From: Phytoactinopolyspora alkaliphila
GTDB lineage: Bacteria; Actinomycetota; Actinomycetes; Jiangellales; Jiangellaceae
Length of the DNA stretch: 64,000 bases
Direction: 5' to 3'
Assembly (NCBI RefSeq): GCF_010550695.1
Contig: NZ_JAAGOB010000002.1
Coordinates: forward strand, 1 to 64,000
Part shown: piece after piece, positions 1-64,000 of the stretch
Layout: each line of letters starts with the position of its first letter
Position numbering within the stretch: position 1 is the first letter of the stretch
Translations under genes and position numbers: made by a program
The notes under the pieces: generated by a model
The model's database searches: none
Told to the model about the DNA's origin: nothing
Seen by the model: only the letters and a program-made list of their open reading frames with translations

Positions 1-9
1 CTAGCGCCA

Positions 10-82
10 CGCACGCCGTTCTCCTCACACCTTGTTTTTGATCTTCGACAATCAAAAACCTAGGCGGAAAGAACGGCGTGCG
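10..82. repeat. Nested inverted repeat with AT-rich inner stem
   Basis: The outer arms at 10-22 and 70-82 are perfect 13-bp complements (starting CGCACGCCGTT). Inside lies a second perfect stem, GTTTTTGAT at 34-42 with ATCAAAAAC at 51-59, around an 8-nt loop. The inner part is unusually AT-rich for this chromosome. It could be a bidirectional terminator for genes meeting at the left edge, a regulatory palindrome or the end of a mobile element. No transposase is visible and the sequence to the left is missing, so the role is open. Confidence 0.6.
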
Positions 83-157
83 CTGCTATGACACGCTCAA
101 CCCACCCACGGACATGTCACAAGAGCCTCATTTAGGTGGGCAGGGTTGACGGGCGCG

Positions 158-502
158 TCAGGGGGTGGCACGGACCCCCACCAGAGCGGCCACTCGCCGT
201 CTGGCACCGGCCAGCTTCCGGGCCAGGCGGTAGGAGCGGCTGCTGAGGATCCTCTGGAGACGGCCCTCCACATGGGCCAGGCGGGCCTCGGAAGCCGAAA
301 GCCGGGCATGCAGCTCGTCGATCTCGGCGCGCATACGGCTCACCTCGTTCGCGGGACCTTGGTCGCGATTCGCGCTCTGGCGCGGCACGAGCGCCGTCGG
401 TGCGGGGGCATCCGCCCGCGCGCTGGCCTCCGGCGTGTGGCGGCGCACGTGCAAAGGGTCTGGCTGGATCATCACGACGTGATCACTGTCACTTTGACGC
501 AC
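158..502 (-). CDS. Small basic coiled-coil protein, function unknown
   Basis: This 114-residue protein is not assigned to a family. A polar, charged middle (about residues 50-85, with regularly spaced leucines) looks like a short coiled coil. It is followed by a basic tail containing SRSYRLARKLAGARRR, a type of segment that often ends glycosyltransferases and methyltransferases of actinobacterial surface-polysaccharide clusters. No signal peptide or membrane segment is seen. GTG 502 is preferred because TAGTGT lies 7 nt upstream with TTCACT 18 bp further up, which suggests a leaderless transcript. GTG 529 and ATG 472 are alternatives. The gene follows the polysaccharide exporter on the same strand, about 130 bp downstream. 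It may be a scaffold or accessory of that cluster, or a leftover of a larger enzyme. Confidence 0.55.
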   Translation of the reverse strand: MRQSDSDHVVMIQPDPLHVRRHTPEASARADAPAPTALVPRQSANRDQGPANEVSRMRAEIDELHARLSASEARLAHVEGRLQRILSSRSYRLARKLAGARRRVAALVGVRATP

Positions 503-509
503 GAATATG

Positions 510-539
510 ACACTACGCAAGGGCGTCACGGAAAGTGAA
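510..539 (-). promoter_or_regulatory. Candidate leaderless promoter for the coiled-coil gene
   Basis: On the minus strand TTCACT (539-534) is separated by 18 bp from TAGTGT (515-510). Seven nucleotides later comes GTG 502. This fits a sigma-70-like promoter whose transcript begins at the start codon. Inferred from spacing only. Confidence 0.4.
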
Positions 540-631
540 CGGTTCGGTCACACTCTGAGATGATCCTTGTCACATGGGGCTTCGCGCCCTGGGCAGCCGC
601 GCTCCGCGCGATCGGCCGGGCGACGCGAGCC

Positions 632-1423
632 CTACATGTCCTCGAGAGAGAAGGCATCCTCGCCCACCTCGAGGAACTTCGTGTAGGCGGCGATCACCTC
701 GGTGGGGTCTCCCTGCATCATCAGCTGGCCCTTGTGCAGCCAGAGAGCCTCGTTACAGAGCCGCTTGACGCTGCGCATGGCATGGCTGACCAGGAACATG
801 GTGCCGGCGTTCTCGGCCACCTCGCGCATCTTGCGCGCGGCCTTCTGCTTGAACTTGGCGTCTCCGGTGGAGAGCGCCTCGTCGATCAGCAGAATGTCCG
901 GATTCAGGTGGACCGCTACCGAGAAGGCAAGCCGAGCGGACATGCCCGACGAGTAGGTCTGCATCGGCATGTCGATGAACTCGCCGAGCTCTGCGAAATC
1001 GGCGATCTCCTCGTAGCGCTCGTTCAGCTCTTCCCGCGTCATGCCGGCTGCCAGGCCACCGAGGACGACGTTCTCGCGGCCGGACAGCTTGCGGTTGAAC
1101 CCGACGCCGAGCGCGAGGAGCGTGCTGACCCGCCCGTGCACCTCGATCCGTCCTTCGCTCGGCGGAAGGATACCGGCGATGGCGCGCATCAGCGTTGACT
1201 TCCCGGCACCGTTGGCACCGATGATGCCGATGCTGGTGCCATGGTTGACCTCGAAGGAGACCTCACGCAGCGCCTCGACCAAATGGACGACGCGCTGGCC
1301 CCGGCCGAGCCGTCGTACGGCCGACCGAAACGTCGGGACCTTCTCGAAGGTGGTCCGGTAGCTGACCGATACGTTCTCCACGCTGACCGCGGGATCGGCA
1401 GTGGATGTGCTGTTCGTGGTCAC
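632..1423 (-). CDS. Polysaccharide/teichoic-acid ABC exporter, ATP-binding subunit
   Basis: ATPase of an ABC-2 exporter that moves a lipid-linked surface polysaccharide across the membrane (Wzt/TagH/RfbE type). The 263-residue protein has a Walker A GANGAGKST near residue 70, a signature YSSGMSARLAF near 160 and a Walker B DILLIDEAL near 178. The spacing before the signature fits the polysaccharide-export subfamily. The long C-terminal glycan-binding domain of some Wzt proteins is absent. The start is GTG 1423, with a GAGG ribosome site 8 nt upstream and only 10 bp after the permease stop; an upstream in-frame start at 1501 would overlap the permease by 68 bp. It is the partner of the adjacent permease. 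Family assignment is firm; the exact glycan is unknown. Confidence 0.93.
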   Translation of the reverse strand: MTTNSTSTADPAVSVENVSVSYRTTFEKVPTFRSAVRRLGRGQRVVHLVEALREVSFEVNHGTSIGIIGANGAGKSTLMRAIAGILPPSEGRIEVHGRVSTLLALGVGFNRKLSGRENVVLGGLAAGMTREELNERYEEIADFAELGEFIDMPMQTYSSGMSARLAFSVAVHLNPDILLIDEALSTGDAKFKQKAARKMREVAENAGTMFLVSHAMRSVKRLCNEALWLHKGQLMMQGDPTEVIAAYTKFLEVGEDAFSLEDM

Positions 1424-1433
1424 AGTCTTGGCC

Positions 1434-2324
1434 TCAGAGACGGACGGCAAATTCGCGCTCCCTCGACATGAAGAACACGGCACCGGCGACGAAGGCGACA
1501 ATCGACCAGACCGTGCCCGCTATCCACCACTCCGCGGCCGGAATCTGACCGCGGACCAGCAGGTCGCTCCAGCCTCCGAGCATCGAGTACAGAGGATTGA
1601 CGTGCAACACCTGTGGCGGGATGCCGATCCGCTCCAGCCCGTCGGACGCCATCTCGGGATACCAGAGGATGGGCGACAGATAGAGCCACATCCGGATCAT
1701 GTAGGTCAGGAAGTTGCCGATGTCGCGGAAGTACACCTGCATGGTGGCGAAGATCATCGCCATGCCCGCGCCGAAAAGGCCGAGCATGAGCAGGAACGCC
1801 GGAGCCATGATCGCTTCCCAGTGCAGGGGACGGCCGAACCCCAGCAGGATGACGAAGAACAGTGCGAGCGTCGGCAGGAACTTGAAGAACGCGGTACGCA
1901 CCTCTGCCAGCGGGAGCAAGAGGCGGGGGAAGGACATGTTCAGCAGCAGTTTGCCGCCGCCGACGACGCTCGACGCACCTTGGCGCAAGCAGCCCGCGAA
2001 GAAGATGTGAAAGACGAACAGGCAGGCGCACAGGTGGACGAAGCGCACGACGTTCTCGTCGAACGAGTTGTTTCGCCCACGGATGATCATCAACAGCAGG
2101 AAGTAGACGCAGGCGAGCAGCAGCGGGTTCAGCACCAGCCAGATCTGGCCGAAGAACGTGTTGACGTTGTCGGCTCGGATGCTGGCCCGCGACATCTCGA
2201 TGGCGAACGGCCGGCGCTGCCACAGCGCCTTGAAGTAGGGCCGCAGCCTCGGTAGACCGTTTCGGTGCGGCTCGTAGACGTGCACCGAGGAGGTGAAGTC
2301 CTCGTCGAGCCGAGTGGCGTTCAT
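1434..2324 (-). CDS. Polysaccharide ABC-2 exporter, permease subunit
   Basis: Integral membrane half of the exporter encoded with the ATPase just downstream. The 296-residue protein has a hydrophilic N-terminus, then six predicted membrane segments (first around LVLNPLLLACVYFLLLMII, last near the C-terminus at AGTVWSIVAFVAGAVFF). It contains the ABC-2 family layout with a conserved P-E near LSPILWYPEMA between late helices. ATG 2324 was chosen because the longer reading frame to 2447 would add a low-complexity Arg-rich stretch unlike the family. The ribosome site is weak. The pair is typical of export of O-antigen-like or teichoic-acid-like polymers in Gram-positive bacteria. Confidence 0.9.
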   Translation of the reverse strand: MNATRLDEDFTSSVHVYEPHRNGLPRLRPYFKALWQRRPFAIEMSRASIRADNVNTFFGQIWLVLNPLLLACVYFLLLMIIRGRNNSFDENVVRFVHLCACLFVFHIFFAGCLRQGASSVVGGGKLLLNMSFPRLLLPLAEVRTAFFKFLPTLALFFVILLGFGRPLHWEAIMAPAFLLMLGLFGAGMAMIFATMQVYFRDIGNFLTYMIRMWLYLSPILWYPEMASDGLERIGIPPQVLHVNPLYSMLGGWSDLLVRGQIPAAEWWIAGTVWSIVAFVAGAVFFMSREREFAVRL

Positions 2325-2387
2325 CTGTCCGGGTTGCCTTTCCACACCATGCGTTCCGTCCGCGGCACTACTGCGAGCCGTTGTTTC

Positions 2388-2421
2388 GCGGGTCGGGTCA
2401 AGGGTAGACGACCCGACCCGC
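2388..2421 (-). terminator. 12-bp perfect hairpin between glycosyltransferase and exporter genes
   Basis: GCGGGTCGGGTC (2388-2399) and its complement (2410-2421) flank a 10-nt loop. It lies downstream of the glycosyltransferase stop and 64 bp before the exporter permease start. There is no U-tract, so it may be an actinobacterial-type terminator or a structured 5' leader of the exporter mRNA. Confidence 0.45.
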
Positions 2422-2554
2422 TCACGCTCACGCGCACGCACACGCATCCTCCAACCTGACTCGACGACATTCCAGTATCACCGCTACGGCGGTTGTAGCC
2501 GAATCGGAGCTGGCGCGCGGGGGCCGCCGCAGCACCTCAGCGCAGTCCGGAACC

Positions 2555-3667
2555 TCACCGCGTCGCGCTCGGTGCCGTCGCCGTTGTACCGGCCGGCACC
2601 CGAGCACCCAACAGGAAGCCCACGCCCCAGCTCAGATGCACCGTGGCGAGAACCGCAGGCAGCCACAGGCGAGCCCGGGCGGGAAGCCCTCGCCCGACGA
2701 CGACGCTCGCCGCGCCCACGCCCGCCATGTACCCGAGAGGGGCTAGCCAGCCCAGGGAGAGCCAGGCCGGCGCACCGAGCGCAGCCGCGACGCCCGCCAC
2801 GGCGCCGACGCCCACCGCCGTCACCACTCCCGGCGCCGCCAGGTATCGCGCGCTCGCAGTGTCCGGGTATTTACGCACCACCTCCCGGCGCCATTGACCG
2901 GTGCGGAAGAACTGCCGAGCCAGGGCGGTGATGTCGGGCCGCGGCCGGTACGTGACCACCAGGTCGGGGGTGAACCACACACGTTCCCCGGCGGCGCGAA
3001 TTCGGTAGTTGAGCTCCCAGTCCTGCGCCCGGGCGAAATGCTCGTCGAACCCGCCCAGCCGTTCCAGGACGTCCCGGCGGAAGACCCCGAGATAGACGGT
3101 GTCGGCAGGGCCGGCGTCTCCGCCGATATGGAACCGGCTGCCGCCCAGGCCCAGTTTGGAACCGTACGTGCTTGCCACGGCGCGTTCGAAGTCGGTCGTG
3201 CCCTCGGCGTGCATAATGCCGCCGACATTGGCCGCCGACGTCTCCTCCAGCACGGTCACCGCCGTGCGGATGTAGCCGTCGCTGAGGATCCCGTGGCCGT
3301 CGACGCGCACGATGATGCCGTGCCGTGCCGCGGCCAGGCCAGCGTTGAGGCCGGCAGGTGTCTTGCCCGCGGGGTTCTCGATGACCCGGATGCGCCGGTC
3401 CGCTACCGCAAGCTCGGCCGCGATCTCGGCGGTACGGTCATGGGACGGCCCGATCGCCAGGATCAATTCCATCTCGCCGGGGTAGTCCTGCGCCAGCACG
3501 CCCCGGACGGCGGAGCCGAGATGCCGCTCCTCGTTCCGTACGGGCATGACCACGGATACGGCCGGCCAGTCGCCGCCCGTCGCGCGAGCGTCAGCAGCCG
3601 GCTCATGAGCGGGGGTGTTGTCCATATCGGCGAGCACACTACCCGAGGCTGTGTGGTTCGCCATCAT
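2555..3667 (-). CDS. Family 2 glycosyltransferase, membrane-associated
   Basis: Processive-type GT2 enzyme that transfers a sugar from a nucleotide donor onto a growing polysaccharide. The N-terminal GT-A domain starts near residue 35 with SVVMPVRNEE. It has the acidic pair region around IIVRVDGHG (near 130), an ED-like motif ARAQDWELNYR (near 225) and a Q/R-rich stretch RTGQWRREVVRKYP (near 260). The last 100 residues form two or three hydrophobic helices, so it probably works at the cytoplasmic face of the membrane. It resembles succinoglycan/ExoA-like transferases. It lies 42 bp after the LCP gene on the same strand, and the two are probably cotranscribed. ATG 3667 or 3664, or GTG 3673, could each be the start. 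Confidence 0.88.
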   Translation of the reverse strand: MMANHTASGSVLADMDNTPAHEPAADARATGGDWPAVSVVMPVRNEERHLGSAVRGVLAQDYPGEMELILAIGPSHDRTAEIAAELAVADRRIRVIENPAGKTPAGLNAGLAAARHGIIVRVDGHGILSDGYIRTAVTVLEETSAANVGGIMHAEGTTDFERAVASTYGSKLGLGGSRFHIGGDAGPADTVYLGVFRRDVLERLGGFDEHFARAQDWELNYRIRAAGERVWFTPDLVVTYRPRPDITALARQFFRTGQWRREVVRKYPDTASARYLAAPGVVTAVGVGAVAGVAAALGAPAWLSLGWLAPLGYMAGVGAASVVVGRGLPARARLWLPAVLATVHLSWGVGFLLGARVPAGTTATAPSATR

Positions 3668-3709
3668 GGACACCCCGGGGGTGCATGAGTGTATGGACCC
3701 TCGGGCCGG

Positions 3710-5299
3710 TCACTCGTAGGAGCAGACGGAGGAGACCCCGACGGGTTCTCCGGATTCACCGGCCTCGCCCTCACCGGATTCGCCCGCCGTCTCATCCCGC
3801 TGCTCATCCGCGGGCTCGCTCGAGCCGCCGCTCGGCTCGTTCGACGCCGTGCTGTCTGAACCCGGGTCGTCGTCACTGGCCGCGACGTGCTCGTCCCCCG
3901 CGTCGTCGCTGCCGGTCGCCTGACCGGCGGTGGCATCCGGCCGCCCGGCGCCGGAGAGGAGCTCGGCCGTCTGGTCGGCCATCAGGGCGAAATCGGGGTC
4001 TGCCGGGACGATCAGCGGTGGCACGAACTGCAATGACATCAGCTCCTGGTCTTTCGCCTCGAAGGCGAGGTCCACCAGGTTGGACAGGTCCTGCCGCGGA
4101 ATGTCGGTGCTCACGGTCTCCACGGATGCGTCGGCGACATCGAGGAAGTTCATCAGGACCGTTCTCGGATCCGCCTCCGTGAACAAGGCACCCAGAACGC
4201 AGCGTTGCCGCGCCATCCGGTCGTAGTCCGACGTGCTCTCCCGGGACCGGGCGTACCACAGGGCGTGATAGCCGTCGAGCGTCTGCAGCCCGGGCTCGAG
4301 CACCCTGCCCTTGTCGCCGATGGGCAGTTCCTCGTTGACGTTGAGCGTCACGCCCCCGAGGGCGTCGATGAGTTCCCGGAATCCCATCAGGTCGACCGCG
4401 ACGTAGTAATGGATCTTGATGCCGAGAGTGCCCTCGACTGCCTGTTTCACCGCGGTGGGTCCGGGCCCGGACTCGCCTTCGAAGAGTTCGGGATTGGCCT
4501 CGCCGTAGGTCCACGTGGCGTTCAGCAGGTATTCGGAGCGGTCGCCGTCGCCGGTGAAGCCCTGTGGGAACTGTGCCGCGGCGGGTGTGCCACTGGCGAA
4601 ACGCGCCCGTTCGAGGTTCCTGGGCAAGCTGATCAGGGCCGGTTCACCGGTCAGGACGTCGACCGACGCGACGTGGATGCTGTCGGGACGGGTTCCGTCC
4701 CGGCCGTCGCCGGAGTCGGCGCCCAGCAGGAGGATGTTCAGCCGGCCGTTGCTCGCCGCCGCGACCTCACCGGAGGGAAACATCCGCACGACGAGGTCAT
4801 GGGCCGCCTCGGCATAACGGGCCGCCACCACGAACGGCGTCGATACGATCACGGCGAGGCCGATGGTGGCCCCCACCATGACCAACCGGTGTTTCCGGTT
4901 CAGTCCCGGCGGATGGCCGAGCCGCCAGGCGTCGACCAGGACGGCGATCCACGCCAGCGCGAGCACGAAAGCAAGCAGCCGGACGGTGGTGAGGATCCAG
5001 GGCTGTACGGCCAGTTTGGCCAGGTCGTTCGTCGAGGTCCGCCATGCCACGAGGAGGACTATCAGGATGAGGGCACCCCATACGGACAGGGCTATCTTGC
5101 CGAACCGCCGGTTGCCGCGGAGCAGCTGTGCGCTGCCCGGGGCCACCACCGACATGCCCATGAGCGTCAGAGAACGCCTGAACCGGGTGGCCTCCGCGCG
5201 TTGTTCACGCGTGGGTCTCGACGGACGGCGGGGAGGGGCGCCACGCGCGGAGCGGCTGTGCGCACGGGCGGTGCCCCGTGTACGTGCCGCTGGCGCCAT
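3710..5299 (-). CDS. LytR-CpsA-Psr family cell-wall polymer ligase with N-terminal membrane domain
   Basis: LCP proteins attach undecaprenyl-linked anionic polymers to peptidoglycan on the outer face of the membrane. The 529-residue protein has a basic cytoplasmic N-terminus, three hydrophobic segments (about residues 70-90, 105-125 and 140-165) and an external LCP domain (about 190-440) that starts NILLLGADSGDGRDGTRPDS and contains ISLPRN, DLMGFRELIDALGGV and the arginine-bearing ALWYARSR. The last 75 residues are a Ser/Glu/Asp-rich tail. Most LCP proteins have one membrane helix, so the extra helices put this in the actinobacterial multi-helix subgroup. ATG 5299 has GGGGGA just upstream. 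It forms a unit with the downstream glycosyltransferase and is divergent from a second LCP gene. Confidence 0.92.
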   Translation of the reverse strand: MAPAARTRGTARAHSRSARGAPPRRPSRPTREQRAEATRFRRSLTLMGMSVVAPGSAQLLRGNRRFGKIALSVWGALILIVLLVAWRTSTNDLAKLAVQPWILTTVRLLAFVLALAWIAVLVDAWRLGHPPGLNRKHRLVMVGATIGLAVIVSTPFVVAARYAEAAHDLVVRMFPSGEVAAASNGRLNILLLGADSGDGRDGTRPDSIHVASVDVLTGEPALISLPRNLERARFASGTPAAAQFPQGFTGDGDRSEYLLNATWTYGEANPELFEGESGPGPTAVKQAVEGTLGIKIHYYVAVDLMGFRELIDALGGVTLNVNEELPIGDKGRVLEPGLQTLDGYHALWYARSRESTSDYDRMARQRCVLGALFTEADPRTVLMNFLDVADASVETVSTDIPRQDLSNLVDLAFEAKDQELMSLQFVPPLIVPADPDFALMADQTAELLSGAGRPDATAGQATGSDDAGDEHVAASDDDPGSDSTASNEPSGGSSEPADEQRDETAGESGEGEAGESGEPVGVSSVCSYE

Positions 5300-5608
5300 A
5301 TCGCGTCCCCCATGGACCCTTTGCGCCGATGCCCCCGTAGCACCGACCCTTCACCAGTATCACCACGAGCGACCCGCCGTTGCCCGGCGGCGCGCCGAGT
5401 GCACTGAGGTACCTTCAGTCACTTTTGTCACTTCGCTACCCATGACTCCAGTACCTGGCCACATCTTCACTGTAGATGTGACTTGTTGAGCACTATAGCG
5501 TCAAGGTCTGCACAGTCCGGCAGGATCGGCTCCGCGTGTCGGCCTGACATGCCACGGAAGCCAGACCAATCGAACACATCCTCATGGCAAGCAGGTACCG
5601 TTCACCCT
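5300..5608. other. 309-bp divergent intergenic region between two LCP genes
   Basis: This non-coding stretch must hold the promoters of both LCP genes. Near 5595-5609 there is a plausible leaderless promoter for the rightward gene. For the leftward gene I see only weak elements: GTGACAAAAGTGAC at 5421-5434 (minus strand) with two GTGAC direct repeats, and a minus-strand TTGACG near 5508-5503. No open reading frame or strong hairpin stands out. Confidence 0.5.
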
Positions 5609-5611
5609 GTG
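5596..5611 (+). promoter_or_regulatory. Leaderless -10 element ahead of second LCP gene
   Basis: TACCGT (5596-5601) is followed by 7 nt and then GTG 5609. This is the same geometry as three other genes in the window whose start codon has no ribosome site. No convincing -35 box is visible. Confidence 0.35.
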
Positions 5612-6835
5612 AGCGAGCATCGCCAGGATGACCAGTGGGCTCCCGGCCCGCCGCAAGCCGGGCCGATGAAGGTGACCACCTACACGTCGGGCAATGTGCC
5701 CGGCGTGTCGTACCGCGGTGGCTACGCTCACAGCCCGCGTGAGGAGGACGACGTGGAACCCGCCGCTGCCCCGCAGCCACCACCGCGTGGGAGCACCCGG
5801 GTCATGCCGGCCGACAGACCGTCCGCCGCAACACCTCCACCCCCGTCGAGGCCTCCTCAGTCCCGGCGCACCCGGGAAGCACGGCCCAAGCGCCGCCGCT
5901 CGGGCTTCGGTCGCTTCGTCCGGTGGCTACTCGCCGTCGTCCTGATCATCGTCGTCGCTCTCGTCGGACTGGTCTGGTTCGCCTGGTCCAAGATCGAGAA
6001 GGTCGACGCCATCCCGGACGACCACGGTTCGGCCACCTCGGCCGGCCAGGTCTTCCTCGTCGTAGGTTCGGACCAGCGCGACGACCTGACCGCGGAGGAG
6101 CAGAGTGAGCTCGGGACCGGAACCGCTGAAGGGCGACGAGCCGACACGATCATGCTCGTGCACGTGCCCACCAGTGGCCGGCCGGCGCTGATCAGCATCC
6201 CCCGCGACTCGGTGGTGAACATCCCGGGCCGCGAGTCCGGACGGATCAACGGTGCCTATGCCTTCGGTGGACCCGCGTTGCTGGTGGAGACGATCGAGGC
6301 CAACACCGGCGTCGCAATCGACGACTACGTCGAGATCGGATTCGGAGGCTTCGCCCGCATCGTCGACGCCCTCGGCGGCGTGGAGATGTGCCTGGACGAG
6401 GCCGTCCAGGACGAGAAGGCACACATCGACCTCCCGGCCGGCTGCCAGGAGCTGGGTGGCACCGATGCCCTCGGCTACGCCCGAGCCCGGTCCTTCGATC
6501 CGCGCTCGGACCTCGGGCGCGTGGAGCGCCAGCGCGAGCTGATCGGCTCCATCGCCGACGAGGCCCTATCACCCGGCACGCTGCTCAACCCCTTCTCGTT
6601 CGCCCGCACGGCCCTGGCCGGAGGGAACGCTCTGGTCATCGATGAGGGGACCGGCCCCCTGGACATGTTCGGCTTCGTCCGCGCGATGGGGAGCATCTCA
6701 TCGGGTTCCGGTGACACGCTGACCGTTCCGCTGGCGCGCGTGGGCAACACCGTGGACTGGGACGAGGCCGCGGCCGGCGAGCTGTGGAGCGCCCTGCAGA
6801 ACGGCTCCCCGGTGCCGAGCAGCCTGCTCGAATAG
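5609..6835 (+). CDS. LytR-CpsA-Psr family cell-wall polymer ligase
   Basis: A 408-residue single-pass LCP ligase. A long Pro/Arg-rich cytoplasmic N-terminus (about 1-105) ends in RRSGFGRFVRWLL. One membrane helix follows (about 110-130) and then the external LCP domain (about 150-345) with VFLVVGSDQRDD, ADTIMLVHVP, ISIPRDSVV, FGGFARIVDALGGVEMC and YARARSFDPRSDLGRVERQR; these carry the conserved acidic and arginine residues that bind the polyprenyl pyrophosphate. GTG 5609 is preferred for its leaderless promoter; a longer frame from 5483 would add residues that do not look like a protein of this family. It is divergent from the first LCP gene, so the organism has two nearby ligases of different architecture. 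Confidence 0.92.
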   Translation: MSEHRQDDQWAPGPPQAGPMKVTTYTSGNVPGVSYRGGYAHSPREEDDVEPAAAPQPPPRGSTRVMPADRPSAATPPPPSRPPQSRRTREARPKRRRSGFGRFVRWLLAVVLIIVVALVGLVWFAWSKIEKVDAIPDDHGSATSAGQVFLVVGSDQRDDLTAEEQSELGTGTAEGRRADTIMLVHVPTSGRPALISIPRDSVVNIPGRESGRINGAYAFGGPALLVETIEANTGVAIDDYVEIGFGGFARIVDALGGVEMCLDEAVQDEKAHIDLPAGCQELGGTDALGYARARSFDPRSDLGRVERQRELIGSIADEALSPGTLLNPFSFARTALAGGNALVIDEGTGPLDMFGFVRAMGSISSGSGDTLTVPLARVGNTVDWDEAAAGELWSALQNGSPVPSSLLE

Positions 6836-6945
6836 AGCTGCGCCCACTTCCGCTGCCAGCACCCGCGCTCGCTTCGGGCCCGCCACCATCCGGCGATTCT
6901 TGCAGGCACATCGATCTTCACGGCAGCCTGTACCCGCGCTCACCC

Positions 6946-6975
6946 TTGACAGCCCGGCCACCTTTGATCCATTCT
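6946..6975 (+). promoter_or_regulatory. Promoter of the first sugar operon
   Basis: TTGACA (6946-6951), an 18-bp spacer and CATTCT (6970-6975). The predicted start of transcription falls inside the palindrome that begins two bases downstream, so a bound repressor would block initiation. Confidence 0.6.
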
Positions 6976-6976
6976 G

Positions 6977-7006
6977 ATTTGAACGTGCAAATTTGCACGT
7001 TCAAAT
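6977..7006. promoter_or_regulatory. Perfect 30-bp palindrome: two tandem LacI-type operators
   Basis: The whole 30 bp equals its own reverse complement. It can be read as two 14-bp operator-like sites, TTTGAACGTGCAAA (6978-6991) and TTTGCACGTTCAAA (6992-7005). Each has the central CG step typical of LacI-family sites, with centres 14 bp apart. It sits between the promoter and the lacI-type start 24 bp downstream, so autoregulation of the whole operon by that protein is the obvious inference. Confidence 0.75.
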
Positions 7007-7029
7007 CGGCACACCCAGAGGCGGCAAGG

Positions 7030-8094
7030 ATGGCGGAGCAGCGTTCCGGCCGGGAAGACCCGCACCCCGCGGAGGCCCGTGGCGAGGGCCCCACCCTGAA
7101 CGACGTCGCCCGCGTTGCCCGGGTATCGAGGCAGACCGTCTCCAACGTCCTGAACGCCCCGGACAAAGTACGGACCGAGACGACGCGGCGGGTGCAGCAA
7201 GCCATCCAGCAGCTCGGCTACCGCCCGCACCGGCTCGCCCGCAATCTCAAGACCCGGTCCTCAAGGATGATCGGCTACGAGATCGCCCGGTCCCGGCCGG
7301 GTGTCATCAACCCCGTACTCGACCGTTTCGTTCACGCCCTGGTCGAAGCCGCCCGCGACGACGGCTACCACGTTCTCCTGTTCACCCCTGACGAGGCCGG
7401 CCAGATCGCCGCCTATGACGAGCTGGTGGGCACCCGCACGGTCGACGGCTTCGTCCTGTCAGAGGTGAACTACGCAGATCCACGCGCGATCGCTCTGCAG
7501 GCTCGAGGTGTTCCCTTCGTGACGTTCGGCAGGCCCGACGTGCCCGTCGCCCACACCTGGATCGACGTCGACGGTGGCGCGGGCGTCGAGGCCGCGGTGC
7601 ACCACCTCGCTGCGCAAGGGCACCAGCGAATCGCGTTCATCGGCTGGCCGGAGGGATCTGCCACCGGTGACCGGCGAGCCGAAGGCTTCGGCCGCGCCCT
7701 CGCCGAACTCGGACTGGATCACGACGCCGCCCTCGACGTGCGCGTCGAGGATGGCGCGGACGACGGGGCGCATGCCCTCATCCACCTGCTCCACGGTGCC
7801 GAGCCGCCCACGGCGGTCGTGTGCGTCAGCGACACCATCGCCGTCGGTGTCCTCCGCGCCGCCACCACACGCGGCCTAGCCGTCGGTTCCGAACTCGCGG
7901 TGGCCGGGTTCGACGACACTCCGGTCGCTCCCCTGCTCACACCACAACTCACGTCGGTCCGCCAGCCACTCGAAGCCGTGGCCCAGCGCATCGTCAATCA
8001 CCTCACGGACATCCTCGCCGGCGGCGCCGGCAAGCCGGACGGCGAGCTGCTCGCACCCCAGCTCATCGTCCGCGCGAGCACCCACCCCTACTGA
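7030..8094 (+). CDS. LacI-family transcriptional regulator of sugar operon 1
   Basis: A 354-residue repressor. The N-terminal helix-turn-helix (about residues 20-40, TLNDVARVARVSRQTVSNVL) and hinge are followed by a periplasmic-binding-protein-like sugar domain (about 75-350) with motifs such as GVPFVTFGRPDV, HQRIAFIGWPEGS, AVVCVSD and VAGFDDTPVAPLLTPQLTSV. It should bind the 30-bp palindrome just upstream and release it when a sugar derived from the imported substrate binds. ATG 7030 is supported by the position of the HTH; upstream in-frame codons run through the promoter and operator. It is the first gene of a five-gene operon, 17 bp before the binding-protein gene. Confidence 0.95.
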   Translation: MAEQRSGREDPHPAEARGEGPTLNDVARVARVSRQTVSNVLNAPDKVRTETTRRVQQAIQQLGYRPHRLARNLKTRSSRMIGYEIARSRPGVINPVLDRFVHALVEAARDDGYHVLLFTPDEAGQIAAYDELVGTRTVDGFVLSEVNYADPRAIALQARGVPFVTFGRPDVPVAHTWIDVDGGAGVEAAVHHLAAQGHQRIAFIGWPEGSATGDRRAEGFGRALAELGLDHDAALDVRVEDGADDGAHALIHLLHGAEPPTAVVCVSDTIAVGVLRAATTRGLAVGSELAVAGFDDTPVAPLLTPQLTSVRQPLEAVAQRIVNHLTDILAGGAGKPDGELLAPQLIVRASTHPY

Positions 8095-8111
8095 CCCGAA
8101 GGAGAGCTGTT

Positions 8112-9398
8112 ATGCCCCGATCGACCACCACGCATCCCACCCGCCTCGCGGCGCTTCTTACCGCGGCCGCCATGTTCGCCGCCGCGTGCGGCGGGTCGAA
8201 CTTCGACGACAACGAGGGCAACGACGGCGCAGCGACGGGCGCCGAGAACGGCGACGCACCCACCGACGACGCCGACGGCGTATCCCTCACACTGATGGGC
8301 TTCTCCTCGGGCACCGCCGAGGACGACGCGCTCAACGCGATCATCGAAAGCTACAGCGAGCAGTCTTCCAACACGGCAAGGTTCAATCCCGTTCCGGAGT
8401 ACGACACCGCACTGCAAGCGGCGCTCGCGGGGGGATCGCCGCCGGATGTCATCTACGTCGACTCCAACCGCCTGCCCGACCTGGTGGAAGCAGGTGCGCT
8501 GGCTCCGGCCGACGGCCAGGTGGAGAACGAGGAGGACTTCTACGAGTCTCTGCGCGGTGCGTTCACCTACGACGGGACTTTCTGGTGCCCGCCGAAGGAC
8601 TTCTCCACACTGGCGCTCGTCTACAACGTCGACATGCTCGACGAAGCAGGTGTCGAGCCACCAACCGACTGGGCGGAGCTCGCGGAGGCGGCCGAGGCGC
8701 TGACCGACGGCGATCGGGCCGGGTTGGTCCTCGGGGCCGAGTATCCCAGGTGGGGCGCGTTCATGTTCCAGGCTGGCGGCAGCGTGACCGACGACGAGTT
8801 CACCGAGATGACGATCGACTCGGACGAGAATCGGGAGGCGTTCAATTTCCTCGCACAGCTGCACGCCGATGGTTACGCCACCACCGCGACCGAACTCGAC
8901 GCCGGATGGCCGGGCGAGGCGTTCGGCCAGGAGCGCGCCGCCATGACCATTGAGGGCAACTGGATTGTCGGTGCCCTGCAGAACGACTTCCCAGACGTGA
9001 ACTGGGCCGTCGCAGAACTGCCGGTGGGCCCGGCGGGACCCGGCACGTTCGTCTTCACCGTCTGCTACGCCGTGCCAGCCGCCAGCGAGAATCAGGAGGC
9101 CGCGTGGGACCTGGTCAACTACCTGGTGAGCCAGGAGGCGTTGCTGGAGTTCACCGAACAGTTCCCGGTCATGCCCGGGCGCGAGTCGCTGGCCGGAGAC
9201 TGGACGGATGCGCACCCCGACCTGGGGGCGTTCCTCGCCGGTGCTGATTACGCCCGCCCGTTCCAGTTCATTCCGGGGTTCGCGGGCGTCCTCGACACGC
9301 TCAACGACGGCATCCAGGGCATCGCGGCCGGCAACCGTGAAGCAGACGAGGTGCTCCAGCAGGTCGGCGAGGCCGGCAGTCCGGTCCTGGGCCAGTAG
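8112..9398 (+). CDS. Sugar ABC transporter substrate-binding lipoprotein (importer 1)
   Basis: Family 1 extracellular solute-binding protein of 428 residues that captures an oligosaccharide outside the cell and passes it to the two permeases encoded next. A signal peptide ends in the lipobox FAAAC (Cys near residue 24), followed by an Asp/Asn/Gly-rich linker (about 25-55). The mature domain has the usual pattern: LTLMGFSSGTAEDDALNAII, DVIYVDSNRLPDLVEAGAL, and AMTIEGNWIVGAL near residue 277. ATG 8112 has GAAGGAG 7 nt upstream. The gene is followed by a strong hairpin before the permease genes, which would let it be made in excess. Confidence 0.94.
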   Translation: MPRSTTTHPTRLAALLTAAAMFAAACGGSNFDDNEGNDGAATGAENGDAPTDDADGVSLTLMGFSSGTAEDDALNAIIESYSEQSSNTARFNPVPEYDTALQAALAGGSPPDVIYVDSNRLPDLVEAGALAPADGQVENEEDFYESLRGAFTYDGTFWCPPKDFSTLALVYNVDMLDEAGVEPPTDWAELAEAAEALTDGDRAGLVLGAEYPRWGAFMFQAGGSVTDDEFTEMTIDSDENREAFNFLAQLHADGYATTATELDAGWPGEAFGQERAAMTIEGNWIVGALQNDFPDVNWAVAELPVGPAGPGTFVFTVCYAVPAASENQEAAWDLVNYLVSQEALLEFTEQFPVMPGRESLAGDWTDAHPDLGAFLAGADYARPFQFIPGFAGVLDTLNDGIQGIAAGNREADEVLQQVGEAGSPVLGQ

Positions 9399-9406
9399 GT
9401 CTTTGC

Positions 9407-9437
9407 CCTGCGCCGCGGCCCGCAGCCGCGGCGCAGG
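9407..9437 (+). terminator. 12-bp perfect hairpin between binding-protein and permease genes
   Basis: CCTGCGCCGCGG (9407-9418) and its complement (9426-9437) around a 7-nt loop, 8 bp after the binding-protein stop and 19 bp before the permease start. An intra-operon hairpin here probably protects the upstream message or attenuates read-through. The same arrangement recurs at 51832-51866. Confidence 0.6.
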
Positions 9438-9456
9438 CCGACCTGAGGAGGCTGAC

Positions 9457-10485
9457 GTGCCCACACTGCGAGACCGGCTGGCGACCAACGAGAAGGTCGC
9501 GGGCTGGGTCTTCGTCCTGCCAGTGCTGATCGGCATCGGTGTCTTCCTGATCGTGCCGATCGGGATGGCGCTGTGGATGAGCTTCACGGACTGGAACGGG
9601 CTGAGCCCACCGGGCGACGCCCAGAACGTCGGATTGGACAACTACCGGGATCTGCTCTCGGAGCCCGGGGTCCCGCGGCTGGACTTCGCCATGTCCATCC
9701 GGAACAACCTCTACTACGTGCTCGGCGTGGTGCCGGCCCAGACCGCCATCGCGTTCGTGCTGGCCGTCGTCGTCAACCAGAAGTTCCTTCGGGGGAAGGC
9801 ATTCTTCCGCACCGCGTATTACTTCCCGTCCATCACGTCGTCGATCGCGATCTCGATCGTCTTCCTCTTCCTGTTCCAGCGCAGCGGTGCCATCAACCAG
9901 ACGATCAGCGCGTTGATGCCCGGAGATGACTTCCGGCTGAACTGGCTGGACAACGCCGAGGGCGTTCTGCACAACGTCCTGGGTGCCGTGGGCGTGGACT
10001 CCGCGCCCGGCTTTCTCGCCGACAACGACATCATGGGACTGAGTCTGTGGCAGTGGCTGTCCGGCCCAAGCGTCACCATGTTCGCGATCATGATGCTCGC
10101 GACGTGGACGACCATCGGCACGATGATGCTGATCTTCCTCGCCGGCTTGCAGAACATCCCGGCCGACGTCGAGGAGGCGAGCCGGGTGGACGGCGCCACC
10201 GCGCTGCAGCGATTCCGGCTCGTGACGATCCCGATGATGAAGCAGCCGATGTTCTTCGTCCTGACCATCGGCCTGATCGGCACATGGCAGGTATTCGACC
10301 AGATCTTCGTCATCTCGTCCGGTGGGCCGCAGAAGACGACCCTCACTCCCGCGTATCTCATCTACCGGGAGGGCTTCCAGAACTTCTCGATGGGCAGGGC
10401 CACCGCGATCGCCTTCCTGCTGTTCGTCCTGATCATGGTCCTGACGCTCGTCCAGCGGCGGATCCTCCGGCCGGACCGGGACTAG
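9457..10485 (+). CDS. Sugar ABC importer 1, MalF-type permease
   Basis: One of two membrane subunits (342 residues). The first helix follows ATNEKVAGWVFVLPVLIG, and there are six predicted helices. The EAA loop that docks the ATPase reads EEASRVDGATALQRFRLVTI near residue 240. An insert of about 45 residues between the third and fourth helices (around SALMPGDDFRLNWLDNAEG) is longer than in the other MalF-like proteins here. The start is GTG 9457 with GAGGAGG upstream; an upstream ATG in the same frame lies inside the binding-protein gene. No ATPase gene is in the operon, so a shared MsiK-type ATPase encoded elsewhere is likely. Confidence 0.94.
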   Translation: MPTLRDRLATNEKVAGWVFVLPVLIGIGVFLIVPIGMALWMSFTDWNGLSPPGDAQNVGLDNYRDLLSEPGVPRLDFAMSIRNNLYYVLGVVPAQTAIAFVLAVVVNQKFLRGKAFFRTAYYFPSITSSIAISIVFLFLFQRSGAINQTISALMPGDDFRLNWLDNAEGVLHNVLGAVGVDSAPGFLADNDIMGLSLWQWLSGPSVTMFAIMMLATWTTIGTMMLIFLAGLQNIPADVEEASRVDGATALQRFRLVTIPMMKQPMFFVLTIGLIGTWQVFDQIFVISSGGPQKTTLTPAYLIYREGFQNFSMGRATAIAFLLFVLIMVLTLVQRRILRPDRD

Positions 10486-10536
10486 GGCGGGCCCGATGGG
10501 TACGTGGCCTACTGCGCGACATCTAGGAGACGCGAC

Positions 10537-11484
10537 ATGACCGTTCCCCCACCTCGCGAGCGGACCGCTCGCGAGCAGCGGCGGGCCGGGTCCGGCCCGT
10601 TCCGCCCACGCGCTGTGACGAGTGCGCCGCCGCTCGAGGAGCGAGGGCAGCCGGCGTTGTACCGGATCGGCAAGCGGGTTCTCGGCTATGCCGTCCTGGC
10701 GTTCTTCGCCGCCCTCTTCATCGCACCGTTCGCGCTGGCGCTGGCCAACTCGTTCAAGACCCGGCCGGAGACGCTGGCCGACCCGCTCTCACTGATCCCC
10801 GGCGAGCCGACGCTTCGCGCCTACGAGATCATGGCCCGGACGGACATCCCCAGGTGGGCGCTGAACTCGGTGTTCGTCACGGTCATGGTGACGGTGGCGC
10901 GGCTGTTTCTCGACTCGCTCGCGGGTTACGCCCTGGCCCGGCTGCGGTTCCCGGGCCGTGCGGTGATCTTCGCGCTGGTGGTCGCCGTGCTGGCAGTCCC
11001 GCCGATCGTCCTGGCCATCCCCAGGTACCTCGTGCTGGGTCAGCTCGGCATGCTGGACACCTACAGCGGCCTGATCCTGCCGCTGGCAGTGGACGCGTTC
11101 GGGATCTTCCTGATGAAGACGTTCTTCGAGTCGATACCGCGGGAGATGGAGGAGGCAGCGCGGATCGACGGCGCGTCGATCTTCCAGACCTACCTGCGGA
11201 TCATTCTGCCGCTCGCCGCGCCGGGGCTCATCGCGCTCACCATTCTCTCGTTCCAGGCATCGTGGAACGAGTTCCTCCATCCGCTCATCGCGGCGCCCAG
11301 CGATCCTGACCTGCGCACGTTGCCGGTAGGGCTGGCGTTGCTGCGCGGGGCGCAGGGAGAATCACAGGACTTTCCGCTCCTGCTAGGTGCGTCCCTGCTG
11401 ATCACTCTGCCGGTCGCACTCATCTTCTTCGTCTTCCAGCGGTACTTCATCCAGGGCGTAGCCGCTTCAGCAGTCAAAGGTTAA
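10537..11484 (+). CDS. Sugar ABC importer 1, MalG-type permease
   Basis: Second membrane subunit (315 residues). It has a cytoplasmic basic N-terminus (about 1-45), then six helices starting at LGYAVLAFFAALFIAPFALA. The EAA loop is EEAARIDGASIFQTYLRIIL near residue 210, and the C-terminus is the MalG-like FQRYFIQGVAASAVKG. ATG 10537 has TAGGAGA upstream; the in-frame ATG at 10504 would extend into the intergenic gap without a ribosome site. It is 51 bp after the first permease and 16 bp before the glycosidase gene. Confidence 0.94.
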   Translation: MTVPPPRERTAREQRRAGSGPFRPRAVTSAPPLEERGQPALYRIGKRVLGYAVLAFFAALFIAPFALALANSFKTRPETLADPLSLIPGEPTLRAYEIMARTDIPRWALNSVFVTVMVTVARLFLDSLAGYALARLRFPGRAVIFALVVAVLAVPPIVLAIPRYLVLGQLGMLDTYSGLILPLAVDAFGIFLMKTFFESIPREMEEAARIDGASIFQTYLRIILPLAAPGLIALTILSFQASWNEFLHPLIAAPSDPDLRTLPVGLALLRGAQGESQDFPLLLGASLLITLPVALIFFVFQRYFIQGVAASAVKG

Positions 11485-11500
11485 GGATTCTTATCAGCTC

Positions 11501-13534
11501 ATGGTTTCTCACGACACACCGCTCACCCTCGTCCGCGGCACCACGTTCATGGTTTCCGACCATGTCGGCGACATCGGCGCCGCCACCCATCACGGTGTCT
11601 TCCATCGCGATGTCCGCGTCGTCTCGTCGCTGGTCACCGCTGTCGACGGTGCCGCGCCCACCGTTCTGGCCAGCAGGCGGGACGGCGCCGACGAGGCGCA
11701 CTGGGTGTACATCCTGGCCGCCGACGACGATGGGAGCCCGACGGCCGTGCTGACGCGGCACCGGCGCGTGGACGACCGCGTCCGGGAGCACTTCGTGGCC
11801 CGCGTCTACAGCGGACGGCTGGACGGCATCACCGTCAGTGTGGATGTCGCCACCGACTTCGCCGAGCTCCTCGAGCTCAAGGGCCGGGCGAGCACCCGTC
11901 CCGCCGCCGCACTGGTCGACGAGGGCGGAACCCTGACTGCCGCCGGGAACGAGATCCGGGTCGAGTACCGGGCCACGGCCACTGGCACTCAGATAGCGGG
12001 GGCCGGCTTCCGCTGGACACTCGACCTGGCCGCCGGTGAGGACCAGAGCTTCGATCTCGAGATTGTGCCTCAGCTCATCGACGACGAGCCGGCCCCGGGC
12101 TTCGAACCGGGCGCTGGCCCGGCGCCGCGCACGCTTGAGGTCACCGACGCAGGCGGACGATGGGCGCGCAGTATCGCCTCGGCGCTGGAGGACCTCGACG
12201 GTCTGCGGGTGGAGGTGCCGTCGATGGGTCTGCGCTATCTCGGCGCCGGCGCACCGTGGTTCATGGCGCTGTTCGGCCGGGACACTCTTCTGACCGCGTG
12301 GCAGAGCCTGATCGCCGGCCCGGAGCTGACGCTCGACACGTTGCGCGCTCTGGCCTCCCGGCAAGGCCGGCGCGAGGATCCACGGACCGGGGAACAGCCG
12401 GGCAAGATCCTGCATGAGATGCGTACCGGATTGATGCCGGTGTTCGGCGTCGAGCCAGGCACGCCGTACTACGGCTCCGTCGATGCGTCGCCCTTGTTCG
12501 TCATGGTGCTGGGCGAGGCCCACCGCTGGGGGGCCGCCGACGCCGCGGTGCGGGCCCTGCTGCCGGCGGCAAGGGCCGCGATGGACTGGTGCATCGAGTA
12601 CGGCGACATCGACGGCGATGGCTTCGTCGAGTACCGCGCTGACGAGCGTGGACTGGCAAACCAGGGCTGGAAGGACTCCGGGGATTCGATGGTCCACGCC
12701 GACGGCACCCTCGCCACCGGGCCGATCGCGCTGTCCGAGGTGCAGGGCTATGTCTATGCCGCGTTCCGGACTCTGGCGCAGTTGGAGGAGCGGCTTGGCG
12801 ATCCGGCGGCGGCCCCGGGCCTGTATGAGCGGGCGGAGAAGCTGCGGGCGTCGTTCCTCGAGACGTTCTGGCTGCCGGACCGCGAACTGGTCGCGATGGC
12901 CCTGGACGGTGCGAAGAAGCCGTTGGCCGTGGCGTCGTCAAATCCAGGGCACTGCTTATGGACCGGACTGCTCACCGGCACGGTCGCTGACGCGGCCGCT
13001 CGGCGGCTGACCGCTCACGATGTGGCCGCGACCTGGGGCATCCGCACTTTGAGCAGCACCGAGGCCGCCTACAACCCCCTCGGGTATCACCTGGGCTCAA
13101 TCTGGCCGCATGACTCCGCCATCGGCGTCGCCGGGCTTGCCCGTTCCGGCCACTCCGAAGGCGCACGCAGACTCGCCGACGGGCTGCTGGAGACGGCTGA
13201 GGCTTTCGAGTGGCGGCTACCCGAATTGCTGGGCGGAATGGGCTCCGACGAGATCGGGCAGCCCGTTCCGTATCCCGTGGCGTGCAGCCCCCAGGCGTGG
13301 AGCGCGGCCGTGCCGCTCCTGCTGCTGCGGACCATGCTCCGGTTGGAGCCCGACGTCCCGGCCGGCGTCGTGCGGATCGCGCCGATACTCGATCCGGCCG
13401 AAGAGATGGTTGTGCGTGGCATCCCGATCGGCGACGGCCGGCTCAGCCTCCGTGTCCGCGGGGAAAGCTTCGAGGTGCTCGACGCTCCGCCGGGGATGGA
13501 TGTGGTGGAAGGTGTCGCCGCCAGAGCCGGCTGA
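11501..13534 (+). CDS. Glycogen-debranching-enzyme-like (alpha/alpha)6 glycosidase
   Basis: A 677-residue cytoplasmic enzyme with no signal peptide. The N-terminal third (about 1-195) resembles the GDE N-terminal (bis) beta domain, starting with LTLVRGTTFMVSDHVGD. The remainder is a six-hairpin toroid of the amylo-alpha-1,6-glucosidase/GH63 type. Recognisable pieces are WFMALFGRDTLLTAWQSL (near 250), KILHEMRTG (near 303), DGDGFVEYRADERGLANQGW (near 370, acidic pair plus substrate loop), PGHCLWTGLL and the C-terminal GSIWPHDSAIGVAGLARSG and PQAWSAAVPL. Such enzymes hydrolyse terminal glucosyl or rhamnosyl linkages; the exact bond cannot be read here. As last gene of operon 1 it should process the imported oligosaccharide. 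It contains a rare TTA leucine codon at 12956. Confidence 0.85.
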   Translation: MVSHDTPLTLVRGTTFMVSDHVGDIGAATHHGVFHRDVRVVSSLVTAVDGAAPTVLASRRDGADEAHWVYILAADDDGSPTAVLTRHRRVDDRVREHFVARVYSGRLDGITVSVDVATDFAELLELKGRASTRPAAALVDEGGTLTAAGNEIRVEYRATATGTQIAGAGFRWTLDLAAGEDQSFDLEIVPQLIDDEPAPGFEPGAGPAPRTLEVTDAGGRWARSIASALEDLDGLRVEVPSMGLRYLGAGAPWFMALFGRDTLLTAWQSLIAGPELTLDTLRALASRQGRREDPRTGEQPGKILHEMRTGLMPVFGVEPGTPYYGSVDASPLFVMVLGEAHRWGAADAAVRALLPAARAAMDWCIEYGDIDGDGFVEYRADERGLANQGWKDSGDSMVHADGTLATGPIALSEVQGYVYAAFRTLAQLEERLGDPAAAPGLYERAEKLRASFLETFWLPDRELVAMALDGAKKPLAVASSNPGHCLWTGLLTGTVADAAARRLTAHDVAATWGIRTLSSTEAAYNPLGYHLGSIWPHDSAIGVAGLARSGHSEGARRLADGLLETAEAFEWRLPELLGGMGSDEIGQPVPYPVACSPQAWSAAVPLLLLRTMLRLEPDVPAGVVRIAPILDPAEEMVVRGIPIGDGRLSLRVRGESFEVLDAPPGMDVVEGVAARAG

Positions 13535-13569
13535 GTATCGAAAGCGGACAGTGCTTGGACAGCTCCGTG

Positions 13570-13854
13570 TCAGTCGCGGCGGATGACGAACTCCGTGAGT
13601 CCTTCCACCGGCTCCTCCATAACCTCGACACGTTCTACTCGTGCCTCGGGCGGCCCTTTCTCCGCCCAGGCCGCCATCGACGTGACGTCGTGGTCGGATC
13701 CTTCGAACACGGCCTCGACCGTCCCGTCGGGAGCGTTACGGACCCATCCGCTCACACCGCGCTGACGAGCTTCCTGGCGGCACGTAGCGCGGAAGAACAC
13801 CCCCTGCACCGCACCGTGAACGACGATCTTGATCCGCCTCTGCGAACTGCCCAT
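13570..13854 (-). CDS. acyP: Acylphosphatase
   Basis: A 94-residue enzyme that hydrolyses the carboxyl-phosphate bond of acyl phosphates. It has the family signatures GAVQGVFFRATCRQEARQRG (catalytic Arg near residue 20) and GWVRNAPDGTVEAVFEG with the catalytic Asn near residue 38. ATG 13854 with GGGGA just upstream gives the normal family length; the open frame continues 39 codons upstream without homology. It converges with the debranching-like gene (35 bp apart) and is divergent from the acyl-CoA dehydrogenase. Confidence 0.94.
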   Translation of the reverse strand: MGSSQRRIKIVVHGAVQGVFFRATCRQEARQRGVSGWVRNAPDGTVEAVFEGSDHDVTSMAAWAEKGPPEARVERVEVMEEPVEGLTEFVIRRD

Positions 13855-14006
13855 GTCCCCAGCGTGCAACAGACACGGCCGCTCTTCCAGGCACCTCGCC
13901 GGGGGCGATCCGTCCGGCTGCCGGCCGGTGGCCCCGAGTTCTGGACTATGTACCGGCCTGCGGATGCTCACTCGTGAGATGTGCTACTTGCCGGTAACAT
14001 AACCGC

Positions 14007-15170
14007 ATGAGCGCAGACTTCGACCTGTACAGGCTCTCCGAGGAGCACGACGCGATCCGGGAAGCGGTCCGTGAGGTGTCCGCCTCGAAGATCGCGCCGC
14101 ATGCCGCCGAATCGGACGAGACCGCCCAGTTTCCTCAGGCCGCGTACGACGCCCTCCGCGCCACCGACTTCCACGCCCCGCACATCCCGGAAGCGTACGG
14201 TGGCGCCGGCGCCGACGCGCTCGCCACCTGTATCGTCATCGAAGAGGTGGCTCGGGTCTGCGCCTCCAGTTCTCTTATCCCCGCGGTGAACAAGCTGGGT
14301 ACCATGCCGCTGCTGCTCGCCGGCTCCGAGGACGTCAAGAGCCGCTATCTGCCATCCGTGGCGTCCGGTGACGCGATGTTCTCCTACGGGCTCTCCGAGC
14401 GGGAGGCGGGGTCGGCCACGGCGTCGATGAAGACGCGGGCCGTACGCGACGGCGACGGCTGGGTGCTCAGCGGGCAGAAGTCGTGGATCACCAACGCCGG
14501 CGTCTCCGACTACTACACCGTCATGGCGGTGACCGATCCCGATGCCGGCTCCCGCGGCATCAGCGCGTTCGTAGTGGAAGCCGCCGACGACGGTTTCTCT
14601 GTGGGCGCTCTCGAGCGCAAGCTCGGCATCAAGGGGTCGCCCACCCGGGAGCTGCTCTTCGACCGATGCTGGATACCCGAGGACCGGCTGGTCGGCGACC
14701 TGGGGCAGGGACTGCGAATCGCGCTGCGCACCCTCGATCACACCCGGGTCACCATCGGGGCGCAAGCGGTCGGCATCGCCGACGGCGCCCTGACCGCGGC
14801 CACCGCCTACGTTCAGGAGCGCCAGCAGTTCGGCAAGCCGGTCTCGGACTTCCAGGGCGTGCAGTTCATGCTGGCCGACATGGCCATGAAGGTCGAGGCC
14901 GCACGCCAGATGGTCTATCGCGCGGCCGCCGCCAGTGAGCGCGACGAGCCGCGGCTCTCCTTCCTGGGCGCCGCCGCCAAGTGCTTCGCGTCCGACGTGG
15001 CGATGGAGGTCACCACCGACGCCGTGCAGCTGTTCGGTGGATACGGCTACACCCGCGACTATCCTGTCGAGCGTATGATGCGCGACGCGAAGATCACCCA
15101 GCTCTACGAGGGCACGAACCAGATCCAGCGCGTGGTGATGGCGCGGCAGCTCCTGAAGGGCAACGCCTGA
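14007..15170 (+). CDS. Short-chain acyl-CoA dehydrogenase
   Basis: A 387-residue flavoenzyme that introduces the alpha-beta double bond into an acyl-CoA and passes electrons to ETF. The N-terminal helical domain (about 1-120), beta domain with YGLSEREAGSATASMKTRA (near 132) and QKSWITNAG (near 160), and C-terminal helical domain are all present. The catalytic base region reads ITQLYEGTNQIQRVVMARQ (Glu near residue 370), typical of butyryl/short-chain members. The two class signatures of the family are intact. It stands alone, so the substrate (short-chain or branched) is inferred only from the motif. Leucine-type catabolic genes lie 44 kb away. Confidence 0.94.
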   Translation: MSADFDLYRLSEEHDAIREAVREVSASKIAPHAAESDETAQFPQAAYDALRATDFHAPHIPEAYGGAGADALATCIVIEEVARVCASSSLIPAVNKLGTMPLLLAGSEDVKSRYLPSVASGDAMFSYGLSEREAGSATASMKTRAVRDGDGWVLSGQKSWITNAGVSDYYTVMAVTDPDAGSRGISAFVVEAADDGFSVGALERKLGIKGSPTRELLFDRCWIPEDRLVGDLGQGLRIALRTLDHTRVTIGAQAVGIADGALTAATAYVQERQQFGKPVSDFQGVQFMLADMAMKVEAARQMVYRAAAASERDEPRLSFLGAAAKCFASDVAMEVTTDAVQLFGGYGYTRDYPVERMMRDAKITQLYEGTNQIQRVVMARQLLKGNA

Positions 15171-15219
15171 GCCGTTCGCCGAACATGTGCCCGGGCATGG
15201 CGGTGGAGAACTTGAGCCG

Positions 15220-15492
15220 TCAGTCGGGCTCGTCACCCTCCAGGCAGTCGGCACAGGTGAAGAGCAGTTCACCCGACGTGCCGTGCCGGCCCGCGAACGT
15301 CAACGGGCCGTCCGGCCAGCCACCGCAGCGAGAGCACGCCACATCTCCCTCTCCCTGTCGCCGACTGCGCTCGATCATGCCGGTCAGTGCCGACAACGAC
15401 GGCCCGTCGAGGTCACGTAGTACCTTCACCGCGGCATGTTCGGCCTCGGTGCGCGGATCCAGCATGTGCGTGATGCGGTCGCGAAAAGCCAT
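15220..15492 (-). CDS. Small zinc-ribbon-like protein, function unknown
   Basis: A 90-residue protein with two CxxC pairs, CSRCGG (near 55) and CADCLEG near the C-terminus, that could bind one zinc ion. The first 50 residues are charged and helical (MAFRDRITHMLDPRTEAEHA). ATG 15492 is chosen because GGGGGG lies 7 nt upstream; the frame continues 26 codons further without a ribosome site. It is convergent with the acyl-CoA dehydrogenase (49 bp). No family assignment is made. Confidence 0.7.
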   Translation of the reverse strand: MAFRDRITHMLDPRTEAEHAAVKVLRDLDGPSLSALTGMIERSRRQGEGDVACSRCGGWPDGPLTFAGRHGTSGELLFTCADCLEGDEPD

Positions 15493-15615
15493 GCGAAGCC
15501 CCCCAGCCTCGGCCTGTCCCCAGCCAGGTAGCAGACAATACGCCCAATTCACGCACGCGGCCAGGAACATGACCGTTCCGTGTCGCGGGCTCCATCACGT
15601 GTAGGCGCGTGAGCA

Positions 15616-15652
15616 GGCTAGCTCAGCGGCAACCATGAGGCGCTCGCTAGCC
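15616..15652 (-). terminator. Hairpin at the end of sugar operon 2
   Basis: GGCTAGC (15616-15622) and GCTAGCC (15646-15652) enclose further partial pairing (AGCG/CGCT). The stem overlaps the stop codon of the last gene. No U-tract is seen. A plausible terminator of the leftward operon. Confidence 0.4.
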
Positions 15653-16972
15653 GATCGCCGCCTCGACCTCGCTGATAAGGCGCTCGGCGCCCTCCTGCGT
15701 GGTCAGGCGGTCGAAGAGCACCTCGACGTTGATCCGTTTGATGATGTCGACGAACTCCCCGGCACCGACGGGCGGAGCGGGGGGCGCGTCCACGACATCG
15801 GGGGCGATGTCGCTGAGGAACTCGGCCTCAATGGTCTGATACTCGTTGAGCTCCGGGGCGATCCGCTCCCGCTGTTCCAGGTTGACCGGCAGGCCGCGGT
15901 CCGAGCCGATGGCGTCTACCGCCTCGTCGTCGTTGAGCAGGAAGTCGAGGAAGAGCGCCGCCTCCTCGGGGTGCTCGGTACGCGCCGAGATCGAGTAGTG
16001 CATGGCCGGCTTGAGGAACAACCCGGTGCGCGCATTCTCGGTCTCGCCCGGCGGCCGCAGGAGAACGAGATCCCGGCCCGACGCCTTCGACATCGCTTCG
16101 AGGGCGTTCGACCAGTTCCACATCATGGCGGCCCGGTTGGTGCCGAGCAGGGTCTGCTCGGGACTTCCCACATCCTGGATCTCGGCCGACAGCGTCGCCG
16201 ACGGTGTGCCGCCGGAGTCGCGCATCGCCAGCGAGTTCTCCCACCATTCGGCGGCGGTCCCGGCGGAGAAGCCGAGCTCGCCGTCCTCGGTGTAAAGCGA
16301 CTCCCCGCGCTGCCGCGCGAAGATGTTCAGCCCCGCCTCGTTGCCTCCGTAGTCCTGGGCACCGAAGACGTCGCCGCCGGTGGCCTCACTGATCTGGGTG
16401 GTGATGTCGATGTAGTCCTGCCACGTCCACGACGTGTCGTCAGGCATGTGGACGCCGGCGTCGGCAAATGCTTGCGGGTCGGCATGGACCGCATAGGCAT
16501 TGACACCTGTGGGGATGCCGTAGAGTCCGCCGTCCACTTCGCCACTGCCCATCACGAGCGGATCGAGCTGGGAGAAGTCGATGGTATCGGTGTAGCCGGA
16601 CAGGTCGAGGAGCGCGCCCCGGCTGGCATATTCACGCAGGAAACGCTCCTCCTGTGCCATGATGTCCGGCGCGTCGTTGGCCGCCGTCGTCGTGGCCAGC
16701 CGGTCCCAGTAGCCGCCCCACTCGATGTACTCACCCCGGATGGTGATGCCCGGGTTTTTCTCCTCGAACCGGTCGATCGCCTCCTGGGTGATCTCGTTCC
16801 GGCCCTCACTACCCCACCATGCGAATCTGAGCTCCACGGGCTGGTCGCCGCGGGCCTCGGAGCCACCGTTCCCGCTACTGCCCGCGTCGTCACCGCCACA
16901 GGCCGCGACCGCGAGCGCCGATGCCATGCCTGCTGCCGCCACCTTGCTGACCGAACCGAATCTCATCGCCAT
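15647..16972 (-). CDS. Sugar ABC substrate-binding lipoprotein B (importer 2)
   Basis: A 441-residue family 1 solute-binding protein. The signal peptide MAMRFGSVSKVAAAGMASAL ends in AVAAC. The mature part has LRFAWWGSEGRNEITQEAI, ITIRGEYIEW, YWDRLATTTAANDAPDIM and PTGVNAYAVHADPQAF. It is clearly paralogous to the binding protein encoded at 21310-22629 (same WWG...IT.. opening, same YTEDGEL motif). ATG 16972 has GAAGGAG upstream; ATG 16966 is an alternative. It is the last gene of operon 2, 52 bp after the glycosidase, so this operon has a binding protein at each end of its permease pair. It may give the importer a second ligand range. Confidence 0.93.
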   Translation of the reverse strand: MAMRFGSVSKVAAAGMASALAVAACGGDDAGSSGNGGSEARGDQPVELRFAWWGSEGRNEITQEAIDRFEEKNPGITIRGEYIEWGGYWDRLATTTAANDAPDIMAQEERFLREYASRGALLDLSGYTDTIDFSQLDPLVMGSGEVDGGLYGIPTGVNAYAVHADPQAFADAGVHMPDDTSWTWQDYIDITTQISEATGGDVFGAQDYGGNEAGLNIFARQRGESLYTEDGELGFSAGTAAEWWENSLAMRDSGGTPSATLSAEIQDVGSPEQTLLGTNRAAMMWNWSNALEAMSKASGRDLVLLRPPGETENARTGLFLKPAMHYSISARTEHPEEAALFLDFLLNDDEAVDAIGSDRGLPVNLEQRERIAPELNEYQTIEAEFLSDIAPDVVDAPPAPPVGAGEFVDIIKRINVEVLFDRLTTQEGAERLISEVEAAIG

Positions 16973-17024
16973 GCCACCACTCCTTCGGGGTGCGCTGCCG
17001 GGCGAATCGCCCGGCAGTGCCGTG

Positions 17025-19148
17025 TCACGGGCTACGGACCAGTCCCTCGTGCGCGACCGACCATCGCCCGTCTGTCGTGGGAAAGCCCGGCGCATGATCC
17101 GCCGAACCGTCCCAGCCGGCGGCCATCATCGCGACGGCCGCCAGCATCCCCCCGTTTCCCGGCAGGTACAGCGGCAGAGAGTCGGTCTGCCAGTTGTGCC
17201 CACTCGGGAGAAATCGGTTCTTCGCCGCGTCCATGCTCAACGCGGAGACCGCCAGCTCCGGTTCGCCGAGCCTCGCCGCGCACATCGCGAGCACCGGGTA
17301 GTCCCATCCCCACGTGCTGCCCCAGTCCCAGCCGCCAAGCACATCCTTGAGAGTGGATCGCATGGTTTCCGTGTCGATCAACGGCGTGGGCGGCAGGAAT
17401 CCCAGGCCGCACAGCATCGACGGGTGATCCGTACGCACGGTGTACGGGTCGACGTCGATGGCTGAGTAAACGCCGTGGCGCACGCGCGGGCGGACGAGTC
17501 CGTGCGCCACAGCAGTCCAATGGGCGTGCCGCTCCTTGCCGAGCCGGTCACGCCAGCGTTGTGCCGTCTCCAGGCCCCACTGCCAGTAGGCCAGCTCGAA
17601 GGTCGGGTTGGTGAGCCGCGCACGCATCGACGCGTAGGACTCCTGCGCCGGGATCAGCGGCGGCCCCAGTTCGAAACCGCGGGGAGTGCGGATGGCAAAG
17701 CTCGCCATGAACTCCGCCGTCTCGAAGACGATGTCCGCGTACTGCTCAAGAACCCGGCGGGCCGGCGCCGCCCGGTACAGCAGCTCGGCGAGGTAGATGG
17801 GGTGCGGCTGCTGCCAGATCAGGAACGGCCCGATGGGGCTGGGGCTCTCCCGCACGTCGGGGCCTATCTGCTTGGGCCAGCGCACTCCTCGGTAACCCTG
17901 CACTCGCGCGGTCTCCCGCCCCGCCTCGGCGGCGACGTGGTACCACCGCAAGCTGCGCTCGAGCAGCTCCGGGCGTCCCCATAAGGCGAAGTGCGCCGCG
18001 TGCCACCAGTGCATCTCCAGGTGGAACCGGCCGAACCACGAGTTCGCGACGAGCCCCGTCTCCTGCGGCGGAAGTGACCCAGCGCAGTTGATCGCCGTCA
18101 GGTACTGCGAAAGGACTACGCGCCGTTCGAGCTCGACGGCGCGCTCGTCAGAGCTCCCGGCTAGTTCCACCGCTCCGCCGGTCGACCAGAACCGCGGCCA
18201 GTGCTCCGCGGCGGCCTCTTCGACGTCATCGAACGACAGTGGCGGCACCGTGTGCTCGCCTGACTGGCTGAATCCCACGACCAGCTCCAGCCGGTCAGAG
18301 CTTGCGACGAGCCGGAGTTCGTGCGGCCCGAGCCGGTCGAGCGATGTTCCCGGCCTGGCGACGACGGTCACCGCATAGCGAGTGCCGTCGAGCCGCCGGT
18401 CGACGTGCCAGCCCCCGGGTGTCCGGGTCACCGCCGTGGTGTGGGCGTCCGGCCGGGTCCAGTCGGCGGCGTCGTGCCACTGCTCTGACCCGTAGGAAAA
18501 CGCTATCCCTACGCCTAGCCGGCCATGACGCGCCGCGTTCGACGTGATCCGTATCGCCACGGCGTCGTGGCGCGGATGACATACGGTGTCGACGCGGACC
18601 TCGTCGCCTTTCACCGAATATGCGCTGTGCAGAATTCCGCGCCACAGATCGAGCTCCTGCCGGACATCGTGGACATCCTCCAGGCGTACCCGTTCAGGCC
18701 GGCCGGCGTCATCGATGAGGTGCAGGCCGATCCGGCCGAGGTCCAGGCGGTGCGGGTTGGCCCGCAGCCACCGCTCTGCCTCCGAATCCGCACGCTCGCC
18801 GTCGTCGCCGATAGTGCCGGACATGTCGACGTACGGCACCGGCCCCGTGGGCGTCTGGTAACTCACCCGGACGTCGTCCACGCTGTAGGCCTCGGCCGAG
18901 GGGACAGAGTGCCAACCCCATTGCGATTGCGTCCCCAGCAATGTGCCGGCCGGTGCGTCGCCCCGGCCGGCCACCGGGTAGCGGCCGGGAAAGGTCTGCA
19001 GCCCGGTCACATCGGCGGTGAAGCAGAACTCGCCATTGCCCACCGACAGCGGTGAGCGGACGTCGGCGGCGGTGAGGACCACGCGATGCCGTTCGACCAG
19101 GGCACGCCGGTCGATGACCGGACCCGCGCCGCCCGCGGCGGAGCTCAC
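17025..19148 (-). CDS. Six-hairpin glycosidase family protein of sugar operon 2
   Basis: A 707-residue cytoplasmic protein without signal peptide. The N-terminal part (about 1-260) is beta-rich and opens with RRALVERHRVVLTAADVRSP and a GNGEFCFTADVTGLQTF motif seen in GH65/GH95-like enzymes. The middle and C-terminal parts are an (alpha/alpha)6 toroid with WFGRFHLEMHWWHAAHFALWG (near 370), WPKQIGPDVRESPSPIGPFL, GPPLIPAQESY, FELAYWQWGLETAQRWRDRL and GGWDWGSTWGWDYPVLAMCA. The Glu of HLEMHW and the acid in AQES are likely catalytic candidates. The start is GTG 19148, overlapping the permease stop by 4 bp (GTGA). It should hydrolyse the imported oligosaccharide; the specificity is not readable. 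Confidence 0.8.
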   Translation of the reverse strand: MSSAAGGAGPVIDRRALVERHRVVLTAADVRSPLSVGNGEFCFTADVTGLQTFPGRYPVAGRGDAPAGTLLGTQSQWGWHSVPSAEAYSVDDVRVSYQTPTGPVPYVDMSGTIGDDGERADSEAERWLRANPHRLDLGRIGLHLIDDAGRPERVRLEDVHDVRQELDLWRGILHSAYSVKGDEVRVDTVCHPRHDAVAIRITSNAARHGRLGVGIAFSYGSEQWHDAADWTRPDAHTTAVTRTPGGWHVDRRLDGTRYAVTVVARPGTSLDRLGPHELRLVASSDRLELVVGFSQSGEHTVPPLSFDDVEEAAAEHWPRFWSTGGAVELAGSSDERAVELERRVVLSQYLTAINCAGSLPPQETGLVANSWFGRFHLEMHWWHAAHFALWGRPELLERSLRWYHVAAEAGRETARVQGYRGVRWPKQIGPDVRESPSPIGPFLIWQQPHPIYLAELLYRAAPARRVLEQYADIVFETAEFMASFAIRTPRGFELGPPLIPAQESYASMRARLTNPTFELAYWQWGLETAQRWRDRLGKERHAHWTAVAHGLVRPRVRHGVYSAIDVDPYTVRTDHPSMLCGLGFLPPTPLIDTETMRSTLKDVLGGWDWGSTWGWDYPVLAMCAARLGEPELAVSALSMDAAKNRFLPSGHNWQTDSLPLYLPGNGGMLAAVAMMAAGWDGSADHAPGFPTTDGRWSVAHEGLVRSP

Positions 19149-20033
19149 TTGATTCCCGTGGTGGCGATGCCGCGCACGAGATAACGCTGGCCGGCAAGGA
19201 AGAACCCGAAGATCGGCCCCAGGGCCACCAGCGACATCGCGAACAACGGCCCCCATGCCGACTCACCCTGTGAGTCGACGAAGGTCCGCAGCGCCACCGG
19301 AACCGTGTAGAGGTCCGGATCGGTGAGGAAGATCAGCTGGCTGTAGAAGTCGTTCCACACCCAGATGAACGTGAAGATCGCCGTGGTCGCCAGTGCTGGT
19401 GTACACAGCGGCATGATCACCCGCCAGTAGATGCGGACGTGGCCGCAGCCGTCGATCCTGGCCGCGTCGTCGAGCTCGCGCGGCAGGCCCCGGATGAACT
19501 GCACCATCAGGAAGATGAAGAATGCGTCGGTGGCCAGGAACTTCGGAACGATCAACGGGTAGTAGGTGTTGATCCAGTCCAGCTCCGAGAACAGGATGTA
19601 CTGCGGAACGATCACCACGTGGATGGGCAGCATGATCGTCGCCAGCATGGCCGCGAAGAACCACTTCTTCCCGCGGAACTCCAGCCGGGCGAACGCGTAG
19701 GCCGCCATGGAGCAGGTGAGCAGGTTGCCGATCACCGACGCGACGACGATGACCGCCGAGTTGAACATGTAGTGGTGGAACGGCCGGGCCAGTGCCGTCC
19801 ACCCCCTGCTGTAGTTGCTGAAGTCGAACACGCTCGGGATGAGCGACGGCTCCCGGAAGATCACATCCGATGGCTTGAACGAGCTCGACAGCATCCACAG
19901 CAGCGGATACAGCATGATGAAGCCGAACAGGATCAGCAGGGCGTGCTTGAGCAGGCGCCTGCGCCGCTCCGCCGGCCGCCGGATCTTGGTCGGTCCTCGC
20001 GTGCCGGTCGTCACGTCGCTGATGTTGTCGATG

Positions 20034-20044
<11 letters not shown>
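19145..20044 (-). CDS. Sugar ABC importer 2, MalG-type permease
   Basis: A 299-residue membrane subunit with six helices. The first follows RRRLLKHALLILFGFIMLYP. The EAA loop is DDAARIDGCGHVRIYWRVIM near residue 190 and the C-terminus is the MalG-like GQRYLVRGIATTGIK. ATG 20044 overlaps the upstream permease by 11 bp and its stop overlaps the glycosidase start, so the three genes are translationally coupled. Confidence 0.94.
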
Positions 20045-20985
<941 letters not shown>

Positions 20986-20993
<8 letters not shown>

Positions 20994-21045
20994 CGCGACC
21001 CGTGACCTGTCGATCTGTACAGCTCTGCTGGTGCACGGTGACCAT
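20986..21045 (-). CDS. Possible 19-aa leader peptide ahead of importer 2 permeases
   Basis: ATG 21045 is preceded by GAGGAGGA with 5 nt spacing, the best ribosome site in the region. The frame reads MVTVHQQSCTDRQVTGRDG and stops in TGA 20988-20986, overlapping the ATGGCTGA start of the permease gene. The permease start itself has no good ribosome site. It could be a coupling leader or simply a chance frame. Confidence 0.35.
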
Positions 21046-21104
21046 CGGCGTCCTCCTCGCATGTGGCCCGACGTCGCCGCAGGGCCTCTGAGCCGAGATA
21101 TCGC

Positions 21105-21134
21105 TTTCTAGCAAGGTTTTCCAAAACGTGTCAA
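21105..21134 (-). promoter_or_regulatory. Promoter with embedded operator for the permease-glycosidase operon
   Basis: On the minus strand TTGACA (21134-21129), an 18-bp spacer and TAGAAA (21110-21105). The spacer contains GTTTTGGAAAAC (21127-21116), whose 5-bp arms are exact complements. A protein bound there would compete with RNA polymerase. This promoter lets the permeases be made independently of the upstream binding-protein gene. The rest of the 316-bp gap (21135-21309) shows only a small CCGGC/GCCGG hairpin near 21270. Confidence 0.55.
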
Positions 21135-21309
21135 TGCCTCTCAGCAGGAGCAGAAGGCGGCCTATTCAATCGCAGTTCACGCGGGGTCCACGTGCTGAGA
21201 TACCGGTTCCTGATGTGGACACTCACCGCCGCTCAGCATCGCGACCTACGCTACTTCGGGCCTGCTCCGGCTTCCCGCCGGGCTTCGCGTGGATCTCCGG
21301 CGCAGGACA

Positions 21310-22629
21310 CTAACCGATGGCGGCTTCCATCTGCCGGATGAAGCTCTCGGCCGCCTGTGCCGGCGTCGTCCGGTCGAAGAGGACCTCGTCGTTGAGGCGC
21401 TGCATGATTGACACCGACTCCGTCGAACCGGTCGGCCCGATGATCAGATCCGGGTTCACGTCACCCGAGACCTCGGCGATGAACTCCGCCTGTACCGTCG
21501 TGTCCTCGTCGAGCAACGGCGTGATCGCCTCAAGTACCTCGCTATTGGCCGGCAGGCCACGGTCGGCCAGAATGAACGAGGCGGCTTCCTCGCTGTTGAC
21601 CAGGAAGTCGATGAGCATCGCCGCTTCTTCCGGATGCTCGGACTGGGAGTAGATCCCGTAGGACTGCGACGCCTGGAGCCACATGCCCGGGGCCACGCCG
21701 GTCGACTCCCCGGGGGCCCGCAACATCTGCAGATCCGCGCCGGACGCCCCCCGCAGCGCGGTGAGCTGGTTACTCCAGTCGAACTGCATCCCCGCCAGCC
21801 CGCGGCCCATCAGCGTCTGTTCCGGACCGGGCTGGCCGGCGAGTTCGGTGGTGAGGGTGGCCGAGGGAGTGGCCCCGGACTCACTCATCCCCTTGGTCAT
21901 CGTCCACCAGTTCTCCAGCGTCTCCGCCTCGATGGCGAGCTCACCGTCCTCGGTGTAGAGGCCGGCACCCGTGTGCTGGCGAGCATAGAGGTCGACAACG
22001 TCCGGTGCGGTCGGGTCGACCAGTCCGTAGGTGTCGTCCGGGGTGCTATCGGAGATCTCCTGGGCGATGTCGACCATGTCGTCCCATGTCCACGACGAGT
22101 CGTCGGGCAACGGCACGCCGGCGGCATCGAACACCTCCGGATTGACGACGATCGAGTACGTGTTCACGCCGGTGGGGATGCTGTACTGAACGCCGCTGAA
22201 GAAGCCGTTGCTCAATGCCGACTCGTCGATCAAGTCGGTGGGCAGCTGTTCGGACACTGTGGACAGGTCGAGCAGGGCGCCCCGGTCGCCGTACTCCCTC
22301 GGGTAGGCGCCGCCCAGAGTGATCACGTCCGGGGCGTCACCGGCGGCGACGCTGGTGGCCAGCCGGTCGAAGTAGCCGTCGAAGTCCAGCGGCTCACCGT
22401 TGACCGTGATGTTCGGGTTCGCCTCTTCGAACGCATCGATGGCCTGCTGGGTGATGCGTGCCCGCTCGTCGTTCCCCCACCAGGAGAAACGGAGGGTGAC
22501 ATCGCCGGTCGCCTCGTCGGAGCCCCCGCCGTCGCTGGAGCCCCCACACGCGGCGACAGTCAGCATGGCCGTGACGCCGGCTGCACAGGCCCAGCGGAAC
22601 CGCCTGAAAGCTCGAGGTGCCTGTCTCAT
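21310..22629 (-). CDS. Sugar ABC substrate-binding lipoprotein A (importer 2)
   Basis: A 439-residue family 1 solute-binding lipoprotein. The Arg-rich signal peptide ends in the lipobox LTVAAC (Cys near residue 28). The mature domain opens LRFSWWGNDERARITQQAID, then ITVNGEPLDFDGYFDRLATS, VNTYSIVVNPEVFDAAGVPL and LYTEDGELAIEAE. It is a paralogue of the product of 15647-16972. GAAGGGGA lies at normal distance from ATG 22629. It is divergent from the GH5 gene and separated by 316 bp, with an internal promoter, from the permease genes it presumably serves. Confidence 0.93.
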   Translation of the reverse strand: MRQAPRAFRRFRWACAAGVTAMLTVAACGGSSDGGGSDEATGDVTLRFSWWGNDERARITQQAIDAFEEANPNITVNGEPLDFDGYFDRLATSVAAGDAPDVITLGGAYPREYGDRGALLDLSTVSEQLPTDLIDESALSNGFFSGVQYSIPTGVNTYSIVVNPEVFDAAGVPLPDDSSWTWDDMVDIAQEISDSTPDDTYGLVDPTAPDVVDLYARQHTGAGLYTEDGELAIEAETLENWWTMTKGMSESGATPSATLTTELAGQPGPEQTLMGRGLAGMQFDWSNQLTALRGASGADLQMLRAPGESTGVAPGMWLQASQSYGIYSQSEHPEEAAMLIDFLVNSEEAASFILADRGLPANSEVLEAITPLLDEDTTVQAEFIAEVSGDVNPDLIIGPTGSTESVSIMQRLNDEVLFDRTTPAQAAESFIRQMEAAIG

Positions 22630-22667
22630 GTGTTCCCCTTCATCCGGATGGAAGTTACTCTGAGTGA

Positions 22668-22781
22668 CCGGTTTCTGCGCTATGTTTCAGGTAAGACTCG
22701 TGGATATGACGTCGGATAGTCCTCATCGTGGCATAGGGAGCCGACGTTGGTCACCATTGCTCCGGTACCGGTTTCTGAAAC
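22668..22781. promoter_or_regulatory. Repeated GTTTC(T/A)G motifs in the divergent regulatory region
   Basis: The 10-mer CCGGTTTCTG occurs at 22668-22677 and again at 22768-22777, exactly 100 bp apart. GTTTCAG is at 22684-22690, and the second copy is extended to the palindrome GTTTCTGAAAC (22771-22781). A -10-like TATATT (22784-22789) follows the palindrome, 39 bp before the GH5 start. The sites probably bind one regulator controlling both the GH5 gene and binding-protein gene A. Confidence 0.45.
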
Positions 22782-22827
22782 GTTATATTTCTCGGGACGA
22801 TGGTTGTGGATCACAGGAGGTCTTGAC

Positions 22828-24213
22828 ATGACGATGTCGTGGTTGCGCATCGACGGCGACCGGCTGGCTGACGAGCGCGGTGAGGGTATCGCGCTCCGCG
22901 GCTTCGGACTCGGCGGCTGGATGAACATGGAGAACTTCATCACCGGCTATCCCGGCACGGAGTCACAGGTCAGGGCGGCTATGAAGACCGCTTTGGGTGA
23001 GGACGGGTACCGCCGCTTCTTCGATCGGTTCCTGCGCGACTTCTTCACCGACGACGACGCCGCGCTGCTCGCCTCTCTGGGCCTGAACTGCCTCCGGGTG
23101 CCGTTCAACTATCGCCATTTCGAGGACGACGATGCCCCCTTCGAACTCAAGGAAACCGGATTCCAGCAACTCGACCGACTGATCGCGGTGTGCGCCCGGC
23201 ACGGGATCTACACCATCCTCGATCTGCACGCGGCACCCGGACACCAGAATCACCACTGGCACAGCGACAACCCCACACATCAGCCGCTCTTCTGGACCCA
23301 CCGGCACTTCCAGGACCGGGTGGTGCATTTGTGGGAGGCTCTCGCCGGGCGGTACCACGACAACCCCGCCGTGGCCGGCTACAACCCGCTGAACGAACCG
23401 GCCGACGAGAGCGGCGAGGTCATCGGCCCGTTCTACGCGCGGCTGGAGCGGGCCATCCGGGCTGTCGATCGACGCCACATCCTGTTCCTCGACGGCAACC
23501 GGTACTCCAGCGACTTCTCCGTGTTCGGCGAGCCGGTCGACAATGCCGTCTATACGGCACACGACTACGCCCTGCCGGGAATCGCGCGAGACAGCGAGTA
23601 CCCCGGCATCACCAGGGGCGAGTTCTTCGACCGTGACGTCGTGGAGAAGACCTTCCTTCGGCGGACAGAGTTCATGCGGCGGACAGGCACACCGATCTGG
23701 ATCGGCGAGTTCGGCCCCATCTACACCGGAGACCCGCGGCGCGACGCGGCATGCGCGGACCTCCTCCGCGACCAGCTGGACATCTACCGTGCGCACGGTG
23801 CGAGCTGGTCGCTGTGGACCTACAAGGACATCGGCCGGCAGGGCCTCGCCTTTGTCCCGCCGGAGAGTCCGTACCTCCAGCAGATCAAGCCCTCGCTGGA
23901 GCAGAAGGAGAGGCTCGGCACGGACTCGTGGGGCGGATCCGACGCGCAGGTCAGGCACATTCTGGAGCCGATCGAGACCCTGATCGCCGACGAGTTCCCC
24001 GACTTCGCCCCGTACCCATGGGGTCAGCGCCAGTGGATCCCCCTGCTGATCCGGAACATCATGTTCGCCGAACCCGCGGCCGAGCGTTTCGGCCGGTGCT
24101 TCGAGGGCGTCACCCCTGCCCAGGCGGAAGACCTCGCCTCGGCGTTCGCCTTGTCGCGGTGCACGGTCCGGACCGAGCTGGCTGAGGTTCTGAAGGCGCA
24201 CGTCGCGGCGTAG
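22828..24213 (+). CDS. Glycoside hydrolase family 5 (cellulase-like) enzyme
   Basis: A 461-residue TIM-barrel retaining glycosidase. It opens with RLADERGEGIALRGFGLGGW, typical of GH5. The strand-3 to strand-4 region has LGLNCLRVPFNYRHF and YTILDLHAAPGHQNHHWHSD. The acid/base Glu is in YNPLNEPADES (near 195) and the nucleophile Glu in PIWIGEFGPIY (near 293). There is no signal peptide, so it acts on imported oligosaccharides such as glucans or mannans. ATG 22828 has a perfect AGGAGG 7 nt upstream. It is divergent from binding-protein gene A and shares the regulatory region, so it belongs functionally to sugar locus 2. Confidence 0.92.
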   Translation: MTMSWLRIDGDRLADERGEGIALRGFGLGGWMNMENFITGYPGTESQVRAAMKTALGEDGYRRFFDRFLRDFFTDDDAALLASLGLNCLRVPFNYRHFEDDDAPFELKETGFQQLDRLIAVCARHGIYTILDLHAAPGHQNHHWHSDNPTHQPLFWTHRHFQDRVVHLWEALAGRYHDNPAVAGYNPLNEPADESGEVIGPFYARLERAIRAVDRRHILFLDGNRYSSDFSVFGEPVDNAVYTAHDYALPGIARDSEYPGITRGEFFDRDVVEKTFLRRTEFMRRTGTPIWIGEFGPIYTGDPRRDAACADLLRDQLDIYRAHGASWSLWTYKDIGRQGLAFVPPESPYLQQIKPSLEQKERLGTDSWGGSDAQVRHILEPIETLIADEFPDFAPYPWGQRQWIPLLIRNIMFAEPAAERFGRCFEGVTPAQAEDLASAFALSRCTVRTELAEVLKAHVAA

Positions 24214-24231
24214 CTCGCATCAATGCCGGCG

Positions 24232-25527
24232 TCACCCGGCGCGGGAGGCGACGTCTCCCGTACCGGCGGCGGCCGCGCGGCGGAGGAGCAGAGTACGCTC
24301 ACGCTCGTTGGCGGTGAGCTCGGCGGCGCGGGCGAACTCGGCCCGGGCCTCGTCAGCCCGTCCGAGCTTGAGCAGCAGGTCACCGCGGACACTCGGCAGC
24401 AAGTGGTACTTCGCCAGGGCCGGCTCGTCGAGCAACGAGTTCACCAGCTCCAGCCCTGCCGCCGGCCCGAACGCCATGCCGAGGGCGACGGCACGGTTCA
24501 ACTCGACCACGGGTGTGGGCCACACCTGCGCGAGCGCCGCGTACAGGGCTGCGATCCGGATCCAGTCGGTGTCCTCGGCGGTGACGGCCCGGGCGTGACA
24601 CGCCGCGATCGCCGCCTGCAATCCGTACGGCCCAGATGGTCCCGGGAGTGCCTTCGCCCGCTCCAGAGCATCCAGGCCCCGGCGGATCAGGAGCTGGTCC
24701 CATCGAGCCCGGTTCTGCTCGAGCAGGAGGATCGGCTCGCCGTCCGGGCCGGTGCGGGCGCGCAGCCTGGATGCCTGCAGCTCCATCAGCGACACCAGCC
24801 CGTGCGCCTCGGATTCGTCCGGCACGAGCCCGACGAGTATCCGGCCGAGCCGAAGGGCGTCTTCGCACAGCGCCGGACGGATCCAGTCCGCACCGGACGT
24901 GGCGGAGTAACCCTCGTTGAAGATGAGGTAGACGACCTCGAAGACAGAGGTCAGCCGCGCCGCCCGGTCTTCTCCGTGGGGCAGTTCGAACTCCACCCGA
25001 TTCTTGGTCAGCGTGCGCTTCGCGCGGACGATGCGCTGGGCCATGGTCGGCTCGGACACGAGGAACGCGCGGGCGATCTCGTCCGTGGTCAGCCCACCGA
25101 GCAGGCGCAACGTCAGCGCCACCCGGGCTTCCGTGGACAAGACCGGATGGCAGGCGGTGAAGATCAGTCTGAGGAGATCGTCACCAATGTCGTCGTCGAT
25201 CGCGTCGTCCAGATCGTCGGCATGGTCCTGCCGTCCCTCCAGGTCCCGACCGATCTCGGACACCTTGCGTTCTAGCCGTTCCTGCCGCCGGAAGTGGTCG
25301 ATGGCGCGCCGCTTGCCGACCGACATGAGCCATGCTCCAGGCTTGTCCGGGACGCCGGTCTCCGGCCATTGCTCCAGGGCGGCTACCAACGCGTCCTGAG
25401 CGAGGTCCTCCGCGAGGCCGACGTCCCGGACCATGCGCGACAGCGCGGCGATGACCTTGGCCGCCTCGATACGCCAGATCGCGTCGATGGTGCGGTGGAC
25501 GTTCGTCGGTGAGGTGGCGCCGGGCAC
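24232..25527 (-). CDS. ECF42-like RNA polymerase sigma factor with long C-terminal extension
   Basis: A 431-residue extracytoplasmic-function sigma factor. Region 2 contains RDVGLAEDLAQDALVAALEQ and KPGAWLMSVGKRRAIDHFRR (near 35-80). Region 4 contains TEARVALTLRLLGGLTTDEI and EPTMAQRIVRAKRTL (near 130-170). The following 240 residues (FNEGYSATSGAD, LMELQASRLRARTGPDGEP, AACHARA and later repeats) are the helical TPR-like extension that defines the ECF42 group and takes the place of an anti-sigma factor. The start is GTG 25527. It lies 41 bp after the DGPF-protein gene, the conserved partner of this group. It converges with the GH5 gene by 18 bp. Confidence 0.93.
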   Translation of the reverse strand: MPGATSPTNVHRTIDAIWRIEAAKVIAALSRMVRDVGLAEDLAQDALVAALEQWPETGVPDKPGAWLMSVGKRRAIDHFRRQERLERKVSEIGRDLEGRQDHADDLDDAIDDDIGDDLLRLIFTACHPVLSTEARVALTLRLLGGLTTDEIARAFLVSEPTMAQRIVRAKRTLTKNRVEFELPHGEDRAARLTSVFEVVYLIFNEGYSATSGADWIRPALCEDALRLGRILVGLVPDESEAHGLVSLMELQASRLRARTGPDGEPILLLEQNRARWDQLLIRRGLDALERAKALPGPSGPYGLQAAIAACHARAVTAEDTDWIRIAALYAALAQVWPTPVVELNRAVALGMAFGPAAGLELVNSLLDEPALAKYHLLPSVRGDLLLKLGRADEARAEFARAAELTANERERTLLLRRAAAAGTGDVASRAG

Positions 25528-25568
25528 GGAGTCATCAGAGCAGCTTCGACGCCCGGCCGCAAGCGTCC

Positions 25569-26030
25569 CTACTGAGTCGAGCCACCCGTAGGCTGTTCGG
25601 TGGGCGCGCTCTGGGCATGCTCCTGCTCGCGTATCCGGGTGTCGATCTCCCGCAGCTCGGGGGTGAACTCGTCGCCGAAGTCCTCGGCCTCGAAGACCGG
25701 CCGGATCTCCAGTTCACCATGGTCGCCGTGGGGGTTCGGGCACCGTTTCGCCCATTCGATGGCCTCGTCCATCGACCGGACCTGCCAGAGCCAGTACCCG
25801 GCGACCAGCTCCTTGGTCTCGGAGAACGGGCCGTCCACGACGGTGCGACGCTCCCCGGCGAACGTCACGCGCGCGGCTTTCGAACTTGGGTGCAGGCCAT
25901 CTCCGGCCAGGATGACGCCGGCCTTGGCCAGCTCCTCGTTGTACCTCATCATCTCGGCCAGCTGCTCCTCCGTGGGCAACTGGCCCGCCTCGGAGCTTGC
26001 ACTGGCCTTCACGAGCACCATGACACGCAT
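25569..26030 (-). CDS. DGPF-domain (YCII-like) protein, partner of the ECF42 sigma factor
   Basis: A 153-residue protein of the YCII superfamily. It starts MRVMVLVKASASSEAG, with the hallmark VVDGPFSETKELVAGYWLWQ (near 85) and a DEAIEWAKRCPNP segment. Its C-terminal 40 residues are acidic and probably disordered. DGPF proteins are encoded next to ECF42 sigma factors and are known targets of them; the molecular role is not established. ATG 26030 with GGAGG a few bases upstream. The 144-bp gap to the next gene holds the promoter; I could not identify it with confidence. Confidence 0.92.
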   Translation of the reverse strand: MRVMVLVKASASSEAGQLPTEEQLAEMMRYNEELAKAGVILAGDGLHPSSKAARVTFAGERRTVVDGPFSETKELVAGYWLWQVRSMDEAIEWAKRCPNPHGDHGELEIRPVFEAEDFGDEFTPELREIDTRIREQEHAQSAPTEQPTGGSTQ

Positions 26031-26173
26031 CGGGGTACCTCCCTGAGAGACGAGACCGGGCCCTGAACGCTCATGAACAGGTGCTTAACCCTGTCTCTGC
26101 CTACGCGTCGAACATCGGAGCCGCGAATCGACACGTCGCGCACATAATCTCAGCTTCACCGCCGGACGACAGG

Positions 26174-26506
26174 TCAGCAGCAGACTTCCAGATAGGCCTG
26201 GAGCTCGCTGAGGGCCTTGCGGATGCCGTCGCGATCACCCCGGTATCGGATGATCTTGCCCTCCCGGCGCGGGGTGACCACGCCGCCCCGGCGTAACAGA
26301 GCCAGCTGTTCCGACGCGGTGGACTGGCCGATGCCTGCGCGCTCGGCCACCTCACCCACAGAGAGCTCAGCGCCCTGGAAGAAGAGCATCATGATCCGCT
26401 GGCGACTGGGGCTGGCGAGCGCCCGGAGGAATTCATGGGTGTCAGCGCTCAGCTCGGCTGGCGCTTGACCAGCGCCGTCTTCTCTCACCGCGACGGGCTC
26501 CACCAT
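26174..26506 (-). CDS. ArsR-family winged-helix regulator with C-terminal Cys pair
   Basis: A 110-residue repressor. The winged helix runs from about residue 22 (THEFLRALASPSRQRIMMLF) through the recognition helix GIGQSTASEQLALLRRGGVV (60-77) and wing REGKIIRYRGDRD. There is no ELCVCDL metal motif in the alpha-3 helix; instead the protein ends in EVCC, giving a vicinal C-terminal cysteine pair that could sense arsenicals, other metals or oxidants. ATG 26506 has GGAGG 8 nt upstream; ATG 26521 is less likely. It is divergent from a FAD monooxygenase and MFS gene with overlapping promoters, so it is their likely regulator. Confidence 0.9.
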   Translation of the reverse strand: MVEPVAVREDGAGQAPAELSADTHEFLRALASPSRQRIMMLFFQGAELSVGEVAERAGIGQSTASEQLALLRRGGVVTPRREGKIIRYRGDRDGIRKALSELQAYLEVCC

Positions 26507-26530
26507 GCGATCGACCTCCATGACCACTGT

Positions 26531-26574
26531 ATGACACTCCCCTACTTTGTCATTTCGCGATATGACGATATGTT
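26531..26574. promoter_or_regulatory. Overlapping divergent promoters with ATGACA/TGTCAT operator
   Basis: ATGACA (26531-26536) and TGTCAT (26548-26553) form an inverted repeat with an 11-nt spacer. For the rightward gene TTGTCA (26547-26552), a 16-bp spacer and TATGTT (26569-26574) lie 7 nt before GTG 26582. For the leftward gene ATGACA (26552-26547), 16 bp and TACAGT (26530-26525) are visible. One bound ArsR dimer could silence both directions. Confidence 0.5.
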
Positions 26575-26581
26575 GGTCGCC

Positions 26582-27691
26582 GTGAGCACCCCACCTGATC
26601 CCGTGATCATCATCGGCGGCGGCCAATCCGGCCTGAACACCGCGCGTGCCGCGCTCGAAGCGGGCCTGCGGCCCGTGGTGCTGGAGAGCGGCCCCCGAGC
26701 GGTCGGCTCCTGGCCCCACTACTACGACAGCCTCACTCTCTTCTCGCCGGTGAAGTACAGCTCGTTTCCAGGTGCTCCGTTTCCGGGGGAGCCCGACGAG
26801 TACCCCGCACGTGATGCCGTCATCGCCTACCTGGACAGCTATGCCCGGGACCTGGACGTCGAGATCCGTACCGACACCCGGGTCAGCGCGGTGACGTCCA
26901 GCCGCAAAGGCGGTTTCCAAGTGCACACCGAGGCCGGGGAGGAGATCGCCGCGAGCGGTGTCGTGGCGGCGAGTGGCTCCTTCGCCAATCCCTACCGGCC
27001 ACAGGTTCCCGGGCAGGATCACTTCGCCGGGGCCGTGCTGCACGTGGCCGAGTACCGCAATGCCCAGCCGTACGCGGGCAAGCGCATCGTGGTGGTCGGC
27101 GCCGGCAACTCGGCCGTCCAGGTCGCGTACGAACTGTCCGGCAGGGCCTCCGTCACTCTCGCCACCCGAGCCCCGGTTCATTTCGTCGCGCAGCGCCGGC
27201 TGGGCAAGGACCTGCACTACTGGCTCAAGACCACCCGCCTGGACGTGTTACCGAGGGCGTGGCTGGTGCGCATCTTCACCTCGACGCCTGTCCTCGACAC
27301 CGGCATCTACCGCGACGCGCTGGCGTCCGGACAGCTCGACCGCCGGCCGATGTTCACGCGATTCGACGGCGACGACGTCGTGTGGCCGGACGGCAGCCGG
27401 GAGAAGGTGGACGTGGTCATCTATGCCACCGGCTACCGGCCGAATCTCGGATACCTCGAGGGGCTGGGCGCACTGGACCAGACCGGCATGCCCCGTCACC
27501 ACGGCGGGATCTCCACCACGCATGCCGGACTGGTGTACGCGGGGCTGGAGTTCCAGCGGTCGTTCTCCTCGAATACCCTGCGAGGGGTGCACCGTGATGC
27601 GAAATACGTCGTCGAGCCGCTCGCGGCCCACGTGAACAACACCACGCGCGTCGTCAGCAGCGGCGGAGCGGTTCCCGGGCCGGCTGGGTGA
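26582..27691 (+). CDS. FAD-dependent NAD(P)H monooxygenase, ArsO-like
   Basis: A 369-residue flavoprotein of the flavin-containing monooxygenase type. The FAD-binding GxGxxG is in VIIIGGGQSGLNTARAALEA (near residue 10). The SWPHYYDSLTLFSPVKYS segment is typical of this group, the second dinucleotide fold is IVVVGAGNSAVQVAYELSG (near 170), and an ATGYRP motif closes the NADPH domain (near 285). Next to an ArsR regulator and an exporter the best match is ArsO, the monooxygenase of actinobacterial arsenic clusters, but sulphur or other xenobiotic oxidation is possible. GTG 26582 is supported by a leaderless promoter; ATG 26570 has no ribosome site. It has a rare TTA codon at 27248. Confidence 0.87.
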   Translation: MSTPPDPVIIIGGGQSGLNTARAALEAGLRPVVLESGPRAVGSWPHYYDSLTLFSPVKYSSFPGAPFPGEPDEYPARDAVIAYLDSYARDLDVEIRTDTRVSAVTSSRKGGFQVHTEAGEEIAASGVVAASGSFANPYRPQVPGQDHFAGAVLHVAEYRNAQPYAGKRIVVVGAGNSAVQVAYELSGRASVTLATRAPVHFVAQRRLGKDLHYWLKTTRLDVLPRAWLVRIFTSTPVLDTGIYRDALASGQLDRRPMFTRFDGDDVVWPDGSREKVDVVIYATGYRPNLGYLEGLGALDQTGMPRHHGGISTTHAGLVYAGLEFQRSFSSNTLRGVHRDAKYVVEPLAAHVNNTTRVVSSGGAVPGPAG

Positions 27692-28989
27692 GCACGAGCG
27701 CTCCGGACTCCCCCGGCTCCGGCGGCGGGCCACCAGAGCCGATGCCCCGCGCCGGGCGACGACGCGTCCTGGCCGTCCTCTGCTTCACCGTGACCATGAG
27801 CTACGGGATCCTGTTCTACGCGTTCCCCGTGCTCCTCACCGAGATAAGTGCCGATACCGGCTGGTCGAGGGCAGCGCTCACCGGAGCATTCTCGGCCGGC
27901 TTGCTGGTGGCGGCAGCCGTCGGGGTTCCGCTCGGTCACCGGCTCGATCGGCACGGCCCGCGCTGGCTGATGACGGCCGGTTCCCTACTGGGCGGGCCGT
28001 CGCTCGTCGTCGTCGCTCTCGCCCCGAGTCTTGCCGTCTTCATGATCGGGTGGGTTCTGGCCGGCCTCGCCATGGCCGCGCTCTTTTACCCGCCGGCGTT
28101 CACCGCGGTGACCCGCTGGTACGGGTCGCAACGGGTTAAGGCGCTCACCCTGCTCACGCTGGCCGCCGGTTTCGCCAGCACTGTCTTCGCGCCGCTCACG
28201 GCGTGGCTGCTGGATCAGATCGGCTGGCAGTCGACGTATCTACTTCTGGCCATTGGGCTGTCACTCGTCACGGCGCCGGCCCACTGGTGGGGCCTGCGTG
28301 GTCCCTGGCCCGAGTCCACCGCAGCGGTGATCCCGAGCACCGAAGCGTCGGCGGCCGCGCCCCCGGCCGCCGAACCTGGGCGCATCACTCGCAGCCTGTC
28401 GTTCGTGGCCACCACGCTCGCCGTCAGCCTGGCGTCGTTCACCGCCTACGCCGTCGTGATCAACCTCGTCCCGCTGCTCGTGGAACAGGGGATGGACACA
28501 GGTCAGGCGGCTGTGGCACTCGGTCTGGGCGGTGTCGGCCAAGTGGCGGGGCGAGTGGCCTATCCGGCCATGACGCGCCGCCTGAGCGTGCGCACACGCA
28601 CCACGGTGATCTTACTGGCTACAGCGCTCACCACGGTTGCGCTCGGGCTCGTGACGGTAGCCATGGCCCTGATCGCGGCGTCGGTGGTGGCCGGGATGGC
28701 TCGTGGGCTCCTGACGCTGGTGCAGGCCACAGCGGTGAGCGAGCGGTGGGGCGTCGCACACTACGGGAAGCTCACCGGCCTGCTGTCCGCGCCCGTCACG
28801 GTCACCGTCGCCCTCGCGCCGTGGGCGGGGGCGGCGATCGCCGGCCTCACCGGCAGCTACGCCTCGGCGTTCCTGGTGCTGGCCGGAATCGGGCTGGTCA
28901 GTGTGGCATTCGCCCTGGTGAGCGTGCCGCTGACGCGGACGAGGGCCGGCACGCGGGTCAAGGACGGCCACCGCCGAGCCGCCGGCTGA
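27688..28989 (+). CDS. Major facilitator superfamily exporter
   Basis: A 433-residue protein with 12 predicted helices in two halves. The central loop (about 205-235) is Ala/Pro-rich. The MFS A-motif-like GVPLGHRLDRHGPRWLMTAG lies near residue 80. The start GTG 27688 overlaps the monooxygenase stop by 4 bp, so the two are cotranslated and probably serve one detoxification function: oxidation by the first product and efflux by this one. It contains a TTA codon at 28612. It converges with and overlaps the IclR gene by 32 bp. The substrate is unknown; family resemblance is to oxalate/formate-antiporter-like and NarK-like carriers. Confidence 0.88.
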   Translation: MSTSAPDSPGSGGGPPEPMPRAGRRRVLAVLCFTVTMSYGILFYAFPVLLTEISADTGWSRAALTGAFSAGLLVAAAVGVPLGHRLDRHGPRWLMTAGSLLGGPSLVVVALAPSLAVFMIGWVLAGLAMAALFYPPAFTAVTRWYGSQRVKALTLLTLAAGFASTVFAPLTAWLLDQIGWQSTYLLLAIGLSLVTAPAHWWGLRGPWPESTAAVIPSTEASAAAPPAAEPGRITRSLSFVATTLAVSLASFTAYAVVINLVPLLVEQGMDTGQAAVALGLGGVGQVAGRVAYPAMTRRLSVRTRTTVILLATALTTVALGLVTVAMALIAASVVAGMARGLLTLVQATAVSERWGVAHYGKLTGLLSAPVTVTVALAPWAGAAIAGLTGSYASAFLVLAGIGLVSVAFALVSVPLTRTRAGTRVKDGHRRAAG

Positions 28990-29731
28990 GGTCGCTCGCG
29001 GTCCGCACGATCCGGCCGGCCAACGCCGGCCGCACCCGCAGATCGACGGCATCCTCGGCGAACGTCACCGCGATCCCGGCGATGGGGTAGCCCGCGTGAT
29101 CGCGCGCAGCGACCGCCACGGACGCGAATCCTGGCGTGACCTCCCCGGATTCCGTCGCGTGCCCGAGCTGCCGCACCTCGGAGAGAACGATGCGCAGCGC
29201 GGACAGACTGCGTGGGCCAACTCCGTGCCGATCGGCGAACGCCGACGCATCCGGGAACAGCGCACGCACCTGCGCGGCGTCGAGGCCGGCCAGGATCGCC
29301 CGGCCGCTGGCCGTGAGATGAGCGGGTAGCCGGACTCCCACCCCCGTCACCAGAGACGGGCTGCCAGGAGCTCGCTCCTCGAGCAGGTACACCACCTCGC
29401 GTCCATGGAGCACGGCCAGGTGGGCGCCGTGCCCGACGTCGTCCACGAGGTCATGGAGGAGCGGCCGGGCCAGCCGAGCCAGCGGCGCCTGCCTGGTGTA
29501 GGCGGAGCCCAGCTCGAAGGCCCCGAGGCCGAGTCCGTACCTGCGTTCCTCAGGCAAGTGGACCACCAGGCCGTCCGTCTCCAGTTCGGAGAGCAGGTGA
29601 TAGATCGACGAGCGAGGCAGCTCGAGCTCGCGCGCCACCGCCGCCGCGGGCATCGGGCCACCGTGCCGCGCCAGCAGCCGCAGAATGCGCACGCCCTGTC
29701 GCAAAGCCGGGACTCGGCTGCTGCGTCCCAT
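28958..29731 (-). CDS. IclR-family regulator, probably of the histidine-utilisation operon
   Basis: A 257-residue regulator. The winged helix at the N-terminus (LRQGVRILRLLARHGGPMPA, then ELELPRSSIYHLLSELETDG near residue 45) is followed by an IclR effector domain (about 75-250) with LTASGRAILAGLD and GVAVAARD-like segments. It is divergent from hutH and an interleaved palindrome lies 14 bp before its start, so control of the hut genes and of itself is the natural inference. IclR regulators commonly respond to aromatic or imidazole acids. Its last 32 bp overlap the convergent MFS gene. Confidence 0.9.
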   Translation of the reverse strand: MGRSSRVPALRQGVRILRLLARHGGPMPAAAVARELELPRSSIYHLLSELETDGLVVHLPEERRYGLGLGAFELGSAYTRQAPLARLARPLLHDLVDDVGHGAHLAVLHGREVVYLLEERAPGSPSLVTGVGVRLPAHLTASGRAILAGLDAAQVRALFPDASAFADRHGVGPRSLSALRIVLSEVRQLGHATESGEVTPGFASVAVAARDHAGYPIAGIAVTFAEDAVDLRVRPALAGRIVRTASDLSRRLGGGRP

Positions 29732-29744
29732 CCCGCACCACCTT

Positions 29745-29769
29745 TGTCTGAGATACCAGACAGTATCTC
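29745..29769. promoter_or_regulatory. Two interleaved palindromes, probable IclR operator
   Basis: TGTCTG (29745-29750) and CAGACA (29757-29762) form one inverted repeat with a 6-bp spacer. GAGATAC (29750-29756) and GTATCTC (29763-29769) form a second, again with a 6-bp spacer, using the first repeat's right arm as its spacer. Located between iclR (start 29731) and hutH (29888). Confidence 0.6.
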
Positions 29770-29807
29770 CCGCGAGTGTGTTCCAGCCTCGTGCCGGCCG
29801 CGATCCA

Positions 29808-29891
29808 ATGGCAACTATGAGCGCCTACGACCTCACGGGTGTTGGTCATTGCCGAGTGACACGCCCTACCGCGGGAGAAGTCGGGCGATGA
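29808..29891 (+). CDS. Possible 27-aa leader frame overlapping the hutH start
   Basis: A short frame from ATG 29808 (inner ATG 29817) ends in a TGA that overlaps ATG 29888 of hutH as ATGA. The peptide has one histidine and no clear ribosome site. It could couple translation to hutH or be chance. Confidence 0.2.
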   Translation: MATMSAYDLTGVGHCRVTRPTAGEVGR

Positions 29892-31495
29892 TCGAGGACA
29901 CCCCTACCGTCACCGTCGGGACCGGTCCGATCAGCGCCGCCGACGTGGTCACCGTTGCCCGGCACGATGCTCCGGTGACCCTGAGCGACCAAGCTCGGGC
30001 GGCCGTCGCCCAGAGCCGGGCGATCATCGAGGATCTCGCCGATGACGACGCTCCACACTATGGCGTGTCCACCGGCTTCGGTGCTCTCGCCACCCGGCAC
30101 ATCCCTCGCGAACGACGAGCCCAGCTGCAGCTGTCACTCATCCGCTCTCATGCCGCCGGCTCCGGGCCCGAGGTAGAGCGCGAGGTGGTGCGAGCCCTGA
30201 TGCTCCTGCGGCTGTCCACCCTGGCCACCGGACACACAGGAGTTCGCCCCGAGACCGTACAGGCCTACGCCGACCTTCTCAACCACGGCCTCACACCGCT
30301 CGTCTACGAGTACGGCTCACTCGGCTGCTCCGGGGATCTGGCGCCCTTGGCGCACTGCGCCCTCGCCATACTTGGCGAGGGCTACGTTCGCGACCGGACG
30401 GGCCGCGTCGTTCCCGCCGCCGACGCCCTGGACGCAGCCGGCCTGCGGCCGGTCATCCTCGCCGAGAAGGAAGGGCTCGCGCTGATCAACGGCACCGACG
30501 GCATGCTCGGCCAGCTGGTGCTCGCGCTGCACGACCTCGACGTGCTGATGACCACCGCCGACGTCGCCGCAGCCATGAGCGTCGAGGCCCTGCTCGGCAC
30601 CGATGCCGCCTTCGCCGCGGATCTCGTGGCCCTGCGCCCCCACCCGGGCCAGGCCGACTCGGCGGCCAACATGCGAGCGCTGCTGGACGGCTCGGCGATC
30701 ATGGCCAGCCACCGGACGCCGGAGTGCACCCGAGTCCAGGACGCCTACTCGATGCGCTGCGCCCCGCAAGTACACGGCGCCGCCAGGGACACGCTGAGCT
30801 TCGCGCGCGACGTCGCGGAACGAGAGCTCGCCTCCGCGATCGACAACCCGGTGGTCACCGCGGACGGACGGGTGGAGTCGAACGGCAACTTCCACGGCGC
30901 GCCGGTGGGGTACGCGCTCGACTTCGTCGCGATCGCCGTCGCCGACGTCGCCAGCATCTCCGAGCGGCGCACCGACCGGATGCTCGACGCGAATCGCAGC
31001 CAGGGCCTGCCCGCGTTCCTCGCCGACGATCCAGGTGTGGACTCCGGTCACATGATCGCCCAGTACACCTCCGCCGGGATCGTGTCCGAGCTGAAGCGCC
31101 TCGCCGTGCCGGCCTCCGTCGACTCCATCCCGTCGTCGGCGATGCAGGAGGACCACGTCTCGATGGGATGGGCCGCTGCCCGCAAGCTGCGCCGTGCGGT
31201 CGACGGCCTCAGCCGCGTGCTGGCGGTCGAGATCCTGACCGCCGCACGTGCCCTCGATCTGCGCGCGCCGCTCACCCCGGCCCCGGCCACGGCGGCGGTC
31301 GTCTCCGCTGTTCGCCGTGGTGGTACCGGACGGGGCCACGCCGGCGCCGGCACGGACCTCGCCGACGCCGGCCCAGGAGTCGCTGGTCCGGGTCCGGACC
31401 GTTTCCTCGCCCCCGAGATCGAGAACGTCGTCGCCCAGGTCCGTTCTGGCGCCCTGCTCGACGCTGCCGCCGCCCACCTTTCCGGCCTGCGCTGA
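29888..31495 (+). CDS. hutH: Histidine ammonia-lyase
   Basis: Removes ammonia from L-histidine to give urocanate, the first step of histidine breakdown. The 535-residue protein carries the MIO prosthetic-group site in [15 protein letters not shown] (near residue 145), here with Cys-Ser-Gly rather than the usual Ala-Ser-Gly, a variant known in actinomycete HutH. Other family blocks are [15 protein letters not shown] (near 58), [51 protein letters not shown] and [16 protein letters not shown]. It is slightly longer than the usual 510 residues because of a C-terminal Gly/Ala-rich segment. ATG 29888 follows GGGAGAAG. First gene of the five-gene hut operon. Confidence 0.97.
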
Positions 31496-31512
31496 ATCTG
31501 AAGGAGCCCCGC

Positions 31513-33198
31513 ATGACCACACCACGCACGGTCCGGTCCCCTCGCGGCACGTCCCTGACGGCTCGTAGCTGGCAGACCGAGGCGCCGCTGCGGATGCTCA
31601 TGAACAACCTCGATCCGGAGGTGGCCGAGCGCCCGGACGACCTCGTCGTCTACGGGGGCACCGGAAAGGCGGCGCGGGACTGGGCCAGTTACGACGCCAT
31701 CGTCCGCACCCTGACCGACCTGGGCGACGACGAGACACTGCTCGTGCAGTCCGGCAAGCCTGTCGGAGTGCTGCGCACGCACGAATGGGCGCCGCGCGTG
31801 CTGATCGCTAACTCGAACCTTGTGGGTGACTGGGCGACCTGGCCGGAGTTCCGGAGGCTAGAGAAGCTGGGACTCACCATGTACGGGCAGATGACCGCGG
31901 GCTCCTGGATCTACATCGGCACCCAGGGAATCCTTCAGGGGACCTACGAGACGTTCGCGGCTGTCGCGGCCAAGCGGTTCGGCGGCACACTGGCCGGCAC
32001 TCTGACCGTCACCGGCGGCTGCGGTGGGATGGGCGGCGCGCAGCCGCTTGCCGTCACCTTGAACGACGGCGCCTGCCTGGTCGTGGAGGTGGACGAAGCC
32101 CGGCTTGACCGGCGGGTCCGCCAGCGGTACCTCGACACCTACAGCACCGACATCGACGACGCCGTGCGCCAGGTCGAGGCGGCGAAGGCCGAGCGGCGGG
32201 CGCTCTCCGTGGGGCTGGTCGGCAACTGCGCCACGGTGCTGCCCGAGCTGCTCCGGCGTGGGGTTGGCGTCGACATCGTCACCGACCAGACATCAGCGCA
32301 CGATCCGCTGAGTTACCTGCCCGAGGGCATCGCCGTCGAGGACTGGCACGACTACGCCGAGCGAAAGCCGGCCGAGTTCACCGAGCGCGCTCGCGCCTCG
32401 ATGGCCGCGCACGTCCAAGCCATGGTCGGGTTCCTCGATGCCGGTGCGGAAGTCTTCGACTACGGGAACTCGATCCGCGACGAGGCCCGCGCCGGTGGCT
32501 TCGCCCGCGCCTTCGACTTCCCCGGATTCGTTCCGGCCTACATCCGGCCGCTCTTCTGCGAGGGCAAGGGCCCGTTCCGGTGGGCGGCGCTGTCCGGCGA
32601 CCCCCGCGACATCGCCGCCACCGACGAGGCCGTGCTCGAGCTGTTCGACGACGATCACCTGCACCGCTGGATCCGCGCCGCCCAGGACAAGGTGGCCTTC
32701 CAGGGCCTGCCCGCCCGGATCTGCTGGCTGGGCTACGGCGAGCGGCACCAAGCTGGCGTGAAGTTCAACGAGATGGTGGCGGACGGGCGGATCAGCGCGC
32801 CGATCGTCATCGGCCGGGACCACCTCGATGCCGGGTCCGTGGCCTCTCCCTACCGGGAAACCGAGGCGATGGCCGACGGCTCGGATGCCATCGCCGACTG
32901 GCCCCTGCTCAACGCGCTGGTGAACACGGCCTCGGGTGCGTCCTGGGTATCGATCCACCACGGCGGTGGCGTGGGCATGGGCAGGTCGATCCATGCCGGC
33001 CAAGTCAGCGTCGCCGACGGGACGGAGCTGGCGGCCGCGAAGCTGGAACGGGTACTGACCAACGATCCCGGCATGGGCGTTCTGCGCCATGTGGACGCGG
33101 GTTATCCCCGGGCTCGGGAGATCGCCGCCTCCCGTGGCCCGCACGCTCCCATGATCATCGACGATCAGCCGGGTCGTAGCACGGGCGACCGTCGATGA
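31513..33198 (+). CDS. hutU: Urocanate hydratase
   Basis: Adds water to urocanate to form 4-imidazolone-5-propionate, using bound NAD+ as an electrophile. The 561-residue protein has the family length. Recognisable segments are [20 protein letters not shown] (near 45), [20 protein letters not shown] (near 120), the NAD-binding [20 protein letters not shown] (near 172), [26 protein letters not shown] and [11 protein letters not shown]; the catalytic Cys region appears in [22 protein letters not shown] 31513 has GAAGGAG upstream and it follows hutH by 17 bp. Its 3' end forms the left arm of a 20-bp inverted repeat. Confidence 0.97.
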
Positions 33199-33209
33199 TC
33201 ATGGGAGCG
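33144..33209 (+). repeat. 20-bp perfect inverted repeat across the hutU/amidase junction
   Basis: Left arm 33144-33163 in the hutU 3' end and right arm 33190-33209 are exact complements, with a 26-nt loop. The right arm contains the hutU stop (33196-33198), the overlapping amidase ATG (33195) and the alternative ATG (33201). In RNA this would be a very stable hairpin masking the downstream start; no separate ribosome site is seen, so coupling to ribosomes finishing hutU would be needed to open it. Confidence 0.8.
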
Positions 33210-34448
33210 GATGGGACGTTCGAGCGGATGTGGTCCGAGCTGGAGCCGGTCGGGCGCCACCCCCGCAGCGGAGGGTACCGGCGGTTCGCCTGGGCCGATG
33301 CCGATCTGGAGTGCCGAACGTGGTTCGTGGCCAATGCCGCAGAGCGGGACCTGGACGTCGAGGCCGACGGCAACGGCAACCTCTGGGCCTGGTGGGGCGA
33401 CCCCGAAGCCGGGAACGCGCTGGTGACCGGTTCGCATCTGGACTCGGTGCCCGACGGCGGCGCGTTCGACGGCCCCCTCGGCGTCGTGTCCGCGTTCGCC
33501 GCCCTGGACGTCCTGCGTGCGCGCGGCTTCACACCGTCGCGGCCGGTCGCCATCGTGGCGTTCTCCGACGAGGAGGGCGCTCGGTTCGGCGTGGCGTGCG
33601 GCGGCTCCCGCCTGATGACCGGAGAACTCGACGCGGACCGGGGCCGGGCGCTGACCGACGCCGAGGGCGTGACCATGGCCGAGGCGATGGCCGCCGCGGG
33701 CCACGACCCGGCCGGCGTGGGCACCGACCCCGAGCGGCTGTCCCGTCTCGGCCAGTTCGTCGAACTCCACGTCGAGCAGGGCCGGGTACCCCTGACCACC
33801 CCTGACGGAGCCAGGGTATGGGGGCTCGACGGGTACGGCGCGCCGATCGGGCTCGCCTCGATGATCTGGCCGCACGGCCGCTGGCGGTTCGACTTCGCCG
33901 GACGAGCCGACCATGCCGGAACCACTGCCCTGGGCGACCGCGACGACCCGATGATCCGCTACGCCGATGCCGTCCTGGCGGCCCGCGCGGCGGCTGAACG
34001 GCACACCGCGGTGGCGACCTTCGGGAAGGTGAGCGTCCATCCCAATGGCGTCAACGCAATCCCCTCACTCGTGCAAGCGTGGCTGGACGCCCGGGGCAGT
34101 GACGAGGAACGCGTGCGCGCGACGGTGGCCGACGTCTCCGGCCATACCGGAAGCCGAACCAGCCCGCAGCCTGCCGTCGAGGAGTCCTGGACGCCCGCTG
34201 TCCGGTTCGACGATGCCCTGCGCGACGTGGTCGCCACCGCCCTGAAACCCAGGTTCGGCGCTGTCCCGGTCCTGCCGACGGGGGCCGGGCACGACGCCGG
34301 GATCCTAGCCGCGGCCGGCGTCCCGGCGGCGATGCTCTTCGTGCGCAATCCGACCGGCGTCTCCCACTCGCCCGCGGAGTCGGCCGACCGCGCCGACTGC
34401 CTCAGCGGTGTCGAAGCCTTGGCCGATGTCCTGGAGGCGCTGGGATGA
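33195..34448 (+). CDS. M20-family amidase/carbamoylase of the hut operon (allantoate amidohydrolase-like)
   Basis: A 417-residue binuclear-zinc amidohydrolase. The zinc ligands appear in [20 protein letters not shown] (His/Asp near residue 80), [18 protein letters not shown] (Glu pair near 120), [11 protein letters not shown] (His near 190) and the C-terminal VSHSPAES. A lid domain with [19 protein letters not shown] lies between. Family members cut allantoate, N-carbamoyl-amino acids or ureidoglycolate. Its place between hutU and hutF suggests it removes the formyl group of N-formylglutamate, as no HutG is present; this is inference. The start overlaps the hutU stop (ATGA) inside a large hairpin. 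ATG 33201 is an alternative. Confidence 0.88.
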
Positions 34449-35800
34449 CCGGCTTCTGGTGTGAGCGGGCGTGGCTGCCGCCAGATGGAACCGCGAGACG
34501 GCCGGAGCGCCATGGAGCGGCGGTGGACGGCGTCCGGGTCGCTGTCGACAACGCGGGGATGATCATGGGCGTCCAGGTGGACGCCCGGCCGGAACCCGGT
34601 GACGTCCATCTGCACGGGATGGTCTTCCCCGGCTTCGCGAACGCCCATTCGCACGCCTTCCACCGGGTGCTGCGCGGCCGGACCCATCAGGATGGTGGGA
34701 CGTTCTGGACCTGGCGAGAGTCCATGTACGCCGTGGCCGGAATGCTCACCCCCGACAGCTACTACCGGTTGGCGCGCGCCGTTTACGCGGAAATGGTGCT
34801 GGCCGGGATCACCTCCGTGGGCGAGTTCCACTACCTGCATCACGGCCCGGGCGGGACGCCGTACAGCGACCAGAACGCGATGGGCATTGCTCTCGCGGAG
34901 GCGGCCGCCGACGCGGGCATCCGCCTCACCCTGCTCGACACGTGCTACCTGCGGGGCGGGATCGACAAGCCGCTGCGAGGCGTTCAGGCCCGGTTCGGGG
35001 ACGGAGATGCCGAAAGCTGGGCCGATCGGGTGACGAGGCTGCGCGCCTCGGTGCCGCCGGCTGTGGTGGTTGGTGCGGCGCTGCACTCGGTGCGAGCGGT
35101 GCCCGAGACCGAGTTGCACGTCGTCGCTGGCTGGGCCCGGGACGTCGTCGCTCCCCTGCACGTGCACCTGTCCGAGCAGCCGGCCGAGAACGAGGCCTGC
35201 CTCGCCACGTACGGGCGCACCCCGACCGCGGTGCTGGCCGATGCCGGGGTGCTGGGCCCGCGGACCACGGCCGTGCACGCCACTCACCTGACCCGGGCCG
35301 ATGTCGCGCTGCTGGGCCGTTCGGGAACGTCTGTGTGCGGGTGTCCCACCACCGAACAGGACCTCGCGGACGGGATATCTCCGATGGGTGCGCTCGCTTC
35401 GGCGGGATGCGCCGTGTGCCTCGGCAGCGATCAGCACGCCGTCGTCGACCTTCTCGGCGAGGCCCGGCTGCTGGAGATGCACGAACGGCTCAGCGGCGGG
35501 CAGCGCGGCCGGTTCTCACCCGGAGCGCTCGTCGACGCGCTGACCAGGAACGGTCAGGCCGCGCTGGGACGGCCCGGTGACGGCCGAATCGCCCACGGCG
35601 CCACGGCTGACCTCGTCGCGGTGCGCACGGACACCGTGCGCACGGCCGGGTCCGACCCGGCGCAGCTCGTCCTGACCGCGACGGCGGCCGACGTCGACAC
35701 GGTGGTGGCCGGGGGCCGCGTCGTCGTCGACGGCGGTAAGCACCTGCTCGGCGACATCACGACGCTGCTGACGGACAGCATCACCCCACTCTTCCCATGA
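34445..35800 (+). CDS. hutF: Formimidoylglutamate deiminase
   Basis: Converts N-formimino-L-glutamate to N-formyl-L-glutamate and ammonia. The 451-residue amidohydrolase-superfamily enzyme has the metal-binding [20 protein letters not shown] near residue 62 with the HutF-specific [20 protein letters not shown] (near 122), [14 protein letters not shown] (near 240), a second catalytic His in AVHATHL and the Asp in [11 protein letters not shown] (near 330). Its presence means histidine is degraded by the five-step route through formylglutamate. The start overlaps the amidase stop (ATGA). Confidence 0.95.
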
Positions 35801-35820
35801 AGAGACCAGGAGGCACACGC

Positions 35821-37077
35821 GTGACAACGACGACGCTCGTCACCGGGATCGGCGAACTGGTGACCATGGACCCTGCGCACGCGCCGGGTACCAGGTACGA
35901 CGACGTCCCCACGGGCTCTGCACATCGGCCGCATCTGGGGATCCTGGAACACGGCGCTATGGTCGTGGACGCTGACACAGTCCTCTGGATCGGCCCCCAG
36001 GACTCGGCACCGGAAGCCGACCAGCGCGTCGACCTCGGCGGCCGGGCCGTGGTCCCCGGATTCGTCGACTCCCACTCGCACATCCTCTTCGCGGGCGATC
36101 GCGCGCGGGAGTTCGAGGCCCGGATGGCCGGTGAACGCTACGACGGTGGCGGCATCACGACGACGGTCGACGCCACCCGCGCCGCGGATCAGGACACCCT
36201 CGTCCAGCACGGCGGGAGGCTGCTGGCGGAGATGCGCCGGCAGGGCACCACCACCGTGGAGATCAAGAGCGGATACGGGCTCACCATCCACGACGAAGCA
36301 AAGCTGATGCGCGCCGCGTCGGCGCTCTCGCCCGAGACGACGTTCCTCGGTGCGCACGTGGTACCACCGGAGTTCCGGACCGACCGGGCCGCGTACGTCG
36401 ATCTGGTCACCGGCCCGATGCTCGACGCCTGCGCGCCCTACGCGCGGTGGGCCGACGTGTTCTGCGAACCGGGAGCACCCACCGCCTTCGACGGTGACGA
36501 GTCACGGGCGGTGTTGGAGGCGGCGGCCCGCGCCGGCCTCGGCCTACGCGTGCACGCCGGACAGCTCGGGCCAGGCCCGGGGGTCGCGCTGGGGGTGGAG
36601 CTCGGTGCCGCGAGCGTGGACCATTGCACGTATCTCACCGACGAGGACATCGACCTGCTGGCCGGCGCTCAGCGATCGGGCGATGCCGAGTTGCCGCCGG
36701 GCAAACCGCCGGCGGGGCCTGTGGCGACGCTTCTGCCAGGCGTCGAGTTCTCCACTCGATCGCCGTATCCGGACGCACGACGGCTGATCGACGCGGGCGT
36801 CCCCGTGGCAATCGCGACCGACTGCAACCCGGGGAGTTGCTACACGTCGTCGATGCCGTTCTGTATCGCCCTTGCTGTACGGGAGATGGGGATGACACCA
36901 GCCGAAGCGTTGTGGTCCGCCACGGTGGGAGGGGCCAGGGCGCTGCGCCGCTCCGACGTCGGCCATCTTTGGGTGGGAGCCCGGCCCGATCTGTGCGTCC
37001 TCGACGCCCCGTCGTACCGTCACCTCGCCTACCGCCCCGGCGTCCCCATCGCCTCGGTCCCGGCGCTCACGTCCTGA
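35821..37077 (+). CDS. hutI: Imidazolonepropionase
   Basis: Opens the ring of 4-imidazolone-5-propionate to give N-formimino-glutamate. The 418-residue amidohydrolase has the metal site [20 protein letters not shown] (near 80), the substrate-binding [28 protein letters not shown] (near 155), [11 protein letters not shown], the His in [19 protein letters not shown] and the Asp in [17 protein letters not shown] (near 345). GTG 35821 is chosen because a perfect AGGAGG is 7 nt upstream; ATG 35797, which overlaps the hutF stop, is the alternative. Last hut gene; its end overlaps the convergent CGNR gene by 11 bp, so no terminator fits between them. Confidence 0.96.
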
Positions 37078-37627
37078 CTCCCCCACGCCCCGGCGGCGGG
37101 GCCGGAGCCGTGTTCCGCGCCCGGCCGCGGTGCCGGGCCACCCGGGCGCGGCTGGCACATCTCGCCGAGCAGTAATGACGCTCACCGCCACGGCCGTCAC
37201 CGACGTAGTACCGCTCGCAGCTCTCGGCCTCGCACTGACCCCACGTGCGGCGGCCGTGCTCCTGGATCGCCGCCGCCAGCGCCAGCGCGCTGCTGGCCAG
37301 CAACCATGTTCCCCACCCAGCGCCCTCCGGATCAACATGGACGTGCCACGGCGTTCCGTCGTGCTTCGACAGACGCGGACGTGCGGCGACGTCATCGAAG
37401 ATGCGGTTGATGTGCTCCGCGGCGAGGTCGATGTCCTCGATGCGCAGCAGCGCGCGGAGGCGATCCAGCGCACCGAGCAACTCCTTCTCCTGGGCGGGGC
37501 CGAGATGGTCCACCTGTTCGCCGTGCTCACGCAGCACCGCCACGATCGCGGGCCAACGCGCCTGACCGTCAGGCGCCGCCACGTTCAGCAGGGCTTCGAG
37601 CCGGTTCAGCGGGCGAATTCGATCCAC
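37067..37627 (-). CDS. CGNR zinc-finger regulator
   Basis: A 186-residue protein of the ABATE/CGNR family. The N-terminal stress-associated domain (about 1-130) opens [17 protein letters not shown] and contains [19 protein letters not shown]. The C-terminal zinc finger reads [20 protein letters not shown] followed by [20 protein letters not shown], a DNA-binding motif. The start GTG 37627 avoids overlap with the divergent MFS gene whose start lies 30 bp away. Such proteins are usually local regulators, so control of the adjacent transporter is likely. Confidence 0.9.
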
Positions 37628-37656
37628 ACCGCCAGCGTACTGTAACGTACTCTCGA

Positions 37657-38874
37657 ATGAAGGCGTTACACGCTTCGGCTGGCCGCCGGCTTCCACCCGC
37701 ATACGTCGGGGCGGCGTTCTTCGCGCGCATGGCCGCAGAAGGCGCGCCGGTAGTGATCGTCCTCCTCGCCCTGCACCGCACCGGAGAGGCGTGGCTGGGC
37801 GGCCTCCTGGTCGCGGCCGCCACTCTGCCCCACGTGATCACCGGGCCGCTCGCGGGACGAGTACGAGACCGGACCGGTCACCCGGTGGCGGTCACCGTGG
37901 CAGCGGCTCTCATCGTCGCCGCCGCCCTGGCCGCACTCGCCGGCACGACAGGTGTCGCCGCCTGGCCGGTCGTCGCTTTGTTCGCTGTGATCGCCGGTAC
38001 GGTCGAGCCGCTTCTCCTCGGTGGATTGTCGAGCCTCATCGGCGCGCTTGTGCCTGCGGACCGGCGGCACACCGCCCATGCCGTCGATGCGGCCACCTAC
38101 AACGTCGCGGGAATTGCCGGACCTGCTGCCGGCGCCGCTATCGCCACGGTGGCTTCGCCCGCGATCGCACTTGTGTCGCTCGCGGCAGCCGCCGCCCTCG
38201 GTGCCGGATTCGCGGCCGGCCTTCCCCGCCTGCCCGGACCTAGCGCCGGCGCCGAGAGCGCCGGCTGGGCGGATGGGTTCAGATGGATTTGGCGCACCCC
38301 GATTCTGCGGACGACGACCGTCGTCACCACCCTGGCCCACGGTGGACTCGGTGGACTAGCCGTCGTGGCACCGATCCTTGCCGTTCACCTCGGCGCGTCG
38401 GAGAACGTGGGAGGGCTGTTTATCTCGGTGTTCGCGGCCGGCGCGGCAGCCGGATCGTTGGCTATCAGCCATCCGAGTGCCCGGCGCCTGGCGCCGGTAC
38501 CCGTCGTCCTCACCAGCCTGGCGGTCATGGCCGGCGGCCTCGCCTTAGGGGCCGTGGCATCGTCAGTCGCGGTGGCGGCGTGCGGCTTCGCCATCGCCGG
38601 CCTGGCGGACGGGCCGCTGCTCACCACCACGCTGCACGTGCGGACCATGACCAGTCCGGCGCCGGTGCGCACCCAGGTGTTCATGGTGGGCGCCAGCCTG
38701 AAGCTCACCTTCTCCGCCGTGGGCGCGGCGGCCTTCGGGCTGCTCGCCGATGTGGGCGGCCCCACGTTGCTCGCCGTCGCGGCCGTCGTCGTCGTCGCTT
38801 CGATACTCCCCGGTCTCGGGGCCCGCAACCATGCCATCACCGATCGAAGGTCCCATGGCAGAGTGACGACATGA
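37657..38874 (+). CDS. Major facilitator superfamily transporter
   Basis: A 405-residue carrier with 12 helices rich in Ala, Val and Gly. The motif-A-like stretch HVITGPLAGRVRDRTGHPVA is near residue 55, followed by LIGALVPADRRHTAHAVDAA and a central loop around 185-200. It resembles drug-efflux MFS proteins. A TAACGT box 8 nt before ATG 37657 suggests an almost leaderless transcript. It is divergent from the CGNR regulator with only 29 bp between starts, so one bound protein would affect both. The stop overlaps the start of the next gene (ATGA). It contains a TTA codon at 38545. Confidence 0.87.
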   Translation: MKALHASAGRRLPPAYVGAAFFARMAAEGAPVVIVLLALHRTGEAWLGGLLVAAATLPHVITGPLAGRVRDRTGHPVAVTVAAALIVAAALAALAGTTGVAAWPVVALFAVIAGTVEPLLLGGLSSLIGALVPADRRHTAHAVDAATYNVAGIAGPAAGAAIATVASPAIALVSLAAAAALGAGFAAGLPRLPGPSAGAESAGWADGFRWIWRTPILRTTTVVTTLAHGGLGGLAVVAPILAVHLGASENVGGLFISVFAAGAAAGSLAISHPSARRLAPVPVVLTSLAVMAGGLALGAVASSVAVAACGFAIAGLADGPLLTTTLHVRTMTSPAPVRTQVFMVGASLKLTFSAVGAAAFGLLADVGGPTLLAVAAVVVVASILPGLGARNHAITDRRSHGRVTT

Positions 38875-39299
38875 CTCATTCGAACGATCCGGATCTCGTG
38901 CGCAGGCTCCTCACCACCCCGGCCACGTGGGCTGTCGTCGGCCTGTCCGCCAACAAAGCGCGCGTCGCCCACGGAGTGGCCGGTTTCATCAAGGACGGCC
39001 TGGGCATGCGGATCGTTCCGGTGAACCCGCGCTCCGAGGACGCCCATGGCGAGACGGGTTACGCCCGGCTGGCGGATGTTCCGGCTCCGGTCGACGTCGT
39101 GGACTGCTTCGTCAACAGCTCACGCGTGGGCACTGTCATCGACGACGCGATCGCCGAGCGGGAGCGCCTGGGCATCAGCGCGGTGTGGCTCCAGCTGGGA
39201 GTGATCGACGACGACGCGGCCCAGCGCGCCAGGGACGCCGGCCTGGACGTCGTCATGGACACGTGCCCCGCGATCGAGGCGCCGCGACTCGGACTCTGA
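38871..39299 (+). CDS. CoA-binding domain protein (YccU-like)
   Basis: A 142-residue single Rossmann-fold CoA-binding protein. It starts LLTTPATWAVVGLSANKARV (residues about 13-32, glycine-rich nucleotide loop), then IKDGLGMRIVPVNPRSEDAH, DVVDCFVNSSRVG and a C-terminal VWLQLGVIDDDAA...VMDTCPAIEAPRL with the family's conserved cysteine. The function of the family is poorly known, possibly acyl-CoA sensing. The start overlaps the MFS stop, so the two are cotranslated although no functional link is obvious. Confidence 0.92.
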   Translation: MTHSNDPDLVRRLLTTPATWAVVGLSANKARVAHGVAGFIKDGLGMRIVPVNPRSEDAHGETGYARLADVPAPVDVVDCFVNSSRVGTVIDDAIAERERLGISAVWLQLGVIDDDAAQRARDAGLDVVMDTCPAIEAPRLGL

Positions 39300-39356
39300 C
39301 GGCCGTCGCCCGACTGACGGTGTGCGGCTGCGCAGACAGTGCGGGGCCGAAGACAG

Positions 39357-39398
39357 CATGGAAGCTCGGTGTCGTCCCAGCGACACCGAGCTTCCATG
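39357..39398. terminator. Perfect 18-bp hairpin with 6-nt loop
   Basis: CATGGAAGCTCGGTGTCG (39357-39374) pairs exactly with 39381-39398. It lies 58 bp after the CoA-binding gene and 80 bp before the channel gene, both rightward. There is no U-run; it probably terminates the MFS-CoA transcript in the actinobacterial style. Confidence 0.6.
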
Positions 39399-39478
39399 GT
39401 GCGGCGCGCATCATGATGTTGCCGAGCACAAAACCGGCCCCGACGGTACGGTCCGGCCGTTCCGGGTAGTTCAGCACC

Positions 39479-40552
39479 ATGAATATCGCGATCATCGTCC
39501 TCGGCGTAATGGTGACGCTCCTGGTGGTGCGCGATGTGTGGCAGACGGTGCTGCATCCGGATGCGGAGGGCATGGTCGCCGCCTTGACCAGGCGCGCCAT
39601 GTGGCGGCTCGCCACGGGCGCGGGCATCCGGCTGCGGTTTCGGCGCCGGCGGATCCTGGCGCTGGCCGGCCCCGGAATCGTGGTGCTGACGTTCGTCGCG
39701 TGGATGGGGTTGCTCACGCTCGGGCTGACACTCGTCTTCTGGCCCATGGGAGATCAGTTCGCCTCCGACCCCGCATTGGGGTCCCTCACGTTCCTTGACA
39801 CGTTCTACTACGTGGGCGGGACAGTGACCGTGCTCGGCTTCGGCGACATCACTCCCATCTCGGGGCTCGGCAAGCTCCTCACGATCAGTGCGGCTGCCCT
39901 GGGCTTCACCATGTTCACCGCCATGGCGTCGTATCTGATCGAGGTGGTCAACGGGCTGTCCGCACGTGACCGGTTCACGCTGGCGATCCACGACGAGACG
40001 CGGGGCCGCACCGGGGACGTCGCGCTGGCAGAGTTCCTCGCGTACGAGGGCGCGGATGAGACACGTAAGAGATGCCGGGTCTGGGCGGCGCATCTGCGCG
40101 GCGTCGACGAGATGGTGCACCGGTATCCGCTGGTCGCACTGACCTACCGGTCCAGACGCGCCGAATACGACCCCGAACCCGCGCTCCGCCGGTGCGCCGA
40201 GGCTGCCGCGGCGGCCCTGGTGGCGGTGCGGTTCGAACCTGCGCTACGGTCGGCCGCCGACGAACTGGCCACTGCGATGGCCAGGCTGGAGCGCACCATC
40301 GCCGAGAACTACCTGGCCGACGAGGTCGTCAGGCGACTCTCCGATGCCGAGCCGGAGGAACGCGACCTGAACACGGTGGACGAGATCCACCGGCTGCTCG
40401 CGGAGCGGCTCGGACCGCATGCGGCGTCCGTGGCCACCGACGGACACGCCGGCGAGGCCGTGTTCCGCGCCAGGGTCTTCCTGTCCTCACTCCGAGACTG
40501 GTCCCGTGCCGACGTCAGCGGCTACGAGTGGGGCGCCGGATCGAATGCCTAG
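39479..40552 (+). CDS. Potassium-channel-like membrane protein with cytoplasmic domain
   Basis: A 357-residue protein. The first helix is at the very N-terminus (IAIIVLGVMVTLLVV), the second near 62-85 (GPGIVVLTFVAWMGLLTLGL), then a pore loop with the selectivity-filter-like TVTVLGFGDITP (near 118) and a last helix LLTISAAALGFTMFTAMASY. About 200 cytoplasmic residues follow, mainly helical, with no RCK/TrkA-N signature. It belongs to the two-pore-helix ion-channel group, but the regulatory domain is unassigned. ATG 39479 lacks a clear ribosome site. It converges with the lyase operon across a hairpin terminator. Confidence 0.85.
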   Translation: MNIAIIVLGVMVTLLVVRDVWQTVLHPDAEGMVAALTRRAMWRLATGAGIRLRFRRRRILALAGPGIVVLTFVAWMGLLTLGLTLVFWPMGDQFASDPALGSLTFLDTFYYVGGTVTVLGFGDITPISGLGKLLTISAAALGFTMFTAMASYLIEVVNGLSARDRFTLAIHDETRGRTGDVALAEFLAYEGADETRKRCRVWAAHLRGVDEMVHRYPLVALTYRSRRAEYDPEPALRRCAEAAAAALVAVRFEPALRSAADELATAMARLERTIAENYLADEVVRRLSDAEPEERDLNTVDEIHRLLAERLGPHAASVATDGHAGEAVFRARVFLSSLRDWSRADVSGYEWGAGSNA

Positions 40553-40567
40553 CCCGTGACAGACACC

Positions 40568-40601
40568 GGCGCGGCATGACCTACCCGGGTCATGCCGCGC
40601 C
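40568..40601. terminator. Bidirectional terminator between channel gene and lyase operon
   Basis: GGCGCGGCATGACC (40568-40581) and its exact complement (40588-40601) around a 6-nt loop, placed between two convergent stops (40552 and 40622). Confidence 0.7.
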
Positions 40602-40621
40602 GCGCGCCGGACGGCGACCGG

Positions 40622-43600
40622 TTAGCCGCCCGTCACCACCGGTGAGGGAGGCGACTCACCTACCGCGTTGGACGCGATGATCGAGTACGACGCCGTCCCG
40701 CTCGTGCCCGAATCGGTCCATCTGGTGGCGGTGAGCCCGGTGGCCACCACGTCGCCGTCCCGGAGCACCGTGTACGACTCCGCCAGCCGGCTGCCGGACC
40801 AGGCCAGGCGCACACCGTCGTTGGTCACGGTCGCCGTCGACGACGTCACCGCCTCCGGCACGCTCGGCTCACCCGCGCCGTCGCCGCACCCCGGGTCGGA
40901 AGGCAGCGTCCAGGTCTCGGAGAACCGCACGCTGTCCGGAATGCCGCTGGCCGGGTAGATCACGAACCGGTCCACCCTGGCGCCGTCCTCCCGGGAGGAG
41001 ATCAGGAGGGTGTGGAAGCCTTCCTCCAGGTCGAAGCCGATGGGCGACTGCCGGTAGAACCACTCACCCACGCTGAGGTTGACCGTGGTGGGGGTGCTGT
41101 CATCCACTGACAGGTGCACGCTGTCGTTCGAGCCGGACTCGCCGTAGCCGAGCACGGCCACGTAGTAGCGGCCGGCTTCCTCGACCTCCAGGTCGTACCG
41201 GCCCCACAGGTCCGGATTGTTTTTGTACTCCGATCCGCGCGGGACTTCCGCGACCCGGCCGCCGAAGCGGGCGAGGTCGTCCACCAGCTGGTACTCGCCG
41301 CTGCGGCCGCTGTACCGTTCGGCCTCGATCACCGCGCCCTCCGGCCCGACGCCGTGCGTCAGCGTGCAGCCGGGCACCGCCGTCACCGCCGGCGACGCCT
41401 CGCTCGCCCCGGCGTCATTCTCGGCGACCACCCGGTAGGCGTACCCGGTGCCGTCGATCACGTCGGTGTCAGTCCACCACGGGTCACCGGTGGCGGCCAC
41501 GACGGTGAAGTCGCCGCTGGTCAGTCCGGCGCGCCACACCTGGTAAGACTCAGCGCGCGGAACGTCCGCCCAGGCCAGCGTCACTTCGCCTGGCGCTCGC
41601 CCCACCGTGACGCCCTGCGGCGTGTCCGGCGGCGTCGTCGACGGTGTCAGCTCCACGACGTCCGAGAGGGCGCCGTTGCCCGCCGCGTTGACGGCCCGGA
41701 CCGCGTACCGGTAGGTGACGCCGTTGGCGACCGTGGTGTCGGACCATTCGGCCGCGGTCACCCCTTCCGCGACCGGCTCCGGCTCTCCGCCCGCCTCGGC
41801 TCGCAGGATGTCGTACGACGACGCGTCCCGCACCGGCAGCCAGGACAGCTCCACCAGGCGGTGCGAGGCCGTGCCCGCCAGACCCGTGGGAGCCGCCGGC
41901 TCTCCGAGGCCCGCACGGACCGTGACCGCCGACGACGGCCGCCCGGAACCGCGCTCGTTCACGGCCACCACCCGATAGGGATAGGTCATCCCGTCCGACA
42001 CGTCCGGGTCCTCGTACGACGGGGTCGTCACCTCGGCGATCCGCTGCCCGCGCCGGAGCACCTGATACGACGTCGCGGTCGGAACGGGATCCCACGAGAG
42101 TTCCACGGCGCCGGCGTATCCGGTGCCGGCCAGGCCGGCCGGTGTGCCAGGTGCCGCGTCCGGAGCGCCGTAGGAGAAGACCAGCTCCCCGCCGCCTGTC
42201 ACCTTCACCATGACCCGGCCGTCCACGATCTCGGCGGCCACGGGTTCGCCGTCGAACGTTGCGCCGGTCAGTTCCCGCCCTGGTGAGGCGGCCAGGTCCA
42301 CCTGAACGTCACCGTCGACCGGAGCGATCTCGATGACGTGCCGGGTCGGGTCCGTCACGTCGGCCGACAACGTCAACGGCGACGACGCCTCCACCAGCGA
42401 GACCCCATTCCACGAGGCCGACTCGCCGTCGTGCACGGCGAATCCGGTCAGCGCCCCTCCGGTGGTCCGGACCCAGCCGAGGCCAGCCTCGACGTCGAGC
42501 CCTCCCGCCGAGGCGGACGAGCCGGAGCGCGGCGCCACCACGGTGTCCACGTAGTCGTCCGCCGAGACCCGGGCGGCCAGCACGTCGTCGGTCCCCAGAT
42601 CCTCCAGCCGCGGCGCGGCTCCGTCGACGGAGGACGGCACTAGGACGGACAGGAGCTGCGCGTCGGTGCCCTCCTGCGTCAGCCGCAGGCCGGTGGTCTC
42701 CTCGACGTCCGTGGACGGGTCGGGATAGCCCTCGAAGCCGGTGTCGGTTCCGGTGCCATAGGGGTTGAACTGGTCGTCGACGGTGCGGAGCTCTGTGTCG
42801 GACGGCACCGTCAGCGCATGCAGCCGGGCAGCGTCGCCCCACGGACCGTCCTCCGTGGTCCAGGTACGCCGGTTCGCGGCTCCGGAGAGATCGCCCCGCA
42901 CATGCCAGTACGCGTCCCACGTCTTCGGTTCCGCGGACTCCATCCGGTCGAGCACCACGAAGTAGTCCGAGCCGGGGAAGGCCACCGCACGGGTGTGAGA
43001 GGCGTCCTGGTCGTTCCAGTACGCCGCGGCCTTCTCGGCGAAGCCGAAGACCGATCCGGAGAGGAAGCCGCGGGTGGGTGTCGGGTCCCCGACCGCCGCG
43101 CCGTCGGCCGTGACGACGTTGTGGTGCTCCGGCCCCTTCCACTCGTTGCGCCCGCTGAACCGCCGCGGGCCGTAGCCGTTGTCCCGGGCTAGCACCGCGT
43201 TCTCGGCCTCGATGAGGAACTGCAGGCCGTCGGCGTGGTCGTGGTTGTTGCTCATGGCCGTGCCGCCGAAGTAGCCCCAGCGGGTAGCGGCGTCGCCCAT
43301 TCGCCAGTCGCTGCGGAAGATCGTGTCGCCGCCGCGCGGGCCCTCGTTCATGTCGATCGTCCCGGTGCCCTCGTCCGGGGCAACCTCATCGATCGTGGAG
43401 TCGTAGAGGGCGATCTCCTCCGGCCAGCCGTAGAACTGGTCGCGGGCTCCGGTCCAGTCGTCGGGGTAACGGGCGGCGGCCAGGTCGCTACTGAAGAACT
43501 GCCATTGGAACAGCTCACCGAGCGTACCGGTGGAACTCAGCTCGGTGGGTGTGTCCGCGTAGGCGGCGGCCACGGTGTTCAGCCAGGTCACCTTGTACCA

Positions 43601-44665
43601 GCCGTCGTCCAGGGGCGGCTGCAGGCCCTTGGGGTTCACCGTCTTCAGCTGCCATTCGAAAGCCGGCTGCAACGCCGGGAACAGGTCGACGCCGGAAGCG
43701 TTGCGGTACTGCCACATGAACGGCGTGCTGTTGATGATTGTGAAGATCCAGTAGTAGCCGGAACCGTCGCGGTAGATGCCGTCCTTGGTGAACATGTACC
43801 GGAACACCCGGTTCATGTTCTCCAGAGAACGGTCCAGGTACGCCTGCGCGTCCGCATCAGCGGAAAAGGCCAGTGCCCACGAGCCCAGCGCCGCCCCGGC
43901 CTTCGACCGGTGGTTGTGGCTGCGCACACCCTCGTCCTCGAGGTAGGTATACAGCCAGTCCGCGCCGCGCTTCACCGCCGTGCGGATGGCCGCGTCGTCG
44001 TCGGCGCCGATGTCGGCGGCGATCCAGTCGTAGGCGAGCGCGTAGTTGGTCATCTGCTGCGCCACGTACTGGTCGGTGGGGATGATCGTGTCGTAGGCGG
44101 CGCGCAGGTTCGCCACGGCCGCGTCCAGGTACCGCTGCTCCCTGGTGATCAGCCAGGCGAACGCGGTCGCCTTGGCCGCCTTGGTCTTGACGTTGTCCGA
44201 GGGGTCGACGACGCCGGCCTCCGCGGCCGCGTCGGCATCCTCGATCAGCCGGTTCCAGGCCATGGCGTAGTGCCCGTGCGGATCGGGGGCGTCGCCCTCC
44301 ACGCGGGCGCGCAGCACCTCCACGCCCTCAGCGTCGACGTACTGGCTCGGGTGGATCTCCTGGTCGGGCAGGACACCCTCGGTGGGGATGGTGATCCCTT
44401 CCCACCATTCCTCGTCCGGGTCCTGCCCGACAGACTCTCCCGGCACCAGCGGTGGGCTCGCCGCCTGCACGGGCCCCAGCAAGGCCCCGGTGACGACCGT
44501 CGCCGCCAGGCCTGCCATTACTGCGTGAACCGTTCTTCGCCGAGCCACGTGGGTTCTGCACAAGTCCGGCGACGATGGTGGGGGCCCGTGCTTTCTGCGG
44601 GTGCCCACCTGAGGAGTCGGAGACGAAGGTTCTTGTGCATTACCCACTTCGGAATAGGCCTGCAT
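40622..44665 (-). CDS. Secreted heparinase II/III-like polysaccharide lyase with FN3 and carbohydrate-binding modules
   Basis: A 1347-residue extracellular enzyme. A long signal region has RRR followed by a hydrophobic helix (about 45-68). Residues about 80-420 form an (alpha/alpha)6 toroid of the alginate-lyase/heparinase type (RLIEDADAAAEAG, NYALAYDWIAADIGADDDAA, SHNHRSKAGAALGSWALAFS). Residues about 430-830 are the heparinase II/III beta-sandwich with the catalytic-type SNNHDHADGLQFLIEAENA (near 470) and GPEHHNVVTADG. Then come three FN3 domains (from about 840, 920 and 1010), a CBM35-like module starting AVIEAERYSGRSGEYQLVDD (near 1112) and a final FN3 (near 1265). It should cut a uronic-acid polymer outside the cell. 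ATG 44665 has GGAG 7 nt upstream; GTG 44548 is an alternative. Last gene of the operon. Confidence 0.83.
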   Translation of the reverse strand: MQAYSEVGNAQEPSSPTPQVGTRRKHGPPPSSPDLCRTHVARRRTVHAVMAGLAATVVTGALLGPVQAASPPLVPGESVGQDPDEEWWEGITIPTEGVLPDQEIHPSQYVDAEGVEVLRARVEGDAPDPHGHYAMAWNRLIEDADAAAEAGVVDPSDNVKTKAAKATAFAWLITREQRYLDAAVANLRAAYDTIIPTDQYVAQQMTNYALAYDWIAADIGADDDAAIRTAVKRGADWLYTYLEDEGVRSHNHRSKAGAALGSWALAFSADADAQAYLDRSLENMNRVFRYMFTKDGIYRDGSGYYWIFTIINSTPFMWQYRNASGVDLFPALQPAFEWQLKTVNPKGLQPPLDDGWYKVTWLNTVAAAYADTPTELSSTGTLGELFQWQFFSSDLAAARYPDDWTGARDQFYGWPEEIALYDSTIDEVAPDEGTGTIDMNEGPRGGDTIFRSDWRMGDAATRWGYFGGTAMSNNHDHADGLQFLIEAENAVLARDNGYGPRRFSGRNEWKGPEHHNVVTADGAAVGDPTPTRGFLSGSVFGFAEKAAAYWNDQDASHTRAVAFPGSDYFVVLDRMESAEPKTWDAYWHVRGDLSGAANRRTWTTEDGPWGDAARLHALTVPSDTELRTVDDQFNPYGTGTDTGFEGYPDPSTDVEETTGLRLTQEGTDAQLLSVLVPSSVDGAAPRLEDLGTDDVLAARVSADDYVDTVVAPRSGSSASAGGLDVEAGLGWVRTTGGALTGFAVHDGESASWNGVSLVEASSPLTLSADVTDPTRHVIEIAPVDGDVQVDLAASPGRELTGATFDGEPVAAEIVDGRVMVKVTGGGELVFSYGAPDAAPGTPAGLAGTGYAGAVELSWDPVPTATSYQVLRRGQRIAEVTTPSYEDPDVSDGMTYPYRVVAVNERGSGRPSSAVTVRAGLGEPAAPTGLAGTASHRLVELSWLPVRDASSYDILRAEAGGEPEPVAEGVTAAEWSDTTVANGVTYRYAVRAVNAAGNGALSDVVELTPSTTPPDTPQGVTVGRAPGEVTLAWADVPRAESYQVWRAGLTSGDFTVVAATGDPWWTDTDVIDGTGYAYRVVAENDAGASEASPAVTAVPGCTLTHGVGPEGAVIEAERYSGRSGEYQLVDDLARFGGRVAEVPRGSEYKNNPDLWGRYDLEVEEAGRYYVAVLGYGESGSNDSVHLSVDDSTPTTVNLSVGEWFYRQSPIGFDLEEGFHTLLISSREDGARVDRFVIYPASGIPDSVRFSETWTLPSDPGCGDGAGEPSVPEAVTSSTATVTNDGVRLAWSGSRLAESYTVLRDGDVVATGLTATRWTDSGTSGTASYSIIASNAVGESPPSPVVTGG

Positions 44666-44695
44666 GGATCGCTCCGATCGGTAGGGAAGGAGGTG

Positions 44696-45304
44696 TTACG
44701 CGGACCGCGGGCGGGCCGTGGTCAGGCCGAGCCACACGGGCAGTGAGATGCCGAGGAACGGCACGATAGTGGGGAGAAGCACGCAGGTCAGCCCGAACGC
44801 CACCACGATCGCGAGCAGGACCAGCGAGGCGAGCGGACGCTGGGCGGCGAGCACCACCGCGCCGCGCAGCCACACCCGCATGGTCGCGTCCCGGTCGGCC
44901 GATGCAGCGGCCGGGAGCATCAGGACGACGAGCAGCAGGGTGGCCGCGAGCGGAATCGTCGCCATCCCGAAGAGGAACGCCACCGGCGCCTCCCGGCTGC
45001 CGAGGAAGATCAGGTTCAGCGCGATCATCGTCGCCATCGCCGTGGCGGCGATGCTCGCGGGCAGAGTCCGGCGCCACGTCGCCGCGAACTCCCGGAACGT
45101 GCCGGTGAACGTCCGGTCGTCGCCATCGCTCTGCCACCGGTGCAGCGCCCGGCCAGCGGCGATCGCCGCGGACAGCCAGGTCACGACCCCCAGGGCCAGC
45201 ACGAACGCCGCGACGCCGGTGAAGGCGAGGTTGGCCGGGTACGAGAGCCCGGCCAGCGCCTTCTGCTCCCAGCCGCGCCGCACCTCTCCGGTCTGCACGG
45301 CCAT
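44696..45304 (-). CDS. DUF624 (YesL-like) membrane protein
   Basis: A 202-residue integral membrane protein with five predicted helices, beginning with YPANLAFTGVAAFVLALGVV (near 22) and ending VLLPTIVPFLGISLPVWLGL. The sequence WEQKALAGLSYPANLAF and the helix pattern match DUF624, a family encoded with sugar ABC importers and pectin or uronate utilisation genes and suspected to assist the importer. Its ATG overlaps the upstream stop by one base (TGATG) and it precedes the secreted lyase by 30 bp. Confidence 0.88.
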   Translation of the reverse strand: MAVQTGEVRRGWEQKALAGLSYPANLAFTGVAAFVLALGVVTWLSAAIAAGRALHRWQSDGDDRTFTGTFREFAATWRRTLPASIAATAMATMIALNLIFLGSREAPVAFLFGMATIPLAATLLLVVLMLPAAASADRDATMRVWLRGAVVLAAQRPLASLVLLAIVVAFGLTCVLLPTIVPFLGISLPVWLGLTTARPRSA

Positions 45305-47286
45305 CAGCGCTCCGTCACCGAGTACGCCGCGAAACCGTCGCCGGCGATGTCCGGCCCGGCGCCGAGCGCCTCGGTGGCGTCCTTGCCGTTGAGCTGGAAG
45401 GCGACGATCTCCCGGTCACCATCGCGCTCGATGTCGACAACGACGTCCCGGGCGGTGGCACGCACGGATATCCGCGAGATCGCTTGCTCGTTCCACGGCA
45501 GCGGCTCCAGGACGGTCACGTACCGCGCGGTCGTCGTCGGCTCGGTGGCGCGCCGGAGCGTGTGCTGGACCTTCTCGATGGCCAGGCTGGGCGTGCTCGA
45601 GGTCGGGTTGGCCGCGATCGGTGTGGCCACCACGTCGTCGACGCTGCCCTCCGGCTCCACGGCGGTGATCCGCAGCCGCGCCGACCCGCATTCGGCCTCC
45701 CATTCGCCGCCGCCCGTCGGCTGGGCCGGGTTGTCCGTCTGGAGCAGCCAGGTCCAGGTGCGTGGTTCGGTCGCGGCGAGCTCGTCGACCAGGATCAGCG
45801 TGCCCCGTGGAGACATCACCAGGTGCCGGTCCACCTGGCGCACACCGAGCTCTGGTGGGTACATCGCGGCGCTCTCACTGACCGCGTGCACCCACCCGTC
45901 ACCGACACTGGCCGAGCGGATCCGGGCAGTGTGCTCGTGCGCCAGGCCCTTGTAGACGTGGTAGCGGTCCTCGTTGACGAAACCCTGGCCGTCCACCAGG
46001 ACCGAGTTGTGGTGCTCCGCCCGCTTGCGGTTGGAGTATCCCTCGTCGACGGCCAGGTAGGAACCGTGCCCGAGCAGCACGAAACTCCCGGCGTCAGGGT
46101 GATGGTGCCCGGCGTTGAGCGTCGTCCAGCCCTTCTCCACGGCCATCCGTTGCGACGCCTCCCATGCCTTATGGCCACCGCCGGGTGAGGCCTTGAAGGA
46201 CACCAGGCACGCGTCGTCGGCCCAGGACGTGCGGCCCACCACCAGGCCCAGGTCGGGAAAGACGCGGCCCAGCGGCAGCGACTCCGGATTCTGCTCAGGC
46301 ACCTCGGGGTCGTACCAGAGCAGTTCCTGGTATGCCTCCGGGCGGACGCCCGGCTTCACGCCGCTCTCGTACGCCTCGCGCCAGAAGAAGTCGTCGAGCA
46401 CCCGGTTGGCCAGCCACTGCGCCTGCGGGATCCGGTACTCAGCAGCCAGCTTGTAGTAGAACGCGGTGGAATGCCCGCTGCGCCGGTCGTGGCAGTCGCC
46501 GTGGTCGACGATGCGTTCGAGGTCCGGTGCGGCCTGGTAGAGCCGGTACCAGAAGGTCTCGCGCAGGTAGGGGCTGCGGGGGAACCAGTCGATGCCCTCC
46601 GCCGCCTTCAGGACATCCAGGTACGACGCGATCCAGGGCACGCCGTAACGCCAGTAAACGACGCCCTCGCAGTTCGACCCGTCCTCCGGCATCAGTTCGA
46701 GCACCGTGTCGAAGTTCCGCTTCGCCCGCTCGGTCCAGTCCCGCGCAGCGGGATGCTCGCCGGCGAGGACATACCCGGCCGTGGCCAGCCCGGCGTAGCA
46801 GATCCAGTTGTGGTTCTGCCAGAACGACGACGACCACCAGTCGCCCTCCGAGGCGAGCGCGAATTCGTAAAGCCGCGTGCCCTGCAGGATCAACTTGTCC
46901 CGCAGTGCGGCCCGTTCGTCGTCGGGCAGCGCGTCCCCGGCCCATGAATAGGCCAGCGACAGGCCGTGGCACAGCCAGCCCGCGTCGAGATCGTGGTCCG
47001 GCATGTGCGCCTTGCCCCAGTGCGGGAAGGACACCGGCACCGCCACCCAGCGGCGGAGTTCATCCAGGTAGTGCTGCTGCCCGGTCAGGCGGAAGGCCAG
47101 GGCGAGGTTCGCCGCGGCCGGCCCGAAGTAGGTGATGCTCTCCCGTGGATGCTCGGCCGGGAGCGCGATCCCGCGGTAACGTTCGCACTCCTCGAGCAGC
47201 CGGCGGAACTGACGATGCCGGACCGTGGCCGACTGTTCGCGAAGCTGGTCCAGGCGGCCGGCCAGGAGCAGGGGTTGCGTGGTCAC
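45304..47286 (-). CDS. Cytoplasmic heparinase II/III-family lyase (second copy)
   Basis: A 660-residue protein without signal peptide. The N-terminal toroid has ESITYFGPAAANLALAFRLT (near 52), DLDAGWLCHGLSLAYSWAGD, WWSSSFWQNHNWICYAGLAT (near 160) and EDGSNCEGVVYWRYGVPWI (near 205). The C-terminal beta-sandwich carries TLNAGHHHPDAGSFVLLGHG and KRAEHHNSVLVDGQGF (near 390-430), the metal/catalytic His region of heparinase II/III-like enzymes. Tyr and His in these blocks are the probable base and acid of beta-elimination. It likely degrades imported unsaturated oligosaccharides. The start GTG 47286 overlaps the upstream lyase stop (GTGA). Confidence 0.88.
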   Translation of the reverse strand: MTTQPLLLAGRLDQLREQSATVRHRQFRRLLEECERYRGIALPAEHPRESITYFGPAAANLALAFRLTGQQHYLDELRRWVAVPVSFPHWGKAHMPDHDLDAGWLCHGLSLAYSWAGDALPDDERAALRDKLILQGTRLYEFALASEGDWWSSSFWQNHNWICYAGLATAGYVLAGEHPAARDWTERAKRNFDTVLELMPEDGSNCEGVVYWRYGVPWIASYLDVLKAAEGIDWFPRSPYLRETFWYRLYQAAPDLERIVDHGDCHDRRSGHSTAFYYKLAAEYRIPQAQWLANRVLDDFFWREAYESGVKPGVRPEAYQELLWYDPEVPEQNPESLPLGRVFPDLGLVVGRTSWADDACLVSFKASPGGGHKAWEASQRMAVEKGWTTLNAGHHHPDAGSFVLLGHGSYLAVDEGYSNRKRAEHHNSVLVDGQGFVNEDRYHVYKGLAHEHTARIRSASVGDGWVHAVSESAAMYPPELGVRQVDRHLVMSPRGTLILVDELAATEPRTWTWLLQTDNPAQPTGGGEWEAECGSARLRITAVEPEGSVDDVVATPIAANPTSSTPSLAIEKVQHTLRRATEPTTTARYVTVLEPLPWNEQAISRISVRATARDVVVDIERDGDREIVAFQLNGKDATEALGAGPDIAGDGFAAYSVTER

Positions 47287-49160
47287 ACGTCCTCCCAGAG
47301 GTATTCGTCGGTGCGTCCGTCGTCGAGCGTGAGCCGGACCCGGCCGGCTCCGGCCCGGCGGGTGCTTTCTCCATCGGCCGAGTGCCGTGTCGCTGCCGGG
47401 TCGCCGACCGTCGCTGAGCCGGTGCTCGTGGTCAGCTCGACCTCGCTGACCTCGCGTGGGCCGTCCGGCCAGAGCACCGACACCATCGCGATGTCCGACG
47501 CTGTGGCGGTCCAGTCCCCGGTCGTGAGCACTGCCGCCGGGTCGTCGGAGGGGCCTCGACCCGGCCCGATCTCCAGGGCCGATGGGCTCGACGCCAGGTG
47601 GATGCCGTGCAGCGGTCTGCCATCGGCGTCCCAGCGGCTGCGCCATCGGCCGTCGTCGCCCGCGGTGACATGCAGTCCGTGACCCGGCCGGAAGCCGAGA
47701 GTGACCACCCGCTCGTCGCCGGAAGAGGTACTCACCCGGACGATGTCCAGAAGGTAATCGCCGTGCATCACCACCTCACGCACCATCGACACGCCCGGAA
47801 ACGCCTGGCCGGAGCGGACGACGGCGCGGGTGACGTCGCCGGTCTCCCAGCTGAGCACCTCGCCGGTGCAGGGCCGCTGATCCTCGCCGTCCACCCGGAC
47901 AGTGGGGTGCGCGACGGTCCGCGCGTAGTAGCCACGGCGGAATCCGCTCGCGTACGGCGGGACACCCGGTGCGGGCTGCCACGCCTCGCCGTCGCCGTAG
48001 AGGTAGAGGGCAAGCTTGTCCAGGTGGCCGTGGGATCCGCCGTGCGGACCGGCGTCGATCACGGCCTGCCAGGTGTCTTGCGGGTCGCGCAGGACCATGA
48101 CGCCGACGTCGCCGAAGCGCACCGAGCCGCGGTCCACGCCGATCCCGGCCCTCGGCGGGCCGTCGAACCAGCTGGTCAGCAGATCCTCCATGCCGTCGTG
48201 TGCGTCGCCGAGCTGGGAGCGGGCATGCGACTCGATCCGTTCCGTCCCGGGCTCGCGCCAGAACTGTTTGGCCAGGACGCATAGCTCGATCAACTCCAGG
48301 TAGACACCGGCGCGGCGATACGGACCGTCATGCAGCACCGGGAGCGCACCGTCGGGCGCCGCCAGCGACGTGAGCACCCGGACCATGCCCGCGAGCCGGT
48401 CCGCCGCGTCGGCCGGCAGGCCGCACGGGTCGGTGCCGGCCAGGTTGAGGAGGTAGGCCCGGAGCACGAACAGGTGGTAGTACGTGGCGCCCTCCCACTC
48501 CCAGCCGTCCTTCCCCACGGCGGCGCCCAGGTGCTCGAGGGTGCCCTTGACCCACGGCTCCGGATCCTCGGGAGTGCCGAGCGCGGTGAGAGCTCGGGCA
48601 ATCATTCCGCCGGCACAATCCAGCCAGGCGGTGTAGTTGCTGCGCAGGTCTCCGCGCTCGTCCACCAGAACGCGCCGCGAGTCGGCCGCGGTAGTCAGCA
48701 ACCCGTGGAGGAGGTCTGCCACCGGTGCCTCCAGCAGCGGACGCGTTGCTGGGTCGTCGGCCAGGGTCCGGACCGCGTCGGCGATCTGCACCGCCCACAG
48801 TCCTTCAGTCAGGGCCTGGGAGAACAGCTTGCCGCGCAGCATCCAGGATTCCGCCTGCTCGCTCCAGCCGTCGGCGGCGACCTCGCCGTAGAGCCGCGCG
48901 TACCCCTCGATGAGCTCCAGCGCCCGGTCGCGGTCGGCGTCGTCGCCGCCGGCCCGGTAGCGGTGGGCGAGAAGCCGGGCCTCCCGGGCCCGGGTCTGAT
49001 GCTCCAGCACGGTCCAGGCCGCCCAGTACCGTTCTCCGGTCAACCGGCAACCCCGCGGGCACGGGTGACCGTCCAGCTCCGGCGGGCCCAGCTCGATGCC
49101 GTGAGTGGGGCACACGTAATCGTGCCACCAGCCACCACGCGACCACGGGATCGGTGTCAC
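47283..49160 (-). CDS. Cytoplasmic heparinase II/III-family lyase (first copy)
   Basis: A 625-residue protein without signal peptide. It opens with GGWWHDYVCPTHGIEL and CPRGC, the Cys motif common at the N-terminus of heparinase II/III relatives. The toroid includes SNYTAWLDCAGGMIARAL (near 175) and KDGWEWEGATYYHLFVLRAY (near 220), in which Tyr and His are candidate catalytic residues. The beta domain has DAGPHGGSHGHLDKLALYLY (near 370) and TVAHPTVRVDGEDQ. It is paralogous to but well diverged from the next gene's product, so the two probably cut different linkages or ends. GTG 49160 overlaps the dehydrogenase stop (GTGA). Confidence 0.88.
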   Translation of the reverse strand: MTPIPWSRGGWWHDYVCPTHGIELGPPELDGHPCPRGCRLTGERYWAAWTVLEHQTRAREARLLAHRYRAGGDDADRDRALELIEGYARLYGEVAADGWSEQAESWMLRGKLFSQALTEGLWAVQIADAVRTLADDPATRPLLEAPVADLLHGLLTTAADSRRVLVDERGDLRSNYTAWLDCAGGMIARALTALGTPEDPEPWVKGTLEHLGAAVGKDGWEWEGATYYHLFVLRAYLLNLAGTDPCGLPADAADRLAGMVRVLTSLAAPDGALPVLHDGPYRRAGVYLELIELCVLAKQFWREPGTERIESHARSQLGDAHDGMEDLLTSWFDGPPRAGIGVDRGSVRFGDVGVMVLRDPQDTWQAVIDAGPHGGSHGHLDKLALYLYGDGEAWQPAPGVPPYASGFRRGYYARTVAHPTVRVDGEDQRPCTGEVLSWETGDVTRAVVRSGQAFPGVSMVREVVMHGDYLLDIVRVSTSSGDERVVTLGFRPGHGLHVTAGDDGRWRSRWDADGRPLHGIHLASSPSALEIGPGRGPSDDPAAVLTTGDWTATASDIAMVSVLWPDGPREVSEVELTTSTGSATVGDPAATRHSADGESTRRAGAGRVRLTLDDGRTDEYLWEDV

Positions 49161-49921
49161 CGGAACTGCGACCCCCCGTTGATGTCGACGACGTGCCCCG
49201 TGACGTAGGACGACAGCGACGACGCGAGGAAGGCCACCACACCGGCCACGTCGTCCGGTGTGCCTTCCCGCCCGAGCGGCACGCCCGCGAGAATCCCCGG
49301 CCGGGCCTCGGGCGCGGTGAACGTGTCGTGGAAGGCGGTCTGACCGATGAAACCGGGGGCCACCGCATTGACGGTGACACCGTCCGGCGCCAGTTCCTTG
49401 GCCAGTCCCCTGGTCAGGCCGATCACGGCGGCTTTGGAAGCCGAGTACGCCGCGGAGCCGTTTCCGCCGCCGTTCTCGGCGGCGAGCGAGGACATCATCA
49501 CCACCCGGCCGGCCGGGGAATGCCGCAGGTGCGGGATCGCGGCCCTGGTCGTCACGAATGCGCTGGTGACGTTGAGATCCATCACCTTGGCCCAATGCTC
49601 GTCGGACATGTCCTCGATGGGGGAGCGGCCTACCAGGTGGCCGGCGTTGTTCACCAGCACGTCCAGCCCGCCGAGCACCTCGGCGGCGCTTGTCACCAGG
49701 CTGGAAGCCTCCGTGGACACGGTGAGGTCCGCCTGCAGGGCAATCGAACGGCGGCCGTCGGCGGCGATCTCCTTCGACACCTCCTCCGCGCCGTCCCGGC
49801 TATTGGCATAGTGCACGGCGACGTCGGCGCCGCACACACCGAGTGCTCGGGCGATGGCGCGGCCGATCCCGCTGCCTCCTCCGGTGACGAGTGCCCGCCG
49901 GCCGGTCAGATCGAGCTGCAT
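49157..49921 (-). CDS. Short-chain dehydrogenase of the lyase operon, KduD/DEH-reductase-like
   Basis: A 254-residue NAD(P)H-dependent classical SDR. The cofactor loop TGGGSGIGRAIA is near residue 13, NNAGHLVG near 90, the catalytic Ser in VVMMSSLAAENG (near 142) and the YSASK Tyr-Lys pair near 157, with the C-terminal TGHVVDINGGSQFR. In lyase operons such enzymes reduce the keto-deoxy-uronate released by exo-lyases (KduD, DEH reductase); that role is inferred from context. It sits between the permeases and the two cytoplasmic lyases. Confidence 0.88.
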   Translation of the reverse strand: MQLDLTGRRALVTGGGSGIGRAIARALGVCGADVAVHYANSRDGAEEVSKEIAADGRRSIALQADLTVSTEASSLVTSAAEVLGGLDVLVNNAGHLVGRSPIEDMSDEHWAKVMDLNVTSAFVTTRAAIPHLRHSPAGRVVMMSSLAAENGGGNGSAAYSASKAAVIGLTRGLAKELAPDGVTVNAVAPGFIGQTAFHDTFTAPEARPGILAGVPLGREGTPDDVAGVVAFLASSLSSYVTGHVVDINGGSQFR

Positions 49922-49943
49922 GTCGTGTCCTCTTTCTTCTCGG

Positions 49944-50861
49944 TTACTTGATGCCCGCCGTGGCGAAGCCCTGAATGAAGTACCGCTGGGCCACCAGGAA
50001 CAGCACCACCATCGGGATGGTGGCCAGCGTGGTGCCGGCCATCAGGTACGCCCACTGGGTCGTGCCCTCCTGCTGGAAGACGGCGAGCCCCACCTGGATC
50101 ACCCGCAGGTCGTCCCGGGTGGTCACCAGGAGCGGCCACAAGAAGTTGTTCCAGCTGTCCTGGAAGGTCAGTAGGGCGACGGTGGCGATCGCGGGTTTGA
50201 CCAGGGGCGTGTAGACCTGGCCCCAGATCCGGAACTCGCCCAGCCCGTCCAGGCGGGCGGCCTCCTCCAGCTCGCGGGGCAGCGACAGGTAGAACTGGCG
50301 GAAAAGGAAGATCGCGAATGGGCTCAGCCCGCCCGGAATCAGCAGCGCCCACCACGTGTTCAGCCAGCCGCTGCCGCCCTGCCCGAGGATGTCGTTACCG
50401 CCGAACAGCGGCATGAACTTCACCAGCAGGAACTGCGGGACGATCTTGGTGTACGTCGGGATCATGAGCATCGCGATGAACCCGAGGAAGATCAGTTCCC
50501 GGCCCCGGAACGGGATGCGCGCCAGCGCGTAGCCAGCCATCGCCCCGAAGAACACCGTGATCAGGGTGTGCCCGGTGGCGATCACCAGACTGTTGCGGAA
50601 GTAGGTGGCGAACGGCGCGGCGTCCAGCGCCTCGGTGTAGTTGCTCCACACCCACTCCTTCGGCCAGAACGACGGCGGGAACTCGATCAGCTCGGCCGGG
50701 CTCTTGACCGACGTCAGGATCATCCACAGAAACGGGATGATCATGGTGAACGCTCCGAAGGCGAGCAGCACGGTGAGCAGGACCCGCCGGGCGTTCACCC
50801 GAGGACGCCGCTCGGCCGGCTGGCCCGCGCCGTGCGATGCGGAGGTCGTCGTCGCAGTCAC
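49944..50861 (-). CDS. Sugar ABC importer 3, MalG-type permease
   Basis: A 305-residue subunit with six helices starting at VLLTVLLAFGAFTMIIPFLW. The EAA loop is EEAARLDGLGEFRIWGQVYT near residue 197 and the C-terminus is AQRYFIQGFATAGIK. An insert GGNDILGQGGSGWLNTW (near 150) extends an external loop. The start overlaps the preceding permease stop (ATGA). It feeds the lyase pathway. Confidence 0.94.
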   Translation of the reverse strand: MTATTTSASHGAGQPAERRPRVNARRVLLTVLLAFGAFTMIIPFLWMILTSVKSPAELIEFPPSFWPKEWVWSNYTEALDAAPFATYFRNSLVIATGHTLITVFFGAMAGYALARIPFRGRELIFLGFIAMLMIPTYTKIVPQFLLVKFMPLFGGNDILGQGGSGWLNTWWALLIPGGLSPFAIFLFRQFYLSLPRELEEAARLDGLGEFRIWGQVYTPLVKPAIATVALLTFQDSWNNFLWPLLVTTRDDLRVIQVGLAVFQQEGTTQWAYLMAGTTLATIPMVVLFLVAQRYFIQGFATAGIK

Positions 50862-51796
50862 TTCTCGTCACCTCCCGTCAGGCGGCGGTTGATGACCGTG
50901 AGGACGATCAGGAAGGCGAACAGCACCACCGATTGCGCGCAGGCCATGCCCATCCGGAAGTTCTGGAAGGCGCTGCGGTAGACCTCGTAGGTCATCATCG
51001 TCGTGGCGTTCGCCGGGCCGCCGTCGGTGAGGACGTAGATCTGGTCGAAGACCTGGAACGCACCGATGATCGAGATGACGAAGACGAAGAACGTGGCGGG
51101 CTTGAGCATCGGCAGCGTGATGGAGAAGAACTGCTGCACCTTCGACGCGCCGTCGATCGACGCCGCCTCATACAGGTTCTGGTCGATGTTCTGCAGCGCA
51201 GCCAGGTAGATCAGCATCTTCATGCCGATGCCCTGCCAGATCCCCACCGCGATCACCGACCACAGCGCCAGCGACGGGTCACCCAGCCAGATCTGGCGGG
51301 GCACCCCGACCATCGAGAGCAGGCCGTTGAGCAGGCCGTACTGCGGGTTGTACATCCACAGCCAGACCATCGCGATGGCGACCGTCGCCGTCACCTGAGG
51401 CAGGAAGAACGCCGCCCGGTAGATGGTGCGTCCGCGGAGTTTCTGGTTCAGCAGCACAGCGATGACGACGGCTACCGCCATCGACACCGGGACGGTGAAG
51501 AAGGTGTACACGATGGTGTTCCACGTCGCCTTGCGGAACACGTCGTCGTTCCAGAGCTCCACGTAGTTCTCCAGCGCCACCCAGCGCGGAGCCCGGAAGA
51601 CCTGGTAGTCGGTGAAGCTGAGCACCAGCGTGGCCAGCACCGGTATCGCGATCCAGAGGATCGTGTGGGCCAGCGCCGGCGCCACCATCAGCCAGCCGGC
51701 GCGCCGAAGCTTGCGACCAGCCGGAATACTGCGCCGCGGCCGCCGCCGCGCAGCGGATGCCGCCTCCGAGGCAGTGCCCGGCGGCTTGATCGTCAT
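50858..51796 (-). CDS. Sugar ABC importer 3, MalF-type permease
   Basis: A 312-residue subunit with a basic N-terminus (ARRRPRRSIPAGRKLRR), six helices from WLMVAPALAHTILWIAIPVL, and an EAA loop YEAASIDGASKVQQFFSITL near 210. Three in-frame starts are possible: GTG 51811, ATG 51802 and ATG 51796. The last is preferred because GAGGG is 8 nt upstream. A 13-bp hairpin lies between it and the upstream binding-protein gene, as in operon 1. Confidence 0.93.
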   Translation of the reverse strand: MTIKPPGTASEAASAARRRPRRSIPAGRKLRRAGWLMVAPALAHTILWIAIPVLATLVLSFTDYQVFRAPRWVALENYVELWNDDVFRKATWNTIVYTFFTVPVSMAVAVVIAVLLNQKLRGRTIYRAAFFLPQVTATVAIAMVWLWMYNPQYGLLNGLLSMVGVPRQIWLGDPSLALWSVIAVGIWQGIGMKMLIYLAALQNIDQNLYEAASIDGASKVQQFFSITLPMLKPATFFVFVISIIGAFQVFDQIYVLTDGGPANATTMMTYEVYRSAFQNFRMGMACAQSVVLFAFLIVLTVINRRLTGGDEK

Positions 51797-51831
51797 CGTC
51801 ATCGCCCTCACCAGTTCGACATCTGGAAATC

Positions 51832-51866
51832 CGGTCCGGCGCGAGGACCGGCATCGCGCCGGACCG
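51832..51866 (-). terminator. 13-bp perfect hairpin between binding-protein and permease genes
   Basis: CGGTCCGGCGCGA (51832-51844) and its complement (51854-51866) with a 9-nt loop, starting 20 bp after the binding-protein stop. The architecture is equivalent to 9407-9437: a partial terminator or 3'-end stabiliser giving more binding protein than permease. Confidence 0.6.
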
Positions 51867-51885
51867 AACGTGTGTCTGCGTTCCG

Positions 51886-53202
51886 CTATCGATCCATCGC
51901 CGCGCGAGCACCATCGGCCAGATCGTCCAGCGCCTCCTGGGCGGTCTTCTGCCCGAGCAGCGCGGATTCGACGGCCGGGGTGAAGTCACCCCGGATCTCC
52001 AGCCATTGCGGAACACCACCCTCACGCTGGGCGACGTCGAGGTTCTCCATGGCGAACTGGACCAGCGGGTTGCTTTGGACGTACTCGCTGTCCAGCAGAG
52101 CCGTGCGGGCCGGCACATTGCCGCGTTGTTCGTTGGCTGCCAGCGCCGCCTCCTCGCCGGCCAGGAACTCGACGAGGGCCATGGCGGCCTCCGGGTGGCT
52201 CGAGCCCGACGAGACCGTGGCGAGCGTGCCGCCGAAGAACATGCCGGGCTGAGTACCGGTGATGGAGAACGGCATCAGCTCGTCGGCCAGTTCGGGGGCC
52301 GCTTCCTGCAGCTGGATCCACAGGTTGTTGTGGCCTACGGCCATCGCCGCCCGGCCGTTCAGCAGCGGATGCACGTCGATGTCGGTGCTGGAGAAGCCGA
52401 TGTCCTCCACTTCGTCCTCCTGGACGAGGTCCACGAGGAACTGCAGTGCCTCTACGCCTTCGGGTGAGTTGAAGGCCGGCTCGGTGTAGTCGTCGTTGAA
52501 CAGCGAGCCGCCGTTCGCGAACAGGAACACCTCGTACATCTGCCGCAGGTCCATCGAGAGCAGGTCGAACCCGGCACGCTCGAGCTCACCGCTGTCCGAG
52601 CGCTCGGTCAAGGCAATGGCGTACTCGCGTAGCTCTTCGAAGGAGCCAGGTGGCTCGGTGAAGCCGGCCTCGGCGAGGATGTCCTTGCGGGCAATGCCGA
52701 ACCGGGTGTCGAGCATGATCGGCACGGCGTAGAGGTCGCCCTCCCACACGCCGCCTTCCAGGATCTCCGGCGTGAAGTCCCCGGAGAGCTCGTCGATGGT
52801 GACGCCGTGTTCACCGAGGTCGGCCAGCACTCCGTTCGAGGCGAACGCCTCGATCCAGCCGACACCCATCATCATGACGTCCGGAACGAGGCCGCTGGCC
52901 ACCGCCGTGGTGAGCTTCTCGTTCAGGCTCCCGAAGTTGGTGTAGTCGACGGTGACCGTGACCTCCGGGTACTGCTCGTAGAACTGCGGGAGCAGCTCCT
53001 CCTCGAGTAGCTGCTTACCTTCGTTGCCCTCGTAGATCGGGGTGAGCAGGGTGATGTCTCCGCTCACCTCGGAGTCACCTGAGTTCGCGTCGCCACGGGC
53101 CTCCGAGCCGTTGTCGGTGCCTCCGCACGCCACGAGGACGAGCGAGAACGCGGCGGCCCCGGCCGCCAGCGAGGCCTTGACCCGGCGTGTCTCCTTCTTC
53201 AT
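51886..53202 (-). CDS. Sugar ABC substrate-binding lipoprotein (importer 3)
   Basis: A 438-residue lipoprotein. Signal peptide MKKETRRVKASLAAGAAAFS, lipobox LVLVAC (Cys near 26), acidic linker. The mature domain has EQYPEVTVTVDYTNFGSLNE (near 75), VPDVMMMGVGWIEAFASNGV (near 105), YAVPIMLDTRFGIARKDILA and AMAVGHNNLWIQ. GAAGGAG lies upstream of ATG 53202. It is first gene of the eight-gene lyase operon and is divergent from a LacI regulator, with an operator right at its promoter. The ligand is probably a unsaturated uronic-acid oligosaccharide, by context only. Confidence 0.94.
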   Translation of the reverse strand: MKKETRRVKASLAAGAAAFSLVLVACGGTDNGSEARGDANSGDSEVSGDITLLTPIYEGNEGKQLLEEELLPQFYEQYPEVTVTVDYTNFGSLNEKLTTAVASGLVPDVMMMGVGWIEAFASNGVLADLGEHGVTIDELSGDFTPEILEGGVWEGDLYAVPIMLDTRFGIARKDILAEAGFTEPPGSFEELREYAIALTERSDSGELERAGFDLLSMDLRQMYEVFLFANGGSLFNDDYTEPAFNSPEGVEALQFLVDLVQEDEVEDIGFSSTDIDVHPLLNGRAAMAVGHNNLWIQLQEAAPELADELMPFSITGTQPGMFFGGTLATVSSGSSHPEAAMALVEFLAGEEAALAANEQRGNVPARTALLDSEYVQSNPLVQFAMENLDVAQREGGVPQWLEIRGDFTPAVESALLGQKTAQEALDDLADGARAAMDR

Positions 53203-53248
53203 GCGCTGCGCTCCTTCACGAGTGCGTCAACGTGCTGTCGGCTTCGTT

Positions 53249-53266
53249 CACTGTAACGTTGCAGTG
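53249..53266. promoter_or_regulatory. LacI-type operator O1 at the lyase-operon promoter
   Basis: CACTGTAACGTTGCAGTG is an 18-bp palindrome with one mismatched pair and the central CG step of LacI sites. It directly follows the -10 box of the leftward promoter and covers its expected start site. Confidence 0.7.
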
Positions 53267-53295
53267 ACAGTAGGCCACCATTATCCGGACGTCAA
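53267..53295 (-). promoter_or_regulatory. Promoter of the lyase/importer 3 operon
   Basis: On the minus strand TTGACG (53295-53290), a 17-bp spacer and TACTGT (53272-53267). The start site falls in operator O1, 60 bp before the binding-protein gene. Confidence 0.6.
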
Positions 53296-53347
53296 GGGCG
53301 TGTTACCGTACTTTTCATTCGCCACCTGCAGCGATGATGATCTTTCT

Positions 53348-53367
53348 GCAGTAGATCGTTACACTGC
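53348..53367. promoter_or_regulatory. LacI-type operator O2 ahead of the lacI-type gene
   Basis: An imperfect 20-bp palindrome with arms GCAGT/ACTGC and central CG (53357-53358). It shares the half-site GTGTAACG/CGTTACAC with O1. It precedes a TAAGAT -10-like box (53368-53373), so the regulator probably controls itself. O1 and O2 centres are 100 bp apart. Confidence 0.55.
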
Positions 53368-53408
53368 TAAGATCTCCATACCTGCCCCGACCCGGAGGAG
53401 CCCAGACG

Positions 53409-54461
53409 ATGGCAGACGTCACCATCCAGCACGTCGCCAAGGCCGCTGGCGTATCTCCCAGCACGGTGTCCAACCTGCTGAACGGACGGGCTCACCTGAT
53501 GCTCCCGGAGACCCGGCAGCGGGTGGAACAGGCCATCGAGGAATTGGGCTATCAGCCCAATCGGTCCGCCCGGAATCTCCGCACGGGGCGCACCCGCACC
53601 ATCGGCCTGGTGGTGCCGTCGGTGGGCAACCCGTTCTGGGGGACCTTCGCCCGTTATGTGGAGTCGGCCGCGCTCGCGGAAGGCTACAACGTCCTGCTGT
53701 GCAACAGCGAGCGGGACCCGAACCGGGAGCAGCGTTACATCGAAGAGCTGTGGTCGGACGGAATCCGCGGCCTCGTGCTCTGTTCCTCCCTGCCGTCGCT
53801 CGACCACGTCTCCGCCCTGATGAAGCGCGGCCTGCAGATGGTCGCCTTCGACCGGACGGCGCAGATCGGTGACCCCGACACCCTGGTCAGCATCAGCATC
53901 GACAACACGGTGGGAAGCGAGCTGGCAACGACGCATCTCACCGGCCTCGGCCACCAGCGTCTGGCCTTCGTCTCCGGTGCGCTGGGTAGCGTCAACCGTA
54001 AAGACCGTTTCCGCGGCTTCGCGGCGGCGCTCGAACGGGCCGGCCTTCCGAGCGAAGGCACGCTATGGCCCGGCGCGGCCGAGCAGCGCTTCGGCGACGT
54101 CGAGTCGGCGGAGCTGGGGCGCCAAGCCGCGCGGGAGTTGCTGTCCGCCGACGAGCCCCCCACCGGCATCGTCGCCATCAACGACATGTGCGCTCTGGGC
54201 GTGTGCCGCGGGGTCCGGGACGCCGGGCTCGAGGTCGCCAAGGACGTCTCGGTCGTGGGTTTCGACGACATCGTGCTCGCTGACCTCTACGACCCGCCGC
54301 TGACCACCGTCCGGCAGCCGATGCAGGACATGGCAGCGATGGCCATCAGCGAACTCAAGGCACGGGTCGAGGACTCCGGCACCAGCCACGGCCGCTCGCT
54401 CCTGCTCCGGCCGGAGCTGATCGTCCGCGAATCGACCGCTCCACCGCGCGCTGATCGTTGA
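53409..54461 (+). CDS. LacI-family regulator of the lyase operon
   Basis: A 350-residue repressor. HTH at residues about 3-25 (DVTIQHVAKAAGVSPSTVSN), hinge ELGYQPNRSARNLRTGRTRT, sugar-binding domain from about 62 (IGLVVPSVGNPFWGTFARYV) with GIVAINDMCALGVCRG and VVGFDDIVLADLYDPPLTTV. ATG 53409 follows GGAGGAG. It is divergent from the importer 3 and lyase operon, and two operators with the same half-site lie between. An inducer derived from the polysaccharide is expected. Confidence 0.95.
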   Translation: MADVTIQHVAKAAGVSPSTVSNLLNGRAHLMLPETRQRVEQAIEELGYQPNRSARNLRTGRTRTIGLVVPSVGNPFWGTFARYVESAALAEGYNVLLCNSERDPNREQRYIEELWSDGIRGLVLCSSLPSLDHVSALMKRGLQMVAFDRTAQIGDPDTLVSISIDNTVGSELATTHLTGLGHQRLAFVSGALGSVNRKDRFRGFAAALERAGLPSEGTLWPGAAEQRFGDVESAELGRQAARELLSADEPPTGIVAINDMCALGVCRGVRDAGLEVAKDVSVVGFDDIVLADLYDPPLTTVRQPMQDMAAMAISELKARVEDSGTSHGRSLLLRPELIVRESTAPPRADR

Positions 54462-54471
54462 CTTCAACCGG

Positions 54472-55557
54472 TTATCGATGCCGGCGGCGTTCGGACTGCC
54501 AGCCCGCCGGCAGAGCCATCGACACCGGGTGTGGGGACGGCCAATCTTCAGCGCTTGGCTCCACCGGCCCGTGACCGGGCACGTGCTTCCACCACCGCAC
54601 GGGTTCTGCACGGACCGCGTTGTCGCGCAACAGATCTCCGAAGCGTGTGGCGAGCTCCGCGCGCTGCCGATATGCCAGGTCCCAGGTGTAGCGGGCGAGG
54701 TCGAGGCCGAGGCGTCGCAGTACCCATTCACGCTCGTTCTGATGGGCGACGACGTACGACGCGTCCGGCCGGTTGTCATACTTGAGCGCGCCGTCGGCCT
54801 CGAAGCCGGCCCAATGGAACGGCCAAAGACCATCCAGCCGGTAGGTAGGACCATCTACACCGACCCAAGCATTCGACACCGGCATCGGAAGATCGGCGAC
54901 GATGCAGCAGAACCGGCCGAGGGTCTCGAGCGGCGACTCCGCCAGCGGATCGGCGTGCGCTGCCACCCAGCGGGCGCGAGTGACTCCGGGCCAGCGGGGC
55001 ATGTGCCGGATCGCGTCTTGCAGGTCTCGCCCGTCTCGAACCACCGCGTCGGCCACCACGAGCGCGTCCGCGACCGGGGCGTTGAGAGCGATGGTGGCCG
55101 CTGCCCACTCGGGACTCACTAGTGTCGTCTGCTCTTTCCGCCATTGATGATCAGGCGGCAGGTGGACGGCGTGGAGCGTGCCGTGGGTGCTGACGATGGC
55201 GCCCCGGCCCGTGTTCTTCGGCCGGACCGCCGCGGGCTTGCGCGGCGGCGAGCCAAGAGTCGGCAGGTCCCAGACCGCGGCGGCGGACCAGCCGGTGAGA
55301 TAGGCGGGCACACCGCACGAGCGGACGAAAGCCCGCGCCTTGATGCCATGACGACGCCAATCCGAGGATTTCCACAGAAGCTCCGTCGACGTGTACACAC
55401 CGTCGGCGACCCTCGTCAGATGACCGGCTTTCACTAGCCGCACCAGCCGGTCGAGGGAGACGCCAGCCGCGAGGGCCGAGTCTACGTCCACGATTCCGTC
55501 ACCACGGTGAAGGAGTTCCGCGATGTCGGAGGGGATACGGAGAAGCCGGGAGGTCAT
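54472..55557 (-). CDS. AbiEi-like antitoxin/endonuclease-fold protein without a toxin neighbour
   Basis: A 361-residue protein. The N-terminal winged-helix AbiEi-type domain (about 1-75) includes VDSALAAGVSLDRLVRLVKA and GHLTRVADGVYTSTELL. The middle (about 80-240) resembles the AbiEi C-terminal fold with YLTGWSAAAVWDLPTLG and SPEWAAATIALNAPVADALV. The C-terminal part has DADGALKYD-like acidic residues (FEADGALKYDNRP) recalling the Vsr/DUF559 nuclease fold common in such actinobacterial proteins. AbiEi antitoxins pair with an AbiEii nucleotidyltransferase toxin, but none is encoded nearby, so this is an orphan. ATG 55557. A 108-bp palindromic element lies 116 bp upstream. It converges with the LacI gene (10 bp). 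Confidence 0.75.
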   Translation of the reverse strand: MTSRLLRIPSDIAELLHRGDGIVDVDSALAAGVSLDRLVRLVKAGHLTRVADGVYTSTELLWKSSDWRRHGIKARAFVRSCGVPAYLTGWSAAAVWDLPTLGSPPRKPAAVRPKNTGRGAIVSTHGTLHAVHLPPDHQWRKEQTTLVSPEWAAATIALNAPVADALVVADAVVRDGRDLQDAIRHMPRWPGVTRARWVAAHADPLAESPLETLGRFCCIVADLPMPVSNAWVGVDGPTYRLDGLWPFHWAGFEADGALKYDNRPDASYVVAHQNEREWVLRRLGLDLARYTWDLAYRQRAELATRFGDLLRDNAVRAEPVRWWKHVPGHGPVEPSAEDWPSPHPVSMALPAGWQSERRRHR

Positions 55558-55672
55558 GTCCAGCAGGCTTCCCGATTGTGGGAGCGCGGCACAGGGGGCA
55601 GGAAACGAACTGTGGATAACTCGGCTGAAGCGCGCCACCACCACACGTGGATTTCGCTGCCCAGCAGGGCCG

Positions 55673-55780
55673 ACTTCACTGCTCAGGGTTAACTTCACTG
55701 CCCAGCTGATCGCGCGAACGCCGCCCGATCAGCTGGCACACGCGATTCACAGCAGTGAAGTCAACCCTAGGCAGTGAAGT
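55673..55780. repeat. 108-bp compound palindrome with four ACTTCACTGC repeats
   Basis: ACTTCACTGC occurs at 55673-55682 and 55692-55701, and as its complement at 55752-55761 and 55771-55780. The 29-bp outer arms (55673-55701 and 55752-55780) match at 26 of 29 positions. Inside, CCAGCTGATCG (55702-55712) pairs perfectly with 55726-55736 around a 13-nt loop. It lies between the AbiEi-like gene and purE. It may be an operator array, a small non-autonomous element or a structured RNA locus. Confidence 0.75.
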
Positions 55781-55805
55781 GGCGGCCGGAGGACGCGGAG
55801 ATCGC

Positions 55806-56345
55806 CTATTCCGGCCGTTCGTCGCGCAACTTCTCGCGCAGCGCGTCGCCCTTGGCGCGGGCCGCCGCGTCCAGCTCGGCCCGGAAGCCGTCCATGCGCG
55901 CCCGCAGCGCGTCGTCGGCGGCACCGAGGATGCGGGCGGCCAGCAGCCCGGCGTTACGAGCGCCACCGACCGAGACTGTGGCCACCGGCACACCGGCCGG
56001 CATCTGCGCGATCGAGAGCAGTGAGTCCATCCCGTCGAGGTACTTCAACGGCACCGGCACGCCGATCACCGGCATCGATGTGACGGACGCCAGCATGCCC
56101 GGGAGATGGGCCGCGCCACCCGCGCCGGCGATCAGCACCCGGAGGCCCCGGCCGGCGGCCGCCGCCCCGTAGTCCAGCATCGCGTGCGGCATCCGATGAG
56201 CGGACACTACGCCCACTTCGTGCGGTATCCCGAACTCCGACAGCGCGTCACACGCGGCGGACATGACCGGCCAGTCGGAGTCCGATCCCATCACGACGCC
56301 CACCCGCGGCTCGCCCTCACCGCGACGCGTCACCAGCTCACTCAT
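55806..56345 (-). CDS. purE: N5-carboxyaminoimidazole ribonucleotide mutase
   Basis: Moves the carboxyl group of N5-CAIR to give CAIR in purine biosynthesis. The 179-residue protein has the class I PurE signatures [15 protein letters not shown] (near 15), [15 protein letters not shown] (near 45, catalytic His), [16 protein letters not shown] (near 73) and [23 protein letters not shown] 56345 has GGAG 8 nt upstream. It follows purK by 92 bp on the same strand. The first 19 bp of its start region are repeated exactly at the purK stop. Confidence 0.96.
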
Positions 56346-56446
56346 CCACATCTCCAGGTCACATTCCTCAGTTCGTTCACTCCGCGGGCGACCTCGTCCC
56401 TCGGCCGACCACTCCGCGCACTCACCTCGTCACCAGCTCACTCATC
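56328..56446 (-). repeat. 19-bp direct repeat linking the purK stop and purE start
   Basis: The same 19 bp occur at 56328-56346 and 56428-56446, exactly 100 bp apart. On the minus strand the purE-proximal copy reads GATGAGTGAGCTGGTGACG and encodes the purE start MSELVT. The other copy overlaps the purK TGA and would encode MSELVTR followed by a stop. It looks like an ancestral coupled purE start left behind when about 100 bp were duplicated or inserted. Confidence 0.7.
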
Positions 56447-57592
56447 GATGTCCCCCCGGATGTAGTCGGCCGCGTGCCAGGCCCGTTCGCGGAGCGAGGC
56501 GAGGTCGTCTCCGTAGGCCGTCACGTGCCCGACCTTGCGTCCCGGCCGCACGGCCTTGCCGTACCAATGGACCTTCAGCCCGGAGTCGCGTGCCATCACA
56601 TGCCGATACGCCGGGTACACGTCGGGCAGGTCGCCACCGAGGATGTTGACCATGACCGTGTACGGCGCGCGTGCGTCCGGCGATCCTAGGGGCAGGTCCA
56701 GCACTGCCCGCAGGTGGTTCTCGAACTGGCTGGTGACCGCGCCGTCGATGGACCAGTGACCGCTGTTGTGCGGACGCATCGCCAGCTCGTTGACCAGCAG
56801 CTCGCCCTCGGTGGTCTCGAACATCTCGACGGCCAGAACTCCAACGACGCCGAGCTCCGCGGCGATGCGCAACGCCGTCCGCTGCGCCTCCACAGCACGC
56901 TCGGATGGCATCCCGGGGGCGGGCGCGACGACCTCCACACAGATGCCGGCTTTCTGGACCGACTCGACGACCGGGTATGCGACGGCCTGACCGTGTGGTG
57001 ACCGCGCCACCACCGCGGACAGCTCGCGGGCGTAGTTCACGCGCTCTTCGGCGAGGACCGGCACACCGGCCCGGAACGGCTCGGCCACCACCTCGGGTGC
57101 CGTGTCCGTGTCGATGAGCCAGACGCCCTTGCCGTCGTATCCCCCGCGGGTGGTCTTCAGGACGGCATGCCCACCGTGCTCCACGACGAAGCGCGCCACC
57201 TCGCCCGGATCGGCGACGACGCGATACCGGGGGCAGGCGATACCCATGGCGGACAGGCGCTCACGCATCGCGCCCTTGTCCTGCGCATGCAACAGCGCGT
57301 TGGTGCCCGGGCGGACCACGACACCGGCGGCTTCCAGAGCCTTCAAGTGCGCCGGGGGGACGTGTTCGTGGTCGAACGTCAGCACGTCGCACGACTTCGC
57401 GAACGAGGTGAGATCTTCCAGCGCTTTCTCATCGGCCACGACGGGTTCGCGCACCACTTGCGCGGCGGATTCCCCGGCGTCGGCGGCTAGGACGGCCAGG
57501 CGAACGCCGAGGGCTACAGCCGCCGGCTGGGTCATCCGGGCCAGCTGGCCGCCACCGACCATTCCCACCACGGGCCAGAACGCATCAGTCAC
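56438..57592 (-). CDS. purK: N5-carboxyaminoimidazole ribonucleotide synthase
   Basis: ATP-grasp ligase that carboxylates AIR with bicarbonate, supplying PurE. The 384-residue protein has the N-terminal GMVGGGQLARMTQPAAVALG (near 10), LTFDHEHVPPAHLKALEA (near 70), ATP-grasp elements AVLKTTRGGYDGKGVWLID (near 142) and EERVNYARELSAVVARS (near 180), and the metal site LLVNELAMRPHNSGHWSIDG (near 270). ATG 57592. It is the upstream gene of the purK-purE pair and divergent from gtrA. Confidence 0.96.
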   Translation of the reverse strand: MTDAFWPVVGMVGGGQLARMTQPAAVALGVRLAVLAADAGESAAQVVREPVVADEKALEDLTSFAKSCDVLTFDHEHVPPAHLKALEAAGVVVRPGTNALLHAQDKGAMRERLSAMGIACPRYRVVADPGEVARFVVEHGGHAVLKTTRGGYDGKGVWLIDTDTAPEVVAEPFRAGVPVLAEERVNYARELSAVVARSPHGQAVAYPVVESVQKAGICVEVVAPAPGMPSERAVEAQRTALRIAAELGVVGVLAVEMFETTEGELLVNELAMRPHNSGHWSIDGAVTSQFENHLRAVLDLPLGSPDARAPYTVMVNILGGDLPDVYPAYRHVMARDSGLKVHWYGKAVRPGRKVGHVTAYGDDLASLRERAWHAADYIRGDIDE

Positions 57593-57713
57593 GAACGCCT
57601 AGCCTACGCGAGCCGGTGTGCCTGCGCCGATACCCGTGGCCATGGACCATGCGTGAGCTGCACGGATGCCCACGCTGCAGCCGATGCGTGTCGAATTTTC
57701 GCACTATGTGGCT

Positions 57714-57728
57714 TACGCTGGGCAGGTG
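57714..57728 (+). promoter_or_regulatory. Leaderless -10 element of the GtrA gene
   Basis: TACGCT (57714-57719) is 6 nt before GTG 57726, and there is no ribosome site. The -35 region is not clear. Confidence 0.35.
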
Positions 57729-58289
57729 CTCGATACCTGGCCGCCCGAACCTCGCGCGCCGTCGTCCGCGCGACGACGGCTGCTTTATGCCGCGTTGCAC
57801 ATGTGGTACCGGCGTGACCGGGTCGTCCGTGAGCTGCTCAAGTTCGGCGCCGTCGGCGGCGTCGGCTTCATCGCCGACATCGGCCTGTTCAACCTGCTTC
57901 TCTTCGCCGGCGGCGAAGGTCCCTTGCACGATCAGCCGCTGGTGGCGAAGACACTCTCGGTGACGTTGGCGACCATCATCACCTACGTCGGCCACCGGGC
58001 GTGGACCTTCCGGCACCGCACCCGCATCAAGCACTCCCGCGGCTACCCGCTGTTCTTCCTGTTCAACGGGCTCGGCTTGGGCATTGCACTGTCGTGCCTC
58101 GGGATCTCGCGCTACGTCCTGGACCTGTCCGGGCCCATCGCGGACAACATCTCCGCGAACGTGGTCGGCCTTGCCCTCGGCACGCTGTTCCGGTACTGGT
58201 CGTACCGGACGTGGGTATTTCCGGCCAATCCGTCCGGCCCGGTACCGCCTCCGCCCGCGGCACGCGAAGCCGAGCCGGTCAACGCCTGA
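57726..58289 (+). CDS. GtrA-family membrane protein
   Basis: A 187-residue protein with four helices, of the GtrA/DPMS group that flips or helps transfer polyprenyl-phosphate sugars in cell-wall and teichoic-acid glycosylation. Helices start at LLKFGAVGGVGFIADIGLFN (near 40), AKTLSVTLATIITYVGHRAW (near 75), PLFFLFNGLGLGIALSCLGI and ISANVVGLALGTLFRYWSYR; the T-F-R-H-R (AWTFRHRTR) and Y-R-T-W-V-F motifs are typical. GTG 57726 is favoured by the leaderless -10; ATG 57684 or 57666 would add an N-terminal tail. It is divergent from purK, an arrangement seen in several actinomycetes. Confidence 0.88.
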   Translation: MLDTWPPEPRAPSSARRRLLYAALHMWYRRDRVVRELLKFGAVGGVGFIADIGLFNLLLFAGGEGPLHDQPLVAKTLSVTLATIITYVGHRAWTFRHRTRIKHSRGYPLFFLFNGLGLGIALSCLGISRYVLDLSGPIADNISANVVGLALGTLFRYWSYRTWVFPANPSGPVPPPPAAREAEPVNA

Positions 58290-58294
58290 CCACA

Positions 58295-58315
58295 GCCCGG
58301 ATACCGCACCCGGGC
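58295..58315. terminator. Weak hairpin between gtrA and HMG-CoA lyase genes
   Basis: GCCCGG (58295-58300) and CCGGGC (58310-58315) with a 9-nt loop between two convergent stops. Short; possible bidirectional terminator. Confidence 0.3.
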
Positions 58316-58334
58316 ATGGAACCGTCCTGGCGGC

Positions 58335-59261
58335 TCAATCGGCCGGGGGCCGCGGAACGGTCTTCCAGCGGGGGCCCGCTCGCAGGACCTGCGACGGCGC
58401 TGGATGCCCGACATATGCTTCGGCCATCCCCGCGACTTCGAGAAGAGCTTCGAGGTCGACGCCGGTCTCCACACCCATGTCCTCGAGCATCGAGACCACC
58501 TCTTCGGTGGCGATGTTCCCGGATGCTCCAGGTGCGTACGGGCAACCGCCGAGACCGGCCACTGCGGCGTCGAAGTCGTCCACGCCGAGCTGCAGCGCGG
58601 CGTACACGTTCGCCAGCCCGGTACCGCGGGTGTTGTGGAAGTGCAGCCCGATCGGGCTGTCCGGGTGCGCTGCCCGGACCTCGCCGACCAGGCGGGTCAC
58701 CCGGGTGGGTGTGGCCATTCCGGTGGTGTCCCCGAAGGCGAGGGAGTCGACGCCTGCCGCCACACCCTGTTTGACCACTCGCAGCACCCGTTCAACGGGC
58801 ACCTCACCCTCGTACGGGCAGCCCCATGCCGTCGAGACGATCAACTGGAGTGTCGCGCCTCCGGCGTGGGCGAGTTCGGCAAGCTCGGGCAGGCCGGCTA
58901 GTGACTCGTCAGTCCCGCGCTTGATGTTCTCCCGGTTGTGAGTGTCCGAGGCCGAGATCACGACCTCAAGGTCCACGAATCCCGCCGCCAGAGCGCGCTG
59001 CAGGCCACGCCGGTTCGGCACCAGCGCGGAATAGCGCACGGAGTCTCGCGGGCGCACCCCTGTCCAGACCTCGTCGGCGTCCGCCATCTGCGGGATCGCC
59101 GCAGGATGGACGAACGACACCGCCTCGATCCGGCGCAGCCCAGTGGCGGAGAGCGCCTCGATCAGGTCGACCTTGGCCGCGGTGGGAATCGGATCCTCGT
59201 TCTGCAGCCCGTCCCTCGGCCCCACTTCGCGCAGGCTCACCCGCGCCGGCAGTTCAGTCAT
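58335..59261 (-). CDS. Hydroxymethylglutaryl-CoA lyase
   Basis: Splits HMG-CoA to acetyl-CoA and acetoacetate, the last step of leucine degradation. The 308-residue TIM-barrel enzyme has REVGPRDGLQNEDPIPTAAK (near 10, catalytic Arg/Asp), EAVSFVHPAAIPQMADADEV (near 45), GDTTGMATPTRVTRLV (near 195), IGLHFHNTRGTGLANVYAAL (metal His pair near 225) and GLGGCPYAPGASGNIATEEV with the catalytic Cys (near 262). ATG 59261 lies one base after the upstream stop. It is coupled to the enoyl-CoA hydratase gene. Confidence 0.94.
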   Translation of the reverse strand: MTELPARVSLREVGPRDGLQNEDPIPTAAKVDLIEALSATGLRRIEAVSFVHPAAIPQMADADEVWTGVRPRDSVRYSALVPNRRGLQRALAAGFVDLEVVISASDTHNRENIKRGTDESLAGLPELAELAHAGGATLQLIVSTAWGCPYEGEVPVERVLRVVKQGVAAGVDSLAFGDTTGMATPTRVTRLVGEVRAAHPDSPIGLHFHNTRGTGLANVYAALQLGVDDFDAAVAGLGGCPYAPGASGNIATEEVVSMLEDMGVETGVDLEALLEVAGMAEAYVGHPAPSQVLRAGPRWKTVPRPPAD

Positions 59262-59262
59262 C

Positions 59263-60051
59263 TCACGCCCCGGTTCGTGGCCAGTTCGGATCTCTCTTCT
59301 CATTGAACGCCGCGATGCCCTCTTTTCTATCCGCGCTGAACGCGGCCGTCCGCCAGGCGGCGTCCTCGATCTCCAGCCCGGCGGCCAGCGAGCCGTCCAT
59401 CCCGAGGCGCATGGCCCGCTTCGCCTGCCGCAAACCCACCGGCGAGTTCGAGGCGATGTGGGTCGCGAGCTCTAGCGCGGCCTCACGAGCCTGCCCGGAC
59501 ATCACCAGCCGATCGGCGATACCCATCCGGTAGGCCTCGTCGGCGTCGATGCGGCGGGCGGTGAAGGTGAGGTCACAGGCACGCCCCCAGCCGATCCGGC
59601 GGGCGAGCAGCTGGGTTCCGCCTCCGCCCGGGACCAGGCCGACCGATACCTCTGGGAGCCCGAGCACAGCAGTATCGTCGACGACGATCAGATCGCAGGC
59701 GAGGGCCAGCTCGAAGCCGCCTCCCAGCGCGTAGCCCTGGATTGCGGCAATGGTGGGAACAGGCAGATCCAGGATGCTCGTATACGCCGCCCGGGTGATC
59801 GGTCGCTGGTCGCGCAGCTCGTCGTCGGTGAACGACGCGCGCTCCTTCAGATCCGCGCCGACGCAGAACGCCTTGGGCGACGACGACGTCAGCACCACCG
59901 CCCGCATGGTGGTGTCCTCGGCGAGACCCCGTCCCACGGCGGCGAGGGCGCGCGCGTGCTCGGTGGAGACCGCGTTGAGCGCGTCCGGCCGGTCAAGCAC
60001 GATCTCCACCGTGCCGGACGGATCGTGCCGGCGAATCTTCACAGTCTCCAT
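59263..60051 (-). CDS. Enoyl-CoA hydratase/isomerase family protein (possible methylglutaconyl-CoA hydratase)
   Basis: A 262-residue crotonase. It has LDRPDALNAVSTEHARALAA (near 20), the oxyanion-hole blocks FCVGADLKERASF (near 62) and AIQGYALGGGFELALACDLI (near 105), and the catalytic Glu region LGLPEVSVGLVPGGGGTQLL (near 132) with Glu in the P-E-V position. Coupled to HMG-CoA lyase, it is best placed as methylglutaconyl-CoA hydratase of leucine breakdown, an inference from context. No carboxylase genes are present in the window. Confidence 0.9.
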   Translation of the reverse strand: METVKIRRHDPSGTVEIVLDRPDALNAVSTEHARALAAVGRGLAEDTTMRAVVLTSSSPKAFCVGADLKERASFTDDELRDQRPITRAAYTSILDLPVPTIAAIQGYALGGGFELALACDLIVVDDTAVLGLPEVSVGLVPGGGGTQLLARRIGWGRACDLTFTARRIDADEAYRMGIADRLVMSGQAREAALELATHIASNSPVGLRQAKRAMRLGMDGSLAAGLEIEDAAWRTAAFSADRKEGIAAFNEKRDPNWPRTGA

Positions 60052-60164
60052 CGGCCGACCTTATCCCGCTGCGCGGTGTTCGTCAGGCCCCGCGGGGAAG
60101 CGCCGGGAGTGTGGCCGACCATAGCGGGACCCAGCCGCCTGAGATTCTCGCCTGGTGGCCGGGT

Positions 60165-61274
60165 CTAGCGCAGAACCGTGACCTCGACCCGCTGGAACTC
60201 CTTGAGCTCGGTGTAGCCGGTGGTGGCCATGGACCGGCGCAGCGCGCCGACAATGTTCATCGAACCGTCGGCGAGGAACGACGGCCCGTTCAGGATCTGC
60301 TCCAGGGGCGCGATGGTCCCCGTCCACAGGCGCTCGCCCCGGGGCAGATCCGGGTGGTGCGCCTCGGAACCCCAGTGCCAGCCGCGGCCCGGCGCTTCGG
60401 CCGCACGGGCCAGGGGTGAGCCCACCATCACCGCGTCGGCGCCACAGGCGATCGCCTTCGCGATGTCGCCGGAGCGGCCGATCGAGCCGTCGGCGACGAC
60501 GTGGACGTACCGTCCACCGGACTCGTCCAGGTAGTCACGCCGGGCTGCCGCGACGTCCGCGACGGCACTGGCCATCGGCACCGTGACACCGAGCACGGAG
60601 CGAGTGGTGTGTGCCGCGCCGCCACCGAAGCCGACCAGGACACCCGCCGCGCCGGTCCGCATGAGGTGCAGCGCGGCCTGGTACGTGGCGCAGCCGCCCA
60701 CCAGCACCGGGACGTCGAGCTCGTAGATGAACTGCTTGAGGTTGAGCGGCTCGGCCTGCCCGGAGACGTGCTCCGCGGAGACCGTTGTCCCGCGGATGAC
60801 GAACAGGTCGACACCGCCGTCGATCACCGCCTGGTAATGCTGCTTGACCCGCTGCGGGGAGAGCGCACCGGCCACCGTGACGCCGGCAGCGCGGATCTCC
60901 CGGAGCCGCTCGCCGATGAGCTCCTCGCGCACCGGCTGGCCGTAGATCTCCTGCAGCCGGTTGAGCGCCTTGCCTTCTTCGAGTTCGGCGATCTCCTCGA
61001 GCAGCGGTTCGGGATCCTCGTAGCGGGTCCACAGTCCCTCGAGATCCAGGACGCCAAGGCCGCCCTTCTTCCCCAGCGCGATCGCCGTTGCGGGCGACAT
61101 CACCGAGTCCATGGGAGCCGCGATCAGCGGCGTGTCGAACCGGTAGGCATCGATCTGCCAGTGGGTCGACACTTCCTCCGGGTCCCGGGTACGACGCGAC
61201 GGGACAATCGCCACGTCATCGAACGCGTACGCCTCGCGGCCGCGCTTACCCCGGCCGATCTCTACTTCTGCCAC
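60165..61274 (-). CDS. guaB3: GuaB3-family IMP dehydrogenase-related protein
   Basis: A 369-residue TIM-barrel protein of the IMPDH/GMP-reductase superfamily lacking CBS domains. It opens YAFDDVAIVPSRRTRDPEEV (near 15), then PLIAAPMDSVMSPATAIALG (near 50), LFVIRGTTVSAEH (near 150), VLVGFGGGAAHTTRSVLGV (near 212) and VADGSIGRSGDIAKAIACGA. The catalytic-loop position that is Cys in true IMPDH (SICTT) is His here (AAHTT), so classical IMPDH chemistry is doubtful. GuaB3 proteins are common in actinobacteria next to guaB2; none is seen nearby. ATG 61274, no strong ribosome site noted. Confidence 0.92.
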   Translation of the reverse strand: MAEVEIGRGKRGREAYAFDDVAIVPSRRTRDPEEVSTHWQIDAYRFDTPLIAAPMDSVMSPATAIALGKKGGLGVLDLEGLWTRYEDPEPLLEEIAELEEGKALNRLQEIYGQPVREELIGERLREIRAAGVTVAGALSPQRVKQHYQAVIDGGVDLFVIRGTTVSAEHVSGQAEPLNLKQFIYELDVPVLVGGCATYQAALHLMRTGAAGVLVGFGGGAAHTTRSVLGVTVPMASAVADVAAARRDYLDESGGRYVHVVADGSIGRSGDIAKAIACGADAVMVGSPLARAAEAPGRGWHWGSEAHHPDLPRGERLWTGTIAPLEQILNGPSFLADGSMNIVGALRRSMATTGYTELKEFQRVEVTVLR

Positions 61275-61307
61275 TGGACCAGGCTACCGGGAAAGGCGGC
61301 ACACGCT

Positions 61308-61341
61308 GGCACCGCATCCGGACGTGCCCGGACGCGGTGCC
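61308..61341 (-). terminator. Terminator after the family 8 lyase gene
   Basis: GGCACCGCATCCGG (61308-61321) pairs with 61328-61341 with one mismatch around a 6-nt loop. It starts 12 bp after the lyase stop on the leftward transcript and precedes guaB3. Confidence 0.55.
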
Positions 61342-61353
61342 GGCAGATGGATC

Positions 61354-63921
61354 TCAACGCCTGCGCAACCGCGCCGTGAAGCTGCGCCCGTAGGCCTCGC
61401 GGGTGCGCACGTCGATGCGGATGCCGCCCTGGGCCGGTCGTACGTCGACACCGTCGTCGGCCGATTCGAGTGTCAGGGGGCGGCCACGGACGACGATCGA
61501 GATCTCGGCGCGGTTCATGGTCGGGTCGGACACGGCGACCGTGACGATCCCGTCGCGTTCCCGGACGATGACCGATGCGGGCCCGTGGATCGCCACGTGC
61601 CCGGCATGGTGCCATCCGTCCGCGAAGACGTTCGCCGCGATCATCCCGAGGCCGGTGTGCTTGACCGCCTGCAGCCGCGGGTTGTTGACCAGGACGCTCA
61701 ACCGGCCGTCGGCGTATGCCTGCAGCCGATCCTCGTCCGCGTGGGGCACCAGCGCGTACGCCACGGACGCTTCACCCTCCCCGGCCGGGTGGGAGACCGA
61801 AACCCCGAAGACCTTCTTGCTCACCTGAGTGTCCGGATTGGACACCCGCACAGCGCGGCGGCTCCGGGTGACCTGCTCCAGATCGACGTTCACCGGCGAC
61901 GCGTCGCCGAGCAGCAGATACCCCACTGCGACGCCCTCGGTGCCGTTGGCGTAGCGAAGCCAGGCCAGCTTCGCGGAACCGGGGCCGGACCACGACGAGC
62001 CGTCGGGCCGCGCGCCGGACACCACGACATCGTCTCCGGTACCGGCGATGCGGCTGTCGATGGTGGTCACCGCGTCACGGCCACTCTGACCGGAGATCCC
62101 GGAAGCCAGGACCACGATCTCGTCGTCGAGCATGAACCACGATTTCGTCGACGTGGCGTTCTGGTAGGCCACGAAATCCTCGGGCAGGATTCCGGCCTGC
62201 TTGTCGGCGTACGGAACGTCGTCGGACTGCACCATTCCCGCGACGCCGTAGGTGCCGAGCGTGGCACCGCCGGAGTAGCCGTTGGTGCCTGTCGGGAAGT
62301 AGACGTAGGTGTTCTGCGACACCGACGACGACGTGAACCCCAGCGGATGGTCCGGGTTCTCGTACCAGAACCGCCCATAGAGGTCCGGCACCGTGGAACG
62401 CTCCTCGACCGGGGCCGTCACACCGGACAGCCGGTACGGCGAGACCGTGGTGTAGTAGTCGACGCCGAAGGCCTTCGTCTGGTCCTGCCCGGACAGGTAG
62501 AGGTAGTACGCGCCGTCGCCCTGGAACCAGGGCATCAGGTTCTCGCCGTTCATGTACTCGTACTTGCTGATCCGATCCGAGCTGCGAGCCAGCGCGAAGG
62601 CATACCCGGGCCGAATGTGCACCGCCTTGTCCATGGCGTTGAACGCGACGCTGCGCTCGGCCGGATTGAGATCAGCCGCGGGAATGGCGTCGTCGGCCAG
62701 GATGTCGGCGTACCGGGTGATGCTGACCGGAGAGACGAAGCTGCCCGGGTTGAGCGTCGTTCGTGACGTGGACCGGATGAACTTCACGTATCCCTTGAGG
62801 TCTCGGGCATCTTCACCGTCGAGGTAGTCGGCGAGGTCGACGATCGCCTCCACGATCACGCCCACGTCGGTATACCCGGTGGTGGTCCGCGAGACCGCCC
62901 GGCCCTTGACGATCTCCATCATCCAGCCTTCGAAGATCAGCGGCGCGAACCCGTTCACCACCCATCCACGCACCACGTCGACGAGTTCGCCGCCGCTGGC
63001 GTAGGACGTGCCGTCGAGAATCTTCACCGACTGCACGACGCGCGTGAGCAAGCCCTTGCCGTATGAACCGGTGTAGGCAACCGAATGATGCTGGATGAAG
63101 GAGCCGTCCTCGTAGTAACCGTCGGTGTTTCCGTGCTGGAGGTTGTACGGATCGATCGTCGCGAACACGGTCGACTGGTCATCGACTGCCTTGGCGATCC
63201 GGGCGTCGTCGCCCAGCATCGCGCCCTGGATGATCCGGTTGGCGGTGATGTCGGCCAGGTTCGCGCCCGTGTGGAAACGCGAGTCGAGATCGACGTCGCC
63301 GTCCTTGCCCTCCCGAAGATAGGCGTCCAACGACGCCACGTATGTCTCGACCAAGCCCGGCGCGTATTCGGCCACTTGCTCGGCAAGCAGCGCGAAGGTC
63401 TTGCTGACATGCGTGGGGATGGCGATCTCCCAGACGTGCCAGTTGCCGTAGTATCCCTGCTCCTGATCGCCGAAGTGGTGATCGTGCAGCCAGATCAGCC
63501 CGTCGATGACGCGCCGCTGAACCCCGATATCGCCGACCAGTTCGGAGTCGACGCCAGGTGTGGCCGTGGCCAGCGCGATCTCGTAGAGGAACTGGTAAGC
63601 CGACCGGAGGTTGGTCTCATCGCTGCCGAGCTGCTGTCCGGCGAACAACTGACCGTTGCCGGCGTTGTCCATGGCGGTGAGCCGGCTGCGGGCGGTCTGG
63701 TGAATGGTCGCGAGTTTGCCAGCAGCCTCGGGTCGCGAGTTCGACTCGGCCTGTCCGGCGAACATCTCGACCGTGTTGGCGAGCAGACGGGTGTGATCCG
63801 CAGCGGCCTCGGCCAGGCTTCTGGTGGGCGTCGTTGTGACAGCACGCGCTGGATCAGCGACGGAGAGGAGCCCGACAGCGGGAATGAACGAAAGCACTCG
63901 GCGGCGGGAGATCTGAGGCAT
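61354..63921 (-). CDS. Secreted polysaccharide lyase family 8 (hyaluronate/chondroitin/xanthan lyase-like)
   Basis: An 855-residue lyase that beta-eliminates uronic-acid-containing polysaccharides. The N-terminus MPQISRRRVLSFIPAVGLLS is a twin-arginine-like signal ending near ARA (residue 27). The alpha toroid (about 35-400) has NWHVWEIAIPTHVSKTFALL (near 160), the catalytic Asn in FHTGANLADITANRII (near 215), His in YYEDGSFIQHHSVAYTGSYG (near 268, followed by the catalytic Tyr) and Arg in VKGRAVSRTTTGY (near 330). The supersandwich beta domains follow, with GENLMPWFQGDGAYYLYLSG (near 455), KSWFMLDDEIVVLASGISGQ and a C-terminal domain rich in DGVDVRPAQGGIRIDVR. ATG 63921 has GGAGG 7 nt upstream. 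It is monocistronic, with a LacI-like operator at its promoter. Confidence 0.93.
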   Translation of the reverse strand: MPQISRRRVLSFIPAVGLLSVADPARAVTTTPTRSLAEAAADHTRLLANTVEMFAGQAESNSRPEAAGKLATIHQTARSRLTAMDNAGNGQLFAGQQLGSDETNLRSAYQFLYEIALATATPGVDSELVGDIGVQRRVIDGLIWLHDHHFGDQEQGYYGNWHVWEIAIPTHVSKTFALLAEQVAEYAPGLVETYVASLDAYLREGKDGDVDLDSRFHTGANLADITANRIIQGAMLGDDARIAKAVDDQSTVFATIDPYNLQHGNTDGYYEDGSFIQHHSVAYTGSYGKGLLTRVVQSVKILDGTSYASGGELVDVVRGWVVNGFAPLIFEGWMMEIVKGRAVSRTTTGYTDVGVIVEAIVDLADYLDGEDARDLKGYVKFIRSTSRTTLNPGSFVSPVSITRYADILADDAIPAADLNPAERSVAFNAMDKAVHIRPGYAFALARSSDRISKYEYMNGENLMPWFQGDGAYYLYLSGQDQTKAFGVDYYTTVSPYRLSGVTAPVEERSTVPDLYGRFWYENPDHPLGFTSSSVSQNTYVYFPTGTNGYSGGATLGTYGVAGMVQSDDVPYADKQAGILPEDFVAYQNATSTKSWFMLDDEIVVLASGISGQSGRDAVTTIDSRIAGTGDDVVVSGARPDGSSWSGPGSAKLAWLRYANGTEGVAVGYLLLGDASPVNVDLEQVTRSRRAVRVSNPDTQVSKKVFGVSVSHPAGEGEASVAYALVPHADEDRLQAYADGRLSVLVNNPRLQAVKHTGLGMIAANVFADGWHHAGHVAIHGPASVIVRERDGIVTVAVSDPTMNRAEISIVVRGRPLTLESADDGVDVRPAQGGIRIDVRTREAYGRSFTARLRRR

Positions 63922-63944
63922 TGCGGAGCCTCCAGTCAGGTAGA

Positions 63945-63982
63945 GGTATAGACCACGACCTCTGATTCAAGCAAGCGCTTGC
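63945..63982 (-). promoter_or_regulatory. Promoter and operator of the family 8 lyase gene
   Basis: On the minus strand TTGCTT (63974-63969), an 18-bp spacer and TATACC (63950-63945) form a promoter. A perfect 12-bp palindrome GCAAGCGCTTGC (63971-63982) with a central CG overlaps the -35 box, as expected for a LacI/CcpA-type repressor. No regulator gene is visible in the remaining 18 bp. Confidence 0.5.
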
Positions 63983-64000
63983 CGGGATGGCAAGGCCCGC

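Follow-up and report, generated by a model that had tools for sequence, protein, structure and literature searches.

Does the perfect inverted repeat that buries the start codon of an amidase gene in a Phytoactinopolyspora alkaliphila hut cluster serve as a switch for that gene, or does it belong to something larger? The window, the whole 64,000-nucleotide stretch of DNA that was analyzed, carries in succession hutH, hutU, an allantoate-amidohydrolase-like amidase gene, hutF, and hutI (NCBIfam assignments). The hutU gene, encoding urocanate hydratase (31513..33198, plus strand; TIGR01228, E 3.2e-270), overlaps the amidase gene (33195..34448, plus strand; NF006770, E 2.4e-176), and the repeat encodes the last residues of HutU and holds the amidase start in its right arm.

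The repeat at the hutU–amidase junction

As the first-pass annotation of this DNA had reported, the segments at 33144–33163 and 33190–33209 are exact reverse complements at 20 of 20 positions. Read on the plus strand, the left arm lies within the hutU C-terminus and encodes APMIID, and the right arm contains the hutU stop codon (TGA, 33196–33198), the overlapping ATGA (33195–33198), and the next in-frame ATG, the second (33201–33203). With a 26-nt middle, these perfect 20-bp arms make up a strandless palindromic element at 33144..33209. Its left terminal TGATCA (33152..33157) is common to the family described below, and the TGA of its right terminal TGATCA (33196..33201) is the hutU stop codon itself. 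Extended without gaps, the repeat has 28-nt arms (33144–33171 and 33182–33209) that are 89% paired.

The region is also predicted to fold in the mRNA, as had been suggested. The predicted energy of 33141–33212 was –49.2 kcal/mol, compared to –24.1 ± 3.05 for 200 shuffled sequences, none of which was as low (z –8.2). In this prediction, a very stable hairpin encloses the amidase start, and a ribosome ending hutU would have to open its right arm; local translational coupling of hutU and the amidase by the hairpin is plausible. Liang and colleagues reportedly described, in 2015, effects of REPs on translation near stop codons. A search of Rfam returned three hits, to microRNA families of animals; they scored far under the gathering thresholds, and we took them as chance.

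A dispersed palindrome family at gene 3′ ends

The hut repeat belongs to a REP-like palindromic family that is dispersed over the genome. The element is usually 54 bp long, runs from CATGATCA to TGATCATG, and is usually set in CCC...GGG, giving the consensus CCC-CATGATCATYGACGATC...GATCGTCRATGATCATG-GGG with a variable middle. Searching the 5.5-Mb genome with the 20-nt left arm and allowing up to three mismatches yielded 32 matches (control, 0), among them five plus/minus pairs exactly 46 bp apart, which is the spacing in the window, and a DNA search with the hut junction yielded 79 matching pieces. Both arms were present in 34 of 41 loci taken from the arm and DNA search lists, the seven without two arms (L143, L160, L162, L164, L165, L166, and L168) being dropped. 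Thirty of the 34 two-armed copies were exactly 54 bp; four copies of 55–58 bp were excluded from the 54-bp set used for placement. Exact-ended copies, defined as TGATCAT, 22–50 nt, and ATGATCA, numbered 51 in the window's genome and 1–214 per genome in 22 genomes of the family (control, 0), with some of the copies listed for the poorest genomes being unpaired and chance-like. Unbiased samples contained 8 strong copies (at least 38 bits) in 800 kb of the window's genome, excluding the window's own, and 11 in 400 kb of genome G014. Chance does not account for the hut repeat, as the palindrome recurs genome-wide and a reversed-pattern control gave 0 hits.

A covariance model, R1, whose sequences include the hut copy, matched 33145–33208 on both strands (70.4 and 71.5 bits). 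At E 0.1, with up to 150 candidates scored per genome and both strands counted, R1 had matches in 21 of 22 Jiangellaceae genomes; this GTDB family and its order comprise the same 22 genomes. At E 1e-6 and with stricter filters, 26 of 296 genomes of the class matched, 21 in the family and 5 of 274 outside it. Subfamilies varied by species, with TGATCATCGGCACTT in G011, TGATCATGAACACTT and TGATCATTGGCTTTTGAC in G004, and, outside the family, TGATCATGCACG in G168, G256, and G109. At L255–L273, loci from other actinobacterial families that include these last three genomes, we also saw CCCGTGATCATGCACG... palindromes, some with extra single arms. The G014 sample held a separate palindrome family, CGATCAGGTGAC...GTCACCTGATCG, which was intergenic and mostly 100–600 bp off gene ends (L235:18750, L236:16781, L238:2896, L243:3572, L249:7016, L252:13639, and L253:10775).

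Genes around the copies were called by a simple codon-usage gene finder written for this analysis, not by a standard program. None of the 34 copies in this genome lay inside a gene, and by a looser palindrome rule 1 of 12 palindromes in the own-genome sample did. The placement analysis covered 68 copies 54 bp long, of which this genome supplied 34, G014 12, and other family members 22. Of the 68, 35 lay between codirectional genes, 27 between convergent genes, and 5 between divergent genes, with 1 unassigned; the gene-finder threshold shifted the classing of the 34 own copies slightly (21/10/3 versus 20/11/3). Background junctions with gaps of at least 40 bp in the own-genome sample numbered 250, 69, and 102 in the same three classes, and against this background the 67 assigned copies showed a deficit of divergent sites (p 5e-4) and an excess of convergent sites (p 3e-6). 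Among 89 neighboring gene 3′ ends, 43 fell inside the element, 38 at 0–30 nt from it, and 8 further away. For 26 of the 89, all of them among the 43 inside, the TGA of the outer TGATCA was the exact stop codon. TGATCA gives a stop codon whichever strand is read, and the element can therefore close reading frames that enter it from left or right. In a different frame, it contributes a recurrent tail: HutU ends with 15 element-encoded residues, and the C-termini of two further proteins are MIIDDGLPDRVHDRQ and MIIGDPAHQDVGNRQ. Three proteins share a similar tail encoded by the element, MII[DG]D...[DN]R[RQ], namely HutU (33144–33198) and the products of the genes upstream at L154 and L167.

A gene family between similar palindromes

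RAYT-type Y1 transposases (PF01797) gave no match at E 0.001 in the 22 family genomes, two of which are merely 75–81% complete, and matched in 5 of 14 control genomes. We found 21 pairs of palindromes less than 2.5 kb apart in the DNA examined. Nine of these pairs enclosed members of one gene family, and the remaining 12 enclosed other genes or none. The enclosed family comprises AbiEi-wHTH/DUF559-like genes at L130:394-1395 and L154:1655-2677 (both in the window's own genome), L170, L179, L181, L185, L244, and L268, with a ninth member at L184; these nine close homologues are eight complete genes and one partial gene, and the complete proteins are 315–345 amino acids long. An N-terminal AbiEi_4 domain (PF13338, E to 1.2e-9) was above the cut-off in four of six proteins, below it in L268, and not hit in L130, and at E 10 seven of eight members matched. 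There was weak similarity to two solved structures, 6y8q ("abortive phage infection protein," E 0.0017) and 9hlo (AbiGI, E 0.0015). The C-terminus was weakly DUF559-like (PF04480 in six of eight proteins, best E 0.0057, all below cut-off). In protein alignment A2, D, ELDG, H, and D-R-DN were invariant, a pattern that may be the catalytic motif of a DUF559, PD-(D/E)XK, Vsr-like fold.

Palindromes lay on both sides of all nine close homologues in the DNA examined, although eight of these nine loci had been sampled through a palindrome hit and only L244 and L154 (the latter again in L222) came from unbiased samples. In each of the eight complete units, one palindrome lay 28–168 bp before the start codon, the other lay at the stop codon, and our gene finder predicted a single gene between them. 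The two palindromes of a unit were 0.82–0.98 identical in eight of nine cases and 0.70 identical in L154. The mean identity of random pairs was 0.71 in this genome, with a 95th percentile of 0.82, and 0.70 in G014, with a 95th percentile of 0.90; palindromes of different units averaged 0.64, with a highest value of 0.88. Two units of G014 had identities of 0.90 and 0.82 and arm types unlike each other; as random G014 pairs reach 0.90 at the 95th percentile, these two are not exceptional by identity. Among 133 distinct genes adjoining palindromes, the flanked family was the largest recurring one, with seven members, and the next had three (an orthologous site).

A distant homologue, L351 (32% identity), had 17 kb of palindrome-free sequence to its left, its right flank being cut off; one of two distant homologues in phage records had only an upstream palindrome, and the other had none. 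The upstream palindrome, at L370:2266-2331 (phage record MT837139.1), is 65 bp long with 17-bp arms. No homologue was found in plasmids at E 1e-5, and none of 53 candidate homologues in viral contigs was confirmed. We also considered one locus, the gene of which is presumably fah, as a solo palindrome (L175) that could be compared with full units (L170 and L181), but L175 offers no clean empty site because other sequence intervenes.

The palindromes and their flanked gene resemble several known systems, none of them fully. GTAG REPs, as described in the relevant sections of PMC3733652, lie near gene 3′ ends, have termini that often supply stop codons, and flank RAYT genes. The present family is likewise made up of many short palindromes near the 3′ ends of convergent and codirectional genes, with stop-supplying termini, and likewise has a dedicated gene flanked by repeats (nine of nine homologues, eight of the nine loci pre-selected), here for another type of enzyme. 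By contrast with GTAG REPs, most of the 34 aligned copies carry the foot CCC-RTGATCA and no GTAG there; unlike a REPtron, the element is usually a single long hairpin of 54 bp, the gene between the repeats is AbiEi/DUF559-like, and no Y1 (HUH) transposase match was found in the 22 genomes. Given these differences in tag and enzyme, the element is not a REPtron, although it works like one; by analogy, the matched palindromes around an AbiEi/DUF559-like gene resemble a REPtron built on an unrelated enzyme. CGTC REPs share the palindromic form and 3′-end placement, and the same sections of PMC3733652 name no dedicated transposase for that class. Here, however, the end tag is TGATCA, and CGTC occurs solely inside the arms of some subfamilies, the arms of TGATCATGAACACT and TGATCATCGGCACT being without it. 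The flanked protein is like the AbiE type IV toxin–antitoxin system in its N-terminal AbiEi_4 domain and weak similarity to 6y8q and AbiGI (9hlo), and unlike it in its DUF559-like domain and in the eight complete units, where no second (toxin) gene was predicted between the palindromes. As with MITEs and IS elements, there are non-autonomous copies together with a coding unit bounded by related repeats, but here a full hairpin stands at each end in place of one half of a terminal inverted repeat, and reading 54 orthologous junctions by eye revealed no target duplication. A literature search, mainly of titles and the beginnings of abstracts and covering few subscription journals, turned up nothing that we recognized on these palindromes or on a DUF559/palindrome unit.

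A candidate route of spread and its alternatives

We think it somewhat probable that the palindromes are a REP-like, non-autonomous element at gene 3′ ends, plausibly spread by the flanked AbiEi-like protein. The bolder form of this proposal, which we put forward tentatively and would rate a little short of probable, is a new kind of mobile palindrome, in which an AbiEi-wHTH/DUF559-like nuclease, its gene lying between two cognate palindromes, takes the place of an HUH tyrosine transposase in spreading REP-like repeats, each lineage of the protein has a corresponding arm sequence, and the bidirectional stop TGATCA directs insertion to stop codons. The starting points are the dispersed family, with subfamilies that differ by species, and, in a small and mostly pre-selected set, a gene for an AbiEi-like DNA-binding protein with a weak DUF559-like nuclease domain between two similar palindromes. 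The flanked protein would then recognize its cognate palindrome and help to establish it at new sites by copying or conversion, the part that RAYT is believed to play for REPs; palindrome binding by this protein, and a start of copying or conversion at gene ends by its nuclease-like domain, are probable. With its outer TGATCA offering a stop on either strand, an element arriving where a reading frame ends could provide the stop codon. The hut copy would then simply happen to bury the amidase start, making translation of the amidase depend on that of hutU, with the start exposed mainly to ribosomes terminating after HutU. We infer mobility of the palindrome and nuclease action of the protein from sequence comparisons.

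How the sites behave between species bears on this proposal. For 14 copies of this genome, we read the orthologous gene ends in G001–G005, finding 54 junctions (16 of 70 without an ortholog were set aside), and applied a fixed rule. A TGATCA palindrome was present at 17 of the 54 junctions and absent from 37. By the same rule, palindromes were found at 1.4% of gene ends in G000, 5.6% in G014, 4.6% in G001, and 6.4% in G004, and the share at the orthologous junctions significantly exceeded the 5.5% obtained by pooling G001 and G004 (p 2.5e-9). In the leuC–leuD gap, as named in the window's genome, five of six genomes had a palindrome, with arms of TTGACG, TGAACACT, or TCAACG. Different species thus share sites, yet the sequence at a site tends to be that of the species, a pattern resembling concerted evolution or renewed insertion at favored places. 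Against a mobile element, shared positions fit old, maintained sites equally well, and by eye the 54 junctions showed no clean insertion boundary.

An unlikely alternative is that the palindromes are RNA hairpins under selection at 3′ ends, acting as bidirectional terminators or mRNA stabilizers, with the AbiEi/DUF559 gene incidental. The strong 3′-end and convergent bias and the positions common to several species fit this idea. So does a wider survey, in which perfect-arm palindromes of at least 12 bp were found at 15 of 101 actinobacterial hutU 3′ ends and at 1 of 101 coding controls; the 15, among them the window's own copy, have many unrelated sequences, and some are chance-like. The hutU 3′ end may be favored by several palindrome families. 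Unrelated long palindromes were seen at hutU 3′ ends of other actinobacteria at L041, L048, L054, L073, L074, and L085. Several observations argue against RNA hairpins. First, no U-tract terminator was called at hut between 32700 and 33700, in a scan of this one copy that covered loops of 3–8. Second, 21 of 45 neighboring gene 5′ ends were inside the element or within 30 nt of it, and one copy lies between leuC and leuD. Third, the first-pass annotation had proposed testing whether pairing is kept by compensatory changes, and paired positions do covary across family copies (81 double-changed cells, compared to 37.4 ± 5.3 after shuffling, with 0 of 500 as high, and 17–34 in slid controls), although covariation alone is not proof of selection because the copies are related to one another. 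On the transcript strand, however, G-U mismatches were not in excess over A-C mismatches (45:39 for codirectional sites, p 0.59; 30:25 for convergent sites), a comparison sensitive to strong bias only, and thus nothing here points to selection on an mRNA hairpin. Finally, RNA hairpins leave the similar palindrome pairs around one gene family unexplained.

We regard it as improbable that the AbiEi/DUF559 protein, rather than driving mobility, is a regulator or nucleoid protein for which the palindromes serve as binding sites. Inverted repeats are indeed bound by the Streptococcus agalactiae AbiEi antitoxin (PMC7319586), and all eight complete genes have a palindrome 28–168 bp before the start. 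The copies, however, lie at gene ends rather than promoters (5 of 68 divergent), and each unit has its second copy at a stop codon.

A translational switch or fixed-ratio device selected specifically at hut, the main suggestion of the first-pass annotation, now seems very improbable. Its appeal lies in the start codon buried in a –49 kcal/mol hairpin and in the G003 junction, which also folds (–39.7 kcal/mol, z –5.3). We reject a hut-specific origin because the repeat belongs to a dispersed family and is absent in G001 and G004, two of the four same-genus relatives, which keep the hutU–amidase order, an outcome that the first-pass annotation had named as refuting its idea; the G001 junction does not fold (z +2.4). 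The RNA-strand signature is also absent. These comparisons drew on 14 family relatives with hutU and the amidase in the fetched stretch, 13 of which were tested by a fixed rule that allowed one mismatch in TGATCA and required 11 of the 14 outer pairs; the exception, G011, has an extra stretch of ~1.1 kb separating the two genes. Among the 13, only G003 has an element at the junction; its palindrome belongs to another subfamily, starts at a different offset, is read in a different frame, and has the ATGA in its loop. Visual inspection shows an imperfect copy in G002 (10 of 14 outer pairs, below the fixed rule) and, in G005, a decayed copy that the rule does not call; the palindrome is also absent in G009, G013, and G017–G021. 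The four same-genus species thus have an other-subfamily palindrome in one case, an imperfect one in another, and none in two. The junction of G007 (L009), a genome without an R1 match, bears an unrelated palindrome, GACTTGTCAGACC...GGTCTGACAAGTC.

The last alternative, a perfect repeat arising at hut alone by local inverted duplication or template switch, is suggested by arms that match over 20 bp and had also been raised earlier, but we reject it as the origin, with hardly any probability left to it, because both arms are family sequence matched by the genome-wide consensus; such events may keep the arms matched.

Returning to a REP-like element spread by its flanked protein, the known classes set the scale of what would follow. 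In PMC3733652, RAYT is the single class of enzyme to which GTAG REPs are tied, and no mobilizer is known for the CGTC class. If true, our proposal would suggest that the REP-like way of life arose more than once, here with an unrelated antitoxin-like nuclease gene, and orphan palindromes would gain a testable partner. Single hairpins at gene junctions could not safely be read as dedicated switches. Many genes of these bacteria would also take their stop codon and C-terminal tail from the element.
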